64,000 nt of DNA from positions 496,001-560,000 of the forward strand of contig NZ_LRPC01000001.1 of NCBI RefSeq assembly GCF_001592965.1. Direction: 5' to 3'. The translations under genes and the position numbers were made by a program. The notes under the pieces are model-generated. The model was not told the origin of the DNA and did not search any database. It worked only from the letters and a program-made list of their open reading frames with translations. The stretch comes from Roseivirga spongicola. GTDB taxonomy: Bacteria; Bacteroidota; Bacteroidia; Cytophagales; Cyclobacteriaceae. This document shows positions 1-64,000 of this stretch, piece by piece (the stretch's first letter is position 1; every line of letters begins with the position of its first letter).

Positions 1-159
1 ATACTCCAATACATCGGCTATAAAGCCTTCTGAGGTATTGAAGCTCAAAATGCTCGACTGAGGAATAAACTCCCTTATCTTGATCGCCTGATCAAAAGGG
101 AGCCTAGATATTTGCACATATCCAGTGCCTAAATCTATGTGTGGACTTACTTTCGACAT
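1..159 (-). CDS. Hypothetical protein, N-terminal part only
   Basis: An ATG at 157-159 on the minus strand opens a frame that stays open for 53 codons to the window edge, so only the N-terminus is present. It begins MSKVSPHIDLGTGYVQISR and has no signal peptide or membrane segment. I do not recognise the family. It lies downstream of the AsmA-like gene on the same strand, separated by a 137-base spacer with a long hairpin. The frame is continuous and has ordinary codon use, which supports a real gene. No function can be assigned. Confidence 0.55.
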   Translation of the reverse strand, partial: MSKVSPHIDLGTGYVQISRLPFDQAIKIREFIPQSSILSFNTSEGFIADVLEY

Positions 160-234
160 TATTATGCAAGCATAACATATTTTCCGAAAGCAATTGATAA
201 AGAGCTATTTAAGATTTTGTTAATTAGATGAATT

Positions 235-280
235 CCTTTGTTAAGGTTAAATGAACTCTACTTTTAACCTGTAACAAAGG
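235..280 (-). terminator. Long hairpin downstream of the AsmA-like gene
   Basis: CCTTTGTTA at 235-243 pairs with TAACAAAGG at 272-280. GGTTAAA at 245-251 pairs with TTTAACC at 263-269. Together they give a stem of about 17 pairs with one bulged G and an 11-base loop. It starts 17 bases past the AsmA stop codon. There is no long T run after the stem, so it may be an RNA-processing or stability structure rather than a strong intrinsic terminator. Confidence 0.5.
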
Positions 281-296
281 GCAGGCTCAAGTCGTC

Positions 297-3200
297 TTAT
301 GGCCTGCCACCATCATCTTCATCTTCTTTCTTGGCCTGCTTCTTTTTCTTCTTTAGAAGCCCTTCTAATACCCCTTTTGCCTTTTCTTTTACTTCTTCCA
401 ATTTTTTATCTACAGAGTCTTTCTCTACCCCTAATTTGCCAGCAGCAACAGCAGCAATACTATCTTTTCTAGACTGAAGAAGACTATCTATTTTCGCCTT
501 GGCGGTATCTGTTTTAGCCTGAATAACCTGTCTGGCCGAATCTTTTGCAACATCTACTTTCTCCTGAACTTCTTGCTTTACCTCTTCCTTTTTCTCCTCT
601 ACTTTGGCCTCTACACTTGCCTGAACAGTTTGCTTAATTCCACTACCATCGGCAGAAGCAATGCTCTTCAAAGAGAATTTAGGATCAGAGAAAACTCCAC
701 CCATACCAATATTCAAGATGAGGTTATCTCCAGTAAGTTTATTGCTAGTCCCTGTTAAAGACGAAACCAGACTATTCAGTTGAGCTCCCACTTGGCCAGC
801 AGGCACATTCATAGCCAAAGTATAATCTATAGAACCGTCTATTCCAGTACTCCCAGCAATAGTAGTTTTGTAGTCTCCCAAGTTCAGGTCGAATGGCTTA
901 ACAAAGAGTCTCCCATCTTTTATTTCAGCAGTCATCTTTACTTTATCTAGGGTGGCTGCCCCCACATCGCTCAATTTTGTAACACTGGCTAAACCAGAGA
1001 GTAGATTAGACTGACCCAAGCTAGCCTGTAGAATTTGTATAAGCCCTCCACCAGTAAGACTACTATAGTCAGGCATCATGTCAGAACCCAATGCCCCCTT
1101 AATATTAAAGTCAGTGGAGAAAAGCCCTGTCATGTTTTGAGTGACTGGAGCCATTTTTTGTACCATATCTATAGATTGGAATGAAGCAGGGATTGAGATT
1201 TCTTGGGCTCCGAACTTGAAATCGAAGGTTGGTTTTTCAGGCTTACTATCATATTCACCAGTAGCCGATACTTTTCCATTTAGTGCATCAAAACCAGCAT
1301 TATTTAGTGCAACAGCTCCATTTTTAACCTCTATGCGCCCAGCCATATTATTTAGCGTAAGGCTGTTATACTTCACTTGATTCACTCTTGTGGTTAAGTT
1401 GAACACTACATTCTCCGGTATTCGCACTACCTCTAGAGGCTCTCCAGATTCGGTAGTTTCCTCAAGCTCATCGGAATCTGTCATCCACTCATTCACATTC
1501 AGTTGATCTGCCTCCACACTTAAGGCTCCTGTTAAAACCTCATCGTTAAGAGCAAAACCTAAGTAGTTTTCTATCTTACCGTTCATTTTGTAAGGTGTAG
1601 AACCGGCCTTTCCTGAATAGTTCGCTAGGGTAATTGCATTATTATCAAACCTAGCTTCGGCATTTGATATAGTAATTTCTTGCTCAACAGCATCTCCCTT
1701 ATAGCTAAAGTCCGTCAAAACCAAATCTCCAGATGTTGGAAGTCTACTGTAGCGCTTGGCCTCTAAATCCTTCATATTACCACTGCTTTGCAGGTTGGTA
1801 TTCACCTTGCCTTTGAGCTGCATTCCTTCCATAGGATACATAGCCATCAGCTTCTCTAAGTCTAAAGAACCACTTGACTTTACGTTCCAAGAAAAATTAT
1901 CGGGGTTTACCAGCTTAATTTGAGCTACAAACTCTTGACCATCGAGGTTAAGAGAAAGGTTATCTATATTAATTTCAGTGTCTGCCATTTGGCCAGACTT
2001 ATTGATTACTCCTGAAGCAAGTGTTAGATTTTCGATAGCAGACGGAACATCAGGTGTTTTTATATAGCCGTTTTCTAAACTCAACCCAATATCCATTTTT
2101 GGCACAATATTTCTAACGCTGTCATAAACACCGATAGCATCAGCCTTTATGTTAATCAAGCCTCTCATTGCATAACCATCCATAGGGTAATAATTACCGA
2201 CCTCTGAAAGATTAAGCTGGCCATTTATAGCCGCAGACATTCTATAATCCCTAAGATTCTCAATAAGCAACTTGGCATCTAAAGGGTTAGAACCCATTTC
2301 AAGGTGCAGGTTTTGAAGGTCTATGCGCGTGTCTTCAATTACTCCTGTTTTGTTATCTATTGCCACATTGAGTTGAACATTCTTAATAGCATCTGGCAAG
2401 TCCGGATACTTGAAGTTTCCATCCTTAATATTGAGACCGAAGTTGAAGGCAGGCATGTTATCGTCATTATAGATGCCATTTAGCGCTCCTGCAAAACTCA
2501 AGTTTCCAGTGGCCTGCAACTCATCGAATGACGCTAAATACGCTGGTGGAACTAACGATAGCAATTGCTTGAACTCGGCACCTGGAGAAGAGAAAGAAAG
2601 ATCCATGCCGTAACCATCTTCTAGCATAGTAAAAGAACCATCTGCAGACAGCGGAAAGTCATTGACCTTAATAACATTGTCTTTAAAGGTGTACTTAGAG
2701 TTGGTGAGGTCCATGGAAAGCACCACATCTAAATCGATAGATTTATTATGGAGGTAGTCTACTTCTTGGTAAGTAACTTCAACATCATCAATTCTTCCAG
2801 TAGTTTTAAGGTCGAAAATGTCATTAGCAAAATCACCCTCTCCCTTTACATTCATACCACCGAGCTGCATAAAATAACCCAGCCCTTGGTCGAAGTAAAC
2901 GAACTCGCTATTCGTTATTGAAATAGACTCTAGCCCAAGGCTTACCGAGGCCGATTCTTCATCCTCCACCTGCTCTTCAATAGCTTCAGAAGCCTTGGCA
3001 ATATCGTAGTTAGCGGTACCATCTTGCAGCACAATGATGGTGATATCTGCCCCATCAGCCGAAACCGATTTCAGGCTAATTTCATCCCCAAAAAGCACCT
3101 CCTTCATGTTAACAGTAGCCGATAGCTCTCCTACTTTGAATAACGTATCTTGTTCAAATACCCCTGTACCAATTATCCCCATATTATCTAAGGAGAGCGT

Positions 3201-3386
3201 GAAGTTTGGGAAGTTCCTAATTAAAGACAGGTTAAAGTCGTCAAAATAGAGTGAAGCCTCAGTATTCTTGGCAAACTCGCTCATAATTAGCTCCTTTATT
3301 TTTCCCTTGAAAAATACTGGTATCAGCAGAATGGCTATAAAAATGACAAATAAGAAGCCAACAAAAATTTTGAGAACCTTTTTCAT
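297..3386 (-). CDS. AsmA-like family protein
   Basis: This is a 1029-residue envelope protein of the AsmA/TamB-like superfamily, which is thought to bridge membranes or help lipid transport (family knowledge). Residues 5-27 form one N-terminal membrane anchor. A long periplasmic part follows, rich in repeats of the type 'L.L..G.i' and ending with an AsmA-like C-terminal domain at about residues 650-880. The last 125 residues are charged, rich in Lys, Glu and Val, probably coiled coil, and end in a Lys run followed by acidic residues. The start is an ATG preceding a clear anchor. It stands alone, with the PepSY protein upstream on the same strand 126 bases away. The exact role in this organism is unknown. 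Confidence 0.88.
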   Translation of the reverse strand: MKKVLKIFVGFLFVIFIAILLIPVFFKGKIKELIMSEFAKNTEASLYFDDFNLSLIRNFPNFTLSLDNMGIIGTGVFEQDTLFKVGELSATVNMKEVLFGDEISLKSVSADGADITIIVLQDGTANYDIAKASEAIEEQVEDEESASVSLGLESISITNSEFVYFDQGLGYFMQLGGMNVKGEGDFANDIFDLKTTGRIDDVEVTYQEVDYLHNKSIDLDVVLSMDLTNSKYTFKDNVIKVNDFPLSADGSFTMLEDGYGMDLSFSSPGAEFKQLLSLVPPAYLASFDELQATGNLSFAGALNGIYNDDNMPAFNFGLNIKDGNFKYPDLPDAIKNVQLNVAIDNKTGVIEDTRIDLQNLHLEMGSNPLDAKLLIENLRDYRMSAAINGQLNLSEVGNYYPMDGYAMRGLINIKADAIGVYDSVRNIVPKMDIGLSLENGYIKTPDVPSAIENLTLASGVINKSGQMADTEINIDNLSLNLDGQEFVAQIKLVNPDNFSWNVKSSGSLDLEKLMAMYPMEGMQLKGKVNTNLQSSGNMKDLEAKRYSRLPTSGDLVLTDFSYKGDAVEQEITISNAEARFDNNAITLANYSGKAGSTPYKMNGKIENYLGFALNDEVLTGALSVEADQLNVNEWMTDSDELEETTESGEPLEVVRIPENVVFNLTTRVNQVKYNSLTLNNMAGRIEVKNGAVALNNAGFDALNGKVSATGEYDSKPEKPTFDFKFGAQEISIPASFQSIDMVQKMAPVTQNMTGLFSTDFNIKGALGSDMMPDYSSLTGGGLIQILQASLGQSNLLSGLASVTKLSDVGAATLDKVKMTAEIKDGRLFVKPFDLNLGDYKTTIAGSTGIDGSIDYTLAMNVPAGQVGAQLNSLVSSLTGTSNKLTGDNLILNIGMGGVFSDPKFSLKSIASADGSGIKQTVQASVEAKVEEKKEEVKQEVQEKVDVAKDSARQVIQAKTDTAKAKIDSLLQSRKDSIAAVAAGKLGVEKDSVDKKLEEVKEKAKGVLEGLLKKKKKQAKKEDEDDGGRP

Positions 3387-3512
3387 AATTCAGTTTAATT
3401 CTATTCAAATTTAAAGAATAAAGGACTCGGCAACCATAAAGCTTACATTCTTCAAGATTAAATAATTTATGAAGAGGCGGGCTCCAAGAAAAAAGGCAGG
3501 TAGAGTGAAGAG

Positions 3513-4049
3513 CTACCCCTTGGATTTTAAGCTTCTGATTCGCTTTGGCCCGTACCAAAGCCACAGTCCTGTTACAGTGAGGAAAACAAGGCCCAAGCCC
3601 AATATGTTCATGGAAACGAGCTTGAAGGCATCAGAAATGATTGACCCATCATGTATTGTTTCAATCCAATCAGAATGTCTTTTGGCTACTGAAAGTATCT
3701 CAAGGCTGGTAGCATCTACCTGAACCTCCCAGCTTCCAGTATCAAAAATAACTTTAGCAATCCCTTTGGTAGGCCTGTACTCTATTCTATCGAAATTATC
3801 TGCCGTCAGACCTAATGAATCAACGGCTAAAAGTGAGGCTCGAGCCAACTCTTCTACTGGCTTGTAAGAAGTGAGCGCTTTATCTACCCCTGATTGAGTA
3901 GGAGGTTGAAGTAGATCTACGTTCTTCTTCCAGCCTAGCAAAACACCGGTTAGGGCACTGAGTAACAAGAAAATGGCCAGCACTATACCCATCCACTTGT
4001 GAAACTTTCTAAAACTTCTAACCGAATTTACTATGCCCTTGGTACTCAT
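3513..4049 (-). CDS. PepSY-associated TM domain protein
   Basis: This is a small membrane protein of about 178 residues. It has the RKFHKWMG motif, then a first membrane helix, a periplasmic PepSY-like segment with DNFDRIEYRP and W.V.VDA..L, a conserved HDG after a Trp, and a second helix ending in WLWYGPKR. Such proteins in Bacteroidota are often linked to iron or copper reductase functions (family knowledge). I chose the ATG at 4049; an in-frame TTG at 4064 would add five residues. No partner gene is adjacent, so its substrate cannot be inferred. Confidence 0.8.
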   Translation of the reverse strand: MSTKGIVNSVRSFRKFHKWMGIVLAIFLLLSALTGVLLGWKKNVDLLQPPTQSGVDKALTSYKPVEELARASLLAVDSLGLTADNFDRIEYRPTKGIAKVIFDTGSWEVQVDATSLEILSVAKRHSDWIETIHDGSIISDAFKLVSMNILGLGLVFLTVTGLWLWYGPKRIRSLKSKG

Positions 4050-4176
4050 ATCAAATGGGCGCAATAACTGTAAAAAGGGGAATTAACGCAAGGGTAATTT
4101 TATGTTACCATAATATTACGTAAACATTTACAATAACGTAACACACAGCTAATTTGTAACGTATTATTGTCTATTC

Positions 4177-4206
4177 TTGGTTAATATTAATTTAATGTTA
4201 ACTTTG
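4177..4206 (+). promoter_or_regulatory. Bacteroidota-type promoter
   Basis: TTG at 4177-4179 and TAACTTTG at 4199-4206 are separated by 19 bases. This exactly fits the TTG-N19-TAnnTTTG promoter of Bacteroidota. It is correctly oriented for the gene starting at 4258 and leaves a leader of roughly 45 bases. The surrounding spacer is strongly AT-rich. Confidence 0.65.
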
Positions 4207-4257
4207 TATTAACCGAAATTTACAACACCATGTTATTTCACATGTATTGGGAGCGAA

Positions 4258-5121
4258 ATGAAGAGATGGATTATTATATGGATACTTGCGTTTACACTGA
4301 CTAGCACAAAAGGTCAGGAACTAAAAAGTACATCCATACCATCTAATCAAACCTCTGCAATACAAAATCTAAAACCTTATTTAGCACTTCATAATTTAGA
4401 GCAAGACACCTTCTTTACTGAAAAGTTTGAAAGGCTAATTCATAAGCTAGAACGACTTAAGAGCAGAAAGAAATCTGATTACGCTTTTCTTAAAGCGGTT
4501 TTCTACAAAACTCATACTAGCCTACTGCATGAGTATGACAGGCTGGCCACTATGGATCAAACTCTGGCCAGTGGCAAGTTTGGCTGTTTAACTGGAACAG
4601 CCCTGTATGCTATTCTGCTAGATTACTTCGGATATGAATACCGCATTATTGAACTGCCAAACCATGTCTTTCTCCATTTATCTGTAAATGATGACTCTTT
4701 TGTTTTTGAGTCTACCCTTCCTTTTGGTGGATTTATGAAAACTACTGCCGAAATGGAAAAACTTCTAGAACAACCATGGGTTAATTATCGTAGAATAAGT
4801 GAGTTGAGCACAGTTGGAGATTGGTTCCAAGATTTCAAGATTGTGCCAGGCAACTACAAAACCATAGACCTGAATCAACTTGCTGGGCTTCAATATTTCA
4901 ACGAAGCAGCAAAATTCTACTTAAACAAAGATTATAAAACAGCGATGGATTTAGCACTAGAAGCCTACGCGCTATATCCTTCGGAAAGAAATGAAAAAAT
5001 TATGCAACTGATTATTAATAAAATATTGAGATACGACCTGATAAAACAGGAATTGAAAAGCGAATACTTAGACAAGTATGTAACCTCTGTTAAGGGGAAA
5101 AAGCTATCGCAAACCAAATAA
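4258..5121 (+). CDS. Secreted protein with a transglutaminase/SirB1-like core
   Basis: This 287-residue protein has a signal peptide (MKRWIIIWILAFTLTSTKGQ). The centre resembles a transglutaminase-like or SirB1-type cysteine fold. Cys110 lies in GCLTGTALYAILL, followed by YRIIELPNHVFLH with His136 and an acidic residue at Glu151, in the usual Cys-His-acid order. The C-terminal third looks helical with a TPR-like segment (DYKTAMDLALEAYALYP). The predicted function is inference: it may be a peptidase or only a binding scaffold. It is monocistronic, with its own promoter upstream and a bidirectional terminator downstream. Confidence 0.65.
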   Translation: MKRWIIIWILAFTLTSTKGQELKSTSIPSNQTSAIQNLKPYLALHNLEQDTFFTEKFERLIHKLERLKSRKKSDYAFLKAVFYKTHTSLLHEYDRLATMDQTLASGKFGCLTGTALYAILLDYFGYEYRIIELPNHVFLHLSVNDDSFVFESTLPFGGFMKTTAEMEKLLEQPWVNYRRISELSTVGDWFQDFKIVPGNYKTIDLNQLAGLQYFNEAAKFYLNKDYKTAMDLALEAYALYPSERNEKIMQLIINKILRYDLIKQELKSEYLDKYVTSVKGKKLSQTK

Positions 5122-5144
5122 AGCTAGACTTCTAGTCTAGCTTT
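5120..5144. terminator. Bidirectional terminator between convergent genes
   Basis: AAAGCTAGACT at 5120-5130 and AGTCTAGCTTT at 5134-5144 form a perfect 11-bp stem with a 3-base loop. AT-rich sequence follows on both sides. It overlaps the stop codons of the upstream plus-strand gene and the convergent OmpA-family gene, so it can serve both. Confidence 0.75.
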
Positions 5145-7357
5145 AAAATTTTAAACTCTACCCTTCTATTTAAAGCGCGCCCCATTCTAGTTCTATTTGA
5201 AGCAATAGGAATTGTTTCTCCATACCAAACAAAGCGCAACCTCTCTTCATCGATTCCCAAGGTAGCCAGCCCCTTTCTAACAGCTTCTACCCTTCTGAAA
5301 GATAAATCTACATTGTAGGCATCTGTTCCATAGCTATCGGTATGCCCTCCCAACTCTACAATGGAGTTAGGGTAGTCATTCATGAACTTCGCTAGGTTAC
5401 GCATTTCAATCCATGATTGCTCCTTGAGTAAATCTTTATCGAAATCGAAGAACACATTTCTGATAATAAACGATGTACCTGCTGCGGCTTTCACAATTTG
5501 TGGAGTGGCATAAACAGTTGGTGTAGCTGCATTAGAAATGATTGTATTTTGGCTAAGTTCTGGTAAACCCAGCTCTCTTCTTTGCGCGTTTAATACTGCA
5601 AAGGTATCTCGCTCAATTTCTGGTAAGGCCAAAGTAATTGCCACCGCCTTCGCAACGTCTTGGGGTACTTCAATAGGCTCACCCAAAGCTACTCTAGCAC
5701 TGTCCAAATCTAGTCTGTCAAGCGAAACCGCATAAACATTCAGATCAGAAACATCTAACAAGTCTATGGTTGAACCCACTGGCACATAGCCTGGTATTTC
5801 TGCTCTGTAACTATAAATTTCATCTGCTGGCAGTTCAATACAATAATTTCCTCCTGCATCTGTTCTCACTCGTCCTACCTCAACACCATCTCTAAGCCTA
5901 GAAAAAACCACTTCTGCATCTAACGGCTCTTGAGTTTCAGGATCTACTATTCTGCCACATAAAGACACCAAGCGTATTTGACGAGAAACCAACGGAAGAG
6001 TGAATGAATGAATGTCTAAATCATTCCCTTCAACCTCTCTACAGAAGTAACCGAAGCCTCCATTCTTTGGAATGAACAAGAACATATCGTCTACCTCAGA
6101 ATTGACCACTGGACCAAGATTTTCGGGCTCTGTCCAACTTTGCCAAGAATTATCCAGCCTACGAGTCATAAAAAGATCTTTCTTTCCATACCCACTGTGG
6201 CCATTTGAGGTAAAAATCAGGGTTTTCTTATCTGGCATCAAGAACGGTCCTTCCTCTTCACCAGCTGTGTTAATTACTGGCCCCATGTGCACTGGCTCTG
6301 TCCATACGCCATCTTTCTGCTGAAAACTCACATAGAGATCTCTTTGCCCTTCTGTACCTCTTCCTTCTTCTGAAATTATCAGCACCTCACTATCTGGAGT
6401 AAGCCAGAAGTTAACGTTTTCATGCACGTTTAAGTCATTGTAAATCTTAAGGTTTTGTGGGTAAGTCCAGGTAGTTTTATCTAACCTTCTACTCTTAGAC
6501 AAACCATAATTCATTCCACCCTTCAGGTATTCATTACCTAGAATGATGAGCTCCTCATCTTCTTGAAGAAAAGCACTTATAAAGTTAGGGTCGAGGTTAT
6601 TCAAAGGCTCTCCTATATTGTAAGCTAAGCCCCAGTCATTAGTTTTTTTATCAAAGTCAGAATACCAGATATCTTCCAGATCATCTAGACCACCAACATT
6701 GCCTTCGTGCCCCCTTCTACTGAAATAAAGTGTTTGTTCATCTTTGGTAAGCAAAGGTTTTATCTCACGCTTATCACTATTTACCAGATCGTTCAACCTA
6801 TACACCTGAAGCTTTGTGTTAATATTCGGCATCAGATTAATTCTAGCCTCGATGGGTGTTTTTGAGTTTGAAACGCCAATACAATCTATATCGCTAAATC
6901 CATCTACCTTGGCACCATCGAGCACAACTTTTACTGCTGAAACATTGTAAGAAGTCTTCTCTAAAAATATGCGAAACATTCTCCAGCGCTCGCGAACAGG
7001 ACCCGCAGGCTGATCGTACACTTTATATTCGTTTCCTTCAGGGTCATAAAGAAACACCTGACTAATAGCCCCTGGATTGTAGGTTTCTCCAATGGCAATC
7101 TGCTCTATGGGCATGGGCAATTCAAATCCCACTTTTATATACTCAGTAGTATTAGGCTTAAAAGGCCTCCAAGCATTTGGATTGCTCCCTCCAGCAGGTA
7201 AAATATTTGGCTTAAGTAGTGCTTGTCTGGAAGAATTTTCCAGCTCCGTGAATTCAGAAGAGACTTCTTCTACCTGTGTTGCCCACTGCACTGTTGTTTG
7301 AGCACTTAATGAAAAATAAGTGCATACTATGAATAGTATACTTAGTAAGTGTTTCAT
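5132..7357 (-). CDS. OmpA family protein with PD40 repeats
   Basis: This is a 741-residue outer-membrane-associated protein. It has a signal peptide (MKHLLSILFIVCTYFSLSAQ) and an N-terminal discoidin-like region. PD40/WD40-like propeller repeats follow (for example LTKDEQTLYFSRRG and MPDKKTLIFTSNGHSG), then a carboxypeptidase-regulatory-like Ig domain (GRIVDPETQEPLDAEV). The C-terminal OmpA domain binds peptidoglycan through the GGHTDSYGTDAYNVDLSFRR motif. I use the ATG at 7357 because the longer frame starts at a TTG before the signal peptide. Architectures of this kind occur in gliding and type IX secretion accessory proteins, but no such genes lie nearby, so that link is only possible. Confidence 0.9.
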   Translation of the reverse strand: MKHLLSILFIVCTYFSLSAQTTVQWATQVEEVSSEFTELENSSRQALLKPNILPAGGSNPNAWRPFKPNTTEYIKVGFELPMPIEQIAIGETYNPGAISQVFLYDPEGNEYKVYDQPAGPVRERWRMFRIFLEKTSYNVSAVKVVLDGAKVDGFSDIDCIGVSNSKTPIEARINLMPNINTKLQVYRLNDLVNSDKREIKPLLTKDEQTLYFSRRGHEGNVGGLDDLEDIWYSDFDKKTNDWGLAYNIGEPLNNLDPNFISAFLQEDEELIILGNEYLKGGMNYGLSKSRRLDKTTWTYPQNLKIYNDLNVHENVNFWLTPDSEVLIISEEGRGTEGQRDLYVSFQQKDGVWTEPVHMGPVINTAGEEEGPFLMPDKKTLIFTSNGHSGYGKKDLFMTRRLDNSWQSWTEPENLGPVVNSEVDDMFLFIPKNGGFGYFCREVEGNDLDIHSFTLPLVSRQIRLVSLCGRIVDPETQEPLDAEVVFSRLRDGVEVGRVRTDAGGNYCIELPADEIYSYRAEIPGYVPVGSTIDLLDVSDLNVYAVSLDRLDLDSARVALGEPIEVPQDVAKAVAITLALPEIERDTFAVLNAQRRELGLPELSQNTIISNAATPTVYATPQIVKAAAGTSFIIRNVFFDFDKDLLKEQSWIEMRNLAKFMNDYPNSIVELGGHTDSYGTDAYNVDLSFRRVEAVRKGLATLGIDEERLRFVWYGETIPIASNRTRMGRALNRRVEFKILKLD

Positions 7358-7444
7358 GGTGAGATACACGTCTGAACGTGATCTAAAAATAGCCAATTTT
7401 AACGATTAGTAGCGATTATCATTCTTCAAACAGCGTATTAATAG

Positions 7445-9763
7445 CTATTCGTGTGATTTCTCATTAAAAATAAGATAACCAAATGACAACATCAGTCCTA
7501 TTGGAGCACTATTTCCTTGAATGTAATTAATTCTGGCACTTAGCGGACCAACCACCGTATCGTAAATGAGCGCCCCCATACCTTTGAACTGTGGCGTTTG
7601 AAAGCCCATCTCTATTTCAGCCTCTTGTGTTATACCCTCATTAAAGGTTCTGAATGGTAAAAAGCCATAAAGTTCTAGGCGAAAATCAAAGCTTCCTCCC
7701 AAATGCCAAAGGTGCTTCATGCCAGCCCCAACATAGCCAGGAGCTCTGAAATTATCTAAGAAGTATGTTTCCGAATCGAACATTGGCTCAAATGACGGAG
7801 TGTAAATGAGTGTGCTTCGGTAGTTATCCAATGGCGACATGGTAGAGTAAGTTGCCTCGAACAACCAACCAAAAGAATAGCGTTCGGTTACTTTGCTGTA
7901 CTCATCGAAACTCATGGAAAACTCAAACCAGTTTTCATTACTCGAAAGTGTTATAGGGTTATTCGTGTTGTATTCAGCAGAAGTTGTTCCGGCAGTGTAG
8001 TCTATGGAGCTGCCAATGAATTTAACTCCAGTATAGAAACGCGTACCCACTGTTGGGAACTGCTTTTTGTTCAGACTATTTCTTTCAAAAGCGAGCTTAG
8101 ACCTAAAGCCTCTCAGCTTGAATACATCTAGCTTATCATCTGACGAAAGATCGATGGTATTACTAAACTCATCTCTGTTCCTGATCAATCCATTCTCCAA
8201 GGTCAGCACACTTCTACCTTCAGTGCCAATACCTATTATTCCACCCACTCTCCTATCTATTCTATCGAGAATCAGTGGATCACTCTGCTCATCAAAAATG
8301 TCTTCGGTACTTAAGTAGTCCCAGTGATTATACTGGTAGTCAGGTTGAATAAAAAACCTTGTTTTTGGGTTAATATTGAATCGAGTTGAAAGGTTGACAG
8401 CTTCATAAAACCTGCCTGTAGAAAGCATTACTTTGTAGGTATTGAGCTTTCGCTTGAAAGAGTTAAGTTCAGCACCGAGTTGTAAAGTAGATACTTCTCT
8501 TGTAGATATATTACCTCCAAACTGCACAGTAAGAGCGTTTTGAGCTGTAGACTTCAAGTAAAGTTCTAAAACATACGCCTGTTCCTCTTCATTATATGTA
8601 AAATTAGGATAGACATTCTTAAAGTATGGCTCCGATACAAGCTGAAAGTAAGCCCTACTAATTTGAGTTACAGTTTTACGTCCATCTTTAAAATTGATGA
8701 GCTTTCTAACGAATTTTTCCTGATCGCTAGAGAACCCGAATAGATGGAGATCATAAAAAGAGTACGGACTGAATTTTTGATGAAAATCTCTTCTGGTCAG
8801 CTCAACCTGAGCCTTGTTTCTTCTACCCTGAATCTTTTCTCTAAGCTCAGGTATCTTTCTCAGCGCAGCAGTATAGCCAGAATCTATCAGCGCCTCAACC
8901 TGGTCGAAGTCTACGGCACTAAAGTTAGACTGTATGTCTGGCTCTACGTATACATCGCCTTCACCCAAAACATTCGGGTTTGTTTTATCCAAAAACATAA
9001 AGAGCAAAGCATCATTGATAATTTGGTCGTCAGTATCGAAAGGGTATGTCTCACTAAGCTTGGTAGCCACATTGGAGCCTATGACTACATCGGGACTAAA
9101 ATCCCGTTTCATAATGTCTACTGGAAAGTTGTCATATATCCCCCCATCAAAGAGATATTGATCGTTGTTTTTAATAGGTCTGTAAAAAAATGGCACCGCC
9201 ATAGATGACCTTACCGCTTTCATTATCGAACCCGAGTCTAATGCCAATGTTTGCTGGGTGAACACGTCAGCAGCAATAGCCTTATAAGGCACCATCATTT
9301 TTGTGAAATCAAAATTAGAAGCCTGTGCAGCTTGAGTAAGGTATTCGTTTAAGACGAAATTAATGATCAGGTCATTAGCTAAGGGAGAGTTTAGCTGAGC
9401 ACCAGTTCTTGGATCTATGATAAGGTCTAGTGACAACCAAGAGGCATTATCTTCTCTTTTGGTGTAATTGTATTGGTAGCGTTCTGTAGAGGTGCCGTCA
9501 ATCCAGTGTTGAAAAGAGGGCTCTTCTACAATCATCTGTAGTTCTTCTGGGCTATAACCTGCCGCATAGAATGCTCCAACAACCGCCCCCATAGATGTGC
9601 CAACCACGTAGTCTATGGGAATATCATTCTCTTCAAGCGCTTTGATAACGCCAATATGTGCCAGGCCTTTGGCTCCACCACCACTCAAAACAAGACCTAC
9701 CTTTTGCTGACCTAAGGACATTAAAGGCATAAACAATAGAGATAGCAGCAGCACCCTTTTCAT
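7445..9763 (-). CDS. Patatin-like phospholipase with outer-membrane barrel
   Basis: This 772-residue protein has a signal peptide ending near SLGQQ and an N-terminal patatin domain. It shows the oxyanion loop GGGAKGLAHIG, nucleophile Ser57 in GTSMG, and catalytic Asp206 in DGG. A POTRA-like linker at about 310-400 precedes a C-terminal BamA/TamA-type barrel rich in alternating aromatic residues. This is the layout of PlpD-like type Vd autotransporters, which place a lipase outside the cell (family knowledge). I start at the ATG at 9763 because the upstream TTG extension lacks signal-peptide character. A terminator for the preceding gene lies just upstream, so it probably has its own promoter. 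Confidence 0.9.
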   Translation of the reverse strand: MKRVLLLSLLFMPLMSLGQQKVGLVLSGGGAKGLAHIGVIKALEENDIPIDYVVGTSMGAVVGAFYAAGYSPEELQMIVEEPSFQHWIDGTSTERYQYNYTKREDNASWLSLDLIIDPRTGAQLNSPLANDLIINFVLNEYLTQAAQASNFDFTKMMVPYKAIAADVFTQQTLALDSGSIMKAVRSSMAVPFFYRPIKNNDQYLFDGGIYDNFPVDIMKRDFSPDVVIGSNVATKLSETYPFDTDDQIINDALLFMFLDKTNPNVLGEGDVYVEPDIQSNFSAVDFDQVEALIDSGYTAALRKIPELREKIQGRRNKAQVELTRRDFHQKFSPYSFYDLHLFGFSSDQEKFVRKLINFKDGRKTVTQISRAYFQLVSEPYFKNVYPNFTYNEEEQAYVLELYLKSTAQNALTVQFGGNISTREVSTLQLGAELNSFKRKLNTYKVMLSTGRFYEAVNLSTRFNINPKTRFFIQPDYQYNHWDYLSTEDIFDEQSDPLILDRIDRRVGGIIGIGTEGRSVLTLENGLIRNRDEFSNTIDLSSDDKLDVFKLRGFRSKLAFERNSLNKKQFPTVGTRFYTGVKFIGSSIDYTAGTTSAEYNTNNPITLSSNENWFEFSMSFDEYSKVTERYSFGWLFEATYSTMSPLDNYRSTLIYTPSFEPMFDSETYFLDNFRAPGYVGAGMKHLWHLGGSFDFRLELYGFLPFRTFNEGITQEAEIEMGFQTPQFKGMGALIYDTVVGPLSARINYIQGNSAPIGLMLSFGYLIFNEKSHE

Positions 9764-9779
9764 AGCACCAAGATAAACG

Positions 9780-9805
9780 AAAAAAGCAGGGCAAAACCCT
9801 GCTTC
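9780..9805 (-). terminator. Intrinsic terminator after the M23 peptidase gene
   Basis: Read on the minus strand, AAGCAGGG pairs with CCCTGCTT (9785-9792 with 9798-9805) around a 5-base loop. A run of T follows (A run at 9781-9786 on the plus strand). It sits between the M23 stop codon and the patatin start. Confidence 0.8.
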
Positions 9806-9827
9806 TGTATAAGAAATCTTTAACAAA

Positions 9828-11117
9828 CTACTCGTTACTGGCCGTTATGCCAGATTCGGCCCAAGGAGCGACAATGTCATTAAGTTTTTTGTCTGTAAGT
9901 TGAACTACAGTTTCAAACTTAATCATCTGATCTTCTTTTAAGTGAGTTTCTGAAGGAAGGTCTTCTGCCAAGAAATCAACTTGCTGACCTCTTTTCCAGA
10001 ACCTGAAACAAAGGTGGTAGCCTGTGGCTAGACCCGTTTTTCCTACATAGCCTATTACATCTCCCTTTTTCACTCTTTGACCTTTTTTCAGGTTGCTGAA
10101 CTTACTCATATGCAAATAACCAGTAGTGTAAGTAGAGTTATGCTTAATCTTTACGTAGTTTCCATTCCCTTTGGTATAACCTCTTTCAGTGATGATTCCG
10201 TCACCTGCTGCTTTAATTGGAGTTCCTCTTCCTGCAGCAAAATCAGTTCCTAAGTGAGGAGTTCTTCTCTTCAACACTGGGTGAAACCTATTCGGATTAT
10301 ATCGAGAAGATATTCTTGAAAACTCAACTGGGTAACGTAAAAACGCCTTTTGGTTACTCATACCCAATTCATCAAAGTAATTGAGTCCATCACCTTGATC
10401 AAAGGCATAAGCCTTGTAATCATTATTACGGTGGTTGAATTCAGCACCAATGATATTACCAATACCTACTGACTTACCATCTACCAGTTTTTCTTCGTAA
10501 ACCACCTTAAACCAATCTCCTTTAAAGAGGGTTTTCATGTCTATTTGCCAGCCGTAAAGATCTGCCACTGCATTGACTAAAGCTGCAGAGCCACCTTGCT
10601 CTCGAATTGAGTGATCTAGCGAAACCGTGATCAAGCCTGCCATAGTTTTTTCTACCACTTCAATTTCTCTGGTCTCTTTGTAAACTGCTAGCGAATCAGA
10701 TAGCTGGTAAATAACATACTCCGTATTGTTAGGCTCATAGACAAAATAGGAGGCTGTTTTAATGGAATCGTTAGTATAGAAAATGCTGTATGGCTTTCCT
10801 ACAACCAAGTTTCTAGCGCTATGAACATCTTTAGATATTCTATCGATAGAATAAATGTCTTGATGACTTAAGTTGAATGGTAACAGAATATCTGCGAAAG
10901 TCTGATTTCTTTTAATCTTTCCTTCTTCTACCTCATAGAGGTCTAATGGAATACCAAACTTAAACTGTGGCTCAACTGGCTCTTCAATCGAAGCTTCCGG
11001 AAGTTCATCGAAGAACTCTGGGTCTGCTACCTCATTATTCTGTGATTTAAAGATGAAAAATGTTACTGCGACTGCTACTAATGCTGTCCCCGCGATACCC
11101 GCAATTTTTTTATTCAT
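9828..11117 (-). CDS. M23 family (LytM-like) peptidoglycan endopeptidase
   Basis: This is a 429-residue cell-wall hydrolase. It has an N-terminal membrane anchor or signal segment (residues 3-24), an OapA/LysM-like middle region, and a C-terminal M23 domain at about 280-390. The first metal motif is HLGTD (His288, Asp292) and His336 lies in the next motif. The last motif, normally H-x-H, reads H368-L-C370, so the usual second histidine ligand is a cysteine. The ATG at 11117 fits the anchor; a TTG further upstream is less likely. It lies 72 bases downstream of copA on the same strand. It cleaves peptide cross-links if active. Confidence 0.88.
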   Translation of the reverse strand: MNKKIAGIAGTALVAVAVTFFIFKSQNNEVADPEFFDELPEASIEEPVEPQFKFGIPLDLYEVEEGKIKRNQTFADILLPFNLSHQDIYSIDRISKDVHSARNLVVGKPYSIFYTNDSIKTASYFVYEPNNTEYVIYQLSDSLAVYKETREIEVVEKTMAGLITVSLDHSIREQGGSAALVNAVADLYGWQIDMKTLFKGDWFKVVYEEKLVDGKSVGIGNIIGAEFNHRNNDYKAYAFDQGDGLNYFDELGMSNQKAFLRYPVEFSRISSRYNPNRFHPVLKRRTPHLGTDFAAGRGTPIKAAGDGIITERGYTKGNGNYVKIKHNSTYTTGYLHMSKFSNLKKGQRVKKGDVIGYVGKTGLATGYHLCFRFWKRGQQVDFLAEDLPSETHLKEDQMIKFETVVQLTDKKLNDIVAPWAESGITASNE

Positions 11118-11189
11118 TAACCTTATTTTTGAGCTTAACGACAAAGTAAAGGATTTCTGCGAAAAAAGATGAAAAAAGTGAAGGAAGGC

Positions 11190-13385
11190 TTACTTCCGCA
11201 CCTTGAGTCTCAAACTGTTAAGTACCACACTTAGAGAAGAAAAGGCCATGGCTGCCCCAGCAATCATAGGGTTTAGCAAGAACCCATTAACAGGATAAAG
11301 CACTCCAGCAGCAATAGGTATGGCAATGACATTGTAAACAAAGGCCCAAAACAGATTTTGCTTCATAGTGGAGCTGATGAGATTAGAAAGCCTAAAGAAT
11401 TCACTGATCTTACTAATATCTCCCGACATGAGAGTTACATCTGCACTTTCAATAGCTACATCCGTTCCTGTACTCATAGCTATTCCTAAATCGGCTAGAG
11501 CAAGGGCAGGGGCATCATTTATACCGTCACCTACAAAAGCGGTCGGTCCGTATTTTTGCTGCACCTCTTTTAAGTACTTCAACTTATCTTCTGGAAGCAA
11601 GCCCCCTTTGAATTCTGAAATACCGGAATCATGTGCTACAGCGGCAACAGCTGCTTCATGGTCTCCAGAGAGTACCTCTAAGTGTAAACCCTTTTTCTTC
11701 AATGCCTCTACAGCGCTTTTCGTTTCTGGCTTAATATTGTCATGCAAGCCATAAAGCGCTAACAACTCTTCATTCCTCCAAAACGCTACAACCGACCTGC
11801 CTTCAGTTTTTAACTCCTTGACAAGCTTAGACTTCTCCTCATCTAAATTCTCAAGCTCACTTAAACCAGTAATTCTATATTCCTCATTATCGATTTGTGC
11901 TTTCAGACCGACACCGGAAACAGTATCGACCTTATTGATCATAAATGGAAGAAGAGAATACTTTCCGTTCAGATATTGAGTCACAGCATCGGCCATTGGG
12001 TGGTGAGATTGCGACTCCATTCCATTCAAAATGCTTAAGAGGTGAAGTCTATCACCATCTTCAAAAAAGAGCTTTTCCAAAACTACCTCTAGCTTACCTT
12101 TAGATATTGTACCAGTTTTATCAAACAGCAAGGCCTTAATAGACTTTGGTTTCTCGAGTGTTTCAGCATTCTTGATTAGTATTCCTTTTGAAGCCGCTTT
12201 ACCAACTCCAACCATAATAGCTGTTGGCGTAGCCAAACCGAGAGCACAAGGACAAGCAATAATTAGCACACTAAAGGTATTCACGAAGGCCATTGCGAAA
12301 GCGTTTTCACTACCTAGGCTGTACCAGATAATGAAAGTGGCGACAGCCAAAACCAAAACCACAGGTACGAAAATGGAAGAAATCTTATCTGCCAGTTTCT
12401 GAGCAGGAGCTTTAGAACCCATAGCATCAGACACCATTTGAATGATCTGGCCTAAAGCAGTATCAGAACCCAGGTTTTCAGCCTTAATGGTAAGCGTTCC
12501 ATTTTTAAGCAAAGTACCAGCCTTCACCAGATCATCCTTCTGTTTTTCTACAGGAACTGATTCTCCAGTAAGCATGCTTTCATCCAGCACGCCTGAACCG
12601 TTGTCTATGCTTCCATCTACTGGAACTCGGTCTCCAGCTTTGATAATTAGTAAATCTCCAATTTCAACTTCGTCTAAAGGAACCTCTCTTTCTTTGCCGT
12701 TTTCAAGCCTGATAGCACTTTTAGCCTGAAGCTTGTAGAGTTGCTCAATAGCTGCCGAAGATTTTGACTTTGCTCGCTCTTCGAGGAATTTACCTAAGAG
12801 AATAAAGGCGATAATTACCGCTGCAGATTCATAATAAACATGAACTTGAAGGCCCAAGCTTTCAATCCAGCCTGGGGCCAGGGTATTGATCAAACTATAG
12901 GTGAAAGCTGCTCCAGTACCACTAGCGATCAGCGTATCCATATTGGTTTGGAGCTTTGATGCCAGTTTGAAAGCACCCAAAAAGAAATGCAAACCAGAAT
13001 AGAAAAGTACGGGGAGAGTAAGTGCTAAAAGAATGAAGTTCTTGTAAGCAAAGTCACCAACAAACATGGATAGGACCATAACTATCAGTGATAAGGGCAA
13101 GGCTACAACAAGCTTTCTTCTGATATCTTTTAGTTTTTCATCTGCCGATTTGGCCACTTCATCTTCCAGAATCAGGCTATAGCCAGCATTCTTTACTAGT
13201 TTCTTCAGCTCTTTCAGGTTTGCCTGATCATCTACTTCTAGAGTTACCTTGTGAGTAGCGTAGTTAACACTGGCCGAAACCACATGAGGTGCTTTTTGAA
13301 GAGTTTTCTCTACTGTGCTTGCGCAAGCTGCGCAGGTCATTCCTTCTACGGGGAGTTGCTTTTTCAAGCTTATTTTGTCTGCCAT
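11190..13385 (-). CDS. copA: Copper-translocating P-type ATPase
   Basis: This 731-residue P1B-ATPase exports Cu(I) from the cytoplasm at the cost of ATP. One N-terminal heavy-metal-associated domain carries MTCAAC (Cys18, Cys21). TGES of the actuator, CPC in the transport helix (IACPCALGLATP), DKTGT phosphorylation loop and GDGINDAPA hinge motif are all present in order. CPC with a single HMA is typical of the copper group. It begins 9 bases after dsbD, so the two are probably cotranscribed, joining copper export with periplasmic thiol reduction. The gene is full length. Confidence 0.95.
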   Translation of the reverse strand: MADKISLKKQLPVEGMTCAACASTVEKTLQKAPHVVSASVNYATHKVTLEVDDQANLKELKKLVKNAGYSLILEDEVAKSADEKLKDIRRKLVVALPLSLIVMVLSMFVGDFAYKNFILLALTLPVLFYSGLHFFLGAFKLASKLQTNMDTLIASGTGAAFTYSLINTLAPGWIESLGLQVHVYYESAAVIIAFILLGKFLEERAKSKSSAAIEQLYKLQAKSAIRLENGKEREVPLDEVEIGDLLIIKAGDRVPVDGSIDNGSGVLDESMLTGESVPVEKQKDDLVKAGTLLKNGTLTIKAENLGSDTALGQIIQMVSDAMGSKAPAQKLADKISSIFVPVVLVLAVATFIIWYSLGSENAFAMAFVNTFSVLIIACPCALGLATPTAIMVGVGKAASKGILIKNAETLEKPKSIKALLFDKTGTISKGKLEVVLEKLFFEDGDRLHLLSILNGMESQSHHPMADAVTQYLNGKYSLLPFMINKVDTVSGVGLKAQIDNEEYRITGLSELENLDEEKSKLVKELKTEGRSVVAFWRNEELLALYGLHDNIKPETKSAVEALKKKGLHLEVLSGDHEAAVAAVAHDSGISEFKGGLLPEDKLKYLKEVQQKYGPTAFVGDGINDAPALALADLGIAMSTGTDVAIESADVTLMSGDISKISEFFRLSNLISSTMKQNLFWAFVYNVIAIPIAAGVLYPVNGFLLNPMIAGAAMAFSSLSVVLNSLRLKVRK

Positions 13386-13394
13386 GGCTTTTGT

Positions 13395-15404
13395 CTAGTT
13401 AGACAACGCTGTGGCACTCGTTCTTCTTTCAAATTCGGCTTTGCCATTTTCAAGAAACTCAACAAAATTCTCAACACTTGGGTCGTATGAGAGTGGTGCC
13501 ACCAAAGGTTGCTCATTTGTATCTAACAACACATAATAGGGTTGTGCGTTCCCGTTGAACTGGGTAATTTGAAAATCGAAATTCTGCTTACCAACTGTTT
13601 TCTTCACTTTACCATCGAAGCTAGATGTGTACCATTCTGACTCAGGCAGCTCAGTTTTATCATCTACATAAAGCGCTAAAACCACATAATCATTTCTGAG
13701 AATATTGAGCACTTCAGGAGCCGACCAAACATACTGCTCCATTTTTCGACAGTTTACACAGCCATGCCCCGTGAAATCGATAAACACGGGTTTACCTTGT
13801 TCTTGAGCATAATCCATAGCTTGCTCATAATCAAAGAAGCCTCTCAAGTTGTGAGGCAGCTCAAGGAAATCGGCATGCTTTACTTCACCGTCATAACCCA
13901 CTGGTGCCACTTGAAATTCTTCAGGAGCTTCTTCTAAGCCCATGGCTACCGCAAACGAAAAGTCTGCTTTTTTATCTGGCGGAAGGTAACCTGCCAAGCC
14001 ATTGAGTGGTGCGCCAGTAAAGCCAGTGAACAAATAAACCGCAAAAGCTAGCGAAGCAACAGCTACACCCAATCTAAGCGGTTGAAGCTTTGTCTTTTTA
14101 TAATCATGAGGGAATTTGATTACACCGAAGAGATAAAGTGCCAAACCAAGCGCTAGTACAAACCAGATGGCGATGTATATCTCTCTATCTAATAATCCCC
14201 AGTGGTAGGCCTGGTCAGCTACGCTTAAGAACTTGAAACCTAAAGCCAATTCTATGAATCCGAGAACCACTTTAACTGAATTTAACCAGCCTCCAGATTT
14301 CGGTAAATCCTTTAACATACCTGGGAAGAAAGCGAACACGGTAAAAGGAATAGCAAAGGCCGATGAGAAGCCTAGCATCCCTACCAAGGGCTTGATTTTC
14401 GCCCCTTGAAAAGACTCAATCAATACAGTTCCGACAATCGGGCCAGTACATGAGAATGAAACCAGCACCAAAGTGAAAGCCATAAAGAACACTCCAAGGA
14501 ATCCGCCCTTATTGGCATTCTTATCCATTTTGTTCACAAAGCCTGTCGGCAGGTTGATCTCGAAATAACCGAAGAATGAAATGGCAAAAATGAGGAACAC
14601 AGCAAAGAAGATAATATTCGCTATCGCTCCAGTAGCCAGATCGTTGGCCAACCCTACACCAAAGAAACTTGTGAAGATTAGGCCCACCAAAATGTAGATT
14701 AAGATGATGGAGAGCCCATAAGTGGTTGCTTTTACCCTAGCCTGTTTTTTCGACTGAGAGCTATTAGTGAAGAAAGCCACCGTCATAGGGATCATCGGGA
14801 AAACGCAAGGCGTTAGCAATGCAGCTAAGCCAAATAGAAATGCAGCGAGAAAGAAGCCCCAAAGCGATTCTCCTCCTTCAGCCTCTAATAAATCACTATA
14901 ATCATTTTGTGCCTTTTGGTCTTCGCCCCCTGTGACTTTGATAAAGTTAAAGTCGAAATCTGCACCTCCAGGAATACACTGACCATCGATATCCGTACAA
15001 GTCTGGAAAGTCAGAGAACCTCTGATATCCAAGTCTTTCTTCAGTACCCTAATCTTCTGCCTGAACTCTCCCTTTCCTTCAAAATAAGTGACATCAGTTC
15101 CCCAGATTTCATCATACTTTTCCTTGGCGTCTACAGGAATTAACCCTCCAATAACCTCGAAGCTGTCATTTGTTTCATATTCAGCTTCGGTGACCATTGG
15201 GCCAACATCAGGATCGATATCGCTGGAGTACAGATACCAATCAGGAATAATCTTCACCTTGAAGATGAGCTCTATTTCATCGCCAGTCTGAACTTCTGTT
15301 TTAGAAGCATCGAACGACCAATTTGTGGTTGTTTTGAACTGAGCAAATACCTGAAAACTTGTTATCAGCCAAATGGCGAAGAGTAAAATTCCTGATCTTT
15401 TCAT
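13395..15404 (-). CDS. dsbD: Thiol:disulfide interchange protein DsbD
   Basis: This 669-residue protein passes electrons from cytoplasmic thioredoxin to periplasmic thiol proteins. It has a signal peptide and an N-terminal DsbD-alpha domain with Cys136 and Cys143. The central membrane domain has eight or so helices, with the redox pair Cys200 (TPCVFPM) and Cys319 (SFSCTGP). The C-terminal thioredoxin-like domain has C549-V-N-C552. All three redox pairs are present. It is 12 bases downstream of the M20 dipeptidase and 9 bases upstream of copA, consistent with an operon. Confidence 0.94.
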   Translation of the reverse strand: MKRSGILLFAIWLITSFQVFAQFKTTTNWSFDASKTEVQTGDEIELIFKVKIIPDWYLYSSDIDPDVGPMVTEAEYETNDSFEVIGGLIPVDAKEKYDEIWGTDVTYFEGKGEFRQKIRVLKKDLDIRGSLTFQTCTDIDGQCIPGGADFDFNFIKVTGGEDQKAQNDYSDLLEAEGGESLWGFFLAAFLFGLAALLTPCVFPMIPMTVAFFTNSSQSKKQARVKATTYGLSIILIYILVGLIFTSFFGVGLANDLATGAIANIIFFAVFLIFAISFFGYFEINLPTGFVNKMDKNANKGGFLGVFFMAFTLVLVSFSCTGPIVGTVLIESFQGAKIKPLVGMLGFSSAFAIPFTVFAFFPGMLKDLPKSGGWLNSVKVVLGFIELALGFKFLSVADQAYHWGLLDREIYIAIWFVLALGLALYLFGVIKFPHDYKKTKLQPLRLGVAVASLAFAVYLFTGFTGAPLNGLAGYLPPDKKADFSFAVAMGLEEAPEEFQVAPVGYDGEVKHADFLELPHNLRGFFDYEQAMDYAQEQGKPVFIDFTGHGCVNCRKMEQYVWSAPEVLNILRNDYVVLALYVDDKTELPESEWYTSSFDGKVKKTVGKQNFDFQITQFNGNAQPYYVLLDTNEQPLVAPLSYDPSVENFVEFLENGKAEFERRTSATALSN

Positions 15405-15416
15405 TCTGTATGATTA

Positions 15417-16802
15417 TTACTTCATCTCTGCAAAGTACTTGTAGAACAGAGGAATAGTTTCAATTCCCTTGTAATAATTGAACAAACCATAGTGCTCATT
15501 GGGCGAGTGAATAGCATCCGAATCCAAACCAAAGCCCATTAACACCGTTTTGCTGTCCAGTATTTGTTCGAACAAAGCAACTATAGGAATAGATCCACCT
15601 CCCCTGAAAGGAACAGGCTCTTTTCCGAAAGTCTCCTTCATAGCTTTGGCAGCTGCCAAATATGCCGGAGAATCAGTAGGAGTAACAGCAGGTAATGCTC
15701 CGTGGTGAGGAGTCACTTTAACCTTTACTGATGGTGGCGCAATTGACTCGAAATGATTTTGGAATAACTCCGTAATTTTATCTGGGTCTTGATGTGGCAC
15801 CAAGCGCATGGAAATTTTCGCGTAAGCTTTAGAAGCGATTACCGTTTTGGCACCTTCGCCAGTGTAGCCACCCCAAATTCCGTTAACATCTAATGTCGGG
15901 CGAATTGAAGCGCGTTCCATAGTAGAGTAGCCTTCTTCACCTTCTACATCACTTAAGCCGATAGATTTTTTATATGCTTCTAAACTGAAAGGAGCTCTAG
16001 CCATAGCGGCTCTTTCTTCTGCTGTCAGTTCGAGCACATCGTTGTAGAAGCCCGGAATATTGATTCGTTTTTTCTCATCTTTCAATGAAGCAATCATTTC
16101 TGAAAGCACATTGATTGGGTTTGGCACCGCTCCACCATAAAGACCAGAGTGAAGATCTCTGTTCGGACCCGTTACTTCAATTTCTAGGTAGCTAAGACCT
16201 CTCAAACCAACGGTTATTGAAGGCACATCATTGGCAATAATTCCAGTATCTGAAACCAGCACAATGTCATTAGCCAGCATCTCTTTATGCTCCTCTAGGA
16301 AAATCTCGAGGTTATCTGAGCCCACCTCTTCTTCTCCTTCAATAATAAATTTAATGTTACATGCTAGTTCGCCTCCTGCCATCATAGCCTCAAAAGCCTT
16401 TACATGCATGTACATTTGCCCCTTATCGTCACATGAACCACGTGCAAAAATGGCCCCTTCTGGGTGAATATCTGTTTTCTTAATTACTGGTTCGAAGGGA
16501 GGAGAATCCCATAAATCTAATGGATCTGGCGGCTGAACGTCATAGTGCCCATACACCAGTACGGTTGGCACATTTGAACCCACTATCTTTTCGCCATAAA
16601 CAATTGGATGGCCTTTAGTTTCATAGATTTCAGCTCTATCTGCTCCAGCTTCGGTCAATTTTGTCTGAATAAACTCAGCTGCCCTTTTTACATCAGCCTT
16701 ATGTCGGCTATCTGCACTTACTGAAGGTATCCTCAATAAGTCTAAAAGCTCCTCTAGAAATCTATCTTTATTCTGATTGATAAAATCTTGTGTTCCGCTC
16801 AT
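15417..16802 (-). CDS. M20 family dipeptidase
   Basis: This 461-residue cytoplasmic zinc hydrolase belongs to the M20 family and probably cleaves dipeptides. Metal and catalytic motifs are clear: HYDVQP (His86, Asp88), RGSCDDKGQ (Asp125), EGEEEVGS (general base Glu at 157-158), a DTG metal site, and a late His in DAIHSPNE. A lid or dimerisation domain lies between about 200 and 330. There is no signal peptide. It is first in a probable operon with dsbD and copA, though no functional link to copper is evident. Confidence 0.9.
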   Translation of the reverse strand: MSGTQDFINQNKDRFLEELLDLLRIPSVSADSRHKADVKRAAEFIQTKLTEAGADRAEIYETKGHPIVYGEKIVGSNVPTVLVYGHYDVQPPDPLDLWDSPPFEPVIKKTDIHPEGAIFARGSCDDKGQMYMHVKAFEAMMAGGELACNIKFIIEGEEEVGSDNLEIFLEEHKEMLANDIVLVSDTGIIANDVPSITVGLRGLSYLEIEVTGPNRDLHSGLYGGAVPNPINVLSEMIASLKDEKKRINIPGFYNDVLELTAEERAAMARAPFSLEAYKKSIGLSDVEGEEGYSTMERASIRPTLDVNGIWGGYTGEGAKTVIASKAYAKISMRLVPHQDPDKITELFQNHFESIAPPSVKVKVTPHHGALPAVTPTDSPAYLAAAKAMKETFGKEPVPFRGGGSIPIVALFEQILDSKTVLMGFGLDSDAIHSPNEHYGLFNYYKGIETIPLFYKYFAEMK

Positions 16803-16891
16803 ATTTCCTCCGTTTCAGCGCAATTTAATCGATTGCTAATGAAATTAAAGGCCGATGATCAGAAGTTTAACTTTTAGCCGACAAGACTGAA

Positions 16892-17326
16892 TTAATCTTT
16901 CAGCTTAGGCATAGGTTTTCTACTCTTCACAAAGATTCCTTCACCTTTTCCTACCACCTTTCCTTCTTCATTCAATATTTCAGAAGAAGCCAGGAAACCA
17001 TTTTCATCGGCTTTAAGTAGTTTCCCTTTAGCTGTTAGTTTTCCTCCCATTACTGGCCGAACGAATTCAATCTGATAAGACTTGGTCACCAGAAAATAGT
17101 CGTCTACTTCTGTGGCACAGGCAAAGTAGGCGGCATCATCTAAGAGCTTAAAGTAAATGGCACCATGCATGGCTTCTCCACCATGAAAAAACTCCTCCTT
17201 TACTGTTAGCTCATACTTGGCTTCTCCATCTGACAATGACATATCTGAACCAACAAAAATGGTTTTGTTAATAGGTGCAGAATGAAAAAGCTTAACCAGA
17301 AAGTCGTAATGCTCAGTTTTGTTCAT
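16892..17326 (-). CDS. PaaI/hotdog-fold thioesterase-like protein
   Basis: This protein of about 144 residues has a hotdog-fold pattern: FFHGGEAMHGAIYFKLLDDAAYFA in the helix region followed by FVRPVMGGKLTAKGKLL. Such proteins hydrolyse acyl-CoA thioesters; the substrate is unknown. I chose the ATG at 17326. A longer frame would read back into the upstream DUF1569 gene, while this ATG overlaps that gene's end by 14 bases, as in translational coupling. Confidence 0.78.
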   Translation of the reverse strand: MNKTEHYDFLVKLFHSAPINKTIFVGSDMSLSDGEAKYELTVKEEFFHGGEAMHGAIYFKLLDDAAYFACATEVDDYFLVTKSYQIEFVRPVMGGKLTAKGKLLKADENGFLASSEILNEEGKVVGKGEGIFVKSRKPMPKLKD

Positions 17327-17795
17327 AATCAGGGATAAGTCCGAATTGGATAAAGTGATGTTTGAAGTGTTTACGATGGAAAAGTAGCCATTCTTCTGCA
17401 TTCATAGGACCACCAAAAGGATGGTTAGCCAAAAAGTCAGGCTTTTCTTTTACAAACTGAAGAAAGGAATCTCGCTCTTGCAACAACTTAGCCTTGGCCG
17501 ACTCCAAATCAGGAAAACGTAATGGCAGCAGGTCATTATTACCAACAGGGGAAGGCACATTCCTTCTCATTGGGCTATCCTTCATCAGATAAGCTTTTGT
17601 CTTTGGCCAATCTTCTTCTTTAGTGATAATCGGAATATTGATTTTACCTATTGACATCTTGAAAGTAATGATCAAATGCTCCACCATATGCTGAGGCGTC
17701 ATTTTACCCCAAGCTGCTGAGTGATCCGTTGTCAATTCGGCCAAACTACCAGTTGCGTCTTCTTGCAAATACTGTTCTGCTGATGTTATTTCCAT
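17313..17795 (-). CDS. DUF1569 (DinB-like) protein
   Basis: This 160-residue helical protein resembles DUF1569, a branch of the DinB/YfiT metal-binding superfamily. Candidate metal ligands are His in QHMVEHL at about 36-40 and the C-terminal HRKHFKHHF segment. The pattern FGGPMNAEEWLLFHRKH is typical. The gene overlaps the thioesterase gene downstream, and the nucleotidyltransferase gene ends 7 bases upstream. Some homologues accompany phenylacetate or CoA-thioester genes, which would suit the neighbour (inference). Confidence 0.72.
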   Translation of the reverse strand: MEITSAEQYLQEDATGSLAELTTDHSAAWGKMTPQHMVEHLIITFKMSIGKINIPIITKEEDWPKTKAYLMKDSPMRRNVPSPVGNNDLLPLRFPDLESAKAKLLQERDSFLQFVKEKPDFLANHPFGGPMNAEEWLLFHRKHFKHHFIQFGLIPDYEQN

Positions 17796-17802
17796 GCTTA
17801 TC

Positions 17803-18420
17803 TTATTTCATTTTTTGAATTGCTTCTATAATATGAGACTTCACATCGTCCCACGTCATAGCATTCAAAGGTCTTGGTAACGGCTCTTCTTCAGCATCGT
17901 CAAAATAACTCAATGACTTGAGTAAGTAAAACTGATTTTCTTCCCCGTATTTTGAAAAATAGAACTGGGTCAATTCTTTAAGAGCGTAATGCTTTAATAA
18001 TTCCGCTAAATCGTAAAAATCTTTCTTGGAACCTCTTTGAGCTACAGCTGACAGTTTCATTGCAGCGATGTCTTCAATACTCAAAAACCTAACACCTTCA
18101 GTAGTTGAGTTTTCACCTAAACTAGGATATCTGTGAGATAAACAGTCTACTTTAATTCCATTGATGGTCAGGTTCAAAGTGTTTTTTGCTTTTCCCTGAA
18201 CTAAAACTTCACTTTCTAACCCATTTCGAATTGAGTTTAATGTAGACTCATAATCAAACTCATTGACTGAAAACAAATCCAAATCGATCGAAACTCTATG
18301 CCCAAACTTAAGAGCTAAGGCAGTCCCTCCACCTAGAGCAAAATCAGACAGTGATTCCAATTGCATTAAAGCATTCAATAATTCCAGGGTGCCGGACTCA
18401 ACTGTCTTTCTCTGAAGCAT
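17803..18420 (-). CDS. AbiEii/AbiGii-type nucleotidyltransferase (toxin-like)
   Basis: This 205-residue member of the AbiEii/AbiGii toxin family has a nucleotidyltransferase fold. Motif I is GGGTALALKFGHR (30-42) and the catalytic acidic pair is in SIDLDLF (Asp46, Asp48). A downstream KKDFYDLAELL segment completes the family pattern. AbiEii proteins act as toxins of type IV toxin-antitoxin systems or phage-abortive systems (family knowledge). The DUF6922 gene upstream overlaps it by 46 bases, so both are translated together. It ends 7 bases before DUF1569. Confidence 0.82.
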   Translation of the reverse strand: MLQRKTVESGTLELLNALMQLESLSDFALGGGTALALKFGHRVSIDLDLFSVNEFDYESTLNSIRNGLESEVLVQGKAKNTLNLTINGIKVDCLSHRYPSLGENSTTEGVRFLSIEDIAAMKLSAVAQRGSKKDFYDLAELLKHYALKELTQFYFSKYGEENQFYLLKSLSYFDDAEEEPLPRPLNAMTWDDVKSHIIEAIQKMK

Positions 18421-18659
18421 CTAAATTCAGATTTGTCTATTCCAAAATAATGTGAGCAAAACGAAAGCGTTTTTGGATCGAGGTAGCGTGTATTCTTGAG
18501 TGCGCTGAGGCACTTATCCCTTCCGTAGTAATTGAGCACCTGCTTAAAATCACTCCAATCTCCTTTTGTGAAAACACGAGCAATAATGAACCCACTATGT
18601 TTTTCATAGGACAGGTCACTTTTATCTACATCCCAAAAAAGATTTTCGCTCAAATGCAT
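18375..18659 (-). CDS. DUF6922-like partner of AbiEii
   Basis: This 94-residue protein begins with LSENLFWDVDKSDLSYEKH and continues with a helical region containing LNYYGRDKCLSALKNTRYLDPKTLSF. This resembles DUF6922, a family often found directly before AbiEii-like nucleotidyltransferases. It probably acts as the antitoxin or partner (inference). It overlaps the downstream gene and lacks a signal peptide. The alternative overlapping frame of 60 residues has no such similarity and was ignored. Confidence 0.68.
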   Translation of the reverse strand: MHLSENLFWDVDKSDLSYEKHSGFIIARVFTKGDWSDFKQVLNYYGRDKCLSALKNTRYLDPKTLSFCSHYFGIDKSEFRCFRERQLSPAPWNY

Positions 18660-18671
18660 ACCGAAAGATAC

Positions 18672-18701
18672 AAAAAGAAAAGCCAGCGGTTAAGCTGGCT
18701 T
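18672..18701 (-). terminator. Intrinsic terminator after pruA
   Basis: On the minus strand AAGCCAGC pairs with GCTGGCTT (18680-18687 with 18694-18701) around a 6-base loop. The stem is followed by TTCTTTTTG. It lies 13 bases beyond the pruA stop codon. Confidence 0.85.
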
Positions 18702-18713
18702 CATTTATCAATC

Positions 18714-20345
18714 TTAATCTTCTCCTAAGAAAGGATATCTGTAATCTTCTGGTGTAACGAATGTTTCTTTGATCAATCTTGGAGACACCCATCTCAATAA
18801 GTTAATCATTGAACCAGCTTTATCATTAGTTCCAGAACCTCTTGCTCCACCAAACGGCTGCTGACCTACAACTGCTCCTGTTGGTTTGTCATTGATGTAG
18901 AAGTTACCAGCAGATTGCTCTAGCGCTTTTACTGCTACTTCTAATGCATATCTGTCTTGTGAGAAGATAGCACCTGTCAATGCGTATGGAGAAGTCTCGT
19001 CAACCAACTTCAATGTAGCTTCGTAGTCATTTGGCTCATATACATAGATGGTGATCACCGGGCCGAAGATTTCTTCGCACATAGTCGTGTACTTCGGATC
19101 AGTAGTCAACAACACAGTTGGCTCTACAAAGTAACCTTTCGACTTATCGTGGTTTCCACCAGCAATTACTTCTACTTTATCGCTTGCCTTAGCTTCATCG
19201 ATGTATTTAGCAATTCTGTCAAAAGCTTTCTCATCGATTACCGCGTTGATGAAGTTAGAGAAGTCTTCAGTTCCACCCATTTTGAAAGTCTTCAGGTCTT
19301 CCTGAACGTACTTCTTCACATCTTCCCAAAGGTTAGACGGAATGTAAGCTCTAGAAGCTGCAGAACATTTCTGGCCTTGGAATTCGAAAGCACCTCTGGT
19401 GATGGCAGTAGCTACTTGCTTAGCTTTAGCCGACTCATGCACCATAATGAAATCTTTTCCACCAGTTTCACCTACAATTCTTGGGTAAGATCTGTAGTTG
19501 TAAATATTCTCACCGATGGTCTTCCAAATATGTTGGAATACTGCAGTACTACCTGTAAAGTGGATTCCACCAAAATCTTTGTGCTTGAAGATGATGTCTC
19601 CAGCAGTTGGACCATCAACGTAGAATAGGTTGATTACCCCTGGAGGAACACCTGCTTCGTTGAATACTTCCATTAATACATTGGCAGAATAAATCTGAGT
19701 GTACGCAGGTTTCCAAACTACAGTGTTACCCATCATGGCTGGTGCAGTTGGCAAGTTTCCTGCAATGGCAGTAAAGTTGAAAGGAGTTAAAGCGAACACA
19801 AAACCTTCTAATGGTCTCTGCTCAACTCTGTTCCAAATTCCTGCTGCAGAGTCTGGCTGCTGCTTGTAAATCTCAGTCATGTACTGAACGTTGAATCTTA
19901 AGAAGTCAACGATTTCACATGCTGAATCAATTTCTGCCTGAAAAGCATTTTTAGACTGCCCCAACATGGTAGCAGCATTGATTTTATCTCTGTAAGGACC
20001 AGCAATTAGCTCGGCAGCTTTCAAGAAAATAGATGCTCTATTTTCCCAACTCATAGCAGCCCAATCTTTCTTAGCCGCCAAAGCAGCATCTATTGAAGCT
20101 TGAACGTGAGAAGCGTCTCCTTCAGAAAAATATCCTAAAATATGTTGATGATCATGCGGAGGAGACATAGGCACCTTTTTATCGGTTCTTACTTCTTCTC
20201 CATTGATGTACATTGGAACGTCAATTTGTTTAGAACGAGCCTCGGCAATGGCTGCCTGAAGACTGGCTCTTTCTTTTGTGCCGGGCGCATAGCTGTTAAT
20301 AGGTTCATTTTTCGCTACCGGTACATTAAAAAAACCTGTTGCCAT
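18714..20345 (-). CDS. pruA: L-glutamate gamma-semialdehyde dehydrogenase (P5C dehydrogenase)
   Basis: This 543-residue aldehyde dehydrogenase oxidises glutamate semialdehyde (from pyrroline-5-carboxylate) to glutamate in proline catabolism, using NAD. The ALDH active site is intact: general base Glu293 in GETGGKDF, nucleophile Cys327 in GQKCSAASR, NAD-binding segment FTGSTAVF near 263-270, and the ALTPFNFTAI substrate loop. The length and the LPTAPAMMGNTVVWKP segment suit group 4 PruA rather than a general ALDH. It stands alone, with a -10-like promoter upstream and a strong terminator. Confidence 0.95.
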   Translation of the reverse strand: MATGFFNVPVAKNEPINSYAPGTKERASLQAAIAEARSKQIDVPMYINGEEVRTDKKVPMSPPHDHQHILGYFSEGDASHVQASIDAALAAKKDWAAMSWENRASIFLKAAELIAGPYRDKINAATMLGQSKNAFQAEIDSACEIVDFLRFNVQYMTEIYKQQPDSAAGIWNRVEQRPLEGFVFALTPFNFTAIAGNLPTAPAMMGNTVVWKPAYTQIYSANVLMEVFNEAGVPPGVINLFYVDGPTAGDIIFKHKDFGGIHFTGSTAVFQHIWKTIGENIYNYRSYPRIVGETGGKDFIMVHESAKAKQVATAITRGAFEFQGQKCSAASRAYIPSNLWEDVKKYVQEDLKTFKMGGTEDFSNFINAVIDEKAFDRIAKYIDEAKASDKVEVIAGGNHDKSKGYFVEPTVLLTTDPKYTTMCEEIFGPVITIYVYEPNDYEATLKLVDETSPYALTGAIFSQDRYALEVAVKALEQSAGNFYINDKPTGAVVGQQPFGGARGSGTNDKAGSMINLLRWVSPRLIKETFVTPEDYRYPFLGED

Positions 20346-20380
20346 AGTTTACTTTTAATGGTTAAACATTTCTATTGCGG

Positions 20381-20388
20381 CAAAGATA
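20381..20388 (-). promoter_or_regulatory. -7 element of the pruA promoter
   Basis: On the minus strand the sequence reads TATCTTTG, an exact TAnnTTTG match. It lies 36 bases before the pruA ATG. A -33 TTG at the ideal spacing is not present (TTC instead), so this is a partial match. Confidence 0.45.
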
Positions 20389-20422
20389 AGAGTTCGCCTA
20401 AGGATCGGAAACCAATCCCTGT

Positions 20423-21118
20423 TTATAGAATGGATTTGAGTTGTAGAAGGTTCGAAATATCATGCTGAACTTTGAATTTCGGCACTTCCCTTTTGGGGTT
20501 AAACCAAACGTGATCCATGTCTATGCCTTGCGCCCCGGCAATATCGGCATCTATATTATCGCCAATCATGATAGAGTCAAAAACTGAAGCTCCTGTAAGC
20601 TCAAAAGCTACTTCGAAAATTCTCTTGTTTGGCTTTCTGGCCTTAGACGATTCAGAGGTTACCACATGACCAAAGTATGGCTCCAGTTTGGAATACTTAA
20701 GCTTAGTCTGCTGAATATCATTAAAGCCATTGGTGATGAGGTGCAGCTTGTACTTTCCGGCCAAATAATCTAACACCTCAAAGGCATCAGGGAATACAGC
20801 AGGCTTGGTTGGTGCTAAACCTATGTACTCAGACTCCAAGTTTTCTGGCAAGTGCTTAATATCAGCCCTTAGCTTCTGAAAGATTTGAGGAAACCTTCTC
20901 TTGCGAATATCTCCCCTTCCGATTCTATGGTTATTGTATAAACCCCAGAGTTCGTAATTAACTTCAAAGAATGTCCGTACCAACTCTTCTTTAGTAAAGA
21001 TGGCTAAATCTGAAAATTTGTAATGATCGTACAGCTCGAAAAGGGCAGCCGATGCATTAGCATCATAGTCCCAAAGGGTATGATCTAGGTCGAAGAAAAT
21101 ATGTTTGTAGTAAGCCAA
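20423..21118 (-). CDS. YjjG-like HAD nucleotidase
   Basis: This 231-residue HAD-superfamily phosphatase resembles YjjG, which removes noncanonical pyrimidine nucleotides. Motif I is FFDLDHTLWD (Asp10, Asp12). Motif II is the Thr in LITNGF. Motif III has Lys near KARKPNKRIFE, and motif IV is MIGDNIDADI. No in-frame ATG precedes motif I. The only plausible start is TTG at 21118, two bases after the stop codon of the regulator gene, consistent with translational coupling to that ArsR-type gene. Confidence 0.85.
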   Translation of the reverse strand: MAYYKHIFFDLDHTLWDYDANASAALFELYDHYKFSDLAIFTKEELVRTFFEVNYELWGLYNNHRIGRGDIRKRRFPQIFQKLRADIKHLPENLESEYIGLAPTKPAVFPDAFEVLDYLAGKYKLHLITNGFNDIQQTKLKYSKLEPYFGHVVTSESSKARKPNKRIFEVAFELTGASVFDSIMIGDNIDADIAGAQGIDMDHVWFNPKREVPKFKVQHDISNLLQLKSIL

Positions 21119-21120
21119 GA

Positions 21121-21504
21121 TTATTTGTAGAACTCCCGATTGTTAAATCTATTTTGCGCTAGCTCTCTATTTGAAGCCAAAATTTCATAGGTCTGCTGAT
21201 CTTTCTGCAAAGTTCCGTCCTTCACTAAAAACTCGAAGATGCGGTGAATAATCTCCTCCACCTCTTCTCGAATGCTATAAAACACCCACTGGTCTACTTT
21301 TCTGGCACTAATAATTCCAGAGTTCTTTAGGTAAGTGACATGCCTTGAAGTTTTAGTCTGCGTAAATTCTAAAATATGCTCCAGATCAGATATGGTGAGT
21401 TCTCCGTTTCTGTAGAGCAGGTGTAAGATTCTCACTCTAGACTCTTCAGAGACCGATTTAAAGATTTGGCTACCAAATGTGAGGCTGAAATTCTTAAGTC
21501 TCAT
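21121..21504 (-). CDS. ArsR-family winged-helix regulator
   Basis: This 127-residue protein has an ArsR-type winged helix. The sequence SEESRVRILHLLYRNGELTISDLEHIL leads into a recognition helix TQTKTSRHVTYLKNSGII and a wing around ARKVDQWVFYSI. The usual ArsR metal-binding cysteines are not seen, so its signal is unknown. It is followed after two bases by the YjjG-like phosphatase on the same strand. The pair may control nucleotide clean-up (inference). Confidence 0.8.
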   Translation of the reverse strand: MRLKNFSLTFGSQIFKSVSEESRVRILHLLYRNGELTISDLEHILEFTQTKTSRHVTYLKNSGIISARKVDQWVFYSIREEVEEIIHRIFEFLVKDGTLQKDQQTYEILASNRELAQNRFNNREFYK

Positions 21505-21643
21505 GACGGGTTAATTCTTGTTAATTTGGGGAGAATTAATCGAATACACCAATCAATTTTCCTTAACTGTTGGTTAAGTTTGTGTCGTTCAGTTCATCAA
21601 ACAGGCATATCTATTTGATTTTCTTTACGTTTGTAACACCAAT

Positions 21644-22288
21644 ATGCGATTGAACCTAAAAAGTACATTTGTTAAAATTTCACTTCTCACCATTGTGTTT
21701 GCGGCTATTTTATCGGCCAAGGCACAAGCCCAGGAGCAGGAAAAACTTCATGTGGTTCAAGTGTCTGGTTTAGTAATGAACTCAGATAGCACAATGTCTA
21801 TTCCAGGAGTTCATATATACGATCAGCGAGGCCGTGGTATCCCTACCGACTTCAAAGGTTGGTTTAGCAAAGCATTTATAGCTGGCGACACCCTTACCAT
21901 TAGTGCCATAGGTTTTAAGAATGAGAAAGTAGTTGTTCCAGATTCTCTTGGAGATAGAGCTACGGTTATTTTTGCTTTGGAAGAAGAAGTCACCCAACTG
22001 GCCGATGTTGAGGTGAATCCTTTCCCTTCTGAAGAGCTATTTAAAGAAGCAATTCTCGCCATGAACCTTAGTCAAGAACAAGAGAATGTACTGAACAGCT
22101 ATGAACCAGGTATTATTCAGGAATTGGTAAGAACTATGCCACTTGAAGGCTCACCAAGCATGAACTACCGGTATATGATGAACCAGCAGTTCCAAAACCT
22201 GCAAAATAGTACTGGTCCAAGAACCAACCCACTGCTTAACCCATTTGCCTGGGCGCAGTTTATCAACTCCCTGAAAAAGAAGAAGTAA
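21644..22288 (+). CDS. Carboxypeptidase-regulatory-like domain protein
   Basis: This 214-residue secreted protein has a signal peptide ending near AKAQAQ. An N-terminal carboxypeptidase D regulatory-like Ig domain follows (VSGLVMNSDSTMSIPGVHIYD through GDTLTISAIGFK). The rest is a low-complexity tail rich in Asn, Met and Gln that ends in a Lys run. The domain usually precedes TonB-dependent receptor plugs in Bacteroidota, but here no barrel follows. Its role is probably envelope-related (inference). A TACGTTTG -7-like element lies 10 bases upstream of the ATG, too close for a normal leader. Confidence 0.7.
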   Translation: MRLNLKSTFVKISLLTIVFAAILSAKAQAQEQEKLHVVQVSGLVMNSDSTMSIPGVHIYDQRGRGIPTDFKGWFSKAFIAGDTLTISAIGFKNEKVVVPDSLGDRATVIFALEEEVTQLADVEVNPFPSEELFKEAILAMNLSQEQENVLNSYEPGIIQELVRTMPLEGSPSMNYRYMMNQQFQNLQNSTGPRTNPLLNPFAWAQFINSLKKKK

Positions 22289-22295
22289 GATTAGT

Positions 22296-22421
22296 GGTTC
22301 CTCGTTGATGTTGTCACCAACGAGCAACCAATCATCAGTTTGTCGGTCACAAGACCAACAAAGGCGGCTTTGTAGAGTCATTCGACTTGTAAAAGATGAG
22401 TTCGCACTGCAAGTGTGAACT
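22296..22421. repeat. Three successive hairpins in a convergent spacer
   Basis: Three imperfect inverted repeats follow each other. GGTTCCTCGTTG (22296-22307) pairs with CAACGAGCAACC (22318-22329). TTTGTCGGTC (22339-22348) pairs with GACCAACAAA (22353-22362). AGTTCGCACT (22399-22408) pairs with AGTGTGAACT (22412-22421). Each has one mismatch or wobble pair. The last one probably terminates one or both convergent transcripts. No long T run follows any of them. Confidence 0.55.
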
Positions 22422-22426
22422 AGAGA

Positions 22427-23149
22427 TTAGCGGTTCACCTTCATCTCAATCAAATAATCAGTTCCCAATAACCTATTATCGGCATTGGTATACCAGGTGC
22501 GGTTTTTAGGAATACGCAGGCCATTTTGAATTTCCATGCCTTCTAGCACAATGTATTCTCCATCGTTGGCTGCTTCATCGTGATAGAATCTGTAACCCAC
22601 CATGGCATAGGTTTCTGGGTTGAAGTAGAAATACCAGATATCTTCGCCTACCGCAGCATCATAAGTCACCTTTAGTGCCAGCACCTCTTGGTTCATAAAC
22701 TGCATTCTCTGAACGGTCGGATCAACCTGAGTGCCCGGATCCTTCAACTTCATAGGTAAACCGTAGAGGTAAGTATAGTAATCTCTCCACCTAAGTGCTC
22801 TTTCTTTGGTAAGATTCAGCGAATCTACTTGGAGCGAATCAGGAGCCATAAAATTGTAGAGGAGTTCGGTAGAATCATTTTTATCTACCCAATACTCATA
22901 AAGACTTCCGCTACTTAGCATTTTCAGATAGAAACTACCCTTCTTATTATCTATAGTCATTTGGCTTCTTCTTGCAGAATTGCCTTGTGTTTCCATATCT
23001 ATAATCAGGTCAATTTTGGCAGTATTCCAGTTGCCTGAGGGATTATGAAAAGCTATGGCTCTATTCAGCAACTCTTGCCCTGTTATCTCCTGAGCACTGA
23101 CATTTAGAGCCAGCAGCATGTTAAAAAGTATGAATAAGCAATTTCTCAT
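22427..23149 (-). CDS. DUF6503-like secreted protein (LolA-like fold)
   Basis: This 240-residue periplasmic protein has a signal peptide (MRNCLFILFNMLLALNVSAQ). Its content resembles the DUF6503 / outer-membrane lipoprotein-sorting family: repeated beta strands such as AKIDLIIDMETQG, GSFYLKMLSSGSLYEYWVD and DIWYFYFNPETYAMVGYRFYH. It may carry lipid or lipoprotein (inference from the LolA-like fold). It has no operon partner; both neighbours are on the opposite strand. Confidence 0.65.
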   Translation of the reverse strand: MRNCLFILFNMLLALNVSAQEITGQELLNRAIAFHNPSGNWNTAKIDLIIDMETQGNSARRSQMTIDNKKGSFYLKMLSSGSLYEYWVDKNDSTELLYNFMAPDSLQVDSLNLTKERALRWRDYYTYLYGLPMKLKDPGTQVDPTVQRMQFMNQEVLALKVTYDAAVGEDIWYFYFNPETYAMVGYRFYHDEAANDGEYIVLEGMEIQNGLRIPKNRTWYTNADNRLLGTDYLIEMKVNR

Positions 23150-23224
23150 GGTTGAATTTAGGAAGGTTGCTGCCTATTTCTAGCAGATGTTCTTATTTTT
23201 GCGCACTATCTTCACACTGACTCA

Positions 23225-23941
23225 ATGAATATTCCGGCCTGGAACTCAACTTATCTGGAACCCATTTTAGCTTTTGCTTTAGTAACCATTGGTTTCAGTG
23301 TTTATCACTTCGTGTCTATCTCCGACAAAGTTAAAGCTAAGTACACTGCAAAGTATGGCTCAGAAAGAGGAAATACCAAATTCCTTTGGATGACCCGCTA
23401 CCTTGGCGCTACCACTATCGGAATTATTCCAGCCATTGTACTGCTGATTATAACAGGAAAAGGCCTAGAAGATTATGGCTTCGCTTTTAAAAATCACACC
23501 ACCAGTCTAGCGTGGATTGGCGGTTTAGCTTGTATCATCATCCCCATGAATTTCTTCAACTCAAAAAAGGAGAAGAATCTGGCTTTCTACCCAAATGTTC
23601 GGGAGAAAGAATGGACTAAAAAGATGGTATTCACCAATGCACTTACCTGGGTATCATACTTATTCGGGTACGAATTAATGTTCAGAGGGCTACTGCTTTT
23701 TGCTACAGTTCCTCTTTTAGGTGAATGGCCTGCCATAATTTTAAATGCGGCAATTTATGCCTTGGTACACGTACCTAAAAACCTTGAAGAAACTATTGGA
23801 GCCATTCCTCTCGGAGTGGTTTTGTGTTTAATTACCCTTACTACGGGTACCATTTGGGTCGCTTTCTTCGTCCATATAACATTGGCCTTGTCCAACTTCT
23901 TCTTCTCGTTGAAGCATCACCCTGAAATGAAAGTCATTTAA
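23225..23941 (+). CDS. CPBP family intramembrane metalloprotease
   Basis: This 238-residue membrane protein has about seven helices and a CPBP/CAAX protease signature. Motif 1 appears as YELMFRG (one Glu where two are usual). Motif 2 is a His in ALVHVPKN, and motif 3 is HITLALSN. Such proteins cut prenylated or peptide substrates in the membrane, or act as bacteriocin immunity factors. Its stop overlaps the ATG of the epimerase by one base, so the two are cotranslated. Confidence 0.78.
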   Translation: MNIPAWNSTYLEPILAFALVTIGFSVYHFVSISDKVKAKYTAKYGSERGNTKFLWMTRYLGATTIGIIPAIVLLIITGKGLEDYGFAFKNHTTSLAWIGGLACIIIPMNFFNSKKEKNLAFYPNVREKEWTKKMVFTNALTWVSYLFGYELMFRGLLLFATVPLLGEWPAIILNAAIYALVHVPKNLEETIGAIPLGVVLCLITLTTGTIWVAFFVHITLALSNFFFSLKHHPEMKVI

Positions 23942-24921
23942 TGTCGAAAAGAATATTCATTACCGGAGGCACTGGTTTTATTGGCCAGAAACTAGCCAAA
24001 AGTTTGGCCAACGAAGGTCACGAAGTAGTCGCCCTCATCAGGTCGAAAAGTAAAGCCAAAGACCTTCAGCATGAAAGAATCTCATTTGTAGAAGGAGACC
24101 TTTTCTCTAAAGAAGCTTTGCACGAAGGTATGGAAGGCTGTAATGAAGTATATCACTTGGCGGCTTTTGCCAGCGTTTGGGCCAAAGACGATACCTTCGA
24201 GAGAGTTAATATTAATGGGACACTCAACATTCTGGACATTGCTAAAGAAAGGGGGGTAAAGAAAACCTTGGTCACTTCCACTGCTGGAGTAATTGGTCCT
24301 GCGGTAGATGGCCCGGTAAATGAAGATACCCCGAGAAAGGTAGATTTCTTTACTCCTTATGAAAGCTCAAAGTACGAGTCTGAGCTAAAGATTAAAGAGT
24401 ATGTTCAGAATGGCCAGCATGTGGTTATTGTAAACCCAACTAGGGTTTATGGCCCAGGACCATTGAATGTCAGCAACTCTGTCACCAAACTGGTAAAACA
24501 GTACATTGAAGGTAAGTGGAAGTTTATTCCTGGCGATGGCATGAGCACAGGAAACTATGTTTATGTTGAAGATGTAATCAACGGACACAAACTGGCCATG
24601 CAAAATGGTCGTGCAGGCGAAAGGTATTTACTGGGCGGAGAAGATGCCACCTACTACGAGCTCTTTGATACCATTGCAGAAATTGGAGGAAAGAAACACA
24701 AGTTGTACAATATGCCTCTTGGTGCTATGCTTGCCTTTGGAAAGATTCAACTGTTTATGGCAGAGAAGTTTGGCCGTCAGCCAATGATTACTCCAGGTTG
24801 GGTAAGAAAGTACAACTACGAATGGAGGGTTTCTAGCGAAAAGGCGAAGAAGGAATTGGGCTACGAAATAACTCCACTTAAAAATGGAATTGAAGAAACT
24901 GTAAATTGGCTATTCAAATGA
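23941..24921 (+). CDS. NAD-dependent epimerase/dehydratase family protein
   Basis: This 326-residue extended SDR enzyme has the Rossmann motif GGTGFIGQKLA (residues 8-18) and the catalytic pattern S-T...Y-E-S-S-K (Tyr140-xxx-Lys144 region), with VVIVNPTRVYGPG. This pattern is found in sugar epimerases and in dihydroflavonol-4-reductase-like enzymes, so the substrate is uncertain. It is the middle gene of a three-gene operon (CPBP, epimerase, SDR) and overlaps the next ORF by four bases. Confidence 0.85.
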   Translation: MSKRIFITGGTGFIGQKLAKSLANEGHEVVALIRSKSKAKDLQHERISFVEGDLFSKEALHEGMEGCNEVYHLAAFASVWAKDDTFERVNINGTLNILDIAKERGVKKTLVTSTAGVIGPAVDGPVNEDTPRKVDFFTPYESSKYESELKIKEYVQNGQHVVIVNPTRVYGPGPLNVSNSVTKLVKQYIEGKWKFIPGDGMSTGNYVYVEDVINGHKLAMQNGRAGERYLLGGEDATYYELFDTIAEIGGKKHKLYNMPLGAMLAFGKIQLFMAEKFGRQPMITPGWVRKYNYEWRVSSEKAKKELGYEITPLKNGIEETVNWLFK

Positions 24922-25712
24922 GTAAACCCACATATACCCTAGTTACCGGAGCCAGCAATGGAATAGGTAGAGCCTTTGCCGAAGAATGTGCCGAACGTGG
25001 GGACAATGTACTACTCGTAGCCTTGCCCGAGCCAAAGTTAGAAGAAGTAACCAACCAGCTTAGCAGTCAATATCCAGAGCAGTCTTTTCACTTGTTAGGT
25101 ATTAACCTGATGGATCAAGGTGCTCCACAGCAAATATTGAAATGGTGTAATGATAATGGCTTTACGGTAAATCTGCTGATCAACAATGCTGGCCTAGGCA
25201 ATTCAGGTCCCTTTGTCAGTAGACCTGCGGAGTTTTATCAAGGACAAATGCAGTTGAATATGGTTTCGTTGGTAGGCCTCACGCATTTGTTTCTTCCTAT
25301 GATGATGGCTCAAGAAAAAGCCAACATCATTAACGTAGCCAGTATGGCCGCTTTTTATGATATTCCTTTCAAGGGAATTTATTCTGCCAGCAAGAAGTTT
25401 GTTCTTTCATTTTCAAGATCGCTGAATAAGGAGTTAGAAGGCTCTTCAGTGAAAATTACCGTGCTCTGCCCAGCTTCTGTGCCAACCAACCCAGATGTAA
25501 TGCAAAGGGAGAAAGAGCTAGGTTTAATGGCTCGACTTTCTAGCAGAACACCAAAGCAAGTGGCTAGTTACACCTTAGACAAAATGCTGCAAGGCAAGCA
25601 AGTAGTTATTCCGGGCTTCTTCCCGAGACTCTATAAAAGAATTGGAACCGTAGTACCTTACAGAACAAGGCTTAATATTCTGGCCAAACAATTCGTGAAA
25701 AACAGCAAATAG
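24918..25712 (+). CDS. Short-chain dehydrogenase/reductase
   Basis: This 264-residue classical SDR has the nucleotide-binding TGASNGIG, the stabilising NNAG, and catalytic YSASK (Tyr-xxx-Lys). It is related to oxidoreductases of the DltE/YqjQ kind; the substrate is unknown. The ATG at 24918 overlaps the TGA of the epimerase gene. A TTG 12 bases earlier is a weaker start. It is the last gene of the operon, and a terminator follows. Confidence 0.85.
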   Translation: MSKPTYTLVTGASNGIGRAFAEECAERGDNVLLVALPEPKLEEVTNQLSSQYPEQSFHLLGINLMDQGAPQQILKWCNDNGFTVNLLINNAGLGNSGPFVSRPAEFYQGQMQLNMVSLVGLTHLFLPMMMAQEKANIINVASMAAFYDIPFKGIYSASKKFVLSFSRSLNKELEGSSVKITVLCPASVPTNPDVMQREKELGLMARLSSRTPKQVASYTLDKMLQGKQVVIPGFFPRLYKRIGTVVPYRTRLNILAKQFVKNSK

Positions 25713-25748
25713 GAGATTCTTTATAACTAGAGAACCATAAAACAAGAA

Positions 25749-25788
25749 AGGCCATTCCAATAACTTAGAACGGCCTCTCGGTTTTATT
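25749..25788. terminator. Bidirectional terminator after the SDR gene
   Basis: AGGCC(A)TTC at 25749-25757 pairs with GAA(C)GGCCT at 25768-25776 around a 10-base loop. On the plus strand CTCGGTTTTATTT follows, and on the minus strand a TTTCTTG segment follows. It lies between the convergent SDR and pentapeptide genes. Confidence 0.65.
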
Positions 25789-25798
25789 TATAGGTAAC

Positions 25799-26521
25799 TT
25801 AGTTGTCTAATAAGTATCTAGAAAAGCTTCTTCCATTTACTTCGGCATATTTGGTGATGATGTCCCAGCGAACATCCATATCTTTCACATCGAAATCACC
25901 ACGTACCTTAGTGTATTTCATATCCAAAGACCTTTCGAATTTGGCAGCATTAAAGCTGGCACCATCGCGGAATTTAGTGTATTTGAAAATAGCATCTTCA
26001 TCGAAGCGAGTGCTTGAAAAATCTGCGGCATAGTCGAATTCAGCATATTTGAAGGTTGTTTCTTCATCGAAAGTTGAACCTGCGAAAACCGCATCGCCTT
26101 CAAAGTTGGAGTACTTAAACATGGCATCGCGTTTGAATTGACATTTTTCAAACTTCACATCTTTCTCAAAATCTGCAGTGAAGGTGTATTCGGTTCGCTT
26201 ATCATGGTAATAAGCAATTACATGATCTTCGAAAGTACAGTTAACAAAAGAGACCTTCGATTCTATGCCTTCATTTACGGTGTTGTCTCCACCATCTCTC
26301 CACCACCTTCTTTTGGTGGGTAAATCGGGAAGCTTCTCTTCCATAAAAGTGAAATCGAGCACTCCTTGAATGGTAGCATTAGTATAGCTTACTTCTTCGC
26401 CCCTCTTTAATGCCTCCATAATTTCTGAGGCTTTAACCACAGTTTGAGCATGGAGTTGACCTGCAAAGAGGCAAAGAAGTAAAGCTAGTGTTGTTGTTTT
26501 TAAGAGTTTTTGAATTTGCAT
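25799..26521 (-). CDS. Pentapeptide-repeat secreted protein
   Basis: This 240-residue protein has a signal peptide (MQIQKLLKTTTLALLLCLF to LHAQ). From about residue 100 it has pentapeptide-type repeats with Phe at the central position, in a form such as F-E-G-D-A-V-F-A and F-R-D-G-A-S-F-N. They should fold as a right-handed quadrilateral beta helix. No partner gene is adjacent. Its role is probably structural in the envelope, but it is unknown. Confidence 0.78.
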   Translation of the reverse strand: MQIQKLLKTTTLALLLCLFAGQLHAQTVVKASEIMEALKRGEEVSYTNATIQGVLDFTFMEEKLPDLPTKRRWWRDGGDNTVNEGIESKVSFVNCTFEDHVIAYYHDKRTEYTFTADFEKDVKFEKCQFKRDAMFKYSNFEGDAVFAGSTFDEETTFKYAEFDYAADFSSTRFDEDAIFKYTKFRDGASFNAAKFERSLDMKYTKVRGDFDVKDMDVRWDIITKYAEVNGRSFSRYLLDN

Positions 26522-26630
26522 GACCTTTAACGTTTTTGGTTTTTTAAAGACTTGCTAACGAGCAAAACGTTACACAAGCACTAGCATAATGATGAAAAAA
26601 CCGAGTGATAGGTTGCGTAAAGGCATAAAA

Positions 26631-26750
26631 AAACTGTCTCGCAAAGCTTCCCCATCGTCATCCTGAAATTATATCAGCATCTGTTCTTTGAACTTAGATC
26701 CTGAAACTAGTTCAGGGTGACGATTAGTAAAAAGCTTTACAAGACAGTCT
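26631..26750. repeat. Palindromic BIME/MITE-like repeat
   Basis: The outer arms ACTGTCTCGCAAAGCTT (26633-26649) and AAGCTTTACAAGACAGT (26732-26748) pair over 17 positions, with 2 wobble differences. Inside them lie inverted copies of a short unit, CGTCATCCTGAA (26656-26667) and TTCAGGGTGACG (26711-26722). This inner unit resembles a CGTCATCCTGAA-type dispersed repeat that I recall from other Bacteroidota genomes. There is no coding frame here. The spacer between the pentapeptide and DUF4920 genes is 246 bases. Confidence 0.6.
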
Positions 26751-26767
26751 TAAGTGTCTGCTATAAT

Positions 26768-27283
26768 TTAAAGAGAAGCTGTTTTTTCTTCCTCTCCTTT
26801 GTAGATAATTACTCCAGTTGCCTCAAAAGCCAACTCTTCTTTATCTTCAGTAATAGCTAAAATTTCTTCTTCAGGCTTGCCAGCATCTGCTGCATAGTGC
26901 TTCAAAGTTTCAACATCGGTAAGGGTTCTAGTAACAACACCTTCAATAAGGGCTACGTTACCTTCCATTCCTTCTTTAGGCACAAAAAAAGCGTAGTCTT
27001 TAAAAGTTACTCTCATCTCCTCACCATTAGGCAGCACCAAATTCATCCAGCAACCCTTCATGGCACAAGTAGCGGTAATTTCTCCTTTTACTTTCACCAT
27101 TACAGAGTCTGAATCATTCAGTTGAGCCATCATATCGTTAACAGAAATTGCTCCTTCTTCACTAATTTCTGCACCATAAGTACCAACAACATCTGCAGAT
27201 GCTTCTTTAGTAGCTTCTTCTTTTTTTGCTTGACAAGCCCAAACCGCCATCACCATTAGGGCTGCTAAAAATACTTTCTTCAT
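26768..27283 (-). CDS. DUF4920 lipoprotein
   Basis: This 171-residue lipoprotein has a lipobox near VMAVWACQA (Cys18). A DUF4920 domain follows, including VKVKGEITATCAMKGCWMNLVLPNGEEMRVTFKDYAFFVP and EGVV..TLTDVETLKHYA. The TCAMKGCW segment, with two cysteines five residues apart, is the family hallmark and could bind metal (inference). The function is unknown. The small HTH gene lies upstream on the same strand, 73 bases away. The ATG at 27283 is chosen because the longer frame has no signal peptide. Confidence 0.78.
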   Translation of the reverse strand: MKKVFLAALMVMAVWACQAKKEEATKEASADVVGTYGAEISEEGAISVNDMMAQLNDSDSVMVKVKGEITATCAMKGCWMNLVLPNGEEMRVTFKDYAFFVPKEGMEGNVALIEGVVTRTLTDVETLKHYAADAGKPEEEILAITEDKEELAFEATGVIIYKGEEEKTASL

Positions 27284-27356
27284 TTCTTTCAAGTTTTGAT
27301 GCGAATTTAATAACAAGTTGTATCTCAGACTAAAGAAGGGCAAAATTTCATTAGCA

Positions 27357-27668
27357 CTAGTGACTTTTCCTCAACTCGGCTATCGACTGTTTTAAAAACT
27401 CCAAAGCTTCTTCTGGAGTTGCAATGGCAGCTCCTTCTGAAAACATTTCACCATTTCCTCTCATAAGCCATTCGGCTGAAATTTGTTTGCCATCTAACTC
27501 TAGCGCTAGTAGTTTTTCAAGCACTGGGCCACTCGGATAACTCATTCTTCCTTTTGGGTTTACTATGTTGAACATAACGGAAGAACTTACCCCTAAACGC
27601 TTGGCAAAAGCACTTTCACTATCTCCGAAAGACTTAATAACCTCAGCTATTCGTTTGTTGATTGACAT
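27357..27668 (-). CDS. Small XRE-like HTH protein
   Basis: This 103-residue protein has a helix-turn-helix pattern: INKRIAEVIKSFGDSESAFAKRLGVSSSVMFNIVNPKGR, then EKLLALELDGKQISAEWLMRGNGEMF. This resembles small phage-type Cro/C1 regulators in Bacteroidota that act on a single target. It starts at the ATG at 27668; a TTG further upstream is less likely. It lies 106 bases from the divergent WG-repeat gene, which could be its target (inference). Confidence 0.7.
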   Translation of the reverse strand: MSINKRIAEVIKSFGDSESAFAKRLGVSSSVMFNIVNPKGRMSYPSGPVLEKLLALELDGKQISAEWLMRGNGEMFSEGAAIATPEEALEFLKQSIAELRKSH

Positions 27669-27774
27669 GACAAAGGCAAAATAAAGCGTTTCCAATAAAA
27701 TTCCTTTACGATCAGTGCCTTACAAACAAGCCGATTGCCAAAGCGTTTGTTATTTTTGCCGTCATCCGATTGAA

Positions 27775-30426
27775 ATGAAAACCAGAGGCCAACAAGTATT
27801 TGCGAGTTCACTGATTCTGTTCATCACCTTTTTCAGTATAGAAGTGCCTAAGAGAGCCTTCAGAATGTACGAAAAAAGGGATATTGAAAAGACCGTTGAG
27901 GCACTCGATAAGTCGATTGAAAAAGACACCCTCAATCCAGCTGCTTATTACTTATATTCGGTTTTACACACCGATTCGCTCTACCATGGCTACGATGTAG
28001 ACGAGGCGTTCAGCTACATTACTAGAGCTATTGCTCAGTTTAAATCACTTTCCGATCCAAAGGATTTAGAAGACCTAAAGGATGTGCAAGTTGACTCGGC
28101 CAATCTGGAAGTTCAAAAAGATAAGGTTGATGCTCTAAAGTTCGACCTGGTGGCTCAGGTACATACTATTGCTGAATATGAAGCTTTCATTGAAAAACAC
28201 TCAGATGCCGAGCAAATTCCTCAGGCTCGTGCAGGAATTCACAGCCTAACTTTCAAAGCAGCTCAAGCAGACCATACTTGGCAAGCCTACAAAAACTTTA
28301 TCGATGCCTTTCCTTCGGCTAAAGAATATAATGAAGCAGATTCACTGTATCAACTTTTGATTTATGAAGAACGAACAGAAGACGGAACGCTGGCTTCTTA
28401 CCAGTCGTTTTTAGATGAGTTTCCAGGTACTCCTTACCGAGATGAAATTATTCCTGAAATATTCAAAATAAGGACCGCCACTAACAGAATAGCAGATTAC
28501 GAGGCATTCTTAAAGGAGTATCCTTCAGAAGAATTTCAGCAAATAGCGTATAAAAGAATTTACCATGTTTTTAAAGAGAAATACGGAACAGATGAATTTT
28601 TGAAATACTTCCCTTCTCTGAATTGGAACGATTCTATCAGAAATGTTCAACAGTTAGAAAAAGACTATTGGGTACCCAAACTTACGGACAACACCATTGA
28701 GTTTGTTAACTCCAACGGTACTTCTATGCTGAAAACCAAGCTTACAACGGTGCCTCAAAACTGTCTTTGTGAGCCTACTATTGCAGACTTTGTTGTAGGA
28801 AGCTATTTCGAAGAAAGCGCTATTATCAGTAGAGACGGGCACTTACTTTATTCTGGAAATTTCGCAAATGCCAGAGATGCGGGTTTCGGCTTCATCATTT
28901 TAGAAGCGGAAGATGGGGAGCGCCTATTCCATAAATCGGGAGAGATGATTATTAACGAGCGCAAAGAGGCCATTGAAGTACTGAATGAATCGATGATCAG
29001 AACTGCAAAAAATGGATTTTTTGGATTGGAAAGCATTAATGGACTGCGTTATCTAGAGAATGAGTTTACCTTAATAGACACATTGGGCCGCTTTCTTTGG
29101 CTAGAAAAGGAAGACGGAATTGCACTAGTGTCTCCAGAGGTACTTTTTCCGGCATTAGATGGCCAAACTCCTCCTATTGAGTTTGCTTATGATGAGGTAG
29201 AATTGCTCGGAAATGGTAGAATCTGGGTAAGCCGAAACGGCCAAGAAGCTATACTAGATGATGAACTCAGAATGGTTATTCCCTTTGGGCAACATCAGAT
29301 TTATGAAGAAGCTTATGGTTGGCTGTTGAAGGAAAAAGGTAAGTTTAGAGTACTTCACGATCGATATCCAGAATTAAGCGGCAAAACCTTCTCCCAAGTA
29401 AAAAGCAACCAGCAATGGCTGGCTTTACAAGAGGAAGAAAAGTGGACGCTATATGACCAACTCGGTTCGTCATCCATTCAGCAAGAAATTGATTCTGTAG
29501 CCACTCTTGGCGAAAATATGGTAATGCTACAAGTTGGCAACAAGCTATTGGCACAGTTCAAAAATGGCAAACAGCTAACCATGGAAAAAGACTGGAGCTA
29601 CAAGCTCTTAATACCTCAGTCATATGTAAAAACAGGAGAGCCAGCAGTCCATGATTATTTCATGTTGAGCAATTTCAAAAACTATAGAAAGGTGTATAAC
29701 GAGTTTGGCAGAGAAATTCTTTCGGCCACCTTCAATGAGGTAGTGGCTCTTGAAGATAATATGCTACGTCTTCAGAAAAGAAATGCCGCACTAGCCGATA
29801 GCACAGGCCACTATTTGCTCAACTTTGTTTATGATGGTATTGGCTCCAACGAAGATGGCTATGTAAGCACCCTAGATAAAGGAAAGTTTGGGGTTATTAA
29901 CCCAGCCAAGCAGATTAATATTCCACCTGTATATGAAAAGCTAATAGAGCCGTACACTGATACCGTAATGGTGGCGGTAAAAGACAAGTACAAAGGCTTT
30001 ATTAATACCAAAAACAAGGCTTTAACCGCTTTTGAGTTTGACGAGGTGGCCTATTTCAACGATTCCATTGCTTTAGTAAGAATTGAAGACGAGTGGTTAC
30101 TTGAAAACATCAAAAATGAAGACATACTCTACGAGCGAATTACCGATTGGGAAATTATTGAAGTAGGAGAAGAAGACAAGACCTTATTCATTACCACAGA
30201 GACAGGACAAGGTATTTATAGTGAATCTATGGGCCAGATTATTGAACCTACTTACACTTACATTAGAGTGCTTGGCACTCCTAAGGACCCTATCTATTTT
30301 GCTGTAAAACTAGTGGCCGAAGCCAATATCTATGTAGTTATTTACTACGACAAAAAAGGTAATAAACTTTTTACACAAAGCTTCAGGCAAGAGGAGTATT
30401 TTAAAATAGCTTGCCCAGCAAATTGA
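27775..30426 (+). CDS. WG-repeat protein with TPR-like N-terminus
   Basis: This is an 883-residue envelope protein. A membrane or signal segment lies at about residues 8-25. Residues 30-290 form tandem helical repeats resembling TPR-type motifs (Y.AF...P...). From about 300 to the end it has WG-type beta repeats such as KGKFGVINPAKQINIPPVYEKL and DKYKGFINTKNKALTAFEFDEV. WG proteins are common in Bacteroidota, often in protein-protein contact roles (inference). Start is the ATG at 27775. It is followed after 8 bases by pafA on the same strand, probably as one operon. Confidence 0.8.
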   Translation: MKTRGQQVFASSLILFITFFSIEVPKRAFRMYEKRDIEKTVEALDKSIEKDTLNPAAYYLYSVLHTDSLYHGYDVDEAFSYITRAIAQFKSLSDPKDLEDLKDVQVDSANLEVQKDKVDALKFDLVAQVHTIAEYEAFIEKHSDAEQIPQARAGIHSLTFKAAQADHTWQAYKNFIDAFPSAKEYNEADSLYQLLIYEERTEDGTLASYQSFLDEFPGTPYRDEIIPEIFKIRTATNRIADYEAFLKEYPSEEFQQIAYKRIYHVFKEKYGTDEFLKYFPSLNWNDSIRNVQQLEKDYWVPKLTDNTIEFVNSNGTSMLKTKLTTVPQNCLCEPTIADFVVGSYFEESAIISRDGHLLYSGNFANARDAGFGFIILEAEDGERLFHKSGEMIINERKEAIEVLNESMIRTAKNGFFGLESINGLRYLENEFTLIDTLGRFLWLEKEDGIALVSPEVLFPALDGQTPPIEFAYDEVELLGNGRIWVSRNGQEAILDDELRMVIPFGQHQIYEEAYGWLLKEKGKFRVLHDRYPELSGKTFSQVKSNQQWLALQEEEKWTLYDQLGSSSIQQEIDSVATLGENMVMLQVGNKLLAQFKNGKQLTMEKDWSYKLLIPQSYVKTGEPAVHDYFMLSNFKNYRKVYNEFGREILSATFNEVVALEDNMLRLQKRNAALADSTGHYLLNFVYDGIGSNEDGYVSTLDKGKFGVINPAKQINIPPVYEKLIEPYTDTVMVAVKDKYKGFINTKNKALTAFEFDEVAYFNDSIALVRIEDEWLLENIKNEDILYERITDWEIIEVGEEDKTLFITTETGQGIYSESMGQIIEPTYTYIRVLGTPKDPIYFAVKLVAEANIYVVIYYDKKGNKLFTQSFRQEEYFKIACPAN

Positions 30427-30434
30427 ATTAGAAC

Positions 30435-32057
30435 ATGACGCGTTTTTTACTTAGTATTTTTTCGCTTGCAATAGCTTTCAACTTGCAAGCCCAAACAGAG
30501 AAACCAAAACTGATAGTTGGTATTGTTGTAGACCAAATGAAGCAAGAATACGTTTGGCGATTCTACAATCACTTTGAAGAAGGTGGCTTCAAAAGGCTAA
30601 TTGAAGGTGGCTTTATGGCCAAAAACGGGCACTATAACTACGCCTCTACCAGCACTGGCCCGGGCCACGCATCTATCTACACCGGCACTACGCCTTCTGT
30701 TCATGGCATTGTGAACAACAACTGGTATAGCCGAAAGCTAAAGAGAAGTGTTTATTGTGCCGAAGACACTAGTGTAAGAGCGGTAGGCGGATTTAACCGA
30801 AGCGGACTTATTTCACCAGCCAACCTGTATAGCTCAACCATTACCGATGAGCTTAAAATGGCTACTCAACAGCGTGGAAAAGTAATTGCTATGTCCATAA
30901 AAGACCGCGGTTCTGCCTTGCCGGGCGGCCACCTATCTGACGGGTCTTACTGGTATGATAGCCGCACAGGTAACTTCATGACTTCTACTTACTACATGGA
31001 AGACCTGCCAAATTGGGTGAAGACTTTTAATGAGCAGAAAAATCCAGATAAGTACCTAAGCCAAACATGGAACACCATTAAGCCTATTGAGTCATATGTA
31101 GAAAGCGGTGACGATAACTCGAAATATGAAGGTGGGTTTAAGGGGAAAGATACCCCAACCTTCCCTTACGATCTGGCCAAGCTAAAAGATGAAAATGGAG
31201 GTTTTGGAATGCTACCAAGCACTCCTTTTGGAAACAGCATCTTAACAGATTTGGCATTAGAAGCTGTGAAGAATGAAGATTTGGGTGGTGATGAAATTAC
31301 AGATTTTTTAGCGGTAAGCTACTCTAGCACTGACTACATCGGCCATAACTTCGGGCCACAATCTAAAGAGGTTCAAGACACTTATGTGAGGCTAGACAAA
31401 GAAATTAAGCGCTTGCTAGATGCCTTAGATGCAAAGCTTGGCAAAGGAAACTACACCGTGTTTGTTAGTGCCGACCACGCAGTGGCAGAAAATAGTGTTC
31501 GCATGAAAGACTTAGGCTTTAGAGCAGATAATATTAGTACAAGAGATATTGGCACTTATGTGGAAGAACAACTGAACCAAAAGTTCGGAGAGGCTAAGTG
31601 GATTGAAGCTCGTGGAACAGACATATTCCTTAACCATGATGTTGTTGCTGATCAGGGTAAGGATCTTTATGAATTACAACTATTTGTAAGCCAAAAAGCC
31701 ATGGAATTCCCTGGTGTTTATTTAGCACTTACCGCAACCGATTTGGCCAGAAATAGCTACAGCGAAAAGATGAGGTCTTTGATGCAAAAAGGCTATCATC
31801 CAAAAGAGTCTGGAGACGTGAAGTTAATCTTCGATCCGGCTTGGCAGAGCGGAGGTTCAAAAGGAACTGGCCATGGCAACCCATGGAATTACGACACTCA
31901 CATTCCGGTGATTTTCTATGGCTGGGGTATTAGCGAAGGCACTCAGTCAGTTCGAGAAATTCATATCACAGATATTGCACCAACCATTAGCATGCTCATG
32001 AATATGCGTTTGCCAAATGGTGCTACTGGTCAGCCAGTTTTTGAAGCATTAAAGTAA
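30435..32057 (+). CDS. pafA: PafA-type alkaline phosphatase
   Basis: This 540-residue periplasmic phosphatase has a signal peptide (MTRFLLSIFSLAIAFNLQAQ). It is of the PafA type in the alkaline-phosphatase superfamily and releases phosphate from monoesters. Metal and catalytic motifs are present: VVDQM (Asp33), STSTGPGHAS (nucleophile Thr region 72-74), SSTDYIGHNFGP (Asp, His), ADHAV (Asp, His), and GTGHG with the last His ligand. Family members in Bacteroidota can be constitutive and not phosphate-repressed. The neighbour upstream is the WG-repeat protein. Confidence 0.93.
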   Translation: MTRFLLSIFSLAIAFNLQAQTEKPKLIVGIVVDQMKQEYVWRFYNHFEEGGFKRLIEGGFMAKNGHYNYASTSTGPGHASIYTGTTPSVHGIVNNNWYSRKLKRSVYCAEDTSVRAVGGFNRSGLISPANLYSSTITDELKMATQQRGKVIAMSIKDRGSALPGGHLSDGSYWYDSRTGNFMTSTYYMEDLPNWVKTFNEQKNPDKYLSQTWNTIKPIESYVESGDDNSKYEGGFKGKDTPTFPYDLAKLKDENGGFGMLPSTPFGNSILTDLALEAVKNEDLGGDEITDFLAVSYSSTDYIGHNFGPQSKEVQDTYVRLDKEIKRLLDALDAKLGKGNYTVFVSADHAVAENSVRMKDLGFRADNISTRDIGTYVEEQLNQKFGEAKWIEARGTDIFLNHDVVADQGKDLYELQLFVSQKAMEFPGVYLALTATDLARNSYSEKMRSLMQKGYHPKESGDVKLIFDPAWQSGGSKGTGHGNPWNYDTHIPVIFYGWGISEGTQSVREIHITDIAPTISMLMNMRLPNGATGQPVFEALK

Positions 32058-32061
32058 TTAC

Positions 32062-33066
32062 TTAGCTAAGGAGGGGCTTTAGCCTCTCCCTAGTTTCATA
32101 ATCCATCTGCGCAATTTTCTCAAGGTTGTGATTCTTAAAGAAGTGCTCCCTAACTTCCAATAGTTCATCGTATGGCCCTCTAGCCGCCATTATCTTTACA
32201 ATTACTGGTGAACACTCCAACATTATGAACAGGGCGATAATGAAGATATTAGCAAAATAGATTGCTCTATTTTCTAAAGAAATCTGCCGTAAAGCTTCTA
32301 ACTGAGCAGCCATTCCGTCCCAAGGGTTTCTTTTGATTGCGCTCAGCTCTGTAGCTTTCTGCTTGTTGAGGTCGGCTAGTTCCATCTGGAGCCTTTCAAT
32401 CTGCGGCTGATTATTCTGCATTGAGGCATTCAACTCTGCCTGAGCCTGATCAGCATCGGCCTTTTTGATCTGATAAATAGGGCCAGCATTACGTTTCATA
32501 GAACCTCCAGTACCATCGGCCTCTTGCCTAGCTATTGTGGCCAATTCATCGCGCTTAGTCCGCTTGGCCTCAATGTCCGCATTCAAGGCTGCAATCTGTC
32601 CTTGTAAAAGCTGAGTTTGATCAATAAACCGTTGGTCTATTGAAGCAATCTCTCTTTGATAAATGTCCTCTTCTAACAATACAAGCTTCCTGTCTATCTC
32701 TTTCGAAAAGATTTTAAGTTCTAGCGGTTTAGATATCACAATGGCTAACATAACGGCCAAAAGAATTCGTGGAGAAGCCATCAGCAACTCTTGCCCCTTA
32801 CCCTTTCTAGACTTCTTCATGGTTGAAACAATGAATCGGTCTAGGTTGAAAATAATGCAACCCCAGAGTAAACCGAAAGCCGCAGACCACCATGCATTTT
32901 CGAAAATTGTATAGAAGGCATAACCACCCGAAAGGGCTGCTAAAATACCTGTAAAGAAAACCGTAGCACCAATTCCTGTGAATTTAGAAGCTTCGGTAGG
33001 GCAACGTTTTAATAGGGAAATATTGGCTCCTGAGCAGAACCAAAAGAATTGCTTAACAGTATTCAT
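32062..33066 (-). CDS. DUF4407 membrane protein
   Basis: This 334-residue protein matches DUF4407: CSGANISLLKRCPTEASKFTGIGATVFFTGILAALSGGYAFYTIF near the N-terminus, then NLDRFIVSTMKK. A coiled-coil region at about 130-240 follows, rich in Glu, Gln and Leu, then a final membrane helix around IFIIALFIMLECSPVIVKIM. It probably spans the membrane four times. Function unknown. Its C-terminal end contains a GC-rich hairpin (32070-32089) that could end pafA transcription on the opposite strand. Confidence 0.85.
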   Translation of the reverse strand: MNTVKQFFWFCSGANISLLKRCPTEASKFTGIGATVFFTGILAALSGGYAFYTIFENAWWSAAFGLLWGCIIFNLDRFIVSTMKKSRKGKGQELLMASPRILLAVMLAIVISKPLELKIFSKEIDRKLVLLEEDIYQREIASIDQRFIDQTQLLQGQIAALNADIEAKRTKRDELATIARQEADGTGGSMKRNAGPIYQIKKADADQAQAELNASMQNNQPQIERLQMELADLNKQKATELSAIKRNPWDGMAAQLEALRQISLENRAIYFANIFIIALFIMLECSPVIVKIMAARGPYDELLEVREHFFKNHNLEKIAQMDYETRERLKPLLS

Positions 33067-33216
33067 AGTTTGAGTTTTTTTTGACCTAGTGACTGCAATA
33101 ACGTAATAACGATTGATATGTTGTAATATTTAGTACCTTATTATACAAGGTAGTGATTTACCACAGATTGGCTATTGAGGGAATCGAACATATAAATAAG
33201 GAAAAGCAGGTATCTT

Positions 33217-34593
33217 CTACCTAAGCCCGTGTTGATCTATGAGGTAAATAACAGCAGCCATAGATGCTGCTCCTAACTCCAATTCTCTTTGGTTTACAGC
33301 TTCAAAGTTATCTATTGGAGTATGATGGTATTTGAAATAACGTTGGCTATCAGGAATAAAACCAATAGTTGGTACATCTTGTGTTCTAAGTGGGCTAATA
33401 TCTGCTCCGCCCCCGCCTCTTTTGAATTGAAACAATCCGTATGGTTCGAATAAAGGAGCCCAACTCAATAATTTATCTTGCTCTACCTGAGTACCGGTAA
33501 TTCCAAAACCAATAGGTAAAAAACCACCCCTATCAGATTCCATAGCCGCAATATGGTTTTCACCGTTTTTAGCCGCCAGCTCAGCATATTTTCTACCACC
33601 GCGCAGTCCGTTTTCTTCATTCATGAACATAACTGCACGAACCGTTCTTTTTGGCTTATAATCTAAGGCTTTAAAAAGTCTGAGCACCTCAATAGACTGT
33701 ACACAGCCCGCGCCATCGTCATGAGCACCTTCAGACAAGTCCCATGAATCTAAATGACCACCAACGGCTATAATTTCATCGGGGTGTGTTGAACCTTTAA
33801 TTTCGCCCACAACATTATACGATAGAACATCTTCTAGCATTTGAGCATGTGTCTCAAAGTAAAATTGAAGCTTTGGGTCATCTTTTAACAAATCGCTCAA
33901 GAAGTCAGCGTCTTTTGCTGTAATGGCCACTGCCGGAATTTTAGGAACATTCAGTCCATAATTAGTGCTGCCGGTGTGTAGCACATCATCTCTAAATGAG
34001 CTTAAAGAACGAACCACTACTCCAATGGCTCCATACTTAGCGGCTTCGGTTGGGCCACTTCCCCTTTGATTTGAAGCTCCACTGTAGGCAGAAAAAGTAT
34101 CCATCAGCTTAGCATCCATAGGCCGATTGAAGAATACAATTTTGCCTTTAATTTTCTCTTCGCCTAACTCTGCCAACTGCTGAAAGTCTTGCACCTCTAC
34201 CAATTCTGCAACAGTTCCACCTGGACCAGTCCCCACAGCATTGCCAAGAGATGTAACTGCTATTTCCTTTGAACCGAGCTTTCTAGAGTTGACAATTCTA
34301 CCAATCTCTACTTCGCCTCTTACCCAATGAGGAACCATAACAGGTTGTAGGTATACGGTATCGAAACCATAAGACAGCATTTGCTGCCTGCTCCATTCAA
34401 CTGCGGCTGCAGCTTGTGGAGAACCACTCAGTCTACCACCAATATTTTTGGTGAGGTAGCGAAGCATCTCATAGCTCTCGCCTCGTTCTAAGGCTTCGTC
34501 ATAAATTTTTCTGATGTAAGCAGCATCTTTATCCTGACTAAACACTGTAAATGACACTAAGAGTAGCAGGCTAAGGATGATGGTCTTTTTCAT
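33217..34593 (-). CDS. M28 family metallopeptidase with PA insert
   Basis: This 458-residue secreted aminopeptidase-like enzyme has a signal peptide (MKKTIILSLLLLVSFTVFSQ). A PA-type insert lies near 120-200. Catalytic metal motifs are AVGGHLDSWDLSEG (His, Asp), AHDDGAG (bridging Asp), and MNEENGLRGG (general base Glu). A late His lies near FKYHHTPIDNFEAV. It probably acts on peptides in the periplasm. It starts 9 bases after the CFFC gene in the lepB operon. Confidence 0.88.
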   Translation of the reverse strand: MKKTIILSLLLLVSFTVFSQDKDAAYIRKIYDEALERGESYEMLRYLTKNIGGRLSGSPQAAAAVEWSRQQMLSYGFDTVYLQPVMVPHWVRGEVEIGRIVNSRKLGSKEIAVTSLGNAVGTGPGGTVAELVEVQDFQQLAELGEEKIKGKIVFFNRPMDAKLMDTFSAYSGASNQRGSGPTEAAKYGAIGVVVRSLSSFRDDVLHTGSTNYGLNVPKIPAVAITAKDADFLSDLLKDDPKLQFYFETHAQMLEDVLSYNVVGEIKGSTHPDEIIAVGGHLDSWDLSEGAHDDGAGCVQSIEVLRLFKALDYKPKRTVRAVMFMNEENGLRGGRKYAELAAKNGENHIAAMESDRGGFLPIGFGITGTQVEQDKLLSWAPLFEPYGLFQFKRGGGGADISPLRTQDVPTIGFIPDSQRYFKYHHTPIDNFEAVNQRELELGAASMAAVIYLIDQHGLR

Positions 34594-34602
34594 GATAATG
34601 TG

Positions 34603-35040
34603 TTAATCTACAATTTCTGCGTCATGAAGAATGTACATGAGCTTCATTGGGTCTTCTGCGTTAATTTCTAGTTTTCCGCGTACCGTAATTCTCTTTTCAG
34701 TGAACCTGTACTTCCCTTTAGAAAATACTTCGGCCACCGTTTCTGGCCCTGCGCCTCCACAGAAAAAGCAGTTAGCAAAAGGGAGGGAAGACAGAACAAA
34801 GTAAGTTTCGCCTTGAAGTTCTTCTAAGGGAATCATCCAGCCCTTCAACTCAATGGTTTTTCCATTTAACTTTTTTACCTCTTCACTAAAGGTGGGATAA
34901 TCTACTTCAAAGTTTAGGGTTTCATCGAATCGTTTTTCAATCTCAACTTTGGATAAGGTATTCCAAGTATTCTCTCCGTTTTGGGAGAATGCCATTGAGC
35001 TTGAAAAAACCAGAAGTATAAGTATTATTCTTTTGAGCAT
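34603..35040 (-). CDS. CFFC-motif secreted protein, copy 1 (DUF3299-like)
   Basis: This 145-residue protein has a signal peptide (MLKRIILILLVFSSSMAFSQ) and a central motif LPFANCFFCGGAGPETV with Cys91 and Cys94. The flanking segment GKTIELKGWMIPLE resembles the first part of DUF3299 proteins. The C-terminus has RGKLEINAEDPMKLMYILHDAE. Two paralogues occur in this window (38268-38753 and 51700-52125). Its ATG overlaps the lepB stop by one base, and the M28 gene follows after 9 bases. The CxxC may bind zinc or be redox active (inference). No function is known. Confidence 0.8.
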   Translation of the reverse strand: MLKRIILILLVFSSSMAFSQNGENTWNTLSKVEIEKRFDETLNFEVDYPTFSEEVKKLNGKTIELKGWMIPLEELQGETYFVLSSLPFANCFFCGGAGPETVAEVFSKGKYRFTEKRITVRGKLEINAEDPMKLMYILHDAEIVD

Positions 35041-36221
35041 TACTTAATTAAATCGAGCATTCTATTGAACCTAAGGCGCTGGAAGAAGCCAGCATTAGGG
35101 TCTGTTCTATCTACAGACCAGAAGATGAATAGTGGCTTACCCACAATATGATCGTATGGCACAAAGCCCCAAGATCTAGAGTCCAGAGAATTATGCCTGT
35201 TGTCTCCAATCATGAAGTAATAACCTTGCTTAAAGGTATAAGAAGTAATATTTTCTCCTTCAATAGAGACCTCGTAGCCGTTAATAACTACATCTTCGTT
35301 GTGTTCATATTGCTGAATTACCTCGCCATAAAGCGCTACATTTTCAGGAGTGAGTTCGATAGTCATTCCTTCTTCAGGCATTACCAATGGCCCAAAGAAA
35401 TCTCTACTCCAACTGAAAAGCTGATCGTGAGGAAAAACTTCAAACATGGATTCCGAACCACTTTCATAAACAATTTCTTCAACATTTTGAACGAATGGCA
35501 ACTGCTCTAAAGCCTGAGCTTTTTCTGGAGTGGTGTGTATTTTGAAGCCAAATTTGCCATTGTACTCTCTAGAAATGGCGTTAGTAGCATAAGTATCGTA
35601 AGGGTTCTCATCCTCATAATCAGTAATACCTATTTCTCTCAAATACCTTTGATGAACACCTTTATCTGCCTCTACAAAATAGCTTGTTAAACTCTTTGGC
35701 GGATTTTCAACCGCTTCACCATTAATGTATACTTGCTTATTTCTGATTTCAAAAGTGTCTCCAGGAATAGCCAAGCAACGTTTTACGTAGAAGGTTTTCA
35801 TATCGGTTGGAAAACCCTGCTTATAATCTGGCGGATAATTAAACACCACAGGTTCGCCTCTTCTTGGCTTTCTCAGCCCTGGCAGCCTGTAAGATGGTAG
35901 CTGCACAATATCTGTGTAAGACGGTACCTCTTTTCCGAAAAGCTTAATGCCCCAAAACGTTTGGTGCGCTAAAGGAAATTGGATGGGGGTCTGAGGGGTT
36001 CTGGCTCCATAATGAAACTTACTCACAAAAAGGTGATCTCCAATGAGCATTGAGTTTTCCATTGAGCCTGTGGGTATGGCAAAGGCCTCCACAAAAAGTC
36101 CACGGATTATGGTTACTGCTATAAGCGCAAAAAGTATATCGTTTAGTAGTTCTCGAAAGAAACCTTTTTTCTGTTTCGGCTTTTTCTCCTCCTTATTCTT
36201 TCTCTTCAGAAAATCGAGCAT
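35040..36221 (-). CDS. lepB: Signal peptidase I
   Basis: This 393-residue membrane protease removes signal peptides from exported proteins. The Ser-Lys dyad is Ser53 in IPTGSMENSM and Lys147 in FYVKRCLAIPGD. The conserved GDNRHNSLDSRSWGFV box lies near the C-terminus. One N-terminal membrane segment lies at about 27-47. Between Lys147 and the GDN box there is a long insertion of about 180 residues, longer than in E. coli LepB. It is first in a probable operon with the CFFC gene and the M28 peptidase. Confidence 0.93.
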   Translation of the reverse strand: MLDFLKRKNKEEKKPKQKKGFFRELLNDILFALIAVTIIRGLFVEAFAIPTGSMENSMLIGDHLFVSKFHYGARTPQTPIQFPLAHQTFWGIKLFGKEVPSYTDIVQLPSYRLPGLRKPRRGEPVVFNYPPDYKQGFPTDMKTFYVKRCLAIPGDTFEIRNKQVYINGEAVENPPKSLTSYFVEADKGVHQRYLREIGITDYEDENPYDTYATNAISREYNGKFGFKIHTTPEKAQALEQLPFVQNVEEIVYESGSESMFEVFPHDQLFSWSRDFFGPLVMPEEGMTIELTPENVALYGEVIQQYEHNEDVVINGYEVSIEGENITSYTFKQGYYFMIGDNRHNSLDSRSWGFVPYDHIVGKPLFIFWSVDRTDPNAGFFQRLRFNRMLDLIK

Positions 36222-36395
36222 GATTCTAGGTATAAATAGTCGGCTTTAAAGGTATTATTAATTTGTGAAAAATTGGTGTTTCAAATTCTCCGATCCCTTC
36301 AATACGGCTTAAATACTGATGAGGTTCCCGTATATCTGTTAGGCGGTTTCTGAATTTGACGAGCCTTCACTTAATTTGTGGCTCAGAGCAGTACT

Positions 36396-37031
36396 ATGAT
36401 TATCATTGACAATCTCTCTTTCGGATATTCAGACCATAAGATTCTTTCAATACCTCATTTTGAGGTAAAAGAGTCGCAACACCTTATGGTGTTAGGTTCT
36501 TCAGGAAGTGGAAAAACCACACTATTGCACATTCTTGGCGGGCTGCTAGCTCCCAAGCAAGGCAAAGTAACTATAGGTGAAACAGATATATACAGCCTGT
36601 CTGGTTCTCAAAGGGACAAGTATAGAGGGCAAAACATTGGCTTGGTTTTTCAAAAAGCACACTTAATCAGTGCGTTGTCCGTTCAAGACAACCTACTTCT
36701 GGCTCAATACTTGGCCGGCATGGTGCAAGACAAAGGAAGAGTAAAAGAAGTACTGAGTGAACTTGGATTGGGAGAAAAAATCAAAAAAAGCGTTCGCGAA
36801 TTAAGCCAAGGTGAGCAACAACGGGTAACCATTGCAAGAGCATTATTGAATAGGCCAAGAGTAATTTTAGCAGATGAACCTACTGCCAGCCTTGATGATA
36901 AAAACGCTCAGAAAGTTATTCAGCTACTCCAATCTCAGGCAGAGCAATACAAAGCATCTCTATTAATTGCCACACATGATCAGCGTGTGAAAGATCAGTT
37001 TGAACTTCAACTTAACCTAGCTACCGCATGA
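36396..37031 (+). CDS. ABC transporter ATP-binding protein (LolD/MacB type)
   Basis: This 211-residue ATPase has Walker A GSSGSGKTT, signature LSQGEQQR, and Walker B VILADEPTASLDD. It belongs to the LolD/MacB branch that drives FtsX-type permeases. It starts at the ATG at 36396 (a GTG lies 18 bases before it) and overlaps the permease start by four bases (ATGA). It forms an operon with the permease, the second CFFC protein and a lipoprotein. The substrate is unknown. The resemblance to zinc-linked ABC loci containing DUF3299 in other bacteria suggests a metal role (inference). Confidence 0.9.
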   Translation: MIIIDNLSFGYSDHKILSIPHFEVKESQHLMVLGSSGSGKTTLLHILGGLLAPKQGKVTIGETDIYSLSGSQRDKYRGQNIGLVFQKAHLISALSVQDNLLLAQYLAGMVQDKGRVKEVLSELGLGEKIKKSVRELSQGEQQRVTIARALLNRPRVILADEPTASLDDKNAQKVIQLLQSQAEQYKASLLIATHDQRVKDQFELQLNLATA

Positions 37032-38266
37032 ACCTCCTATCATTAAGTTGGAATTATATTAAAGCCAGGCCACTAAACATGGTGCTCAACATGTTATTGA
37101 TGGGCTTGGGTATTGCCATCATTCTGGTGCTCATTTTACTAAGCTCCCAATTAGAAGATAATCTGGCTAAGAATAAAAAAGGAGTAGATTTGGTTGTTGG
37201 AGCCAAAGGAAGCCCACTTCAATTAATACTTGCCAATGTCTACCATATAGACTTCCCTACAGGCAACATAAAGCTTCAAGAGGCCAAAGACCTCACAAGG
37301 AACAGGCTGATAGCCTCGGCCATACCATTGGCATTAGGAGATAACTACAGGGGCTATCGAATTGTGGGAACAAACCACGATTACGTAAAGCTATTTGATG
37401 CAGCTGTGGACGAAGGTGAGTTATGGAAAAACAACTTAGACGCTGTTGTAGGGTCTAATGTGGCTCAATCTTTAGGCTTAAAGGTTGGAGATACATTTTT
37501 CGGAGCTCACGGTCTTTCCGTTGCCGACATGGAACATGAAGAAATGTCTTACCGCATTGTGGGCATTTTGGAAGAAAACAATAGTGTTATTGATAAGCTC
37601 ATTCTCACCAATATTGAGAGTGTCTGGGCTGTTCATGACCACGATGAAGAGCATCACGAAGAACACAGCGAACCTCAACTGGGATCTGCTTATGAAACGG
37701 GATTTCCTGAAGGCGATGAAGATGCCGAAATCACCTCTATGCTTATAAAGTTCCGCTCTCCAATGGGAGCAGTGACTTTACCTAGAATGATTAATGCGGA
37801 CACCAACATGCAGGCTGCCTCACCAGCATTCGAAACACAGCGTTTGTTCTCCTTACTTGGAATTGGCGTAGACCTGCTGAAAGCATTTGCTGTAATCATT
37901 ATTATCATTGCTGGCTTGAGCATATTCATTTCACTATATAATGCACTAAAAGACAGAAAATACGACCTTGCCATTATGCGTTCTTTAGGCGCATCTAAAA
38001 CAAAACTCTTCTTTCACGTAGTATTAGAGGGAGTAATTATAACCGTGCTCGGAGGGTTATTGGGTTTCTTAATAGGCCACGGACTAACAGAGTTCTTAGC
38101 TGGTCTTTATGAGAAATCTGATGAAATTGGGTTAACAGGCCTAATTTTTGTCAAACAAGAGCTGGCAGTGATGTTAATTAGTGTGGGCATAGGAATAATA
38201 GCCTCTCTGATTCCTGCAATCAATGCATACAAGACAGATATTTCAGAAGTATTAGCAAAAGAATAA
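37028..38266 (+). CDS. FtsX-like ABC permease
   Basis: This 412-residue permease has an N-terminal helix, a large periplasmic MacB-like domain (about 45-260), and three C-terminal helices with the FtsX core (LKAFAVIIIIIAGLSIFISLYNALKDRKYDLAIMRSLGA). The periplasmic domain contains an acidic, His-rich stretch, HDHDEEHHEEHSEP at about 202-215. This could bind metal ions and is unusual for lipoprotein-type FtsX permeases. It overlaps the ATPase gene and lies one base before the CFFC gene. Confidence 0.88.
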   Translation: MNLLSLSWNYIKARPLNMVLNMLLMGLGIAIILVLILLSSQLEDNLAKNKKGVDLVVGAKGSPLQLILANVYHIDFPTGNIKLQEAKDLTRNRLIASAIPLALGDNYRGYRIVGTNHDYVKLFDAAVDEGELWKNNLDAVVGSNVAQSLGLKVGDTFFGAHGLSVADMEHEEMSYRIVGILEENNSVIDKLILTNIESVWAVHDHDEEHHEEHSEPQLGSAYETGFPEGDEDAEITSMLIKFRSPMGAVTLPRMINADTNMQAASPAFETQRLFSLLGIGVDLLKAFAVIIIIIAGLSIFISLYNALKDRKYDLAIMRSLGASKTKLFFHVVLEGVIITVLGGLLGFLIGHGLTEFLAGLYEKSDEIGLTGLIFVKQELAVMLISVGIGIIASLIPAINAYKTDISEVLAKE

Positions 38267-38267
38267 G

Positions 38268-38753
38268 ATGAAAAAAATATTAATCATTTTGATGTTCATA
38301 ACGGCCACTGGTTTTGTTCAAGCTCAAAATCCTGATGAAAAAGATGGAGTGAAAATGAGGGGGATTCAGGTTTGGAGAACATTGGCCGATGTTAAATACG
38401 AAATTCAAAAAGACGAATACGGTGATTTGTATGTACCTGTATTCGGAGAAAAAATAGAAGACCTAAGAGACCAAGTGGTTGAGGTTGAAGGCTACATTAT
38501 TCCATCTGACTATACTTTTGTTTACGATTACCTAATTCTTTCCTTATTGCCAATTTCAGAATGTTTCTTCTGTGGTTCAGGAGGTCCAGAAACCGTAATG
38601 GAAGTTCACCTTAAAGAGGGAGAAAAGTATAAGTACAACACCAAGAGATTGAAGTTTAGAGGTAAACTTAAACTCAATGCAGACAACCCAGACAAGCTAA
38701 TGTATCAGCTGGTAGATGGTGAGTTCTTGGGCCTATCTGACGATAGCTACTAA
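38268..38753 (+). CDS. CFFC-motif secreted protein, copy 2 (DUF3299-like)
   Basis: This 161-residue protein has a signal peptide (MKKILIILMFITATGFVQAQ). The core motif LLPISECFFCGSGGPETV has Cys99 and Cys102. DQVVEVEGYIIPSDY is the DUF3299-like strand before it, and KFRGKLKLNADNPDKLMYQLVDGE ends the domain. It follows the ABC permease after one base, so it is probably a periplasmic partner of that transporter. It is a clear paralogue of the copies at 34603 and 51700. Confidence 0.82.
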   Translation: MKKILIILMFITATGFVQAQNPDEKDGVKMRGIQVWRTLADVKYEIQKDEYGDLYVPVFGEKIEDLRDQVVEVEGYIIPSDYTFVYDYLILSLLPISECFFCGSGGPETVMEVHLKEGEKYKYNTKRLKFRGKLKLNADNPDKLMYQLVDGEFLGLSDDSY

Positions 38754-38824
38754 GCTCTTATTCTGTAACTTTTATAACTCTAATCAAGAGAGAGCTGCTT
38801 AACTTAGTGGCAAAATTCAATGTT

Positions 38825-39229
38825 ATGAAGAAGCTCTCTTTACTCCTATTCGTACTTACTTTATTCGTTTCTTGTGGAAGCGGTTTTGATGCTGAAGCCG
38901 AAAAGAATAAAATCTTTGATATACATGATGAAGTGATGCCGAAGATGGGTGAGCTAATGAGCTTAAAGCGGAAAGTCATTGAAAAAGCCTCTGAGGTGAA
39001 CGCTGAAAATGCTTCTGAGCTACAAAATATTGCGCAAGAATTAGACGAGGCCTCGGAAGGAATGATGAGCTGGATGCGCGACTGGAGCAAAAATTCTCAA
39101 CAGTACATGGAGATGAAAAACGGTACGGAAGCTCAAAAGGAGTACCTAGCAGCTGAAATGGAAAGAGTAATCGATGTAAAAGAAGCAATTAACACCTCTA
39201 TGGCCAAAGCCAAAGAGGCTTTGAAGTAA
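38825..39229 (+). CDS. Small helical lipoprotein
   Basis: This 134-residue lipoprotein has a lipobox near LFVSCGSG (Cys17). The rest is mostly amphipathic helix with acidic character, including FDIHDEVMPKMGELMSLKRKVIEKA. It follows the CFFC protein, just as a His-rich helical lipoprotein follows the third CFFC copy. Function unknown; I infer an accessory role in the same pathway. The ATG at 38825 is chosen over a GTG 18 bases upstream because it starts the signal peptide. Confidence 0.7.
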   Translation: MKKLSLLLFVLTLFVSCGSGFDAEAEKNKIFDIHDEVMPKMGELMSLKRKVIEKASEVNAENASELQNIAQELDEASEGMMSWMRDWSKNSQQYMEMKNGTEAQKEYLAAEMERVIDVKEAINTSMAKAKEALK

Positions 39230-39231
39230 TT

Positions 39232-39981
39232 TTATCTTAAGGCAAATGCAATTCGCAATTCCAGAAAGGTATCAACCTCTTGACCTCTGCTCTTAGCAGG
39301 AATCCAATCTGGTGAAAGACTAACTACTCTCATCGCCTCATACCCTAATGAACGCGCTGGACTCCTAACTAACTCAGGTGCTATAACATAGCCTTCTCTG
39401 GTGATGACAAATTTTACAAAAACATCGCCTTGATGCCCCATTCGTTTGGCTTCTCTTGGATAACGAAGTGTGTATTTAAGGTGATTTAGCCAACCCTGCT
39501 GTCCCCCTTCAAAGGATGGGAGAGAGTCTACTAGTGGATTCCCCTCTGAATCTTTTGCTTCAAGCGGATCGATAATCTCTAGCTCTCGAGAACTTACCTC
39601 GTTGTCCATGCTATAAACTGTTATCTCCTTGGGCTCACCTTCATCATCAAAATTGACCCAAACACCATTCTTTTTTCCATTTGAAAAACTGCCTTCCAAC
39701 TCAGGAATGCCTTCGTTTGAATAGAGAAAGTAGGGGCCTGTTTGAATTTCTTTTTCAAAAAAAGAAACTTCAAGTAACTGTCCATTTTGACTGTATCTAT
39801 TACAACTTCCAATCTTTCGACCTCTTCTATCAACTTCACAAAATTCAACTGAAGTATAGCCAGAATTTGACTCAGTAAGAACCTCAGACCCCTCATAAAA
39901 GGTGCTGTCAATTCTAACTCTCTGTCCGTAGACTGAAACTGAAATAGCAAGGAAGATAAATAGGAGTGTGTTCTTAAGCAT
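39232..39981 (-). CDS. TonB-like protein with MORN-type middle
   Basis: This 249-residue protein has an N-terminal signal segment (MLKNTLLFIFLAISVSVYGQ). MORN-like beta strands lie in the middle (NGQLLEVSFFEKEIQTGPYFLYSNEG). A TonB C-terminal domain at about 165-249 has YPREAKRMGHQGDVFVKFVI and ends with LELRIAF. It lacks the usual transmembrane helix with Pro-rich linker, so it may not transduce energy. It converges with the lipoprotein gene and leaves a 2-base gap. Confidence 0.8.
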   Translation of the reverse strand: MLKNTLLFIFLAISVSVYGQRVRIDSTFYEGSEVLTESNSGYTSVEFCEVDRRGRKIGSCNRYSQNGQLLEVSFFEKEIQTGPYFLYSNEGIPELEGSFSNGKKNGVWVNFDDEGEPKEITVYSMDNEVSSRELEIIDPLEAKDSEGNPLVDSLPSFEGGQQGWLNHLKYTLRYPREAKRMGHQGDVFVKFVITREGYVIAPELVRSPARSLGYEAMRVVSLSPDWIPAKSRGQEVDTFLELRIAFALR

Positions 39982-40029
39982 AGCCAATTATAAAGAGCTA
40001 ACAGGCCTATAGCAAATTGAACAATGGTT

Positions 40030-40482
40030 TTATTTCTTAATCAACTCAGGGTCTACTCCACCGAATTCATTTCCCCATGAGTTGGTGATATAAGTTAAAA
40101 TCTCTAGTACCTCGGTCTGATTCAATTTTGGGTTAGCTGGCATAGGCTGATTATACTCAACCCCATTAACTTGTATTGGCCCCTTCATACCATTAAGGAT
40201 AATTCCAGCAGCTCTGGGAATGTCACTCAACAAGTAATCCGAATTCTTTAAAGGAGGAATGAGCCTACCTAAACCCTCACCATTTTCTGCGTGGCAATTC
40301 GCGCAATACTGAGTATAAAGCTTCTTGCCATTGGTGAAGTACTTAATCTCGGTATCTGATAAGCGCTCTTGGGTTTTTGCCCCCTCAGACTTTTCTCCAG
40401 TGCAAGAAACAAAGAGAGATAAAAAGGGGATAGCCATGAGGCCAATAAAATTCAGCTTCAAGCTTCTAGCTTTACTCGTCAT
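40030..40482 (-). CDS. Mono-haem cytochrome c lipoprotein
   Basis: This 150-residue protein has a lipobox (FVSC, Cys27). Its haem-binding motif is CANCH (Cys60, Cys63, His64), and the axial ligand is probably Met114 in QPMPANP. It carries single electrons in the periplasm. Its first bases overlap the SCO gene by 11 bases, so the two are cotranslated. It fits a respiratory set with SCO and HemJ. Confidence 0.9.
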   Translation of the reverse strand: MTSKARSLKLNFIGLMAIPFLSLFVSCTGEKSEGAKTQERLSDTEIKYFTNGKKLYTQYCANCHAENGEGLGRLIPPLKNSDYLLSDIPRAAGIILNGMKGPIQVNGVEYNQPMPANPKLNQTEVLEILTYITNSWGNEFGGVDPELIKK

Positions 40483-41125
40483 ATGCCTTCAATAGTTTCG
40501 GAATATCACTCATTAGTGCTGTCACTTGCTTAGGATCGGTTCCATCGTACATACCGCGAATTCTTCTTTGGCCATCAACTAGAATAAAAGCACCACTGTG
40601 AATATACCCACCAGGAGCATCTTTATCTTCTCCAACAGGAACCAAGTAACCTGAGCCACTTCCTATTTCATAAATCTCGTCTTTATTACCTGTCAGAAAA
40701 TGCCAAGTCTTATTGTCTGGCACCCCGAGTCTTTCAGAGAAATCTTTCAGGTAAGCTACGGTGTCATGGTCTGGGTCTATGGTATGAGACAGAATAGCAA
40801 AGTTAGGATTGTCTTTAAACTCTTCATAAACCCTCAGCATTTGCTGCTTCATTACAGGGCAAATAGTTGGGCAAGTTCCGAAGAAGAAATCGGCTACATA
40901 GATTTTATTGTCAACTGTAGCCTCTGTTACAAGGGCGCTATCCTGATCTACAAATTGAAAGCTAGGAATGGTATGGTATATGGTATCTACCTTTCCACCA
41001 ACCTCTTTGTAGTCGGTTCTGCCTAAAATAGGTAATTGTTGACCTGATGAACCTTTACCACATCCGTTTAGCACAGCTGCAAATACAACTAATGCTGAAA
41101 TCACTTGAAGAGTAATCTTTTTCAT
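40472..41125 (-). CDS. SCO family protein
   Basis: This 217-residue lipoprotein (Cys22) of the SCO/PrrC family has the CPTIC copper motif (Cys85, Cys89) and the distal His176 in YIHSGAF. These three ligands bind copper for cytochrome c oxidase CuA assembly or serve a redox role. It overlaps the HemJ gene by four bases upstream and the cytochrome c gene by 11 bases downstream, so the three are translated together. Confidence 0.93.
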   Translation of the reverse strand: MKKITLQVISALVVFAAVLNGCGKGSSGQQLPILGRTDYKEVGGKVDTIYHTIPSFQFVDQDSALVTEATVDNKIYVADFFFGTCPTICPVMKQQMLRVYEEFKDNPNFAILSHTIDPDHDTVAYLKDFSERLGVPDNKTWHFLTGNKDEIYEIGSGSGYLVPVGEDKDAPGGYIHSGAFILVDGQRRIRGMYDGTDPKQVTALMSDIPKLLKAYDE

Positions 41126-41661
41126 TCTTTTCTCTCTCTAATTTTTTTGTATGCCTGAACGGCTATCATCAATACAACTGTTACACCCACAAAACCAAGT
41201 GTGCCTTTTATCCAGTCTAGCTGGTTTTTTAGAACTATTAAAAACACCACCGAGATAAGAATAATGGTGGCCACTTCATTAAAAATTCTGAGTCTTATAG
41301 AACTTAGCCTTGCTACACCTTGCTGCAATTCCTTATAAATCTTGTGGCAATACAGTTGATATACATACAGCAACACTACAAAACTGAGCTTAATGTGCAT
41401 AAAGGGCAGCTTGAGCATATCTGGATATTGGATTATCATAGTTGTGCCCAGAATCAGTGTGATAATTGCCGATGGCCAAGCGATAATGAGCCAAAGCTTT
41501 TTGGCCATAAGAGCCAACTGCTTACTTAGAATAGAGCGTTCTGGTTCAGGTTTTTCCAGTGCCTCTGTCTGATAAACAAAGAGTCTAACGATGTAAAAAA
41601 GCCCTGCAAACCAGGTAACTATAAAAATGATATGCAGTGACTTGATGTACAAGTTGGCCAT
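41122..41661 (-). CDS. hemJ: HemJ-like protoporphyrinogen oxidase (CopD family)
   Basis: This 179-residue, four- or five-helix membrane protein has YIKSLHIIFIVTWFAGLFYIVRLFVY at the N-terminus and MHIKLSFVVLLYVYQLYCHKI in the third helix. Both match the UPF0093/HemJ pattern with a conserved His and Lys. HemJ oxidises protoporphyrinogen IX in haem synthesis. It is first in an operon with SCO and cytochrome c, which makes haem use plausible. An unrelated CopD-type copper role is the alternative. Confidence 0.82.
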   Translation of the reverse strand: MANLYIKSLHIIFIVTWFAGLFYIVRLFVYQTEALEKPEPERSILSKQLALMAKKLWLIIAWPSAIITLILGTTMIIQYPDMLKLPFMHIKLSFVVLLYVYQLYCHKIYKELQQGVARLSSIRLRIFNEVATIILISVVFLIVLKNQLDWIKGTLGFVGVTVVLMIAVQAYKKIRERKE

Positions 41662-41717
41662 GAGACAAAGGTAATAACCGATTGGTTAATTAGGCATTTT
41701 GTTGATTTGAAAATTCC

Positions 41718-42746
41718 CTACCCAAACAAAGTACCTGTTTGGCCAGGCTTCTTCAGTTTAAGGTGATCATAGGCCAAATGAGTGGCTTCCCTTCCTCTAG
41801 AAGTTCTCTTCAGAAATCCTTCTTGAATTAGAAACGGCTCATAAACCTCTTCGATGGTTTCTGCTTCTTCGCCCACAGCAGTGGCAATGGTTGAAATACC
41901 AACTGGCCCACCCTTAAACTTCTCGATAATGGTAGTAAGAATACGGTTATCCATATCGTCCAAACCATGAGAATCCACATCTAGCGCGTTCAACGCCATT
42001 TCGCTTATCTCTTTCGTGATTCTTCCAGTTCCCTTTATTTGAGCAAAATCGCGGGTTCTTCTGAGTAAGTTGTTGGCAATACGAGGGGTTCCCCTACTCC
42101 TTCTAGCTATTTCATAAGCGGCCTCCTCGTCTACCGGAGTATTCAGAATATCGCAAGAGCGAAGCACAATGCTGGTCAGTAACTTTGAGTCGTAATATTC
42201 CAACCTAGCATTTATTCCGAAACGAGCCCTCAAAGGAGAAGTCAACAAACCAGAACGAGTAGTTGCACCAACCAAAGTGAATGGATTCAGCCCGATCTGC
42301 ACAGTTCTGGCATTCGGCCCAGAATCCAACATGATGTCGATTTTATAATCTTCCATGGCTGAATAGAGGTACTCTTCCACAATTGGGTTAAGCCTGTGAA
42401 TTTCATCGATGAAAAGCACATCGCCTTCATCAAGGTTGGTCAGAAGACCAGCCAGATCGCTAGGCTTATCTAAAACAGGACCAGAGGTAGTTTTAATCTC
42501 GGCACCAAGCTCGTTGGCGATAATATTGGAGAGCGTAGTTTTCCCGAGTCCAGGAGGGCCATGCAGTAACACATGGTCTAAAGGCTCCGACCTTTGCTTG
42601 GCAGCCAACACAAATATTTTGATGTTCTCAATGATTTTATCTTGTCCAGTAAAATCATCGAAAGAAAGTGGGCGTAAAGCCTTTTCTATGTCTTTTTCAG
42701 ACGAGCTATAGTCGTCTGCATTAGGATCAAGATAATCTTCCCTCAT
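41718..42746 (-). CDS. ruvB: Holliday junction branch-migration helicase RuvB
   Basis: This 342-residue AAA+ ATPase drives branch migration of Holliday junctions with RuvA. It has Walker [10 protein letters not shown], Walker B FIDEIHR, sensor 1 VGATTR, the arginine-finger region SPLRARFG, and a C-terminal winged helix. It begins at ATG 42746 and ends near the HemJ start, with a 56-base spacer. Confidence 0.97.
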
Positions 42747-42834
42747 TCAGCAGAAATTCATTCAAAAGATAATCAACCTTAGGCACATTACAGAAATGTA
42801 ACAGAAAAGTAGCACCCTCGGCTTTCAATTCAAT

Positions 42835-42842
42835 TATCTTTG
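42835..42842 (+). promoter_or_regulatory. -7 element upstream of apbE
   Basis: TATCTTTG is an exact TAnnTTTG match 14 bases before the apbE ATG. No TTG lies at the ideal 19-base spacing, so it is a partial promoter match. Confidence 0.35.
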
Positions 42843-42856
42843 CCAAAAATAAGGGA

Positions 42857-43891
42857 ATGGACAGGAATAAGCGCTCAAGGATCTACTTAATTGTATTGCT
42901 CATTGCAATTTTTGTGGTGTATACCTATCGCGAAAATCAACCCAAAGAGGTTTTAATTCAAGGCACTACTATGGGCACAATTGCCTATAACATTAAATAC
43001 CTCGACAAAAAGCAGCGAAACTTTAAAATGCAGTTCGATTCTCTGCTCAAAGACTTCAATCAGGCGCTTTCTACCTACATTCCTTCATCGGAGATTTCAA
43101 CTTTAAATAATGCTGGCCGAGTTGAATTTGAGCTACCTTATTTCCACGAAGTGTTAGAAGCCAGCAATAAAGTGCATAAGGAAACAAATGGGGCTTTTGA
43201 CCCAACTATTGGACAATTAATTGATGCATGGGGCTTTGGTGATGGTAAACTAATTGCTCCAGATTCTGCTCAAGTAGACTCTTTGCTTGGCTTTGTTGGG
43301 CTAGACAAAATCTCTTACAATTCTGAATATGCTGCTTTAGATATTCCTGGTGTGAAACTGAACTTTTCTGCCATTGCTAAAGGGCAAGCCATAGATGTAA
43401 TTGCCAACTGGCTTACTAAGCAGGGCATGGAAAATTTTATGGTTGAAATTGGTGGAGAAGTAAGAACTAGAGGCAAAAATATTGATGGTGAATTCTGGAC
43501 TATTGGTATTGAGGTTCCTGATGAAAAGCGAATTGGTGGCTTGTTCGATGCCTTACATTTGGAAAACCAAGGAATGGCTACTTCTGGCAATTACCGAAAT
43601 TTCCGAGTCTTGGAAGATGGCCGAAAAGTAGCTCACACAATAGACCCTTCTACAGGCTATCCAAAAATGCAGACTTTACTTAGCGCTACAGTTCTTGCCC
43701 CTTCTTGTATGCTAGCCGATGCTTATGCTACTGCCTGTATGGTGCTTGGTAAAGAAAAAAGCATTGAACTGATAGAAGCCGACCCTACCCTTGAGTGCTA
43801 TTTGATATTCGCAGATGAAAATGGCGAAACTACTACCTACCTCTCTTCTGGACTAAAAGGGAAGACGGTAAAAACAGAAAATGGCGAATAA
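42857..43891 (+). CDS. apbE: FAD:protein FMN transferase
   Basis: This 344-residue ApbE-family enzyme attaches FMN covalently to periplasmic flavoproteins such as Nqr/Rnf subunits (family knowledge). It has an N-terminal membrane anchor, the GTTMGTIAYNI start of the fold, FSAIAKGQAIDVIANWL, EIGGEVRTRG and HTIDPSTGYP. It is divergent from ruvB with a 110-base spacer. No Nqr or Rnf genes are in this window. Confidence 0.92.
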   Translation: MDRNKRSRIYLIVLLIAIFVVYTYRENQPKEVLIQGTTMGTIAYNIKYLDKKQRNFKMQFDSLLKDFNQALSTYIPSSEISTLNNAGRVEFELPYFHEVLEASNKVHKETNGAFDPTIGQLIDAWGFGDGKLIAPDSAQVDSLLGFVGLDKISYNSEYAALDIPGVKLNFSAIAKGQAIDVIANWLTKQGMENFMVEIGGEVRTRGKNIDGEFWTIGIEVPDEKRIGGLFDALHLENQGMATSGNYRNFRVLEDGRKVAHTIDPSTGYPKMQTLLSATVLAPSCMLADAYATACMVLGKEKSIELIEADPTLECYLIFADENGETTTYLSSGLKGKTVKTENGE

Positions 43892-43930
43892 CTGAACTAT
43901 TTAGTCCAGAAATGGATTTTATTCTCATCT

Positions 43931-43947
43931 TTGCAATCCTGTTGCAG
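43931..43947. promoter_or_regulatory. Predicted Zur operator upstream of the ZIP gene
   Basis: TTGCAATCCTGTTGCAG resembles TTGCAAC-N3-GTTGCAA with one mismatch in each half. It starts three bases inside a -7-like element CATCTTTG (43926-43933), the same register as at 49151 and 52533. It ends 16 bases before the ZIP start. The regulator assignment is inference. Confidence 0.6.
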
Positions 43948-43963
43948 ATGCAAAATTTGAGAA

Positions 43964-44710
43964 TTGTTAATTAAAGCTATTTTACTTTTTCTGGCTGTTG
44001 CATTGCCGGCTCTTGTTATCATTAAGAGTTCAGGCTTTTCTACTAAGCGCCTTCAGCTCTTTTTGGTTTTTGCTGGTGCTTATCTATTTGCAATGACCAT
44101 CATTCACCTTATTCCAGATCTTTTCTATTCTAAAGAAGATCCGTTTAGTCTTGGGCTTTATATACTATTGGGGTTTTTCTTACAGAAAATCATAGAGAAT
44201 TTCACCAGTGGTGTAGAACACGGACACGTACATCAGCATGCCAACTTCTCAGTTACTTACCTATTGATAGCCCTAAGCCTTCACTCTTTTTTAGAAGGAA
44301 GCATTCTTACCGATTCTTTACACTCACACCATGTAACAGATGCAGAGCACGCTCAAAGCAGCTCTCCGAAGATATTGCTTGGCATAATAATGCATAAAAT
44401 TCCAGCGGCAATAGCGCTTATGGCCCTTCTGCTTTATAAAATGTCTAGTAAAGCCAAAGCTTATATGCTTATTCTAGTCTTTGCGCTAGCTTCGCCTTTA
44501 GGACTATTTACTGGTGAGTTTCTTAGTAACGGGCATGTTCTTCCAGAAAAGTACATGATTATATTTTTTGCAGTAGTTGCTGGTAGTTTTCTGCAAATCT
44601 CTACAACCATTTTTATAGAAACAGATCCCAATCACAAGCTCAATTGGCAAAGATTCGGGGTATCAGTATTTGGCGCGATGTCTGCGGTTTTAGCTCAGGT
44701 ACTTATCTGA
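43964..44710 (+). CDS. ZIP family metal transporter
   Basis: This 248-residue importer of the ZIP family probably takes up zinc. A His-rich loop lies at about 85-92 (EHGHVHQH), and the transport helices carry HSFLEG (His107, Glu111) and HKIPAA (His144). The only plausible start is TTG at 43964, because a TGA stop precedes it in frame and no ATG is near. A predicted operator lies immediately upstream. A CDF exporter gene follows 36 bases downstream. Confidence 0.85.
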   Translation: MLIKAILLFLAVALPALVIIKSSGFSTKRLQLFLVFAGAYLFAMTIIHLIPDLFYSKEDPFSLGLYILLGFFLQKIIENFTSGVEHGHVHQHANFSVTYLLIALSLHSFLEGSILTDSLHSHHVTDAEHAQSSSPKILLGIIMHKIPAAIALMALLLYKMSSKAKAYMLILVFALASPLGLFTGEFLSNGHVLPEKYMIIFFAVVAGSFLQISTTIFIETDPNHKLNWQRFGVSVFGAMSAVLAQVLI

Positions 44711-44746
44711 AACTGTGTTGCGTAGGTTTTCTTAATACATTTGGAC

Positions 44747-45631
44747 ATGGGTCATCACCATAATCATCACAGGCACGGGCAAAGCACCAAAAACCTTAAG
44801 GTTGCATTCTTTCTTAACCTTTCTTTTACGGTTATTGAGTTTATCGGTGGGCTCCTAACTGGTAGTATGGCTATCATGTCTGATGCCCTGCATGACCTTG
44901 GCGACAGCATTAGCATAGGCTTGAGTTGGTACTTTCAGAACCTCTCAGAAAAGAAGAGAGACAACACCTTTTCTTATGGCTATAAGCGATTCTCTTTACT
45001 CGGAGCCATAATCAATGCTGTGGTACTTTTAGTAGGTTCAGTAATCATCATCAGCAAGGCGGCACCTGCTATTATGAATCCAAGTCAGGTAGACGAAAAA
45101 GGCATGCTCTACATTGCCATTTTCGGAGTTGTAGTGAATGGTGTAGCTGTTTTAAGACTTAGAAAAGGCAGTTCTATCAACGAAAGAGTTATTAGTCTGC
45201 ATTTACTGGAAGATGTACTCGGCTGGGTAGCTGTACTTATAGGTAGTTTACTCATTATGTACTTCGATTGGTACTTTATAGATCCGCTACTTTCTGTGTT
45301 AATCGCTCTTTTCATTATATACAATGTCTTCGTCAACATCAAGAAGAGCTTTCAGATCATTCTTCAGGCAACCCCTAAAGAAATAGATATCGAGAAAGTA
45401 CACAAGAAGCTCAGAACCATCCCAGAAGTGATTGAAATTCATGATTGCCATATCTGGTCAATGGATGGTGAATACCATGTGTTCTCTGCTCATTTGGTAC
45501 TGGATAAGTCTTACGACCTACGCCTTCAGGCTGCTATTAAAAAGCGGGCAAAATACTTACTTCACGAATTAGGCATTGAGCATTCAACCCTTGAGTTTGA
45601 GTTGAAGGATGAACATTGCGATGGGTGTTAA
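44747..45631 (+). CDS. CDF family cation exporter
   Basis: This 294-residue cation-diffusion-facilitator has a His-rich N-terminus (six His in the first ten residues). Six membrane helices contain SDALHDLGD (metal site A) and HLLEDVLGW. A cytoplasmic C-terminal domain with HDCHIWSMDGEYHVFSAHL follows. It probably exports zinc or a similar ion. The ATG at 44747 is preferred to a TTG six bases before it. It lies 36 bases after the ZIP gene on the same strand and shares its stop region with the convergent permease gene. Confidence 0.88.
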   Translation: MGHHHNHHRHGQSTKNLKVAFFLNLSFTVIEFIGGLLTGSMAIMSDALHDLGDSISIGLSWYFQNLSEKKRDNTFSYGYKRFSLLGAIINAVVLLVGSVIIISKAAPAIMNPSQVDEKGMLYIAIFGVVVNGVAVLRLRKGSSINERVISLHLLEDVLGWVAVLIGSLLIMYFDWYFIDPLLSVLIALFIIYNVFVNIKKSFQIILQATPKEIDIEKVHKKLRTIPEVIEIHDCHIWSMDGEYHVFSAHLVLDKSYDLRLQAAIKKRAKYLLHELGIEHSTLEFELKDEHCDGC

Positions 45632-47043
45632 CTTCTACTAAATGATAAAAGCTCTTGCTTCCCTTCCAAAGCAAGGCCTCTAATAGCCATCAACACAGAC
45701 AAAATCAATAGGACAGAAATATTAACTAGTACACCCGAGGTGCCTAAAATCGATCGGTACTCAAACTTTGGTAGTGCTTCCAGATCACTGTGTTCGAGCA
45801 TTGTATTATCGAATACAAAAGGCATAAAATGCGCTCGCCAATCCAAACTGAAAGACCTCACATTAGCCTTAAATTCATTGTAGTTTTTTGAAGATGTACC
45901 CGCCAACTCAGTAGCACCATCTTGAAACAGAACTGCCGGACTTAACAGTCCCCATGAGTCTACCCACTTCTGCTGTTTAGTTAGTTGTTCATCGAACCTA
46001 TTGATTACAGGCGATAGCTCCTCTTCCATTAACTCTTGGCTAGCAAAATAGCCTTGCCAGTAGCCATAAGCATTCTGTCCTTCATTACGAATAAGTTCTG
46101 GATGATTCCTCAAGTACTCATCCAACACCCTATCTTGTTCTTGGCTCAATTCCTTCTTGGTCTGCCTAATTTCATTAAGCAATGTTACCCTTGAAGGCAT
46201 TGGGTACACGGTATTGGCAGCCTGATTAATAACGGTTGGAAGAATCAGCACGAGCAAAATCCATAAGGAGAGCAGGGAAACAGCATTCTTGGCCGAAGAA
46301 TACCCGTAAATATTAACCAGATAAGAAACAGCAAACCAAAAGGCTAAGTAAGCATAGGTCAGCAAAAAGAAAGTAACTAGGCTCAAGCTAAACGCCATTC
46401 CAACCATTACTGCTGTAAGAGTCAGAATGAATGTAAGAATTATGGCCAAAGAGCAATAGCGAATAATAAAACGCTGAAGTAACCACAAGTTTGTGTTGAT
46501 GGGGTTAGAAGCCAAAAGTCTCAGCCTACCAGACTCCAATTCTTGAGTTCTTAAGTTGTAGGTAAAAGCTATAATTACTAGTGGAACCAAATAAGTGAGC
46601 ACAAAAGCCAAGTCGAAATTCCCGAATAGCAATTGAACTGGGTTATTCAGCTCATTGAAACTAAGCGTAGCCAAGTCTTCACTAGAAGAAATCTTAATCT
46701 GATGAGTATATAAATCGCTCTGACCTATGGCCAATTTACTAATTTCTGTAGCTGGCATAGTAGCCAATTGGCCAGTATAAATAGCCACATTCATTGGAGA
46801 AAGGCGAAAAGCACTAGGATGTTCCTCTCCTTTGCTCAGGTTTAAAGCCACTTCTTGTATTAGGTCTTCCTTTTCTTGTTGAGCAGCAATGGCTTGTTGC
46901 TGGTCTGCCTGCCTTCTTTCAAAATGTCTTAAACCGTTGTATCCAGCATACAAACAGAGTAAGACTAAAACAAGACTAAGTGAAACGAACCAATAGTTTC
47001 GGCTTAAAAGTCTGACCTCGTGGCGGATATTCTGACTGACCAT
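45628..47043 (-). CDS. ABC-2 type permease with large periplasmic domain (2)
   Basis: This 471-residue permease has an N-terminal helix, a periplasmic domain of about 100 residues, then several helices at about 145-300 and a C-terminal helix (DUF3526-like organisation). TYNLRTQELESGRLRLLASNP is a cytoplasmic coupling motif typical of ABC-2 permeases. It starts at ATG 47043, one base after the stop of the first permease gene. It is the third gene of the ABC operon and converges with the CDF gene. Confidence 0.8.
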   Translation of the reverse strand: MVSQNIRHEVRLLSRNYWFVSLSLVLVLLCLYAGYNGLRHFERRQADQQQAIAAQQEKEDLIQEVALNLSKGEEHPSAFRLSPMNVAIYTGQLATMPATEISKLAIGQSDLYTHQIKISSSEDLATLSFNELNNPVQLLFGNFDLAFVLTYLVPLVIIAFTYNLRTQELESGRLRLLASNPINTNLWLLQRFIIRYCSLAIILTFILTLTAVMVGMAFSLSLVTFFLLTYAYLAFWFAVSYLVNIYGYSSAKNAVSLLSLWILLVLILPTVINQAANTVYPMPSRVTLLNEIRQTKKELSQEQDRVLDEYLRNHPELIRNEGQNAYGYWQGYFASQELMEEELSPVINRFDEQLTKQQKWVDSWGLLSPAVLFQDGATELAGTSSKNYNEFKANVRSFSLDWRAHFMPFVFDNTMLEHSDLEALPKFEYRSILGTSGVLVNISVLLILSVLMAIRGLALEGKQELLSFSRS

Positions 47044-47044
47044 A

Positions 47045-48436
47045 TTAAACTCGGGTTGAAGCAAAAAATAGTAGAGCAAACGAGCCCAGTAACCATGCAG
47101 TAAGAATGAGGAGATTACTCTTATTGGCATCCATTACTTCGCCAAAATCAGGAGCTTCGAAATTGAACTCTGGCACTTCTGAAAGCAAAGAAGCATCGGC
47201 TTTGTAGCTCCATTCACCTAGTTTAGAGTTTTCGGCAAAATTGGTATTTAAAACTCTCTGCATTTCCACTCTGTGTTTTTCTGCTGCATCTGCAAAATTC
47301 CAATGGGTGGAGTAATCGGTACTAGCTAGAGACATGGACAGAAAACGAGTAGGCAAAAAAGGTGAAAGAAATGCCAAGCTACGGTATACCTGAGTCTGCT
47401 TTTGATGTACCTCTTTCAGCTTTTCGTTGTGCTTAAAGTAAATAGCGGTCTCGTGTTCTTCGCCCTTCTGCATTCTAAACGCATCGAAGTTGAAGGGCAA
47501 GTCTTCTAATTTGCTCACCTCATAAGCCTGAAGCGTTTCTTGCTCCAATTTTTTAGAAGCTTCACTCCAAGGGTCATGACCATCTAAACCTTTCTTCTTA
47601 TCTTCGGCCACAGCAGCATCGAACTCCTGCCTTGTAGGATAAGGATGTTTTTCATTGGTAAAGCTGCTGGCGGTCTTTGGAACCGCCAGACAACTAACAA
47701 TCCAAATGGCTAATAATATAACCAATGAAATACCCGAGTTATTTAAGAATGAGGAGATAACAAGGGTAATGCTGTTGACTATGGCAAAATAGGCTAGATA
47801 AACTAGCCACATTGTTGCCACGAACTTCCAGTCAATTTGTCTTATGAATAAGGCAGCCAGAATAAATATAATTGTTGTGAGAATGGCTACTGGAGCATAA
47901 TTGCCCAACCATTTACCCAAGATTAACTGCTGGTTGCTTATTCCCTGAGTCTTAATAATTCTTAGTGTGCCTTGCTCTTTTTCCTTTGTAACCGACTGAT
48001 GCCCCAAGGCTATGATCATAAGTGGAACAATAAAGAGCAGAATAAAATCTGGTGTTAAATCGCCAAAACGCGATAAACCGGTCTGGTCTGCAGCTGCCAC
48101 ATTATCGGCTTCGTTTCTAGAGTGTGCTTCTAGAAAAATAGACACCCCGGTAAACTTCTCTACTCCTGGGTCTATCAGAGAAAGTGGAAATTGAGGTTTA
48201 AACGCATAAGTGCCATAGTGAGCAGCATTGTGCGGGTTGGTTGCGCCCTGAGCTAACCAAAGTGATCTGGCATCTTCCTGTGCCAATTCGCGCTGAAGGT
48301 TTTTCTCTTGCCAATGAACATGACTAATATAAATGGCAACAACGCTTAGGGCCACAACAATACCCAACATCCATTTGAATTGACCAGATCTGGTCATCTC
48401 CAAAATTTCTTTTTTAGCTACTCGGAAAACCATCAT
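47045..48436 (-). CDS. ABC-2 type permease with large periplasmic domain (1)
   Basis: This 463-residue permease has a first helix near 22-40, a large periplasmic region, and a conserved coupling motif HQSVTKEKEQGTLRIIKTQGISN. Helices at about 180-260 and a C-terminal helix follow. Its architecture matches the DUF3526 family. It begins one base after the ATPase gene. The substrate is unknown. Its position behind predicted Zur operators suggests a role in zinc scarcity (inference). Confidence 0.8.
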   Translation of the reverse strand: MMVFRVAKKEILEMTRSGQFKWMLGIVVALSVVAIYISHVHWQEKNLQRELAQEDARSLWLAQGATNPHNAAHYGTYAFKPQFPLSLIDPGVEKFTGVSIFLEAHSRNEADNVAAADQTGLSRFGDLTPDFILLFIVPLMIIALGHQSVTKEKEQGTLRIIKTQGISNQQLILGKWLGNYAPVAILTTIIFILAALFIRQIDWKFVATMWLVYLAYFAIVNSITLVISSFLNNSGISLVILLAIWIVSCLAVPKTASSFTNEKHPYPTRQEFDAAVAEDKKKGLDGHDPWSEASKKLEQETLQAYEVSKLEDLPFNFDAFRMQKGEEHETAIYFKHNEKLKEVHQKQTQVYRSLAFLSPFLPTRFLSMSLASTDYSTHWNFADAAEKHRVEMQRVLNTNFAENSKLGEWSYKADASLLSEVPEFNFEAPDFGEVMDANKSNLLILTAWLLGSFALLFFASTRV

Positions 48437-48437
48437 C

Positions 48438-49139
48438 TCAATTGTTCATGTGGTTGAGGTATAGTTTTTCCAAATCGCTATGGTTGATCTCTTCTGTAGA
48501 AAGTTGCTCAACCAATTTACCTGACTTCATAATTCCGATGTCAGTACCTGTTTCCTTAGCCCTAAATAAATCGTGAGTAGCCATTAAGGTGGCCACATTT
48601 TGTTGGCTCAAACGCAACAACAGTTCTGAAAACTCATTGCTTGCTTTAGGGTCTAACCCAGAAGTAGGCTCGTCTAGCAAAAGCACCTTGGCTCTTTTGG
48701 CTATGGCCATAGCCACTCCAATTTTCTGCCTCATACCTTTTGAGTAAGTTTTCACCCTTTTTTTGAAGGCCTCAGATTGAAGACCCGCCTCTTGTAAGAA
48801 ACTCACCAACTCGTCTTGCTGATACTTCATGCCTGCCAAGCCAACAAAGTATTCTAGATTTTCTAAACCGCTCAACTCGTTATACAGCACCAAATTCTCT
48901 GGTATATAAGCAATGAGCTTTTTAATGGCTTGCGGATCTTTAGATACTTCAATCTGATCTATTACCGCCTTGCCACTTGTTGGGGCTATAAAGTTCAGAA
49001 ATAGATTTATAGTAGTTGACTTGCCCGCACCATTAGCTCCCAATAGACAGTAAATGTCTCCTGGTTCAATGACCAAGTTCAGGTTATCTAAAGCTAGATT
49101 TTCCTGATACTTCTTGGTTAAATTAACGGCATGCAACAT
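48438..49139 (-). CDS. ABC transporter ATP-binding protein
   Basis: This 233-residue ATPase has Walker A GANGAGKST, signature YSKGMRQK, and Walker B LLLDEPTSGLDP. It is of the type that powers ABC-2 permeases. It leads the three-gene operon. Two predicted operators lie 12 and 50 bases before the ATG at 49139 and overlap its promoter. The direction of transport is not clear from sequence. Confidence 0.9.
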   Translation of the reverse strand: MLHAVNLTKKYQENLALDNLNLVIEPGDIYCLLGANGAGKSTTINLFLNFIAPTSGKAVIDQIEVSKDPQAIKKLIAYIPENLVLYNELSGLENLEYFVGLAGMKYQQDELVSFLQEAGLQSEAFKKRVKTYSKGMRQKIGVAMAIAKRAKVLLLDEPTSGLDPKASNEFSELLLRLSQQNVATLMATHDLFRAKETGTDIGIMKSGKLVEQLSTEEINHSDLEKLYLNHMNN

Positions 49140-49150
49140 GACTTTCTATT

Positions 49151-49167
49151 TTGCAACAATGATGCAA
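49151..49167. promoter_or_regulatory. Predicted Zur operator A of the ABC operon
   Basis: TTGCAACAATGATGCAA matches TTGCAAC-N3-GTTGCAA with one mismatch in the right half. On the minus strand its first three bases are part of the -7 element CATATTTG. Confidence 0.6.
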
Positions 49168-49194
49168 ATATGATGGATTAATTATTAATTGCAA
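49165..49194 (-). promoter_or_regulatory. Promoter of the ABC operon
   Basis: On the minus strand, TTG (49192-49194) and CATATTTG (49165-49172) are separated by exactly 19 bases. This fits the Bacteroidota promoter with one mismatch. The -33 element lies in operator B and the -7 element in operator A, so bound repressor would block both. Confidence 0.6.
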
Positions 49195-49205
49195 CAATAG
49201 TGCAG
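49189..49205. promoter_or_regulatory. Weaker operator B of the ABC operon
   Basis: TTGCAACAATAGTGCAG has a perfect left half and a degenerate right half (4 of 7 matches). It starts 38 bases from operator A and covers the -33 element. It may be a secondary site. Confidence 0.45.
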
Positions 49206-49246
49206 AAATGATTTTTGATGAATTTAGGAGTGGCCGGTTAGCCATT

Positions 49247-50128
49247 CTATCGGTCAGTGTTTCTCTTCCAAAAATCAGAAATGAGGCGAACAGCATCTAC
49301 TTCGCCATCGATGTCTGAATATTTTGGCTTCAATGAAATGTATTGATCTAGAGTAGACACGGCAGCCCTATAAATGGCAGAATCAACCTCAATTGGTGTA
49401 TAGCCCTTTGGAGTGGCATAAGTAAAGTAGCCCGTTTTACCCACCGCCACAGGTATACTGAAGAAGTCTCGGGTTACGAACTCTCCTGTTTCTTTCTCAG
49501 AAATTGAAGCTTCAACAAAGAAGTTTACTGCATGCTCTGGGTAACCAAAAAGATAGCCATAAGCGCGGTATCTATCATTTCGCTCTTCAAATTCCATAGC
49601 TGTCAAAACCGTTGCTGGATCGGCATTGGCTGTAAAACCCCACTGAGCGAAAAATGCCGCTTTATCTTTCAGCAATTCAGCTAACTTATCTCTTCTGACG
49701 ACAAGAATTTGAAGGTTTCTCTTTCCTTGATAAGCAAACCTATATGGAATTAGGTGGAACGAAAACTCTTCATTCGATAGACTTTCAAGTACATTATTCC
49801 ACTTAGTAAGCTCGGCAAGTGCCATTTGGGTAGAGTCAGAACGAAGATCTACAACGTTTTTATCTCCATCTTTCATTTCCCCAGCCTTTGCAATGGGGTA
49901 AGACAGAGGAAACCCCATACTACTCATTGGCTTCAGCGTATCGAGCAAAGTATAAAGCGCCTCATGTTCTAGACCATAAGCCAAAAGTTCATTGGCCATA
50001 GCCAGTTCTGTTTCCGAAAGTTCAGATAGGTTCCAAAGGCTAGTTTTGGAAGTAATGTTCAGATTGTTTGTGCTAGCGCAAGAGGCCAACACAAACAATA
50101 AGCAAAGTTGTAGATATAGTTTTTTCAT
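49247..50128 (-). CDS. Hypothetical lipoprotein of the COG0523 operon
   Basis: This 293-residue lipoprotein has a lipobox near FVLASCAST (Cys17). The mature part is a mixed alpha/beta protein with no family I recognise. It contains FHLIPYRFAYQGKRNLQILVV and YGYLFGYPEHAVNFFVEA. It follows the COG0523 GTPase after 4 bases and is the last gene of the operon starting with the MerC-like gene. I infer a role in metal handling from context only. Confidence 0.65.
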   Translation of the reverse strand: MKKLYLQLCLLFVLASCASTNNLNITSKTSLWNLSELSETELAMANELLAYGLEHEALYTLLDTLKPMSSMGFPLSYPIAKAGEMKDGDKNVVDLRSDSTQMALAELTKWNNVLESLSNEEFSFHLIPYRFAYQGKRNLQILVVRRDKLAELLKDKAAFFAQWGFTANADPATVLTAMEFEERNDRYRAYGYLFGYPEHAVNFFVEASISEKETGEFVTRDFFSIPVAVGKTGYFTYATPKGYTPIEVDSAIYRAAVSTLDQYISLKPKYSDIDGEVDAVRLISDFWKRNTDR

Positions 50129-50132
50129 CGGC

Positions 50133-51332
50133 CTAATTCATGTGGATTGGCCAAGGGTCAGCAAATTTCTCCTTCTTTTGCCAAGCATCAATTTCATCTA
50201 CTGAGCATAGACACTCTCGCAATTCCTCGGTGATTTGCTCTGCGTCTATGTTCTGCCCTATAATCACCAATTCATTCTTTCTATCGCCAAACAGTTTGCT
50301 CCAGTCAGACTCAATATGTTCCTTGTTCTCCACAAATGCCTCGTACTGCGTTCTTTGTTCAAAAGGCATAGAACACCACCAAACTCCTGCAAAATCTGCT
50401 CTTAATGAACCACCTGCTTGGCCCCAGCTTAAGGCTTCATCTTGTCTAGAAGCAAGCCAAAAAAGACCTTTACTTCTAATTATATTGGCTGGCCACATGA
50501 CTGAAACATAGTTCCAAAAACGCTCAGGGTGAAAAGGCCGCTTATCGCGAAAGACAAAAGAGCTTATTCCATATTCTTCAGTTTCTGGGTGATGCTCATT
50601 TTCGAGCTCTTGAATCCACCCGGCAGACTGTGAAGTAGTTTCATAATCGAACTGCTTAGTGCCGAGAATGGTCTCCAAAGGTACTTTACCGAACTCCGTT
50701 TTAATCAGCTTTGCTTTAGGGTTAAGCTTAGTAATTATTCCTTTTAACAGATTCAATTCTTCTTGACTCACCAAGTCGGCTTTGTTGATTAGAATTACAT
50801 CAGCAAACTCTACCTGATCAGTCAGTAGGTTGACTATTGAGCGCTGATCTTCTTCATCATCATTCATCTCTCTACCGGCAATGGTATCTGGCGAGCTGAA
50901 ATCTCTGAGGAAATTGAAAGCATCTACCACCGTAACCATGGTATCTAGCTGGCAAACATCTGAAAGGTTTACTTCCAGCTCATCACTCTCAAACCAGAAA
51001 GTTTGGGCAACTGGAAGTGGCTCTGAAATACCTGTACTTTCAATCAGCAGGTAGTCATACTTATTCTCAAGCGCTAATTTGGCTACTTCTTCAATCAGGT
51101 CTTCCCTGAGTGTACAGCAAATACAACCATTGCTCATTTCAACAAGCTTTTCATCGGTTCTGCTTAGCATATTGCCTTGCTTTACCAATTCTGCATCTAT
51201 GTTTACTTCACTCATGTCGTTGACAATAACAGCCACACGCATCCCTTCTTTATTGTGAAGCACATGGTTAAGTAAAGTGGTTTTACCAGCTCCTAAGAAG
51301 CCAGAAAGTACGGTTACCGGTAATTTGGTCAT
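50133..51332 (-). CDS. COG0523 GTP-binding protein (CobW family)
   Basis: This 399-residue GTPase belongs to the COG0523 family of metallochaperones, several of which deliver zinc when zinc is scarce (family knowledge). It has the P loop GFLGAGKTT (11-19) and the metal motif GCICC (Cys70, Cys72, Cys73). A switch region with IESTG, then NKAD for GTP specificity, and a C-terminal CobW domain with the FHPERFWNY segment follow. It overlaps the His-rich lipoprotein gene by one base. Location in the predicted zinc operon makes a zinc role likely. Confidence 0.9.
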
Positions 51333-51700
51333 TAATTCTTAAGGGTATTTTGAATTTCTTTTATCTGCTCGAGCATATCGGCATGAGCATCGTAAATGGC
51401 TTGGGCGCTTAGCTCTACTCTGCCATGGCTGTGGTCGTGGCCTTCGTGGCCAGGTAATTCCAAGTGGTGACCTGGAATTTCGAAGAGGCTTTCTTCTAAC
51501 TCTTCAACCACTTCTTCTATACTATCTTTTTCCGCTAAAGTGGATGTTTCTAGCTCACTCTCTATTTCGCCCAGAATAGCTATAATCTCTTTTTGCTTCT
51601 CGTAGGCCTTGTCATACAGGGCCTGATCTTCTTTACTTGTTCCACTACAGGCGCAAATGACTAATGCTATGCAAAGGGTTAATAATGATTTTACTCTCAT
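51332..51700 (-). CDS. His-rich helical lipoprotein
   Basis: This 122-residue lipoprotein has a lipobox near VICAC (Cys18). Helical acidic segments flank a His cluster, [17 protein letters not shown], with six His between 78 and 92. It should bind zinc or another transition metal on the periplasmic face (inference). It follows the CFFC protein with one base of overlap and precedes the GTPase. It is the counterpart of the lipoprotein at 38825, which lacks the His cluster. Confidence 0.78.
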
Positions 51701-52125
51701 TACTTGATGATTTTTGAGTCTTCTAAAATGAAATTCATGTGGTTGATATCTGAATCGTTCAACCTGAGCCTACCTTTTACCTTTACAATCTGATCTGGAG
51801 CTAGGGCAGGAATTTTCTCCATTTGTATTTCGGCAACAGTTTCTGGCCCCGCTCCACCACAGAAAAAACACGAACTAAAAGGCAAAGCCGAAAGCATGAA
51901 AATGGAGTCGAGTTCTAAAGGAATGTAATGGCCTGTAAGTGTTACTTCCGTTTTTTCAAGGGCCTTTAATTCTTCGTTGAAGGTAGGCACATCAAAATAT
52001 GCTTCGGCCTCTTCAAAATACTTAGGGCTGAACTTTACTTTTTCGAAAAGCTCCCAGCCTTTGGGCTCTTGATCTACCAACAGGCTACTAAGAACAAACA
52101 GAGAGACTACTAGTATGGATCTCAT
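51700..52125 (-). CDS. CFFC-motif secreted protein, copy 3 (DUF3299-like)
   Basis: This 141-residue protein has a hydrophobic N-terminal signal segment (MRSILVVSLFVLSSLLV). The core LPFSSCFFCGGAGPETV has Cys86 and Cys89. TEVTLTGHYIPLELDS precedes it and VKGRLRLNDSDINHMNFILEDSK ends the domain. It is the second gene of the predicted zinc operon (MerC-like, CFFC, His-rich lipoprotein, COG0523, lipoprotein). The one-base spacing from the MerC-like gene supports cotranslation. Confidence 0.82.
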   Translation of the reverse strand: MRSILVVSLFVLSSLLVDQEPKGWELFEKVKFSPKYFEEAEAYFDVPTFNEELKALEKTEVTLTGHYIPLELDSIFMLSALPFSSCFFCGGAGPETVAEIQMEKIPALAPDQIVKVKGRLRLNDSDINHMNFILEDSKIIK

Positions 52126-52126
52126 G

Positions 52127-52504
52127 TCAAGCGTTTTTTAGCGTTCGTTTGTTCACAACATGTGCAGCCACTATAAATAGGGAGCCTAGCACCCTAAAGG
52201 CCGGTTCGAGCCACTCAGACTCAACAAAGCCTCCTACTAAAATTAGTGCTAGGCCTGCCAGTAAAAAGTAAACCGGCTTGGTTCTTCTTTTCTGAAAATA
52301 AACGTTGAGAATGGATACAGAACCAATGATTGCAGCAACAATAAAGAGGGGAAGCTCAATCTCTTCTAATGTTTCTGCCTGCCAACCAACAATGGCAGAA
52401 GTAACAATTAATATGGGCATTAAAGCACAATGAATGGAGCAAAGAATGGAAACACCAATGCCCCAGTTATCTAGTACCACAGAATCTTTAACAGCTTTAA
52501 CCAT
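52127..52504 (-). CDS. MerC-like membrane protein
   Basis: This 125-residue membrane protein of the MerC family has four helices. Its first helix has SILCSIHCALMPILIV, with Cys22, His25 and Cys26 as candidate metal ligands. MerC proteins move mercury or other metals across the inner membrane, and chromosomal homologues may handle zinc. The ATG at 52504 is chosen because the longer start is TTG. It is the first gene of the operon and has a perfect operator upstream. Confidence 0.82.
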   Translation of the reverse strand: MVKAVKDSVVLDNWGIGVSILCSIHCALMPILIVTSAIVGWQAETLEEIELPLFIVAAIIGSVSILNVYFQKRRTKPVYFLLAGLALILVGGFVESEWLEPAFRVLGSLFIVAAHVVNKRTLKNA

Positions 52505-52532
52505 GTGCAATTTTAGGTAGTTCTTTTATTAT

Positions 52533-52549
52533 TTGCAACAACGTTGCAA
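52533..52549. promoter_or_regulatory. Predicted Zur operator of the MerC-like operon
   Basis: TTGCAACAACGTTGCAA is a perfect 7-3-7 inverted repeat. On the minus strand it starts inside a -7-like element TGTGTTTG (plus-strand positions 52547-52554), as at the ABC and ZIP promoters. A -33 TTG at proper distance was not found. Confidence 0.7.
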
Positions 52550-52572
52550 ACACAAATTGGGCAAATAAAAAA

Positions 52573-52980
52573 CTAGAGACAGTTTTCACAAACACCCTCC
52601 ATCAATACAGGAATATGATCGGCCTTGTACTGATCTAGTGTCTTCAAATAGCTTTCAGGATACTCCGGCAAACAAACTATTCTGTTGCAAGAAGTGCAGT
52701 GCAAATGCGGATGTACACACTTTTCTTTGTGTTCACTTCCGTTGTAGAAAAAGCACGTAACGCCTTTATTATTGAACACCTTAGACACCAAGCCAAGCTC
52801 AACAAAAGAATTGAATGTTCTGTAAATAGTAACCCTATCGGCTTCGCGTAAATGTTCTTCTATTTCAGAAATAGAAAAAGCCTTCCCATGATTAACGAGA
52901 AGGCTTAATGCCTTAATTCTAATAGCAGTAGCCCTGCATTTGTACTTCTTTAATACTGCTTCAATTTCTTGATTGGTCAT
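52573..52980 (-). CDS. Fur family regulator, probably Zur
   Basis: This 135-residue Fur-family repressor has an N-terminal winged helix including VTIYRTFNSFVELGLV. The metal sites are the HPHLHCTSCNRIVCL segment (His90, His92, His94, Cys95, Cys98) and the C-terminal CENC (Cys131, Cys134). The structural zinc pairs are intact. Its neighbours are metal genes, and putative operators surround it, so I call it a zinc-sensing Zur (inference; Fur proper or PerR cannot be excluded). It starts at ATG 52980. Confidence 0.88.
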   Translation of the reverse strand: MTNQEIEAVLKKYKCRATAIRIKALSLLVNHGKAFSISEIEEHLREADRVTIYRTFNSFVELGLVSKVFNNKGVTCFFYNGSEHKEKCVHPHLHCTSCNRIVCLPEYPESYLKTLDQYKADHIPVLMEGVCENCL

Positions 52981-53046
52981 GTACAAATAAGGACTACTGG
53001 CTACTATAAATGACGGTTAAACTCTTTGTCAGTAACTAACCAAAAA

Positions 53047-53622
53047 CTACTGTATAGATAAGTTAAACGTCACGTCTATATCCGATTCAATTCCAGCGTT
53101 GGTTGGATCGCCATCGCGAACACCAGCGGCAGTTTTATTAGGCTCATGAATAAGAATTACTTGTAAAGTTCCATTGCTTGCTGCTCCGGTTGTTACTGTA
53201 CCAGTAAGGCCTAATGGATTCTGGTTTGAATCTTGATCGCCATAAGCATATGTAAACTCAGCTCCTGTAGCAACATAAAATACTTGGTGATCTTCATCTT
53301 CTTCTTCAACCTCTTCGGTGATATCTTCAGCAGGAGTTTCCTCCTCATTCAAGAATCTCACTGTCAAAGTATAAGTGGCGTTAGCCATTAAAGAAATGTT
53401 ATCGATGATTGGGTCGTTACCACCTTCACCATCTAAATCTGTGAAGCTTGCTGATACTACATCAGAAGCATCGTTATCGTTGGTAAATGTTAATTCAACA
53501 GTTGTAATTAGCTCTTCCTCATTTACTGGTTCTGGATCGTCAGAATCACAAGCAGTAAAAACAGAAAGCATTAAGAACATACCCAAGATTCCCTTCGCGC
53601 TTTGTTTGATCATGTTTCTCAT
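53047..53622 (-). CDS. Predicted Zur-regulated lipoprotein
   Basis: This 191-residue lipoprotein has a lipobox near LSVFTACDSD (Cys25). It is all-beta with acidic linkers, and a segment EEEDEDHQVFYVATGAEFTYAYGDQDSNQNPLGLTG. I recall similar lipoproteins next to TonB-dependent metal receptors in Bacteroidota; no receptor is adjacent here. A perfect operator lies upstream and the regulator gene follows 66 bases downstream, so the regulator may be autoregulated through this promoter. Confidence 0.7.
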   Translation of the reverse strand: MRNMIKQSAKGILGMFLMLSVFTACDSDDPEPVNEEELITTVELTFTNDNDASDVVSASFTDLDGEGGNDPIIDNISLMANATYTLTVRFLNEEETPAEDITEEVEEEDEDHQVFYVATGAEFTYAYGDQDSNQNPLGLTGTVTTGAASNGTLQVILIHEPNKTAAGVRDGDPTNAGIESDIDVTFNLSIQ

Positions 53623-53668
53623 TTTAAAATTATTAGTCAATGATTGTTATTTTGCAACAATAGTACAT

Positions 53669-53685
53669 TTGCAACTAAGTTGCAA
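53669..53685. promoter_or_regulatory. Predicted Zur operator of the lipoprotein/regulator unit
   Basis: TTGCAACTAAGTTGCAA is a perfect 7-3-7 inverted repeat. On the minus strand a TTG inside it is followed by 17 bases and TACTATTG (one mismatch to TAnnTTTG). A further half-site TTGCAAC lies at 53652-53658. Confidence 0.68.
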
Positions 53686-53817
53686 TACATAATCGATTAG
53701 AGTGCAAAATTGTTTACCACTGGTAAATGGAAAGGAGAAATGACCGTGGATGATGAAGAGGTAATTTATCAGGTTATGAAAGGCGGCCTAACGAATGGAA
53801 CCGAAAGACCCTCGCCT

Positions 53818-53840
53818 AGTCTTAGCGTCTCGCTAAGACT
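53818..53840. repeat. Left REP hairpin
   Basis: AGTCTTAGCG (53818-53827) pairs perfectly with CGCTAAGACT (53831-53840), with loop TCT. A partial copy CGCTGAGACT follows at 53853-53862. It precedes the transposase. Confidence 0.7.
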
Positions 53841-53916
53841 CATAGTGAGAGAAAGGAGGACTCGCTGAGACTTCTTTCTACCTCAAATTGATTATTTTGA
53901 TTCCAAACACACATTA

Positions 53917-54586
53917 ATGGGAAGAAAATACGCGATCAGAAATCAGGAAGAGTTCTATTTTGTCACCTTCACAGTTGTAGGTTGGATAGATGTTTTTATT
54001 CGGCAGGAATACAAAAACATATTTATCGATTCAATCAAATACTGTCAACGAGAAAAAGGGCTCTTAGTAGGGGCGTGGTGCATAATGCCGAGTCACATTC
54101 ATCTTATTTTAGGAAGGGATAGAGAACCAAAGTTGGAAGAAATTATTCGTGATCTAAAGTCCTTCACATCCCGTCACATTAGAAAGTTTATTGAAAATAG
54201 CCCTTATGAGAGCAGAAAGTGGATGATTGATCTATTCAAAACTGCAGGGCAGAGCAAATCGAACAATAAAGACTTCCAGTTTTGGCAGCAGCACAACCAC
54301 CCCATTGAACTCTCAACTATTGAAATTACACAACAGCGGTTGGATTATGTTCACAACAACCCTGTTGAAGCGGGGTGTGGTGTATAATGCCAGAGAATGG
54401 GTATTTAGTAGTGCTCGTGACTATGAAGATGAAAAAGGATTGATAGATTTCATTTTTATTATAGGCCCTAGCGAGACGATAAGACCAGTTAGGGGTTATG
54501 AAAAATATAAAAATGGCTTCTTAAACAGAATTAATAAGTTTATAGATAAAATAGTTGAAAATAGCTTTAATGCAAATTGTATATAA
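53917..54586 (+). pseudogene. REP-associated tyrosine transposase, frameshifted
   Basis: The gene encodes an IS200-like Y1 transposase with HuH motif MPSHIHLIL (His60, His62) and catalytic Tyr144 in RLDYVHNNPVEAG. The frame ends at 54387, just after a GGGG run (54372-54375). Removing one G restores NPVEAGVVYNAREWVFSSARDYEDEKG, the expected C-terminal sequence of this family, in the frame that then runs to 54586. The last part reads through the right REP. The start is the ATG at 53917. A sequencing error in the G run is the alternative. Confidence 0.78.
54465..54488. repeat. Right REP sequence
   Basis: GCCCTAGCGAGACGATAAGACCAG resembles the left REP in inverted orientation: its minus-strand reading, CTGGTCTTATCGTCTCGCTAG, aligns with CTAGTCTTAGCGTCTCGCTAA. 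Confidence 0.55.
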
Positions 54587-55020
54587 TGAAAAGATTAACT
54601 ACAATTCTTAGCTGCTTGATAACACTCATTTTTATTATAAATGTTTATGCTTTTGAACAGCAATCAGTAAATGAATTTTTAGGAAAGTGGAAATATGAAA
54701 CAGATAATTATAGCTTTATTATTGAAATTAATAGTATTTCCAATAACTCCATTGATGCCACCTATTCCATAGCTGCTGATGCTGGAAAACAAATTGATGT
54801 GCCTTTCGAAGATGAAAACAACATAGAGTTTAAGGAATATAATAATTCTGAAAATTCTTTGAAGTTGATATTCATTTCAAAATTTGATTTAGCCGTTTAC
54901 AAAGCAACTTTGACAAAAACTGCTAATAATAAAATTCAATTTACTTTGGGAGAAGCTATCAAAGAAGGTGCACACCTTTTCCCATGGAAAGCCCCAAGAG
55001 AATTGATCAAGTTTGAATAA
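54586..55020 (+). CDS. AT-rich hypothetical secreted protein
   Basis: This 144-residue protein has a signal peptide (LSCLITLIFIINVYAFE). Its mature part is a beta-rich lipocalin-like sequence (FLGKWKYETDNYSFIIEINSISNNSIDATYS). Codon use is AT-richer than its neighbours, with many Asn and Ile codons, which suggests acquisition together with the adjacent transposase (inference). The ATG at 54586 overlaps the stop of the transposase remnant frame by one base. Function unknown. Confidence 0.6.
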   Translation: MKRLTTILSCLITLIFIINVYAFEQQSVNEFLGKWKYETDNYSFIIEINSISNNSIDATYSIAADAGKQIDVPFEDENNIEFKEYNNSENSLKLIFISKFDLAVYKATLTKTANNKIQFTLGEAIKEGAHLFPWKAPRELIKFE

Positions 55021-55058
55021 TTCGTCTGACCACTTGGAGTAGTCTGACGAATAGGCAT

Positions 55059-55089
55059 AAAAAAAACCCTGACTTGGATAGTCAGGGTT
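55059..55089 (-). terminator. Intrinsic terminator of nrdBA
   Basis: On the minus strand AACCCTGACT pairs with AGTCAGGGTT (plus positions 55080-55089 with 55065-55074) around a 5-base loop. It is followed by TTTTTTTT. It lies 31 bases beyond the nrdA stop codon. Confidence 0.9.
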
Positions 55090-55119
55090 CTAGGTTAGTA
55101 GTAATCAACCCCATACTTA

Positions 55120-57489
55120 CTAACTACCGCATGCCTCACAAGCATCCGGGTTATCTAGCGAGCAGGCCATATCGGCTGCCTTTTGCTCCATTTCTGCTGC
55201 AGTAGGTGCAGCTGCTGCTGCTTTATCTACAGTGAACTGAATTGCATCCGTTGCTGCTCTAGATCTTAAGTAATACATACCAGTCTTCAGACCTTTCTTC
55301 CAGGCATAGAAATGCATAGAAGTCATTTTACCGAAGTTCGGATCTTGGATATGTATGTTCAAGCTTTGCGACTGACAGATGTATGCACCTCTATCGGCCG
55401 ACATATCAATAATTGCTTTCTGAGAAATCTCCCAAACTGTTTTATAAAGCTCCTTGATGTTATCAGGAATTTCCTTGATGTTCTGAACAGAGCCCTTAGC
55501 CGCAATCAGTTTATTCTTCATGTCGGCACTCCATAAACCAAGCTCAATCAAGTCTTTCATTAAGTGTTTGTTCACTACCACAAACTCACCAGAAAGGGTT
55601 CTTCTGGTATAGATGTTCGAAGTATAAGGCTCAAAACACTCGTTGTTACCTAAAATTTGAGAAGTAGAAGCGGTTGGCATTGGTGCTACTAGCAATGAGT
55701 TTCTCACACCGTGTTTCTTCACCTCTTTCTTTAGGCTGTCCCAATCCCAAAGACCAGAATCTGGAGTTACTCCCCACATATCGTATTGGAAGATTCCTTT
55801 AGATACTGGAGAACCCTTAAAGGTCTCATAAGTACCTTCTACTTTGGCAATGTCTTTAGAAGCTGTCATTGCTGCGAAGTAGATGGTTTCAAAGATGTCT
55901 CTGTTTAGCTTACGTGCTTGCTCAGACTCAAATGGAAAGCCCATCATCAAGAATGCATCGGCCAAACCTTGTACACCTAAACCAATTGGTCTATGGCGCA
56001 TGTTAGAGTTCTTGGCTTCTTCTACAGGGTAGTAGTTTACATCAATTACCTTATTCAGGTTTTTGGTGGCTACATACGTAACATCATATAGTTTTTGGAA
56101 GTCGTACTCCTTAGTTTCTTCATTGACATACATTGGCAGAGCAATAGAAGCAAGGTTACAAACCGCTACTTCATCAGGAGCCGTGTATTCAATAATTTCG
56201 GTACAAAGGTTTGAAGACTTAATGGTACCCAAGTTTTTCTGATTGGACTTTTTGTTAGCCGCATCTTTGAACAACATGTATGGCGTACCCGTCTCAATTT
56301 GTGCTTCAAGAATTTCAAACCAAAGGTCTTGCGCCTTTACAGTTTGACGACCTTTACCTTCTTTCTCATACTTTTCATAAAGCTTCTCGAAGTCATCTCC
56401 GTAAGCATCGGCCAAACCTGGGCACTCATTCGGACAGAATAGCGTCCACTCTTCGTTAGCCTCTACTCTTTTCATAAATAAATCAGAGATCCAAAGGGCG
56501 TAGAACAAATCTCTAGCTCTCAACTCTTCTTTACCATGGTTCTTTTTCAGATCAAGGAAGTCGAAGATATCGGCATGCCATGGCTCAAGGTACATAGCGA
56601 AAGAGCCTTTACGCTTTCCTCCACCTTGGTCTACATAACGGGCAGTCATATCGAAATTTCTCAACATTGGTACAATACCGTTAGAAACTCCACCTGTTCC
56701 TTTAATGTATGAACCTTTAGCTCTTACATTGTGAATAGAAAGACCAATACCTCCTGCAGATTGTGAAATCTTAGCACACTGCTTTAAAGTATCATAAATA
56801 CCATCAATACTATCATCTTTCATTGTGAGTAAGAAGCAAGATGAAAGCTGAGGCTTAGGCGTACCTGCATTAAAGAGCGTTGGAGTAGCATGAGTAAACC
56901 ACTTCTCCGAAAGTAAGTGATAAGTTTCAATTGCCTTTTCCATGTCTTCTCCGTGGATACCCACAGAAACCCTCATAAGCATATGCTGAGGACGCTCAAC
57001 GATCTTACCGTCTAGCTTCATAAGGTAAGAGCGCTCTAAAGTTTTAAACCCGAAGTAATCGTAGCTAAAGTCTCTATCATAAATAATAGTAGAATCTAGT
57101 AAAGCGGCATTCGCTTTAATAATGCCGTAAGTTTCCTTAGAAACTAATGGAGCATTTTGACCAGTCTTTGGGTCTACGTATGTGTAAAGTCTCTTCATGG
57201 TGTTTGAAAAAGACTTACTTGTTGTTTTGTGAAGGTTAGAAATTGCAATTCTAGCAGCCAGCTTAGCATAGTCAGGGTGCTTCACTGTCATAGTAGCAGC
57301 AATTTCAGCAGCAAGGTTATCTAAGTCTTGCGTGCTTACGCCATCATAAAGGCCTTCAATTACCTTTTTGGCTACATCGATTGGTTCAACAAAGTTAGAA
57401 TCCAATCCATAGGATAGCTTTTCTACCCTTGCGGTGATTTTGTCGAATTTGACGGACTCTCGTCTGCCATCTCTTTTTACTACTAACAT
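55120..57489 (-). CDS. nrdA: Ribonucleoside-diphosphate reductase alpha subunit
   Basis: This 789-residue class I ribonucleotide reductase large subunit makes deoxynucleotides. It has an ATP-cone at the N-terminus ([23 protein letters not shown]), the active-site Cys in QLSSCFLL, the NLCTEI thiol pair region, and the [17 protein letters not shown] loop. The C-terminus ends in DACEACGS, whose Cys pair can re-reduce the active site. It starts 45 bases after nrdB and ends before a strong terminator. It forms an operon with nrdB. Confidence 0.96.
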
Positions 57490-57534
57490 ATTTATGGGGT
57501 TTGGGGTTTGGGGGTTAATTTATTGAGCCATCAT

Positions 57535-58536
57535 TTAGAAGTCATCATCAAATGACAAGGTTCGTGAGTTACCTGTGTCATCTTTATCTTTCATAACTCC
57601 AGCTTTCTGATATTCTCCCACTCTCTTCTCAAAGAAATTAGTTTTTCCTTGTAAGGAAATCATTTCCATAAAGTCGAATGGGTTAGTTGAGTTATACTCT
57701 TTAGCACAGCCTAGTTCAACCAAAAGTCTGTCTGTAACAAACTCAAGGTACTGAGCCATTAGATCAGAATTCATTCCAATTAGCCTAACTGGTAACGACT
57801 CTGTGATAAACTCTCTTTCAATATCTAAAGCATCAATAATGATTTCTCTAATTCTTTCTTCTGGCACCTGGTTAATTAGGTGGTTGTTGTGCAAGTGAAC
57901 AGCAAAGTCACAGTGCAAGCCTTCATCTCTAGAGATTAACTCGTTTGAGAAAGTAAGTCCCGGCATTAGGCCTCTCTTCTTAAGCCAAAATATGGAACAA
58001 AAACTTCCTGAGAAGAAGATACCTTCTACCGCAGCAAATGCAATTAGCCTTTCAGCGAAAGAAGGAGATTCGATCCACTTCAAAGCCCAATCTGCTTTCT
58101 TCTTAATGGCATCGAATGTTTCGATGGCATGGAAAAGCTGATCTGCCTCTACCGGATCTTTAATGTATGTATCTATTAATAAAGAGTAAGTTTCTGAATG
58201 GATGTTCTCCATCATAATCTGAAAACCATAGAAGAACTTTGCTTCTGTGTATTGCACTTCATTAACGAAGTTTTCGGCCAGGTTTTCATTTACAATCCCA
58301 TCGGATGCAGCAAAAAACGCTAACACGTGTTTGATGAAGTAACGCTCATCATCATTAAGCTTGCCATTCCAATCGGTAAGGTCTTGATGAAGATCTATTT
58401 CTTCAGCGGTCCAAAAGCTAGCTTCTGCTTTCTTATAGAACTGCCAAATATCGTCATGCTTTATCGGAAACAGTACAAAGCGGTCTTTGTTCTCCTTCAA
58501 TAATGGTTCCTCTACTGCAGTAGTTTGTTCGCTCAT
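57535..58536 (-). CDS. nrdB: Ribonucleoside-diphosphate reductase beta subunit
   Basis: This 333-residue small subunit of class I ribonucleotide reductase holds the di-iron cofactor and tyrosyl radical. Ferritin-like helices carry the ligands: WTAEEIDLH region, E in [13 protein letters not shown] (also His), [16 protein letters not shown], and [15 protein letters not shown]. It is the first gene of the nrdBA operon. A clear NrdR box was not seen in the upstream spacer. Confidence 0.95.
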
Positions 58537-58948
58537 GTTACTTGTTCAATTTGGGGTTGATAATAAAAGGCCACGCTGAAGAATTAACATTCTTCAAAAA
58601 ACAAGTGCCATTTACCCGAAGGCAAAAAGCATTTTCCTATTTAATTTTCAGGGTCCTCAGTTAATTCCTTGATACTCTTGAGAGTAGGAGTCTAACTAGG
58701 GAATAGGTTGTTTATTGGGGTCGTAACCTGAAACAAATATTACAAAAAGGGGCTGAAAAATCAACGCGAAAACAGAAGTGATTTAATGCATGAATGGCGT
58801 TTCATGTGTTCGTTTAAACAACTGAAACATTGTAGTTTACATACACAACATTACACAATCACTTATCTCTATTTTTGACGTATGGAAAGGCGAAAAAAAT
58901 TGAAAATTTAATATTGGAAAATTGCTTGGATTTATCGCGCGCATTTGG
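58537..58948. other. Spacer between nrdB and rplU
   Basis: The spacer of about 470 bases between the divergent nrdB and rplU starts contains no gene I can support. A perfect small palindrome TACTCTTGAGAGTA lies at 58673-58686, and an imperfect GTTTCA/TGAAAC inverted repeat lies near 58799-58827. Either could be a regulatory site for nrdB, but neither resembles a NrdR box. The rplU promoter occupies 58949-58979. Confidence 0.4.
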
Positions 58949-58979
58949 TTTGTTATTCGCGATTATTCCGTTACCTTTG
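58949..58979 (+). promoter_or_regulatory. rplU promoter
   Basis: TTTG at 58949-58952 and TACCTTTG at 58972-58979 are separated by 19 bases. This is an exact match to the TTTG-N19-TAnnTTTG Bacteroidota promoter. It leaves a leader of about 20 bases before the rplU ATG. Confidence 0.8.
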
Positions 58980-59006
58980 CAGTCCATTTTTGAAAAATCA
59001 TTCATA

Positions 59007-59318
59007 ATGTACGCAATTGTAGACATAGCAGGAAAGCAGTTCAAAGTAACGCAAGACCAATTCGTTTACGCTCCATTGATGGAGGGCGAAGAAGGCGCTT
59101 CCGTAGAGTTCGAGAAAGTATTATTACTTGACAACGAAGGTAAAGTTGAAGTTGGTGCCCCAGCAATTAAGGGCGCAAAGGTTTCCGGTAAAATTATCGG
59201 ACATGTAAAAGGTGATAAAGTAATCGTCTTCAAGAAGAAAAGAAGAAAAGGTTACAAAGTGAAAAACGGTCACCGTCAGCAGTTCACTAAAGTATTGATC
59301 GAAAAAATCTCTAAATAA
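59007..59318 (+). CDS. rplU: 50S ribosomal protein L21
   Basis: This 103-residue ribosomal protein begins MYAIVDIAGKQFKV, the usual L21 start, and ends with a Lys-rich C-terminus (FKKKRRKGYKVKNGHRQQFTKV). The ATG at 59007 is chosen because upstream residues do not belong to the family. It is followed after 9 bases by rpmA, as in many bacteria. Confidence 0.97.
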   Translation: MYAIVDIAGKQFKVTQDQFVYAPLMEGEEGASVEFEKVLLLDNEGKVEVGAPAIKGAKVSGKIIGHVKGDKVIVFKKKRRKGYKVKNGHRQQFTKVLIEKISK

Positions 59319-59327
59319 GAAAATACC

Positions 59328-59606
59328 ATGGCACATAAAAAAGGAGTCGGTAGTTCGAAAAACGGTAGAGAGTCGGAAAGTAAACGACTTGGCGTTAAAA
59401 TTTATGGTGGTCAGGCTGCAATTGCAGGTAACATCATTGTAAGACAAAGAGGAACTCAGCATCACCCTGGTAATAACGTAGGTATGGGAAAAGACCACAC
59501 CTTGTTTGCATTAACTGATGGTGTTGTTGAATTCAAAAAAGGTAGAAAAGACAGATCTTACGTTTCTGTTCTTCCTTTTGAAGGCGAAGGCAAAGCTGAG
59601 GCTTAA
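59328..59606 (+). CDS. rpmA: 50S ribosomal protein L27
   Basis: This 92-residue L27 has the typical start [20 protein letters not shown] and [16 protein letters not shown]. It is cotranscribed with rplU and followed by an intrinsic terminator. Confidence 0.97.
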
Positions 59607-59626
59607 TTAAGAGCTTATAGATATTT

Positions 59627-59661
59627 AAAAACCCTGATACTGAAAAGTGTCAGGGTTTTTT
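59627..59661 (+). terminator. Intrinsic terminator after rpmA
   Basis: AAAAACCCTGATAC (59627-59640) pairs with GTGTCAGGGTTTTT (59647-59660) around loop TGAAAA, followed by T. It ends the rplU-rpmA operon. Confidence 0.9.
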
Positions 59662-59860
59662 GCTTAGTATACTTTCGCTAAATAACGACCAGACCAAAAG
59701 CGCTAAAAAGAACAACACTCACTATAAGTAGGCGCCAAGAGAGGAATAAAACACCTCTTCTCTTATCTTGATTTGATCAAAAGTGTAATCTGAATAAATC
59801 AGTGTTAGTTCATTCTTTCCTTGAAAGATAGAATAGGAAAAAGCAGTACTAAGAAAGTCT

Positions 59861-60535
59861 TTAATACCAATCCTCTTTAGGAAAGGATTTGTCTCCCTTT
59901 AAATAGAAAAAATTATCAATCTCCCCTGCAAATAGAGCTTCATAAATGTTTTTATCAACATCCTGCTCGTCCGTTCTTAGCCCAGGAAATTTTTCAAAAA
60001 GTATCTCCATCGGAATTTGTTTAAAATCTAAAAAATGGTCTAGAACAATCTTCCTTATTATGCTGTAATGAGGTTCGAAAAGCTCATTGGGAGAACAGTA
60101 GATATTGTATGATTTGAACCCACTGCTTTTAGCTCTTTCTGAAGGAAAGGGGCTTAGACTTCTGTCTATTTTGATGCCATCACTGGCTAATAGAGCGTAG
60201 TAGGGCAACAAAGCACTTACATAGAGGTAGATGTTCAAGGAGGTTCCAATGTGATTCAAAAACTGAGATTCAATGATCACATCTAAGCTAAAGCCAGGCT
60301 GTTGACCATGAGTGATATCTCTAATTTTTAAACCAGGATAACGATCTTTCAACTCTTCAAAAAAACTAGACCATATTTTACGATTGTAATTCCTATCCAA
60401 TAAGTCATTTCTTGTTCTGCCCTTGCTTTCAAGCGTTTGGATGTCAATTTCTGAGCTGCTTTCTAGTGCTTTGATATAGAATAGACTTTCAATTTCATTT
60501 CTGAGACTATGATACTTTTTCTTAAATAAATTCAT
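59861..60535 (-). CDS. Hypothetical protein coupled to a decayed gene
   Basis: This 224-residue cytoplasmic protein has no signal peptide and no family I recognise. It is a mixed alpha/beta protein with LFYIKALESSSEIDIQTLESKGR and LASDGIKIDRSLSPF. Its ATG overlaps the TGA (60532-60534) of the restored frame of the decayed gene upstream. That tight coupling is typical of toxin-immunity pairs, so it could be an immunity protein (inference). Confidence 0.6.
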   Translation of the reverse strand: MNLFKKKYHSLRNEIESLFYIKALESSSEIDIQTLESKGRTRNDLLDRNYNRKIWSSFFEELKDRYPGLKIRDITHGQQPGFSLDVIIESQFLNHIGTSLNIYLYVSALLPYYALLASDGIKIDRSLSPFPSERAKSSGFKSYNIYCSPNELFEPHYSIIRKIVLDHFLDFKQIPMEILFEKFPGLRTDEQDVDKNIYEALFAGEIDNFFYLKGDKSFPKEDWY

Positions 60536-61456
60536 CTCTGAGGCTTGCGAAAATTATTTACAATATACCAACCACGTGGATCGAGTATTTCGACAGGAGG
60601 TTGTGCTCGAGGCAATAAAAACATAACCATCACCACTCGTACTAGATAGCAACTGTATATTCTCTCTAAAAATATCTAGAAATTGATTTGAGAAAGCTAC
60701 TTTTCCCGGGTTTTCCTTAAATTCATTTAACCATAATTCTATTTCTAAAGTGGACATTTGCCAAGCCTCCTTGAATATATCTGATGCTTGATATTCATTA
60801 TTAACTAAGTCGGCACTACTTCCATATGTAATGCACCAAGCCCCCCAAAAAAGCCTCCACATGTTCGCCAGTTTCCGTGTGAACAGCAGGTACCTGTACC
60901 CTTCTTACTTCTCCAGTCAAACTGGTTTCACTTCCATCTCCAGGTATTTCATCAAAAGCTATATGCTTGTTGCAAACTTTGTATCCAAAGTCCTCGGGCT
61001 CAATAATCGGAACATTGTCATCATCATCTGAACATGCATCATCATTCTCTAAATTTGCCGAGAGACTGTCGTCAGGCCCACAGTTTTCATAAACCAACTC
61101 ATATTCTGTGTAGCTATAATGACAATCCGGCACTTCATTACCTACTGAAACACAAGCATACCAATCGGTTTCTAATACATAGACATCACAGGTGTTATTA
61201 TCATTGCTATTATCTGAATTGTTTTGATTAGAGTTATTATTACCACCTCCCCCAGAAGAACCGCTATTATTATTGTTTCCAATATCTGTCGGATTTGGGC
61301 ATGGGTCTACTCCCACTAATTCATCTCCTGAATCTCCAAACTCACTTCGCTCATTAGCAGCCCCCCCCCCCTTAAGTTAGACAGAGTACTGGTAATTACC
61401 GTTTTTTGTTTGATTATAGATTTTAAGCCGAAGTTCTTTAAAACACTTAAAAGAGA
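60532..61456 (-). pseudogene. Decayed gene with homopolymer frameshifts
   Basis: Several overlapping frames join into one protein if small homopolymer indels are corrected. Frame 1 (61316 to 60816) has GVDPCPNPTDIGNNNN and a Cys-rich CDVYVLETDWYACVSV region. At C6A6 (60841-60852) it shifts into WCITYGSSADLVNNEYQ and continues to GDGYVF. At the A5 run (60617-60621) it shifts again into a frame ending in PRAQPPVEILDPRGWYIV. That frame stops at TGA 60532, overlapping the next gene. The 5' end runs past the poly-C tract at 61361 without a good start codon. Function unknown; the Asn/Gly-rich linker and coupling suggest a secreted or toxin-like product (inference). Confidence 0.6.
61361..61371. repeat. 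Poly-C tract of 11
   Basis: Eleven C residues (G on the coding strand) lie at the 5' end of the decayed gene. Adding one base joins the frame to an upstream open frame (TVITSTLSNL). Confidence 0.7.
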
Positions 61457-61554
61457 TTATTCACAGCACCCAACTTCTGTAATAGTATAGAAAATCGGTA
61501 GACAAAAACACTCTGACACATTGCCTACGGCAATCATTGATCAATGTAACTGCG

Positions 61555-62160
61555 CTAAAAAACCGAATCTATGAAGGTCTGAATAGTCGAAGGCCTCAAA
61601 AGTAATACGAAGACAACTCCGTAAATAGCCCCCCAAAGGTGGGCATCGTGATTGATGTTGTCTCGGCCTCGCTTGCCCATAATGATGGAGTAGACGATAA
61701 AGATGGCTCCGAGAATATAGCCAGGCAGGCAGATGATGGCGTAGAGGCAGAGGTCTCTTAGTGGATCGAAAAGCACAAAGGACAATACTAACGCAGAAAC
61801 CCCACCTGAAGCACCTAAAGAGTTGTAATGAGGATTATTTCTATGCTTGATTAAAGTGGGCACATTGGCCACTATAACAGCCGTAACAAAGAGTAGAATA
61901 AAAAGCAGAGCTCCCACCTGAGGGAAATAGACATTGAAAATGCGTTCTATGGCAGCTCCAAAAAAGAAAAGCGTAAAGAGGTTTAGAAACAGGTGCATGG
62001 GGTTATTGTGCACAAAACCAGAGGTCAATAATCTCCAGTACTGCTTCTGCTGAACCGTCTGATATGGATTGAGCATAAGTTTTGCGTGAAGCTCGGGCTG
62101 CTTCCAAGCCACATAGGTCACCAACCCAATCACAATCATTAGTCCGTAAGTGAACTCCAT
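61555..62160 (-). CDS. Rhomboid family intramembrane serine protease
   Basis: This 201-residue membrane protease has six helices with catalytic Ser118 in GASGG and His174 in HDAHLWGAIYG. The preceding HNNPMHLFLNLFTLFFFG helix (with HxxxxxHxxxN) is the usual rhomboid signature. It cleaves membrane-spanning substrates. It overlaps the stop of the polyprenyl synthetase gene by one base and ends the rnr-synthetase-rhomboid unit. Confidence 0.9.
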   Translation of the reverse strand: MEFTYGLMIVIGLVTYVAWKQPELHAKLMLNPYQTVQQKQYWRLLTSGFVHNNPMHLFLNLFTLFFFGAAIERIFNVYFPQVGALLFILLFVTAVIVANVPTLIKHRNNPHYNSLGASGGVSALVLSFVLFDPLRDLCLYAIICLPGYILGAIFIVYSIIMGKRGRDNINHDAHLWGAIYGVVFVLLLRPSTIQTFIDSVF

Positions 62161-63134
62161 TATTTATCCCTTTCAATCAGATATTGAGCAAATGACTTAA
62201 GGCCTGTTTTTCTCTCTTCGGCTACTTCAATTTTATCTAACGACTCAAAACCTTTATTGAAGTACTCGTTCATTTTGCCTAATGTCAGTTCTTTAATTCC
62301 GATCTGATCGTAAATGGCTGTCACTGCTTCAACCTTTTCTGCAGAATCGAACTCCTTTTTATCAATCCACTGAGTAAGTTGAGTCTTTTGCTCTTTATTG
62401 GCTAACTCTAGCGCTTTAAGTAAAAGGAAAGTCTTTTTGTTGGAAATGATGTCTCCCCCAACCTGCTTACCAAACTTCTCCTGATCTGCATATACGTCTA
62501 GCAAATCGTCTTTTAGCTGAAAGCCAATGCCAATATCTACTCCGAACTTATAAAGCGCTTTGGTAGAGGCTTCGCTAGCTCCTGCCAACATGGCTCCAAA
62601 CTGAAGACTGAAACCCAACAGTACAGCGGTCTTCAACCTGATCATATTGATGTAGTCTTCTTCAGTGACTGATGACATGGTCTCGAAATTCATATCGAAT
62701 TGCTGACCTTCACAAACTCCAGCCGCACACTCATTGAAGGCTTTAATAATGACCCTTAAGTCTCCAGGAGCATCAAGCAACAAATCATAAGCCCTTACCA
62801 ACATTACATCTCCAGAGAGAATTGCTGTACTGCTATCCCACTTTTCATGTACCGTTTGCTTACCCCTGCGAAGTGGCGCATCATCCATGATGTCGTCATG
62901 CATGAGGGTGAAGTTGTGAAACACCTCTACCGCCAGTGCCTGATCCAAAATTGTCTCGTGATCGTCTTTAAACAGCTTGTAAGCTAAAAGCACTAAAACA
63001 GGTCTCAGTCTTTTTCCACCCAAAGACATAATATACCTGATGGGCTCATAAAGCTCATTAGGTTGTTCTCCGTAAGAATGTTCAGTAAGTCGGTTATTGA
63101 TCAGGCCAATGAGAGCCTTCAAGTCATTTGTCAT
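62160..63134 (-). CDS. Polyprenyl synthetase (all-trans prenyl diphosphate synthase)
   Basis: This 324-residue enzyme condenses isoprenyl diphosphates. It has first Asp-rich motif DDIMD (in LMHDDIMDDAPLRRG), second motif FQLKDDLLD, and the basic GGKRLRP at the N-terminus. Product chain length cannot be judged. The ATG at 63134 is used because a TTG lies before it. It overlaps the rnr end by 11 bases and is the middle gene of the unit. Confidence 0.92.
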   Translation of the reverse strand: MTNDLKALIGLINNRLTEHSYGEQPNELYEPIRYIMSLGGKRLRPVLVLLAYKLFKDDHETILDQALAVEVFHNFTLMHDDIMDDAPLRRGKQTVHEKWDSSTAILSGDVMLVRAYDLLLDAPGDLRVIIKAFNECAAGVCEGQQFDMNFETMSSVTEEDYINMIRLKTAVLLGFSLQFGAMLAGASEASTKALYKFGVDIGIGFQLKDDLLDVYADQEKFGKQVGGDIISNKKTFLLLKALELANKEQKTQLTQWIDKKEFDSAEKVEAVTAIYDQIGIKELTLGKMNEYFNKGFESLDKIEVAEERKTGLKSFAQYLIERDK

Positions 63135-64000
63135 CTTCAACAAAAATTAGGTCGATAGTCCTTCGGTCAACATCTGTTGCTTTAACTCGAACAGTTACTT
63201 TATCACCAAGGCTTATCATTCGCTTGTTTCTTTTACCTAAGATGCGGTAATTTTGTTCATCGAACTCGTAATAATCGTCCGTCATATCGGAAATGCGAAC
63301 CATTCCCTCACATTTGGTTTCTGAAATTTCTACAAAAACACCCCATTCTGTAACACCACTTACAATACCAGGGAAATCTTTCTTCTCAACCAAAGACATG
63401 TATTCTACCTGCTTATACTTGATGGAAGCCCTTTCAGCATCTGCTGCTCGCTTTTCTCTTTCAGAAGAGTGCAAGCAGAGCTCTTCATACTCTTCCTTAT
63501 CGGCAGATTTTCCACCATCTAAATAATGCTGAAGCAGCCTGTGCACCATCATATCTGGATACCTACGAATAGGAGAGGTGAAGTGCGTATAATGAGGAAA
63601 TGCCAAACCAAAGTGGCCCTTTTCTGCAGTGGTATACTTGGCCTTCGCCATGCTGCGGATAGCTAGTTGTTCCAAGACGTTCTGCTCGGGCCTTCCGGTA
63701 ATTTTGTCCATCAAGACATTGAGATTTTTGGAAACTCCGCCTTTTTCGAAGTCCATATTATGACCAAAGCGGTTGGCAAACTTGGCGAATGTATCTAGCT
63801 TTTCTGGGTCTGGAGAATCGTGGGTTCTATAAACGAATGTTAGCGGATTCGCCCCTTTATGTTTGCTGTAGATAAATTCAGCAACCTTCTTATTAGCGAG
63901 CAGCATAAACTCCTCAATGAGCATATGCGCCTCTTTTCTTACTTTCGGCACAACACCCAATGGCGTACCGTTTTCATCGAGCTTAAATTTAACCTCAACA
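63124..64000 (-). CDS. rnr: Ribonuclease R, C-terminal part
   Basis: The last 291 residues of an RNase II/R family exoribonuclease are present; the 5' end lies outside the window. The RNB domain end (AFPHYTHFTSPIRRYPDMMVHRLL) and a C-terminal S1 domain (GIVSGVTEWGVFVEISETKCEGMVRI) are clear. RNase R degrades structured RNA in the 3' to 5' direction. The frame runs uninterrupted to the window edge. The next gene overlaps its stop. Confidence 0.93.
   Translation of the reverse strand, partial: VEVKFKLDENGTPLGVVPKVRKEAHMLIEEFMLLANKKVAEFIYSKHKGANPLTFVYRTHDSPDPEKLDTFAKFANRFGHNMDFEKGGVSKNLNVLMDKITGRPEQNVLEQLAIRSMAKAKYTTAEKGHFGLAFPHYTHFTSPIRRYPDMMVHRLLQHYLDGGKSADKEEYEELCLHSSEREKRAADAERASIKYKQVEYMSLVEKKDFPGIVSGVTEWGVFVEISETKCEGMVRISDMTDDYYEFDEQNYRILGKRNKRMISLGDKVTVRVKATDVDRRTIDLIFVEDDK

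Follow-up and report, generated by a model that had tools for sequence, protein, structure and literature searches.

The palindrome TATTTGCAAC-N3-GTTGCAAATA, found before four operons of the window (the whole 64-kb stretch of DNA that was analysed), is predicted to be the operator of a Zur regulon in Bacteroidota; it would define a zinc-limitation regulon whose repressor is most likely the Fur-family protein encoded at C1:752746-753159 in the same genome. We give this reading a probability of about 0.78. It is based on the sites, their positions, their conservation, their co-occurrence with this conserved paralogue and the linkage of the paralogue.

The preliminary description had reported inverted repeats at 43931, 49151, 52533 and 53669, two of them perfect, and a degenerate fifth half-site at 49189. 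A rescan of the window with TTGCAAC-N3-GTTGCAA reproduced all of them. The sites are as follows, listed without strand, with mismatches counted against the perfect palindrome; G119 is a second species of the genus.

43931..43947, operator before the ZIP-CDF operon (TTGCAATCCTGTTGCAG, 2 mismatches; in G119 the site at the homologous ZIP gene has one mismatch)
49151..49167, operator before the ABC operon (1 mismatch; all 17 letters identical to the gene-proximal site in G119)
49189..49205, probable degenerate second operator of the ABC operon (3 mismatches; 38 bp from the 49151 site)
52533..52549, operator before the MerC operon (perfect match)
53652..53668, TTGCAAC half-site (17 bp from the 53669 site; the same place in G119 holds two sites with 2 mismatches each, spaced by 17 bp)
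53669..53685, operator before the lipoprotein-Fur operon (perfect match)

At up to two mismatches, the four reported sites are the only ones in the whole window. At up to three there are nine matches, compared with a mean of 4.45 in shuffled sequences, and 1 of 100 shuffles reached nine; taken alone, this level is weak. The 49189 site is probably genuine, since its 38-bp spacing recurs before the AztD-like gene of this genome and the homologous ABC gene of G119. Operator pairs 38 bp apart (49151/49189, C1:717691/717729 in the same genome, and others in G119, G080, G146 and G052) lie at different promoters; other pairs are spaced by 52-53 bp or 17 bp.

As had also been proposed, the sites precede the ZIP, ABC, MerC and lipoprotein-Fur operons, at 16, 11, 28 and 46 bp from the start codons of the ZIP, ABC ATPase, MerC and lipoprotein genes, respectively (start codons were our choice). 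The genes are:

43964..44710, forward strand, ZIP metal importer (PF02535, 1.6e-18)
44741..45631, forward strand, CDF cation diffusion facilitator, downstream of ZIP (PF01545, 1.8e-43; ZIP>CDF order also in G119)
45628..47055, reverse strand, ABC-2 permease with DUF3526 (PF12040, 2.5e-25; start approximate, longest ORF from 47130)
47045..48436, reverse strand, ABC-2 permease with DUF3526 (PF12040, 4.8e-27)
48438..49139, reverse strand, ABC ATPase (PF00005, 9.4e-30)
49247..50128, reverse strand, lipoprotein, last gene of the MerC operon (no Pfam match above cut-off; gene order as in G119)
50133..51332, reverse strand, COG0523 GTPase of ZigA type (NF038288, 572.8 bits, just missing the cut-off of 600; PF02492)
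51332..51700, reverse strand, small lipoprotein with a His-rich stretch (no Pfam match)
51700..52125, reverse strand, small exported protein with CFFC (no Pfam match)
52127..52510, reverse strand, MerC-like membrane protein (PF03203, 1.1e-21)
52573..52986, reverse strand, divergent Fur-family protein (PF01475, 6.8e-9)
53047..53640, reverse strand, exported lipoprotein (match in 113 of 148 genomes; no Pfam match)

ZIP importers and CDF transporters usually work in opposite directions; here, and in G119 too, the two (43964-45631) are together in one motif-fronted operon. Homologues of the exported lipoprotein at 53047 adjoin ZnuD-like receptors in many relatives. Its residues E104, H112, D131, H159 and D181 are invariant in 24 aligned sequences and could, speculatively, be metal ligands; its predicted structure has a pLDDT of 87.7, and a fold search of solved structures returned no match at E <= 0.001. 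A short transposase-like ORF at 53917-54387 is overlapped by an ORF in another frame and has repeat-like flanks on both sides (53800-54590); judged by eye, the element presumably resembles a REP-associated transposase.

The genome-wide search used the operator pattern read backwards as its control. Across 4.48 Mb, there are six sites at up to one mismatch against none for the control, and 20 against 8 at up to two. The core TGCAAC-N3-GTTGCA at up to one mismatch gives 10 sites against 3; 8 of the 10 precede zinc-type or conserved regulon genes, namely the four operons of the window, a ZnuD-like TonB receptor, an AztD-like chaperone (two sites) and an FAD oxidoreductase, the last three being further members outside the window. 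The remaining two lie within an ORF and before a DUF3078 gene (C28:1245469); the latter was given no place in the regulon. Another site, C1:866591 (2 mismatches, with DUF6702 and HupE/UreJ genes either side), was set aside as a weak candidate absent from the relatives' loci examined.

The C1:482014 site is 19 bp upstream of the TonB receptor gene (L009). By sequence, the best solved relative of this receptor is ZnuD (4rdr, 2e-13); among NCBIfam models, two heme-receptor families score 130.6 and 113.1 bits versus 90.6 (of 950 required) for ZnuD, all below cut-off. The sites at C1:717691 and C1:717729, 38 bp apart, precede the AztD-like zinc chaperone gene, whose product is a sequence relative of AztD (NF038015, 9.6e-29, with 100.2 bits below the family cut-off of 400; structure 6cmk, 1.6e-15). 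The site at C12:95401 precedes the FAD oxidoreductase gene. Genes that share its GGSYxGLSA start and follow a site, directly or one gene on, were recognized by eye in G119, G004, G010, G164 and G315, and phmmer gave four places for the oxidoreductase in the 60 relatives' loci surveyed below.

G119 has eight sites, seven of them before regulon-type genes and the eighth before a gene assigned to no regulon type. Site-fronted there are MerC-CFFC-lipoprotein-ZigA-lipoprotein, ABC-DUF3526 (two sites), ZIP-CDF, the ZnuD-like receptor, AztD and the FAD oxidoreductase. At up to one mismatch, sites precede the G119 counterparts of three of the four operons of the window; the fourth has them at two, the counterpart of the 53047 lipoprotein gene having two sites with two mismatches each. 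A survey of 60 hand-picked loci from 17 genomes, covering part of each genome's sites, held 72 sites at up to one mismatch. Of these, 42 lead to the gene set (in which Fur-type genes and the FAD oxidoreductase are included), 38 with a set gene first downstream and 4 later in the operon; 30 were not assigned to it, 9 being within ORFs only and 21 elsewhere. Five of the six perfect sites lead into the set.

Genes chosen by homology are a cleaner test than loci chosen by motif. Among 30 loci of the 53047 lipoprotein, a site is found within 500 bp upstream in 12 at up to one mismatch and in 16 at up to two, compared with none at 30 RuvB loci; read backwards, the pattern gives 0 of 30 and 1 of 30 at the lipoprotein loci. 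No site at up to two mismatches occurs within 500 bp upstream in 13 or 14 of the 30, a locus cut by a contig end (L219) having upstream sites that were left out of the count. Elsewhere in the RuvB loci, sites occur in 1 of 30 at up to one mismatch and 4 of 30 at up to two; three of these four are in-genus, and their position identifies them as the ZIP operator (demonstrated for this genome and G119). In the 148 genomes of the order, 407 motif sites compare with 81 control sites. At least one site at up to one mismatch is present in 110 of the 148, and in 158 of 296 genomes across the phylum. In other orders, some motif loci have Fur-family, MerC-like or FAD oxidoreductase neighbours and others do not. 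Motif counts are inflated in G015 (L114, L120) by a repeated near-match, TTTCAACCATGTTGCAA, inside a transposase-like ORF. As expected of a Zur regulon, the operator stands before several zinc-acquisition operons and is kept in relatives; comparison backs the earlier proposal of one operator common to zinc-type genes.

Four Fur-family genes are present in the genome. In the order, 106 of 148 genomes encode a protein of the C1:752746-753159 type by the cut-off we applied (matches at E <= 0.001 number 111); the nearest orthologue, at 88%, is in a Cytophagia metagenome bin, and those in Roseivirga records are at 66-74%. The curated Zur model NF008646 gives the paralogue 36.6 bits, below the cut-off of 167, versus 37.7 bits for the Fur model, also below cut-off; we take NF008646 to be an E. 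coli-type model whose cut-off remote Zurs would be expected to miss. The paralogue has a Fur fold in its predicted model, structural CxxC pairs and a sensor cysteine, Cys80, which does not vary among 17 aligned sequences of the conserved type and falls in the column of the YvLC cysteine of E. coli Zur. By paralogue length, the model reaches TM scores of 0.65 with E. coli Zur (4mtd) and 0.70 with Xanthomonas Zur (7dh8), the highest among the 50 fold matches listed; ordered by Foldseek E-value, a PerR structure comes first among the matches listed. The two Zurs share two CxxC pairs and the sensor cysteine with the paralogue, but are only about 20% identical to it. In E. coli Zur, the C88S substitution abolished function, according to the part of PMC4219657 used here.

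Genomes with the paralogue (106) have 0.70 sites per Mb (control 0.13) versus 0.27 (control 0.09) in the 42 without, which still hold 32 sites against 11 control; part of the sites in paralogue-less genomes are the G015 transposase-like ORF repeat. For genomes of at least 2.5 Mb, the one-sided Mann-Whitney p is ~0.001, or ~0.004 when control-subtracted, values that ignore relatedness. The co-occurrence is real but imperfect. G119, with its eight sites, has just two Fur-family genes, one of the classical type and one of the C1:752746 type. G064 and G144, of the same family, have the classical type only; G144 has no sites, and the two examined of three in G064 are both inside ORFs. G132, of the same genus, has the paralogue and one site versus three control.

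Among the best 80 named loci of a longer list of paralogue orthologues, there are 38 motif sites versus 1 control site. In 20 of the 80 (17 from Dyadobacter, 2 from Telluribacter), the paralogue adjoins ZnuD-like, lipoprotein or MerC-like genes, and in 17 of these 20 a site is directly before the zur gene, where a divergent neighbour could be served by it too; the other 60 lack both a site and any of the listed zinc genes. In G139, G127 and G073, the paralogue is flanked on one side by a motif-fronted small membrane gene that looks MerC-like and on the other by a lipoprotein-ZnuD operon. G235 and G269, from another order, have it second in an operon that starts opposite a divergent MerC-like gene, the motif lying between the two. 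No site at up to two mismatches is beside the paralogue in R. spongicola, nor in 27 of 30 orthologue loci; the three with one belong to one genus.

From this pattern, we infer binding, repression, a zinc signal and promoter occlusion, as follows. A zinc-loaded, dimeric Fur-family repressor would bind the palindrome beside or over the promoter and keep zinc-acquisition genes off; in zinc shortage it would release the operator, allowing expression of the ZIP importer, ZnuD-like TonB receptor, AztD-like chaperone, ZigA GTPase, MerC-like and ABC-2 operons, and lipoproteins. The 41 sites assigned to the gene set, aligned in gene direction, read TATTTGCAACnnnGTTGCAAATA. The -7 box of Bacteroidota is TAnnTTTG. 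It occurs within 60 bp of the operator at 28 of 41 sites in the sense direction and 15 of 41 in antisense; overlap with the left arm is seen at 9 sense versus 8 antisense, the latter because the palindrome itself makes such overlap likely. The bound repressor may block the -7 box.

The preliminary description had assigned control to the Fur-family protein at 52573, a claim that the comparison does not support. This protein has no close relative among 147 other genomes; its matches elsewhere are at most 39% identical among those listed (36% for the best-scoring), and most of those compared score better against the conserved paralogue type. It is missing from G119, where the eight sites and the same operons persist. 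In the alignment, it has Asn in the column of the sensor cysteine (E. coli Zur Cys88), a weak point when taken alone, since sensor residue positions differ among the Zurs of different phyla (PMC6103462, in the part consulted). The 52573 protein is probably a lineage-specific, diverged Fur relative that is a member of the regulon rather than its main repressor. C1:752746-753159 appears to fit the regulator role better, because it keeps the sensor cysteine, is the sole non-classical Fur gene in G119 and, in Dyadobacter and Telluribacter, neighbours the ZnuD-like operon, the motif mostly standing ahead of each of the two.

Both paralogues may recognize the operator, with the conserved one acting as zinc repressor and 52573 as a modulator or competitor at low zinc. 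The two share an identical helix, DRVTIYRT, which we take to be the recognition helix, 52573 is within a motif-fronted operon, and other diverged Fur genes neighbour the motif in G080 and G146 (and, at two mismatches, in G068); however, in the tree 52573 groups with other long cysteine-less branches, with a long-branch warning and an unsure placement. We consider this unlikely; it overlaps the main reading, in which the role of 52573 is left free. A specific form, distinctly unlikely, is a two-protein switch with 52573 as a cysteine-less, zinc-insensitive second reader made only under zinc shortage. If true, it would pair a zinc repressor with an induced competitor or fine-tuner, an arrangement with no counterpart in the parts of the literature consulted.

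Quite improbably, the operator serves another metal (iron, manganese or copper, for example) or is read by the classical Fur type, C33:68516. Zinc specificity does not hold throughout the MerC, ZIP and COG0523 families. The TonB receptor's preference for heme families and the few orthologue loci with a site by the regulator gene raise the weight of this alternative and lower that of the Zur reading, but the ZigA-like and AztD-like members indicate zinc, and the classical type is disfavoured by G064 and G144, which have no other type and hold three sites and none. The L007-type paralogue, C1:390817, was rejected as a general regulator, with matches at E <= 1e-35 in only 12 of 148 genomes, the present one among them. 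This rarer type (C1:390817-391245) retains the sensor cysteine and follows an efflux gene named HlyD-like by eye, also in G091 and G019. That 52573 represses all four operons and itself is very improbable despite its location between two perfect operators, its distribution and sensor residue having led us to reject it as sole regulator.

Like the Zur regulons of E. coli, Bacillus, Streptomyces and Caulobacter, the predicted Zur regulon combines a Fur-family repressor, a palindromic box, COG0523, a TonB receptor and importers. It differs in adding MerC-like, DUF3526 ABC, lipoprotein and FAD oxidoreductase genes, and no znuABC is among the members found. The E. coli Zur box is TRWNAYRWTATAWYRTNWCA (PMC6103462, in the part consulted), unlike the operator here. 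Within the full-text literature searched (subscription papers and RegPrecise being outside its scope), no Bacteroidota Zur box appears in the portions covered of PMC6103462, PMC2770081, PMC9976891, PMC11960050, PMC4219657, PMC9478572 and PMC6613475, and the terms sought do not occur in PMC10957091 and PMC12596196. For this large phylum, no description of a zinc-control operator was found in that literature. With a 23-bp box and a candidate regulator, the zinc regulon of the order would become predictable from sequence, and the box points to zinc genes that are as yet unnamed: the 53047 lipoprotein and the MerC-like and DUF3526 ABC operons.
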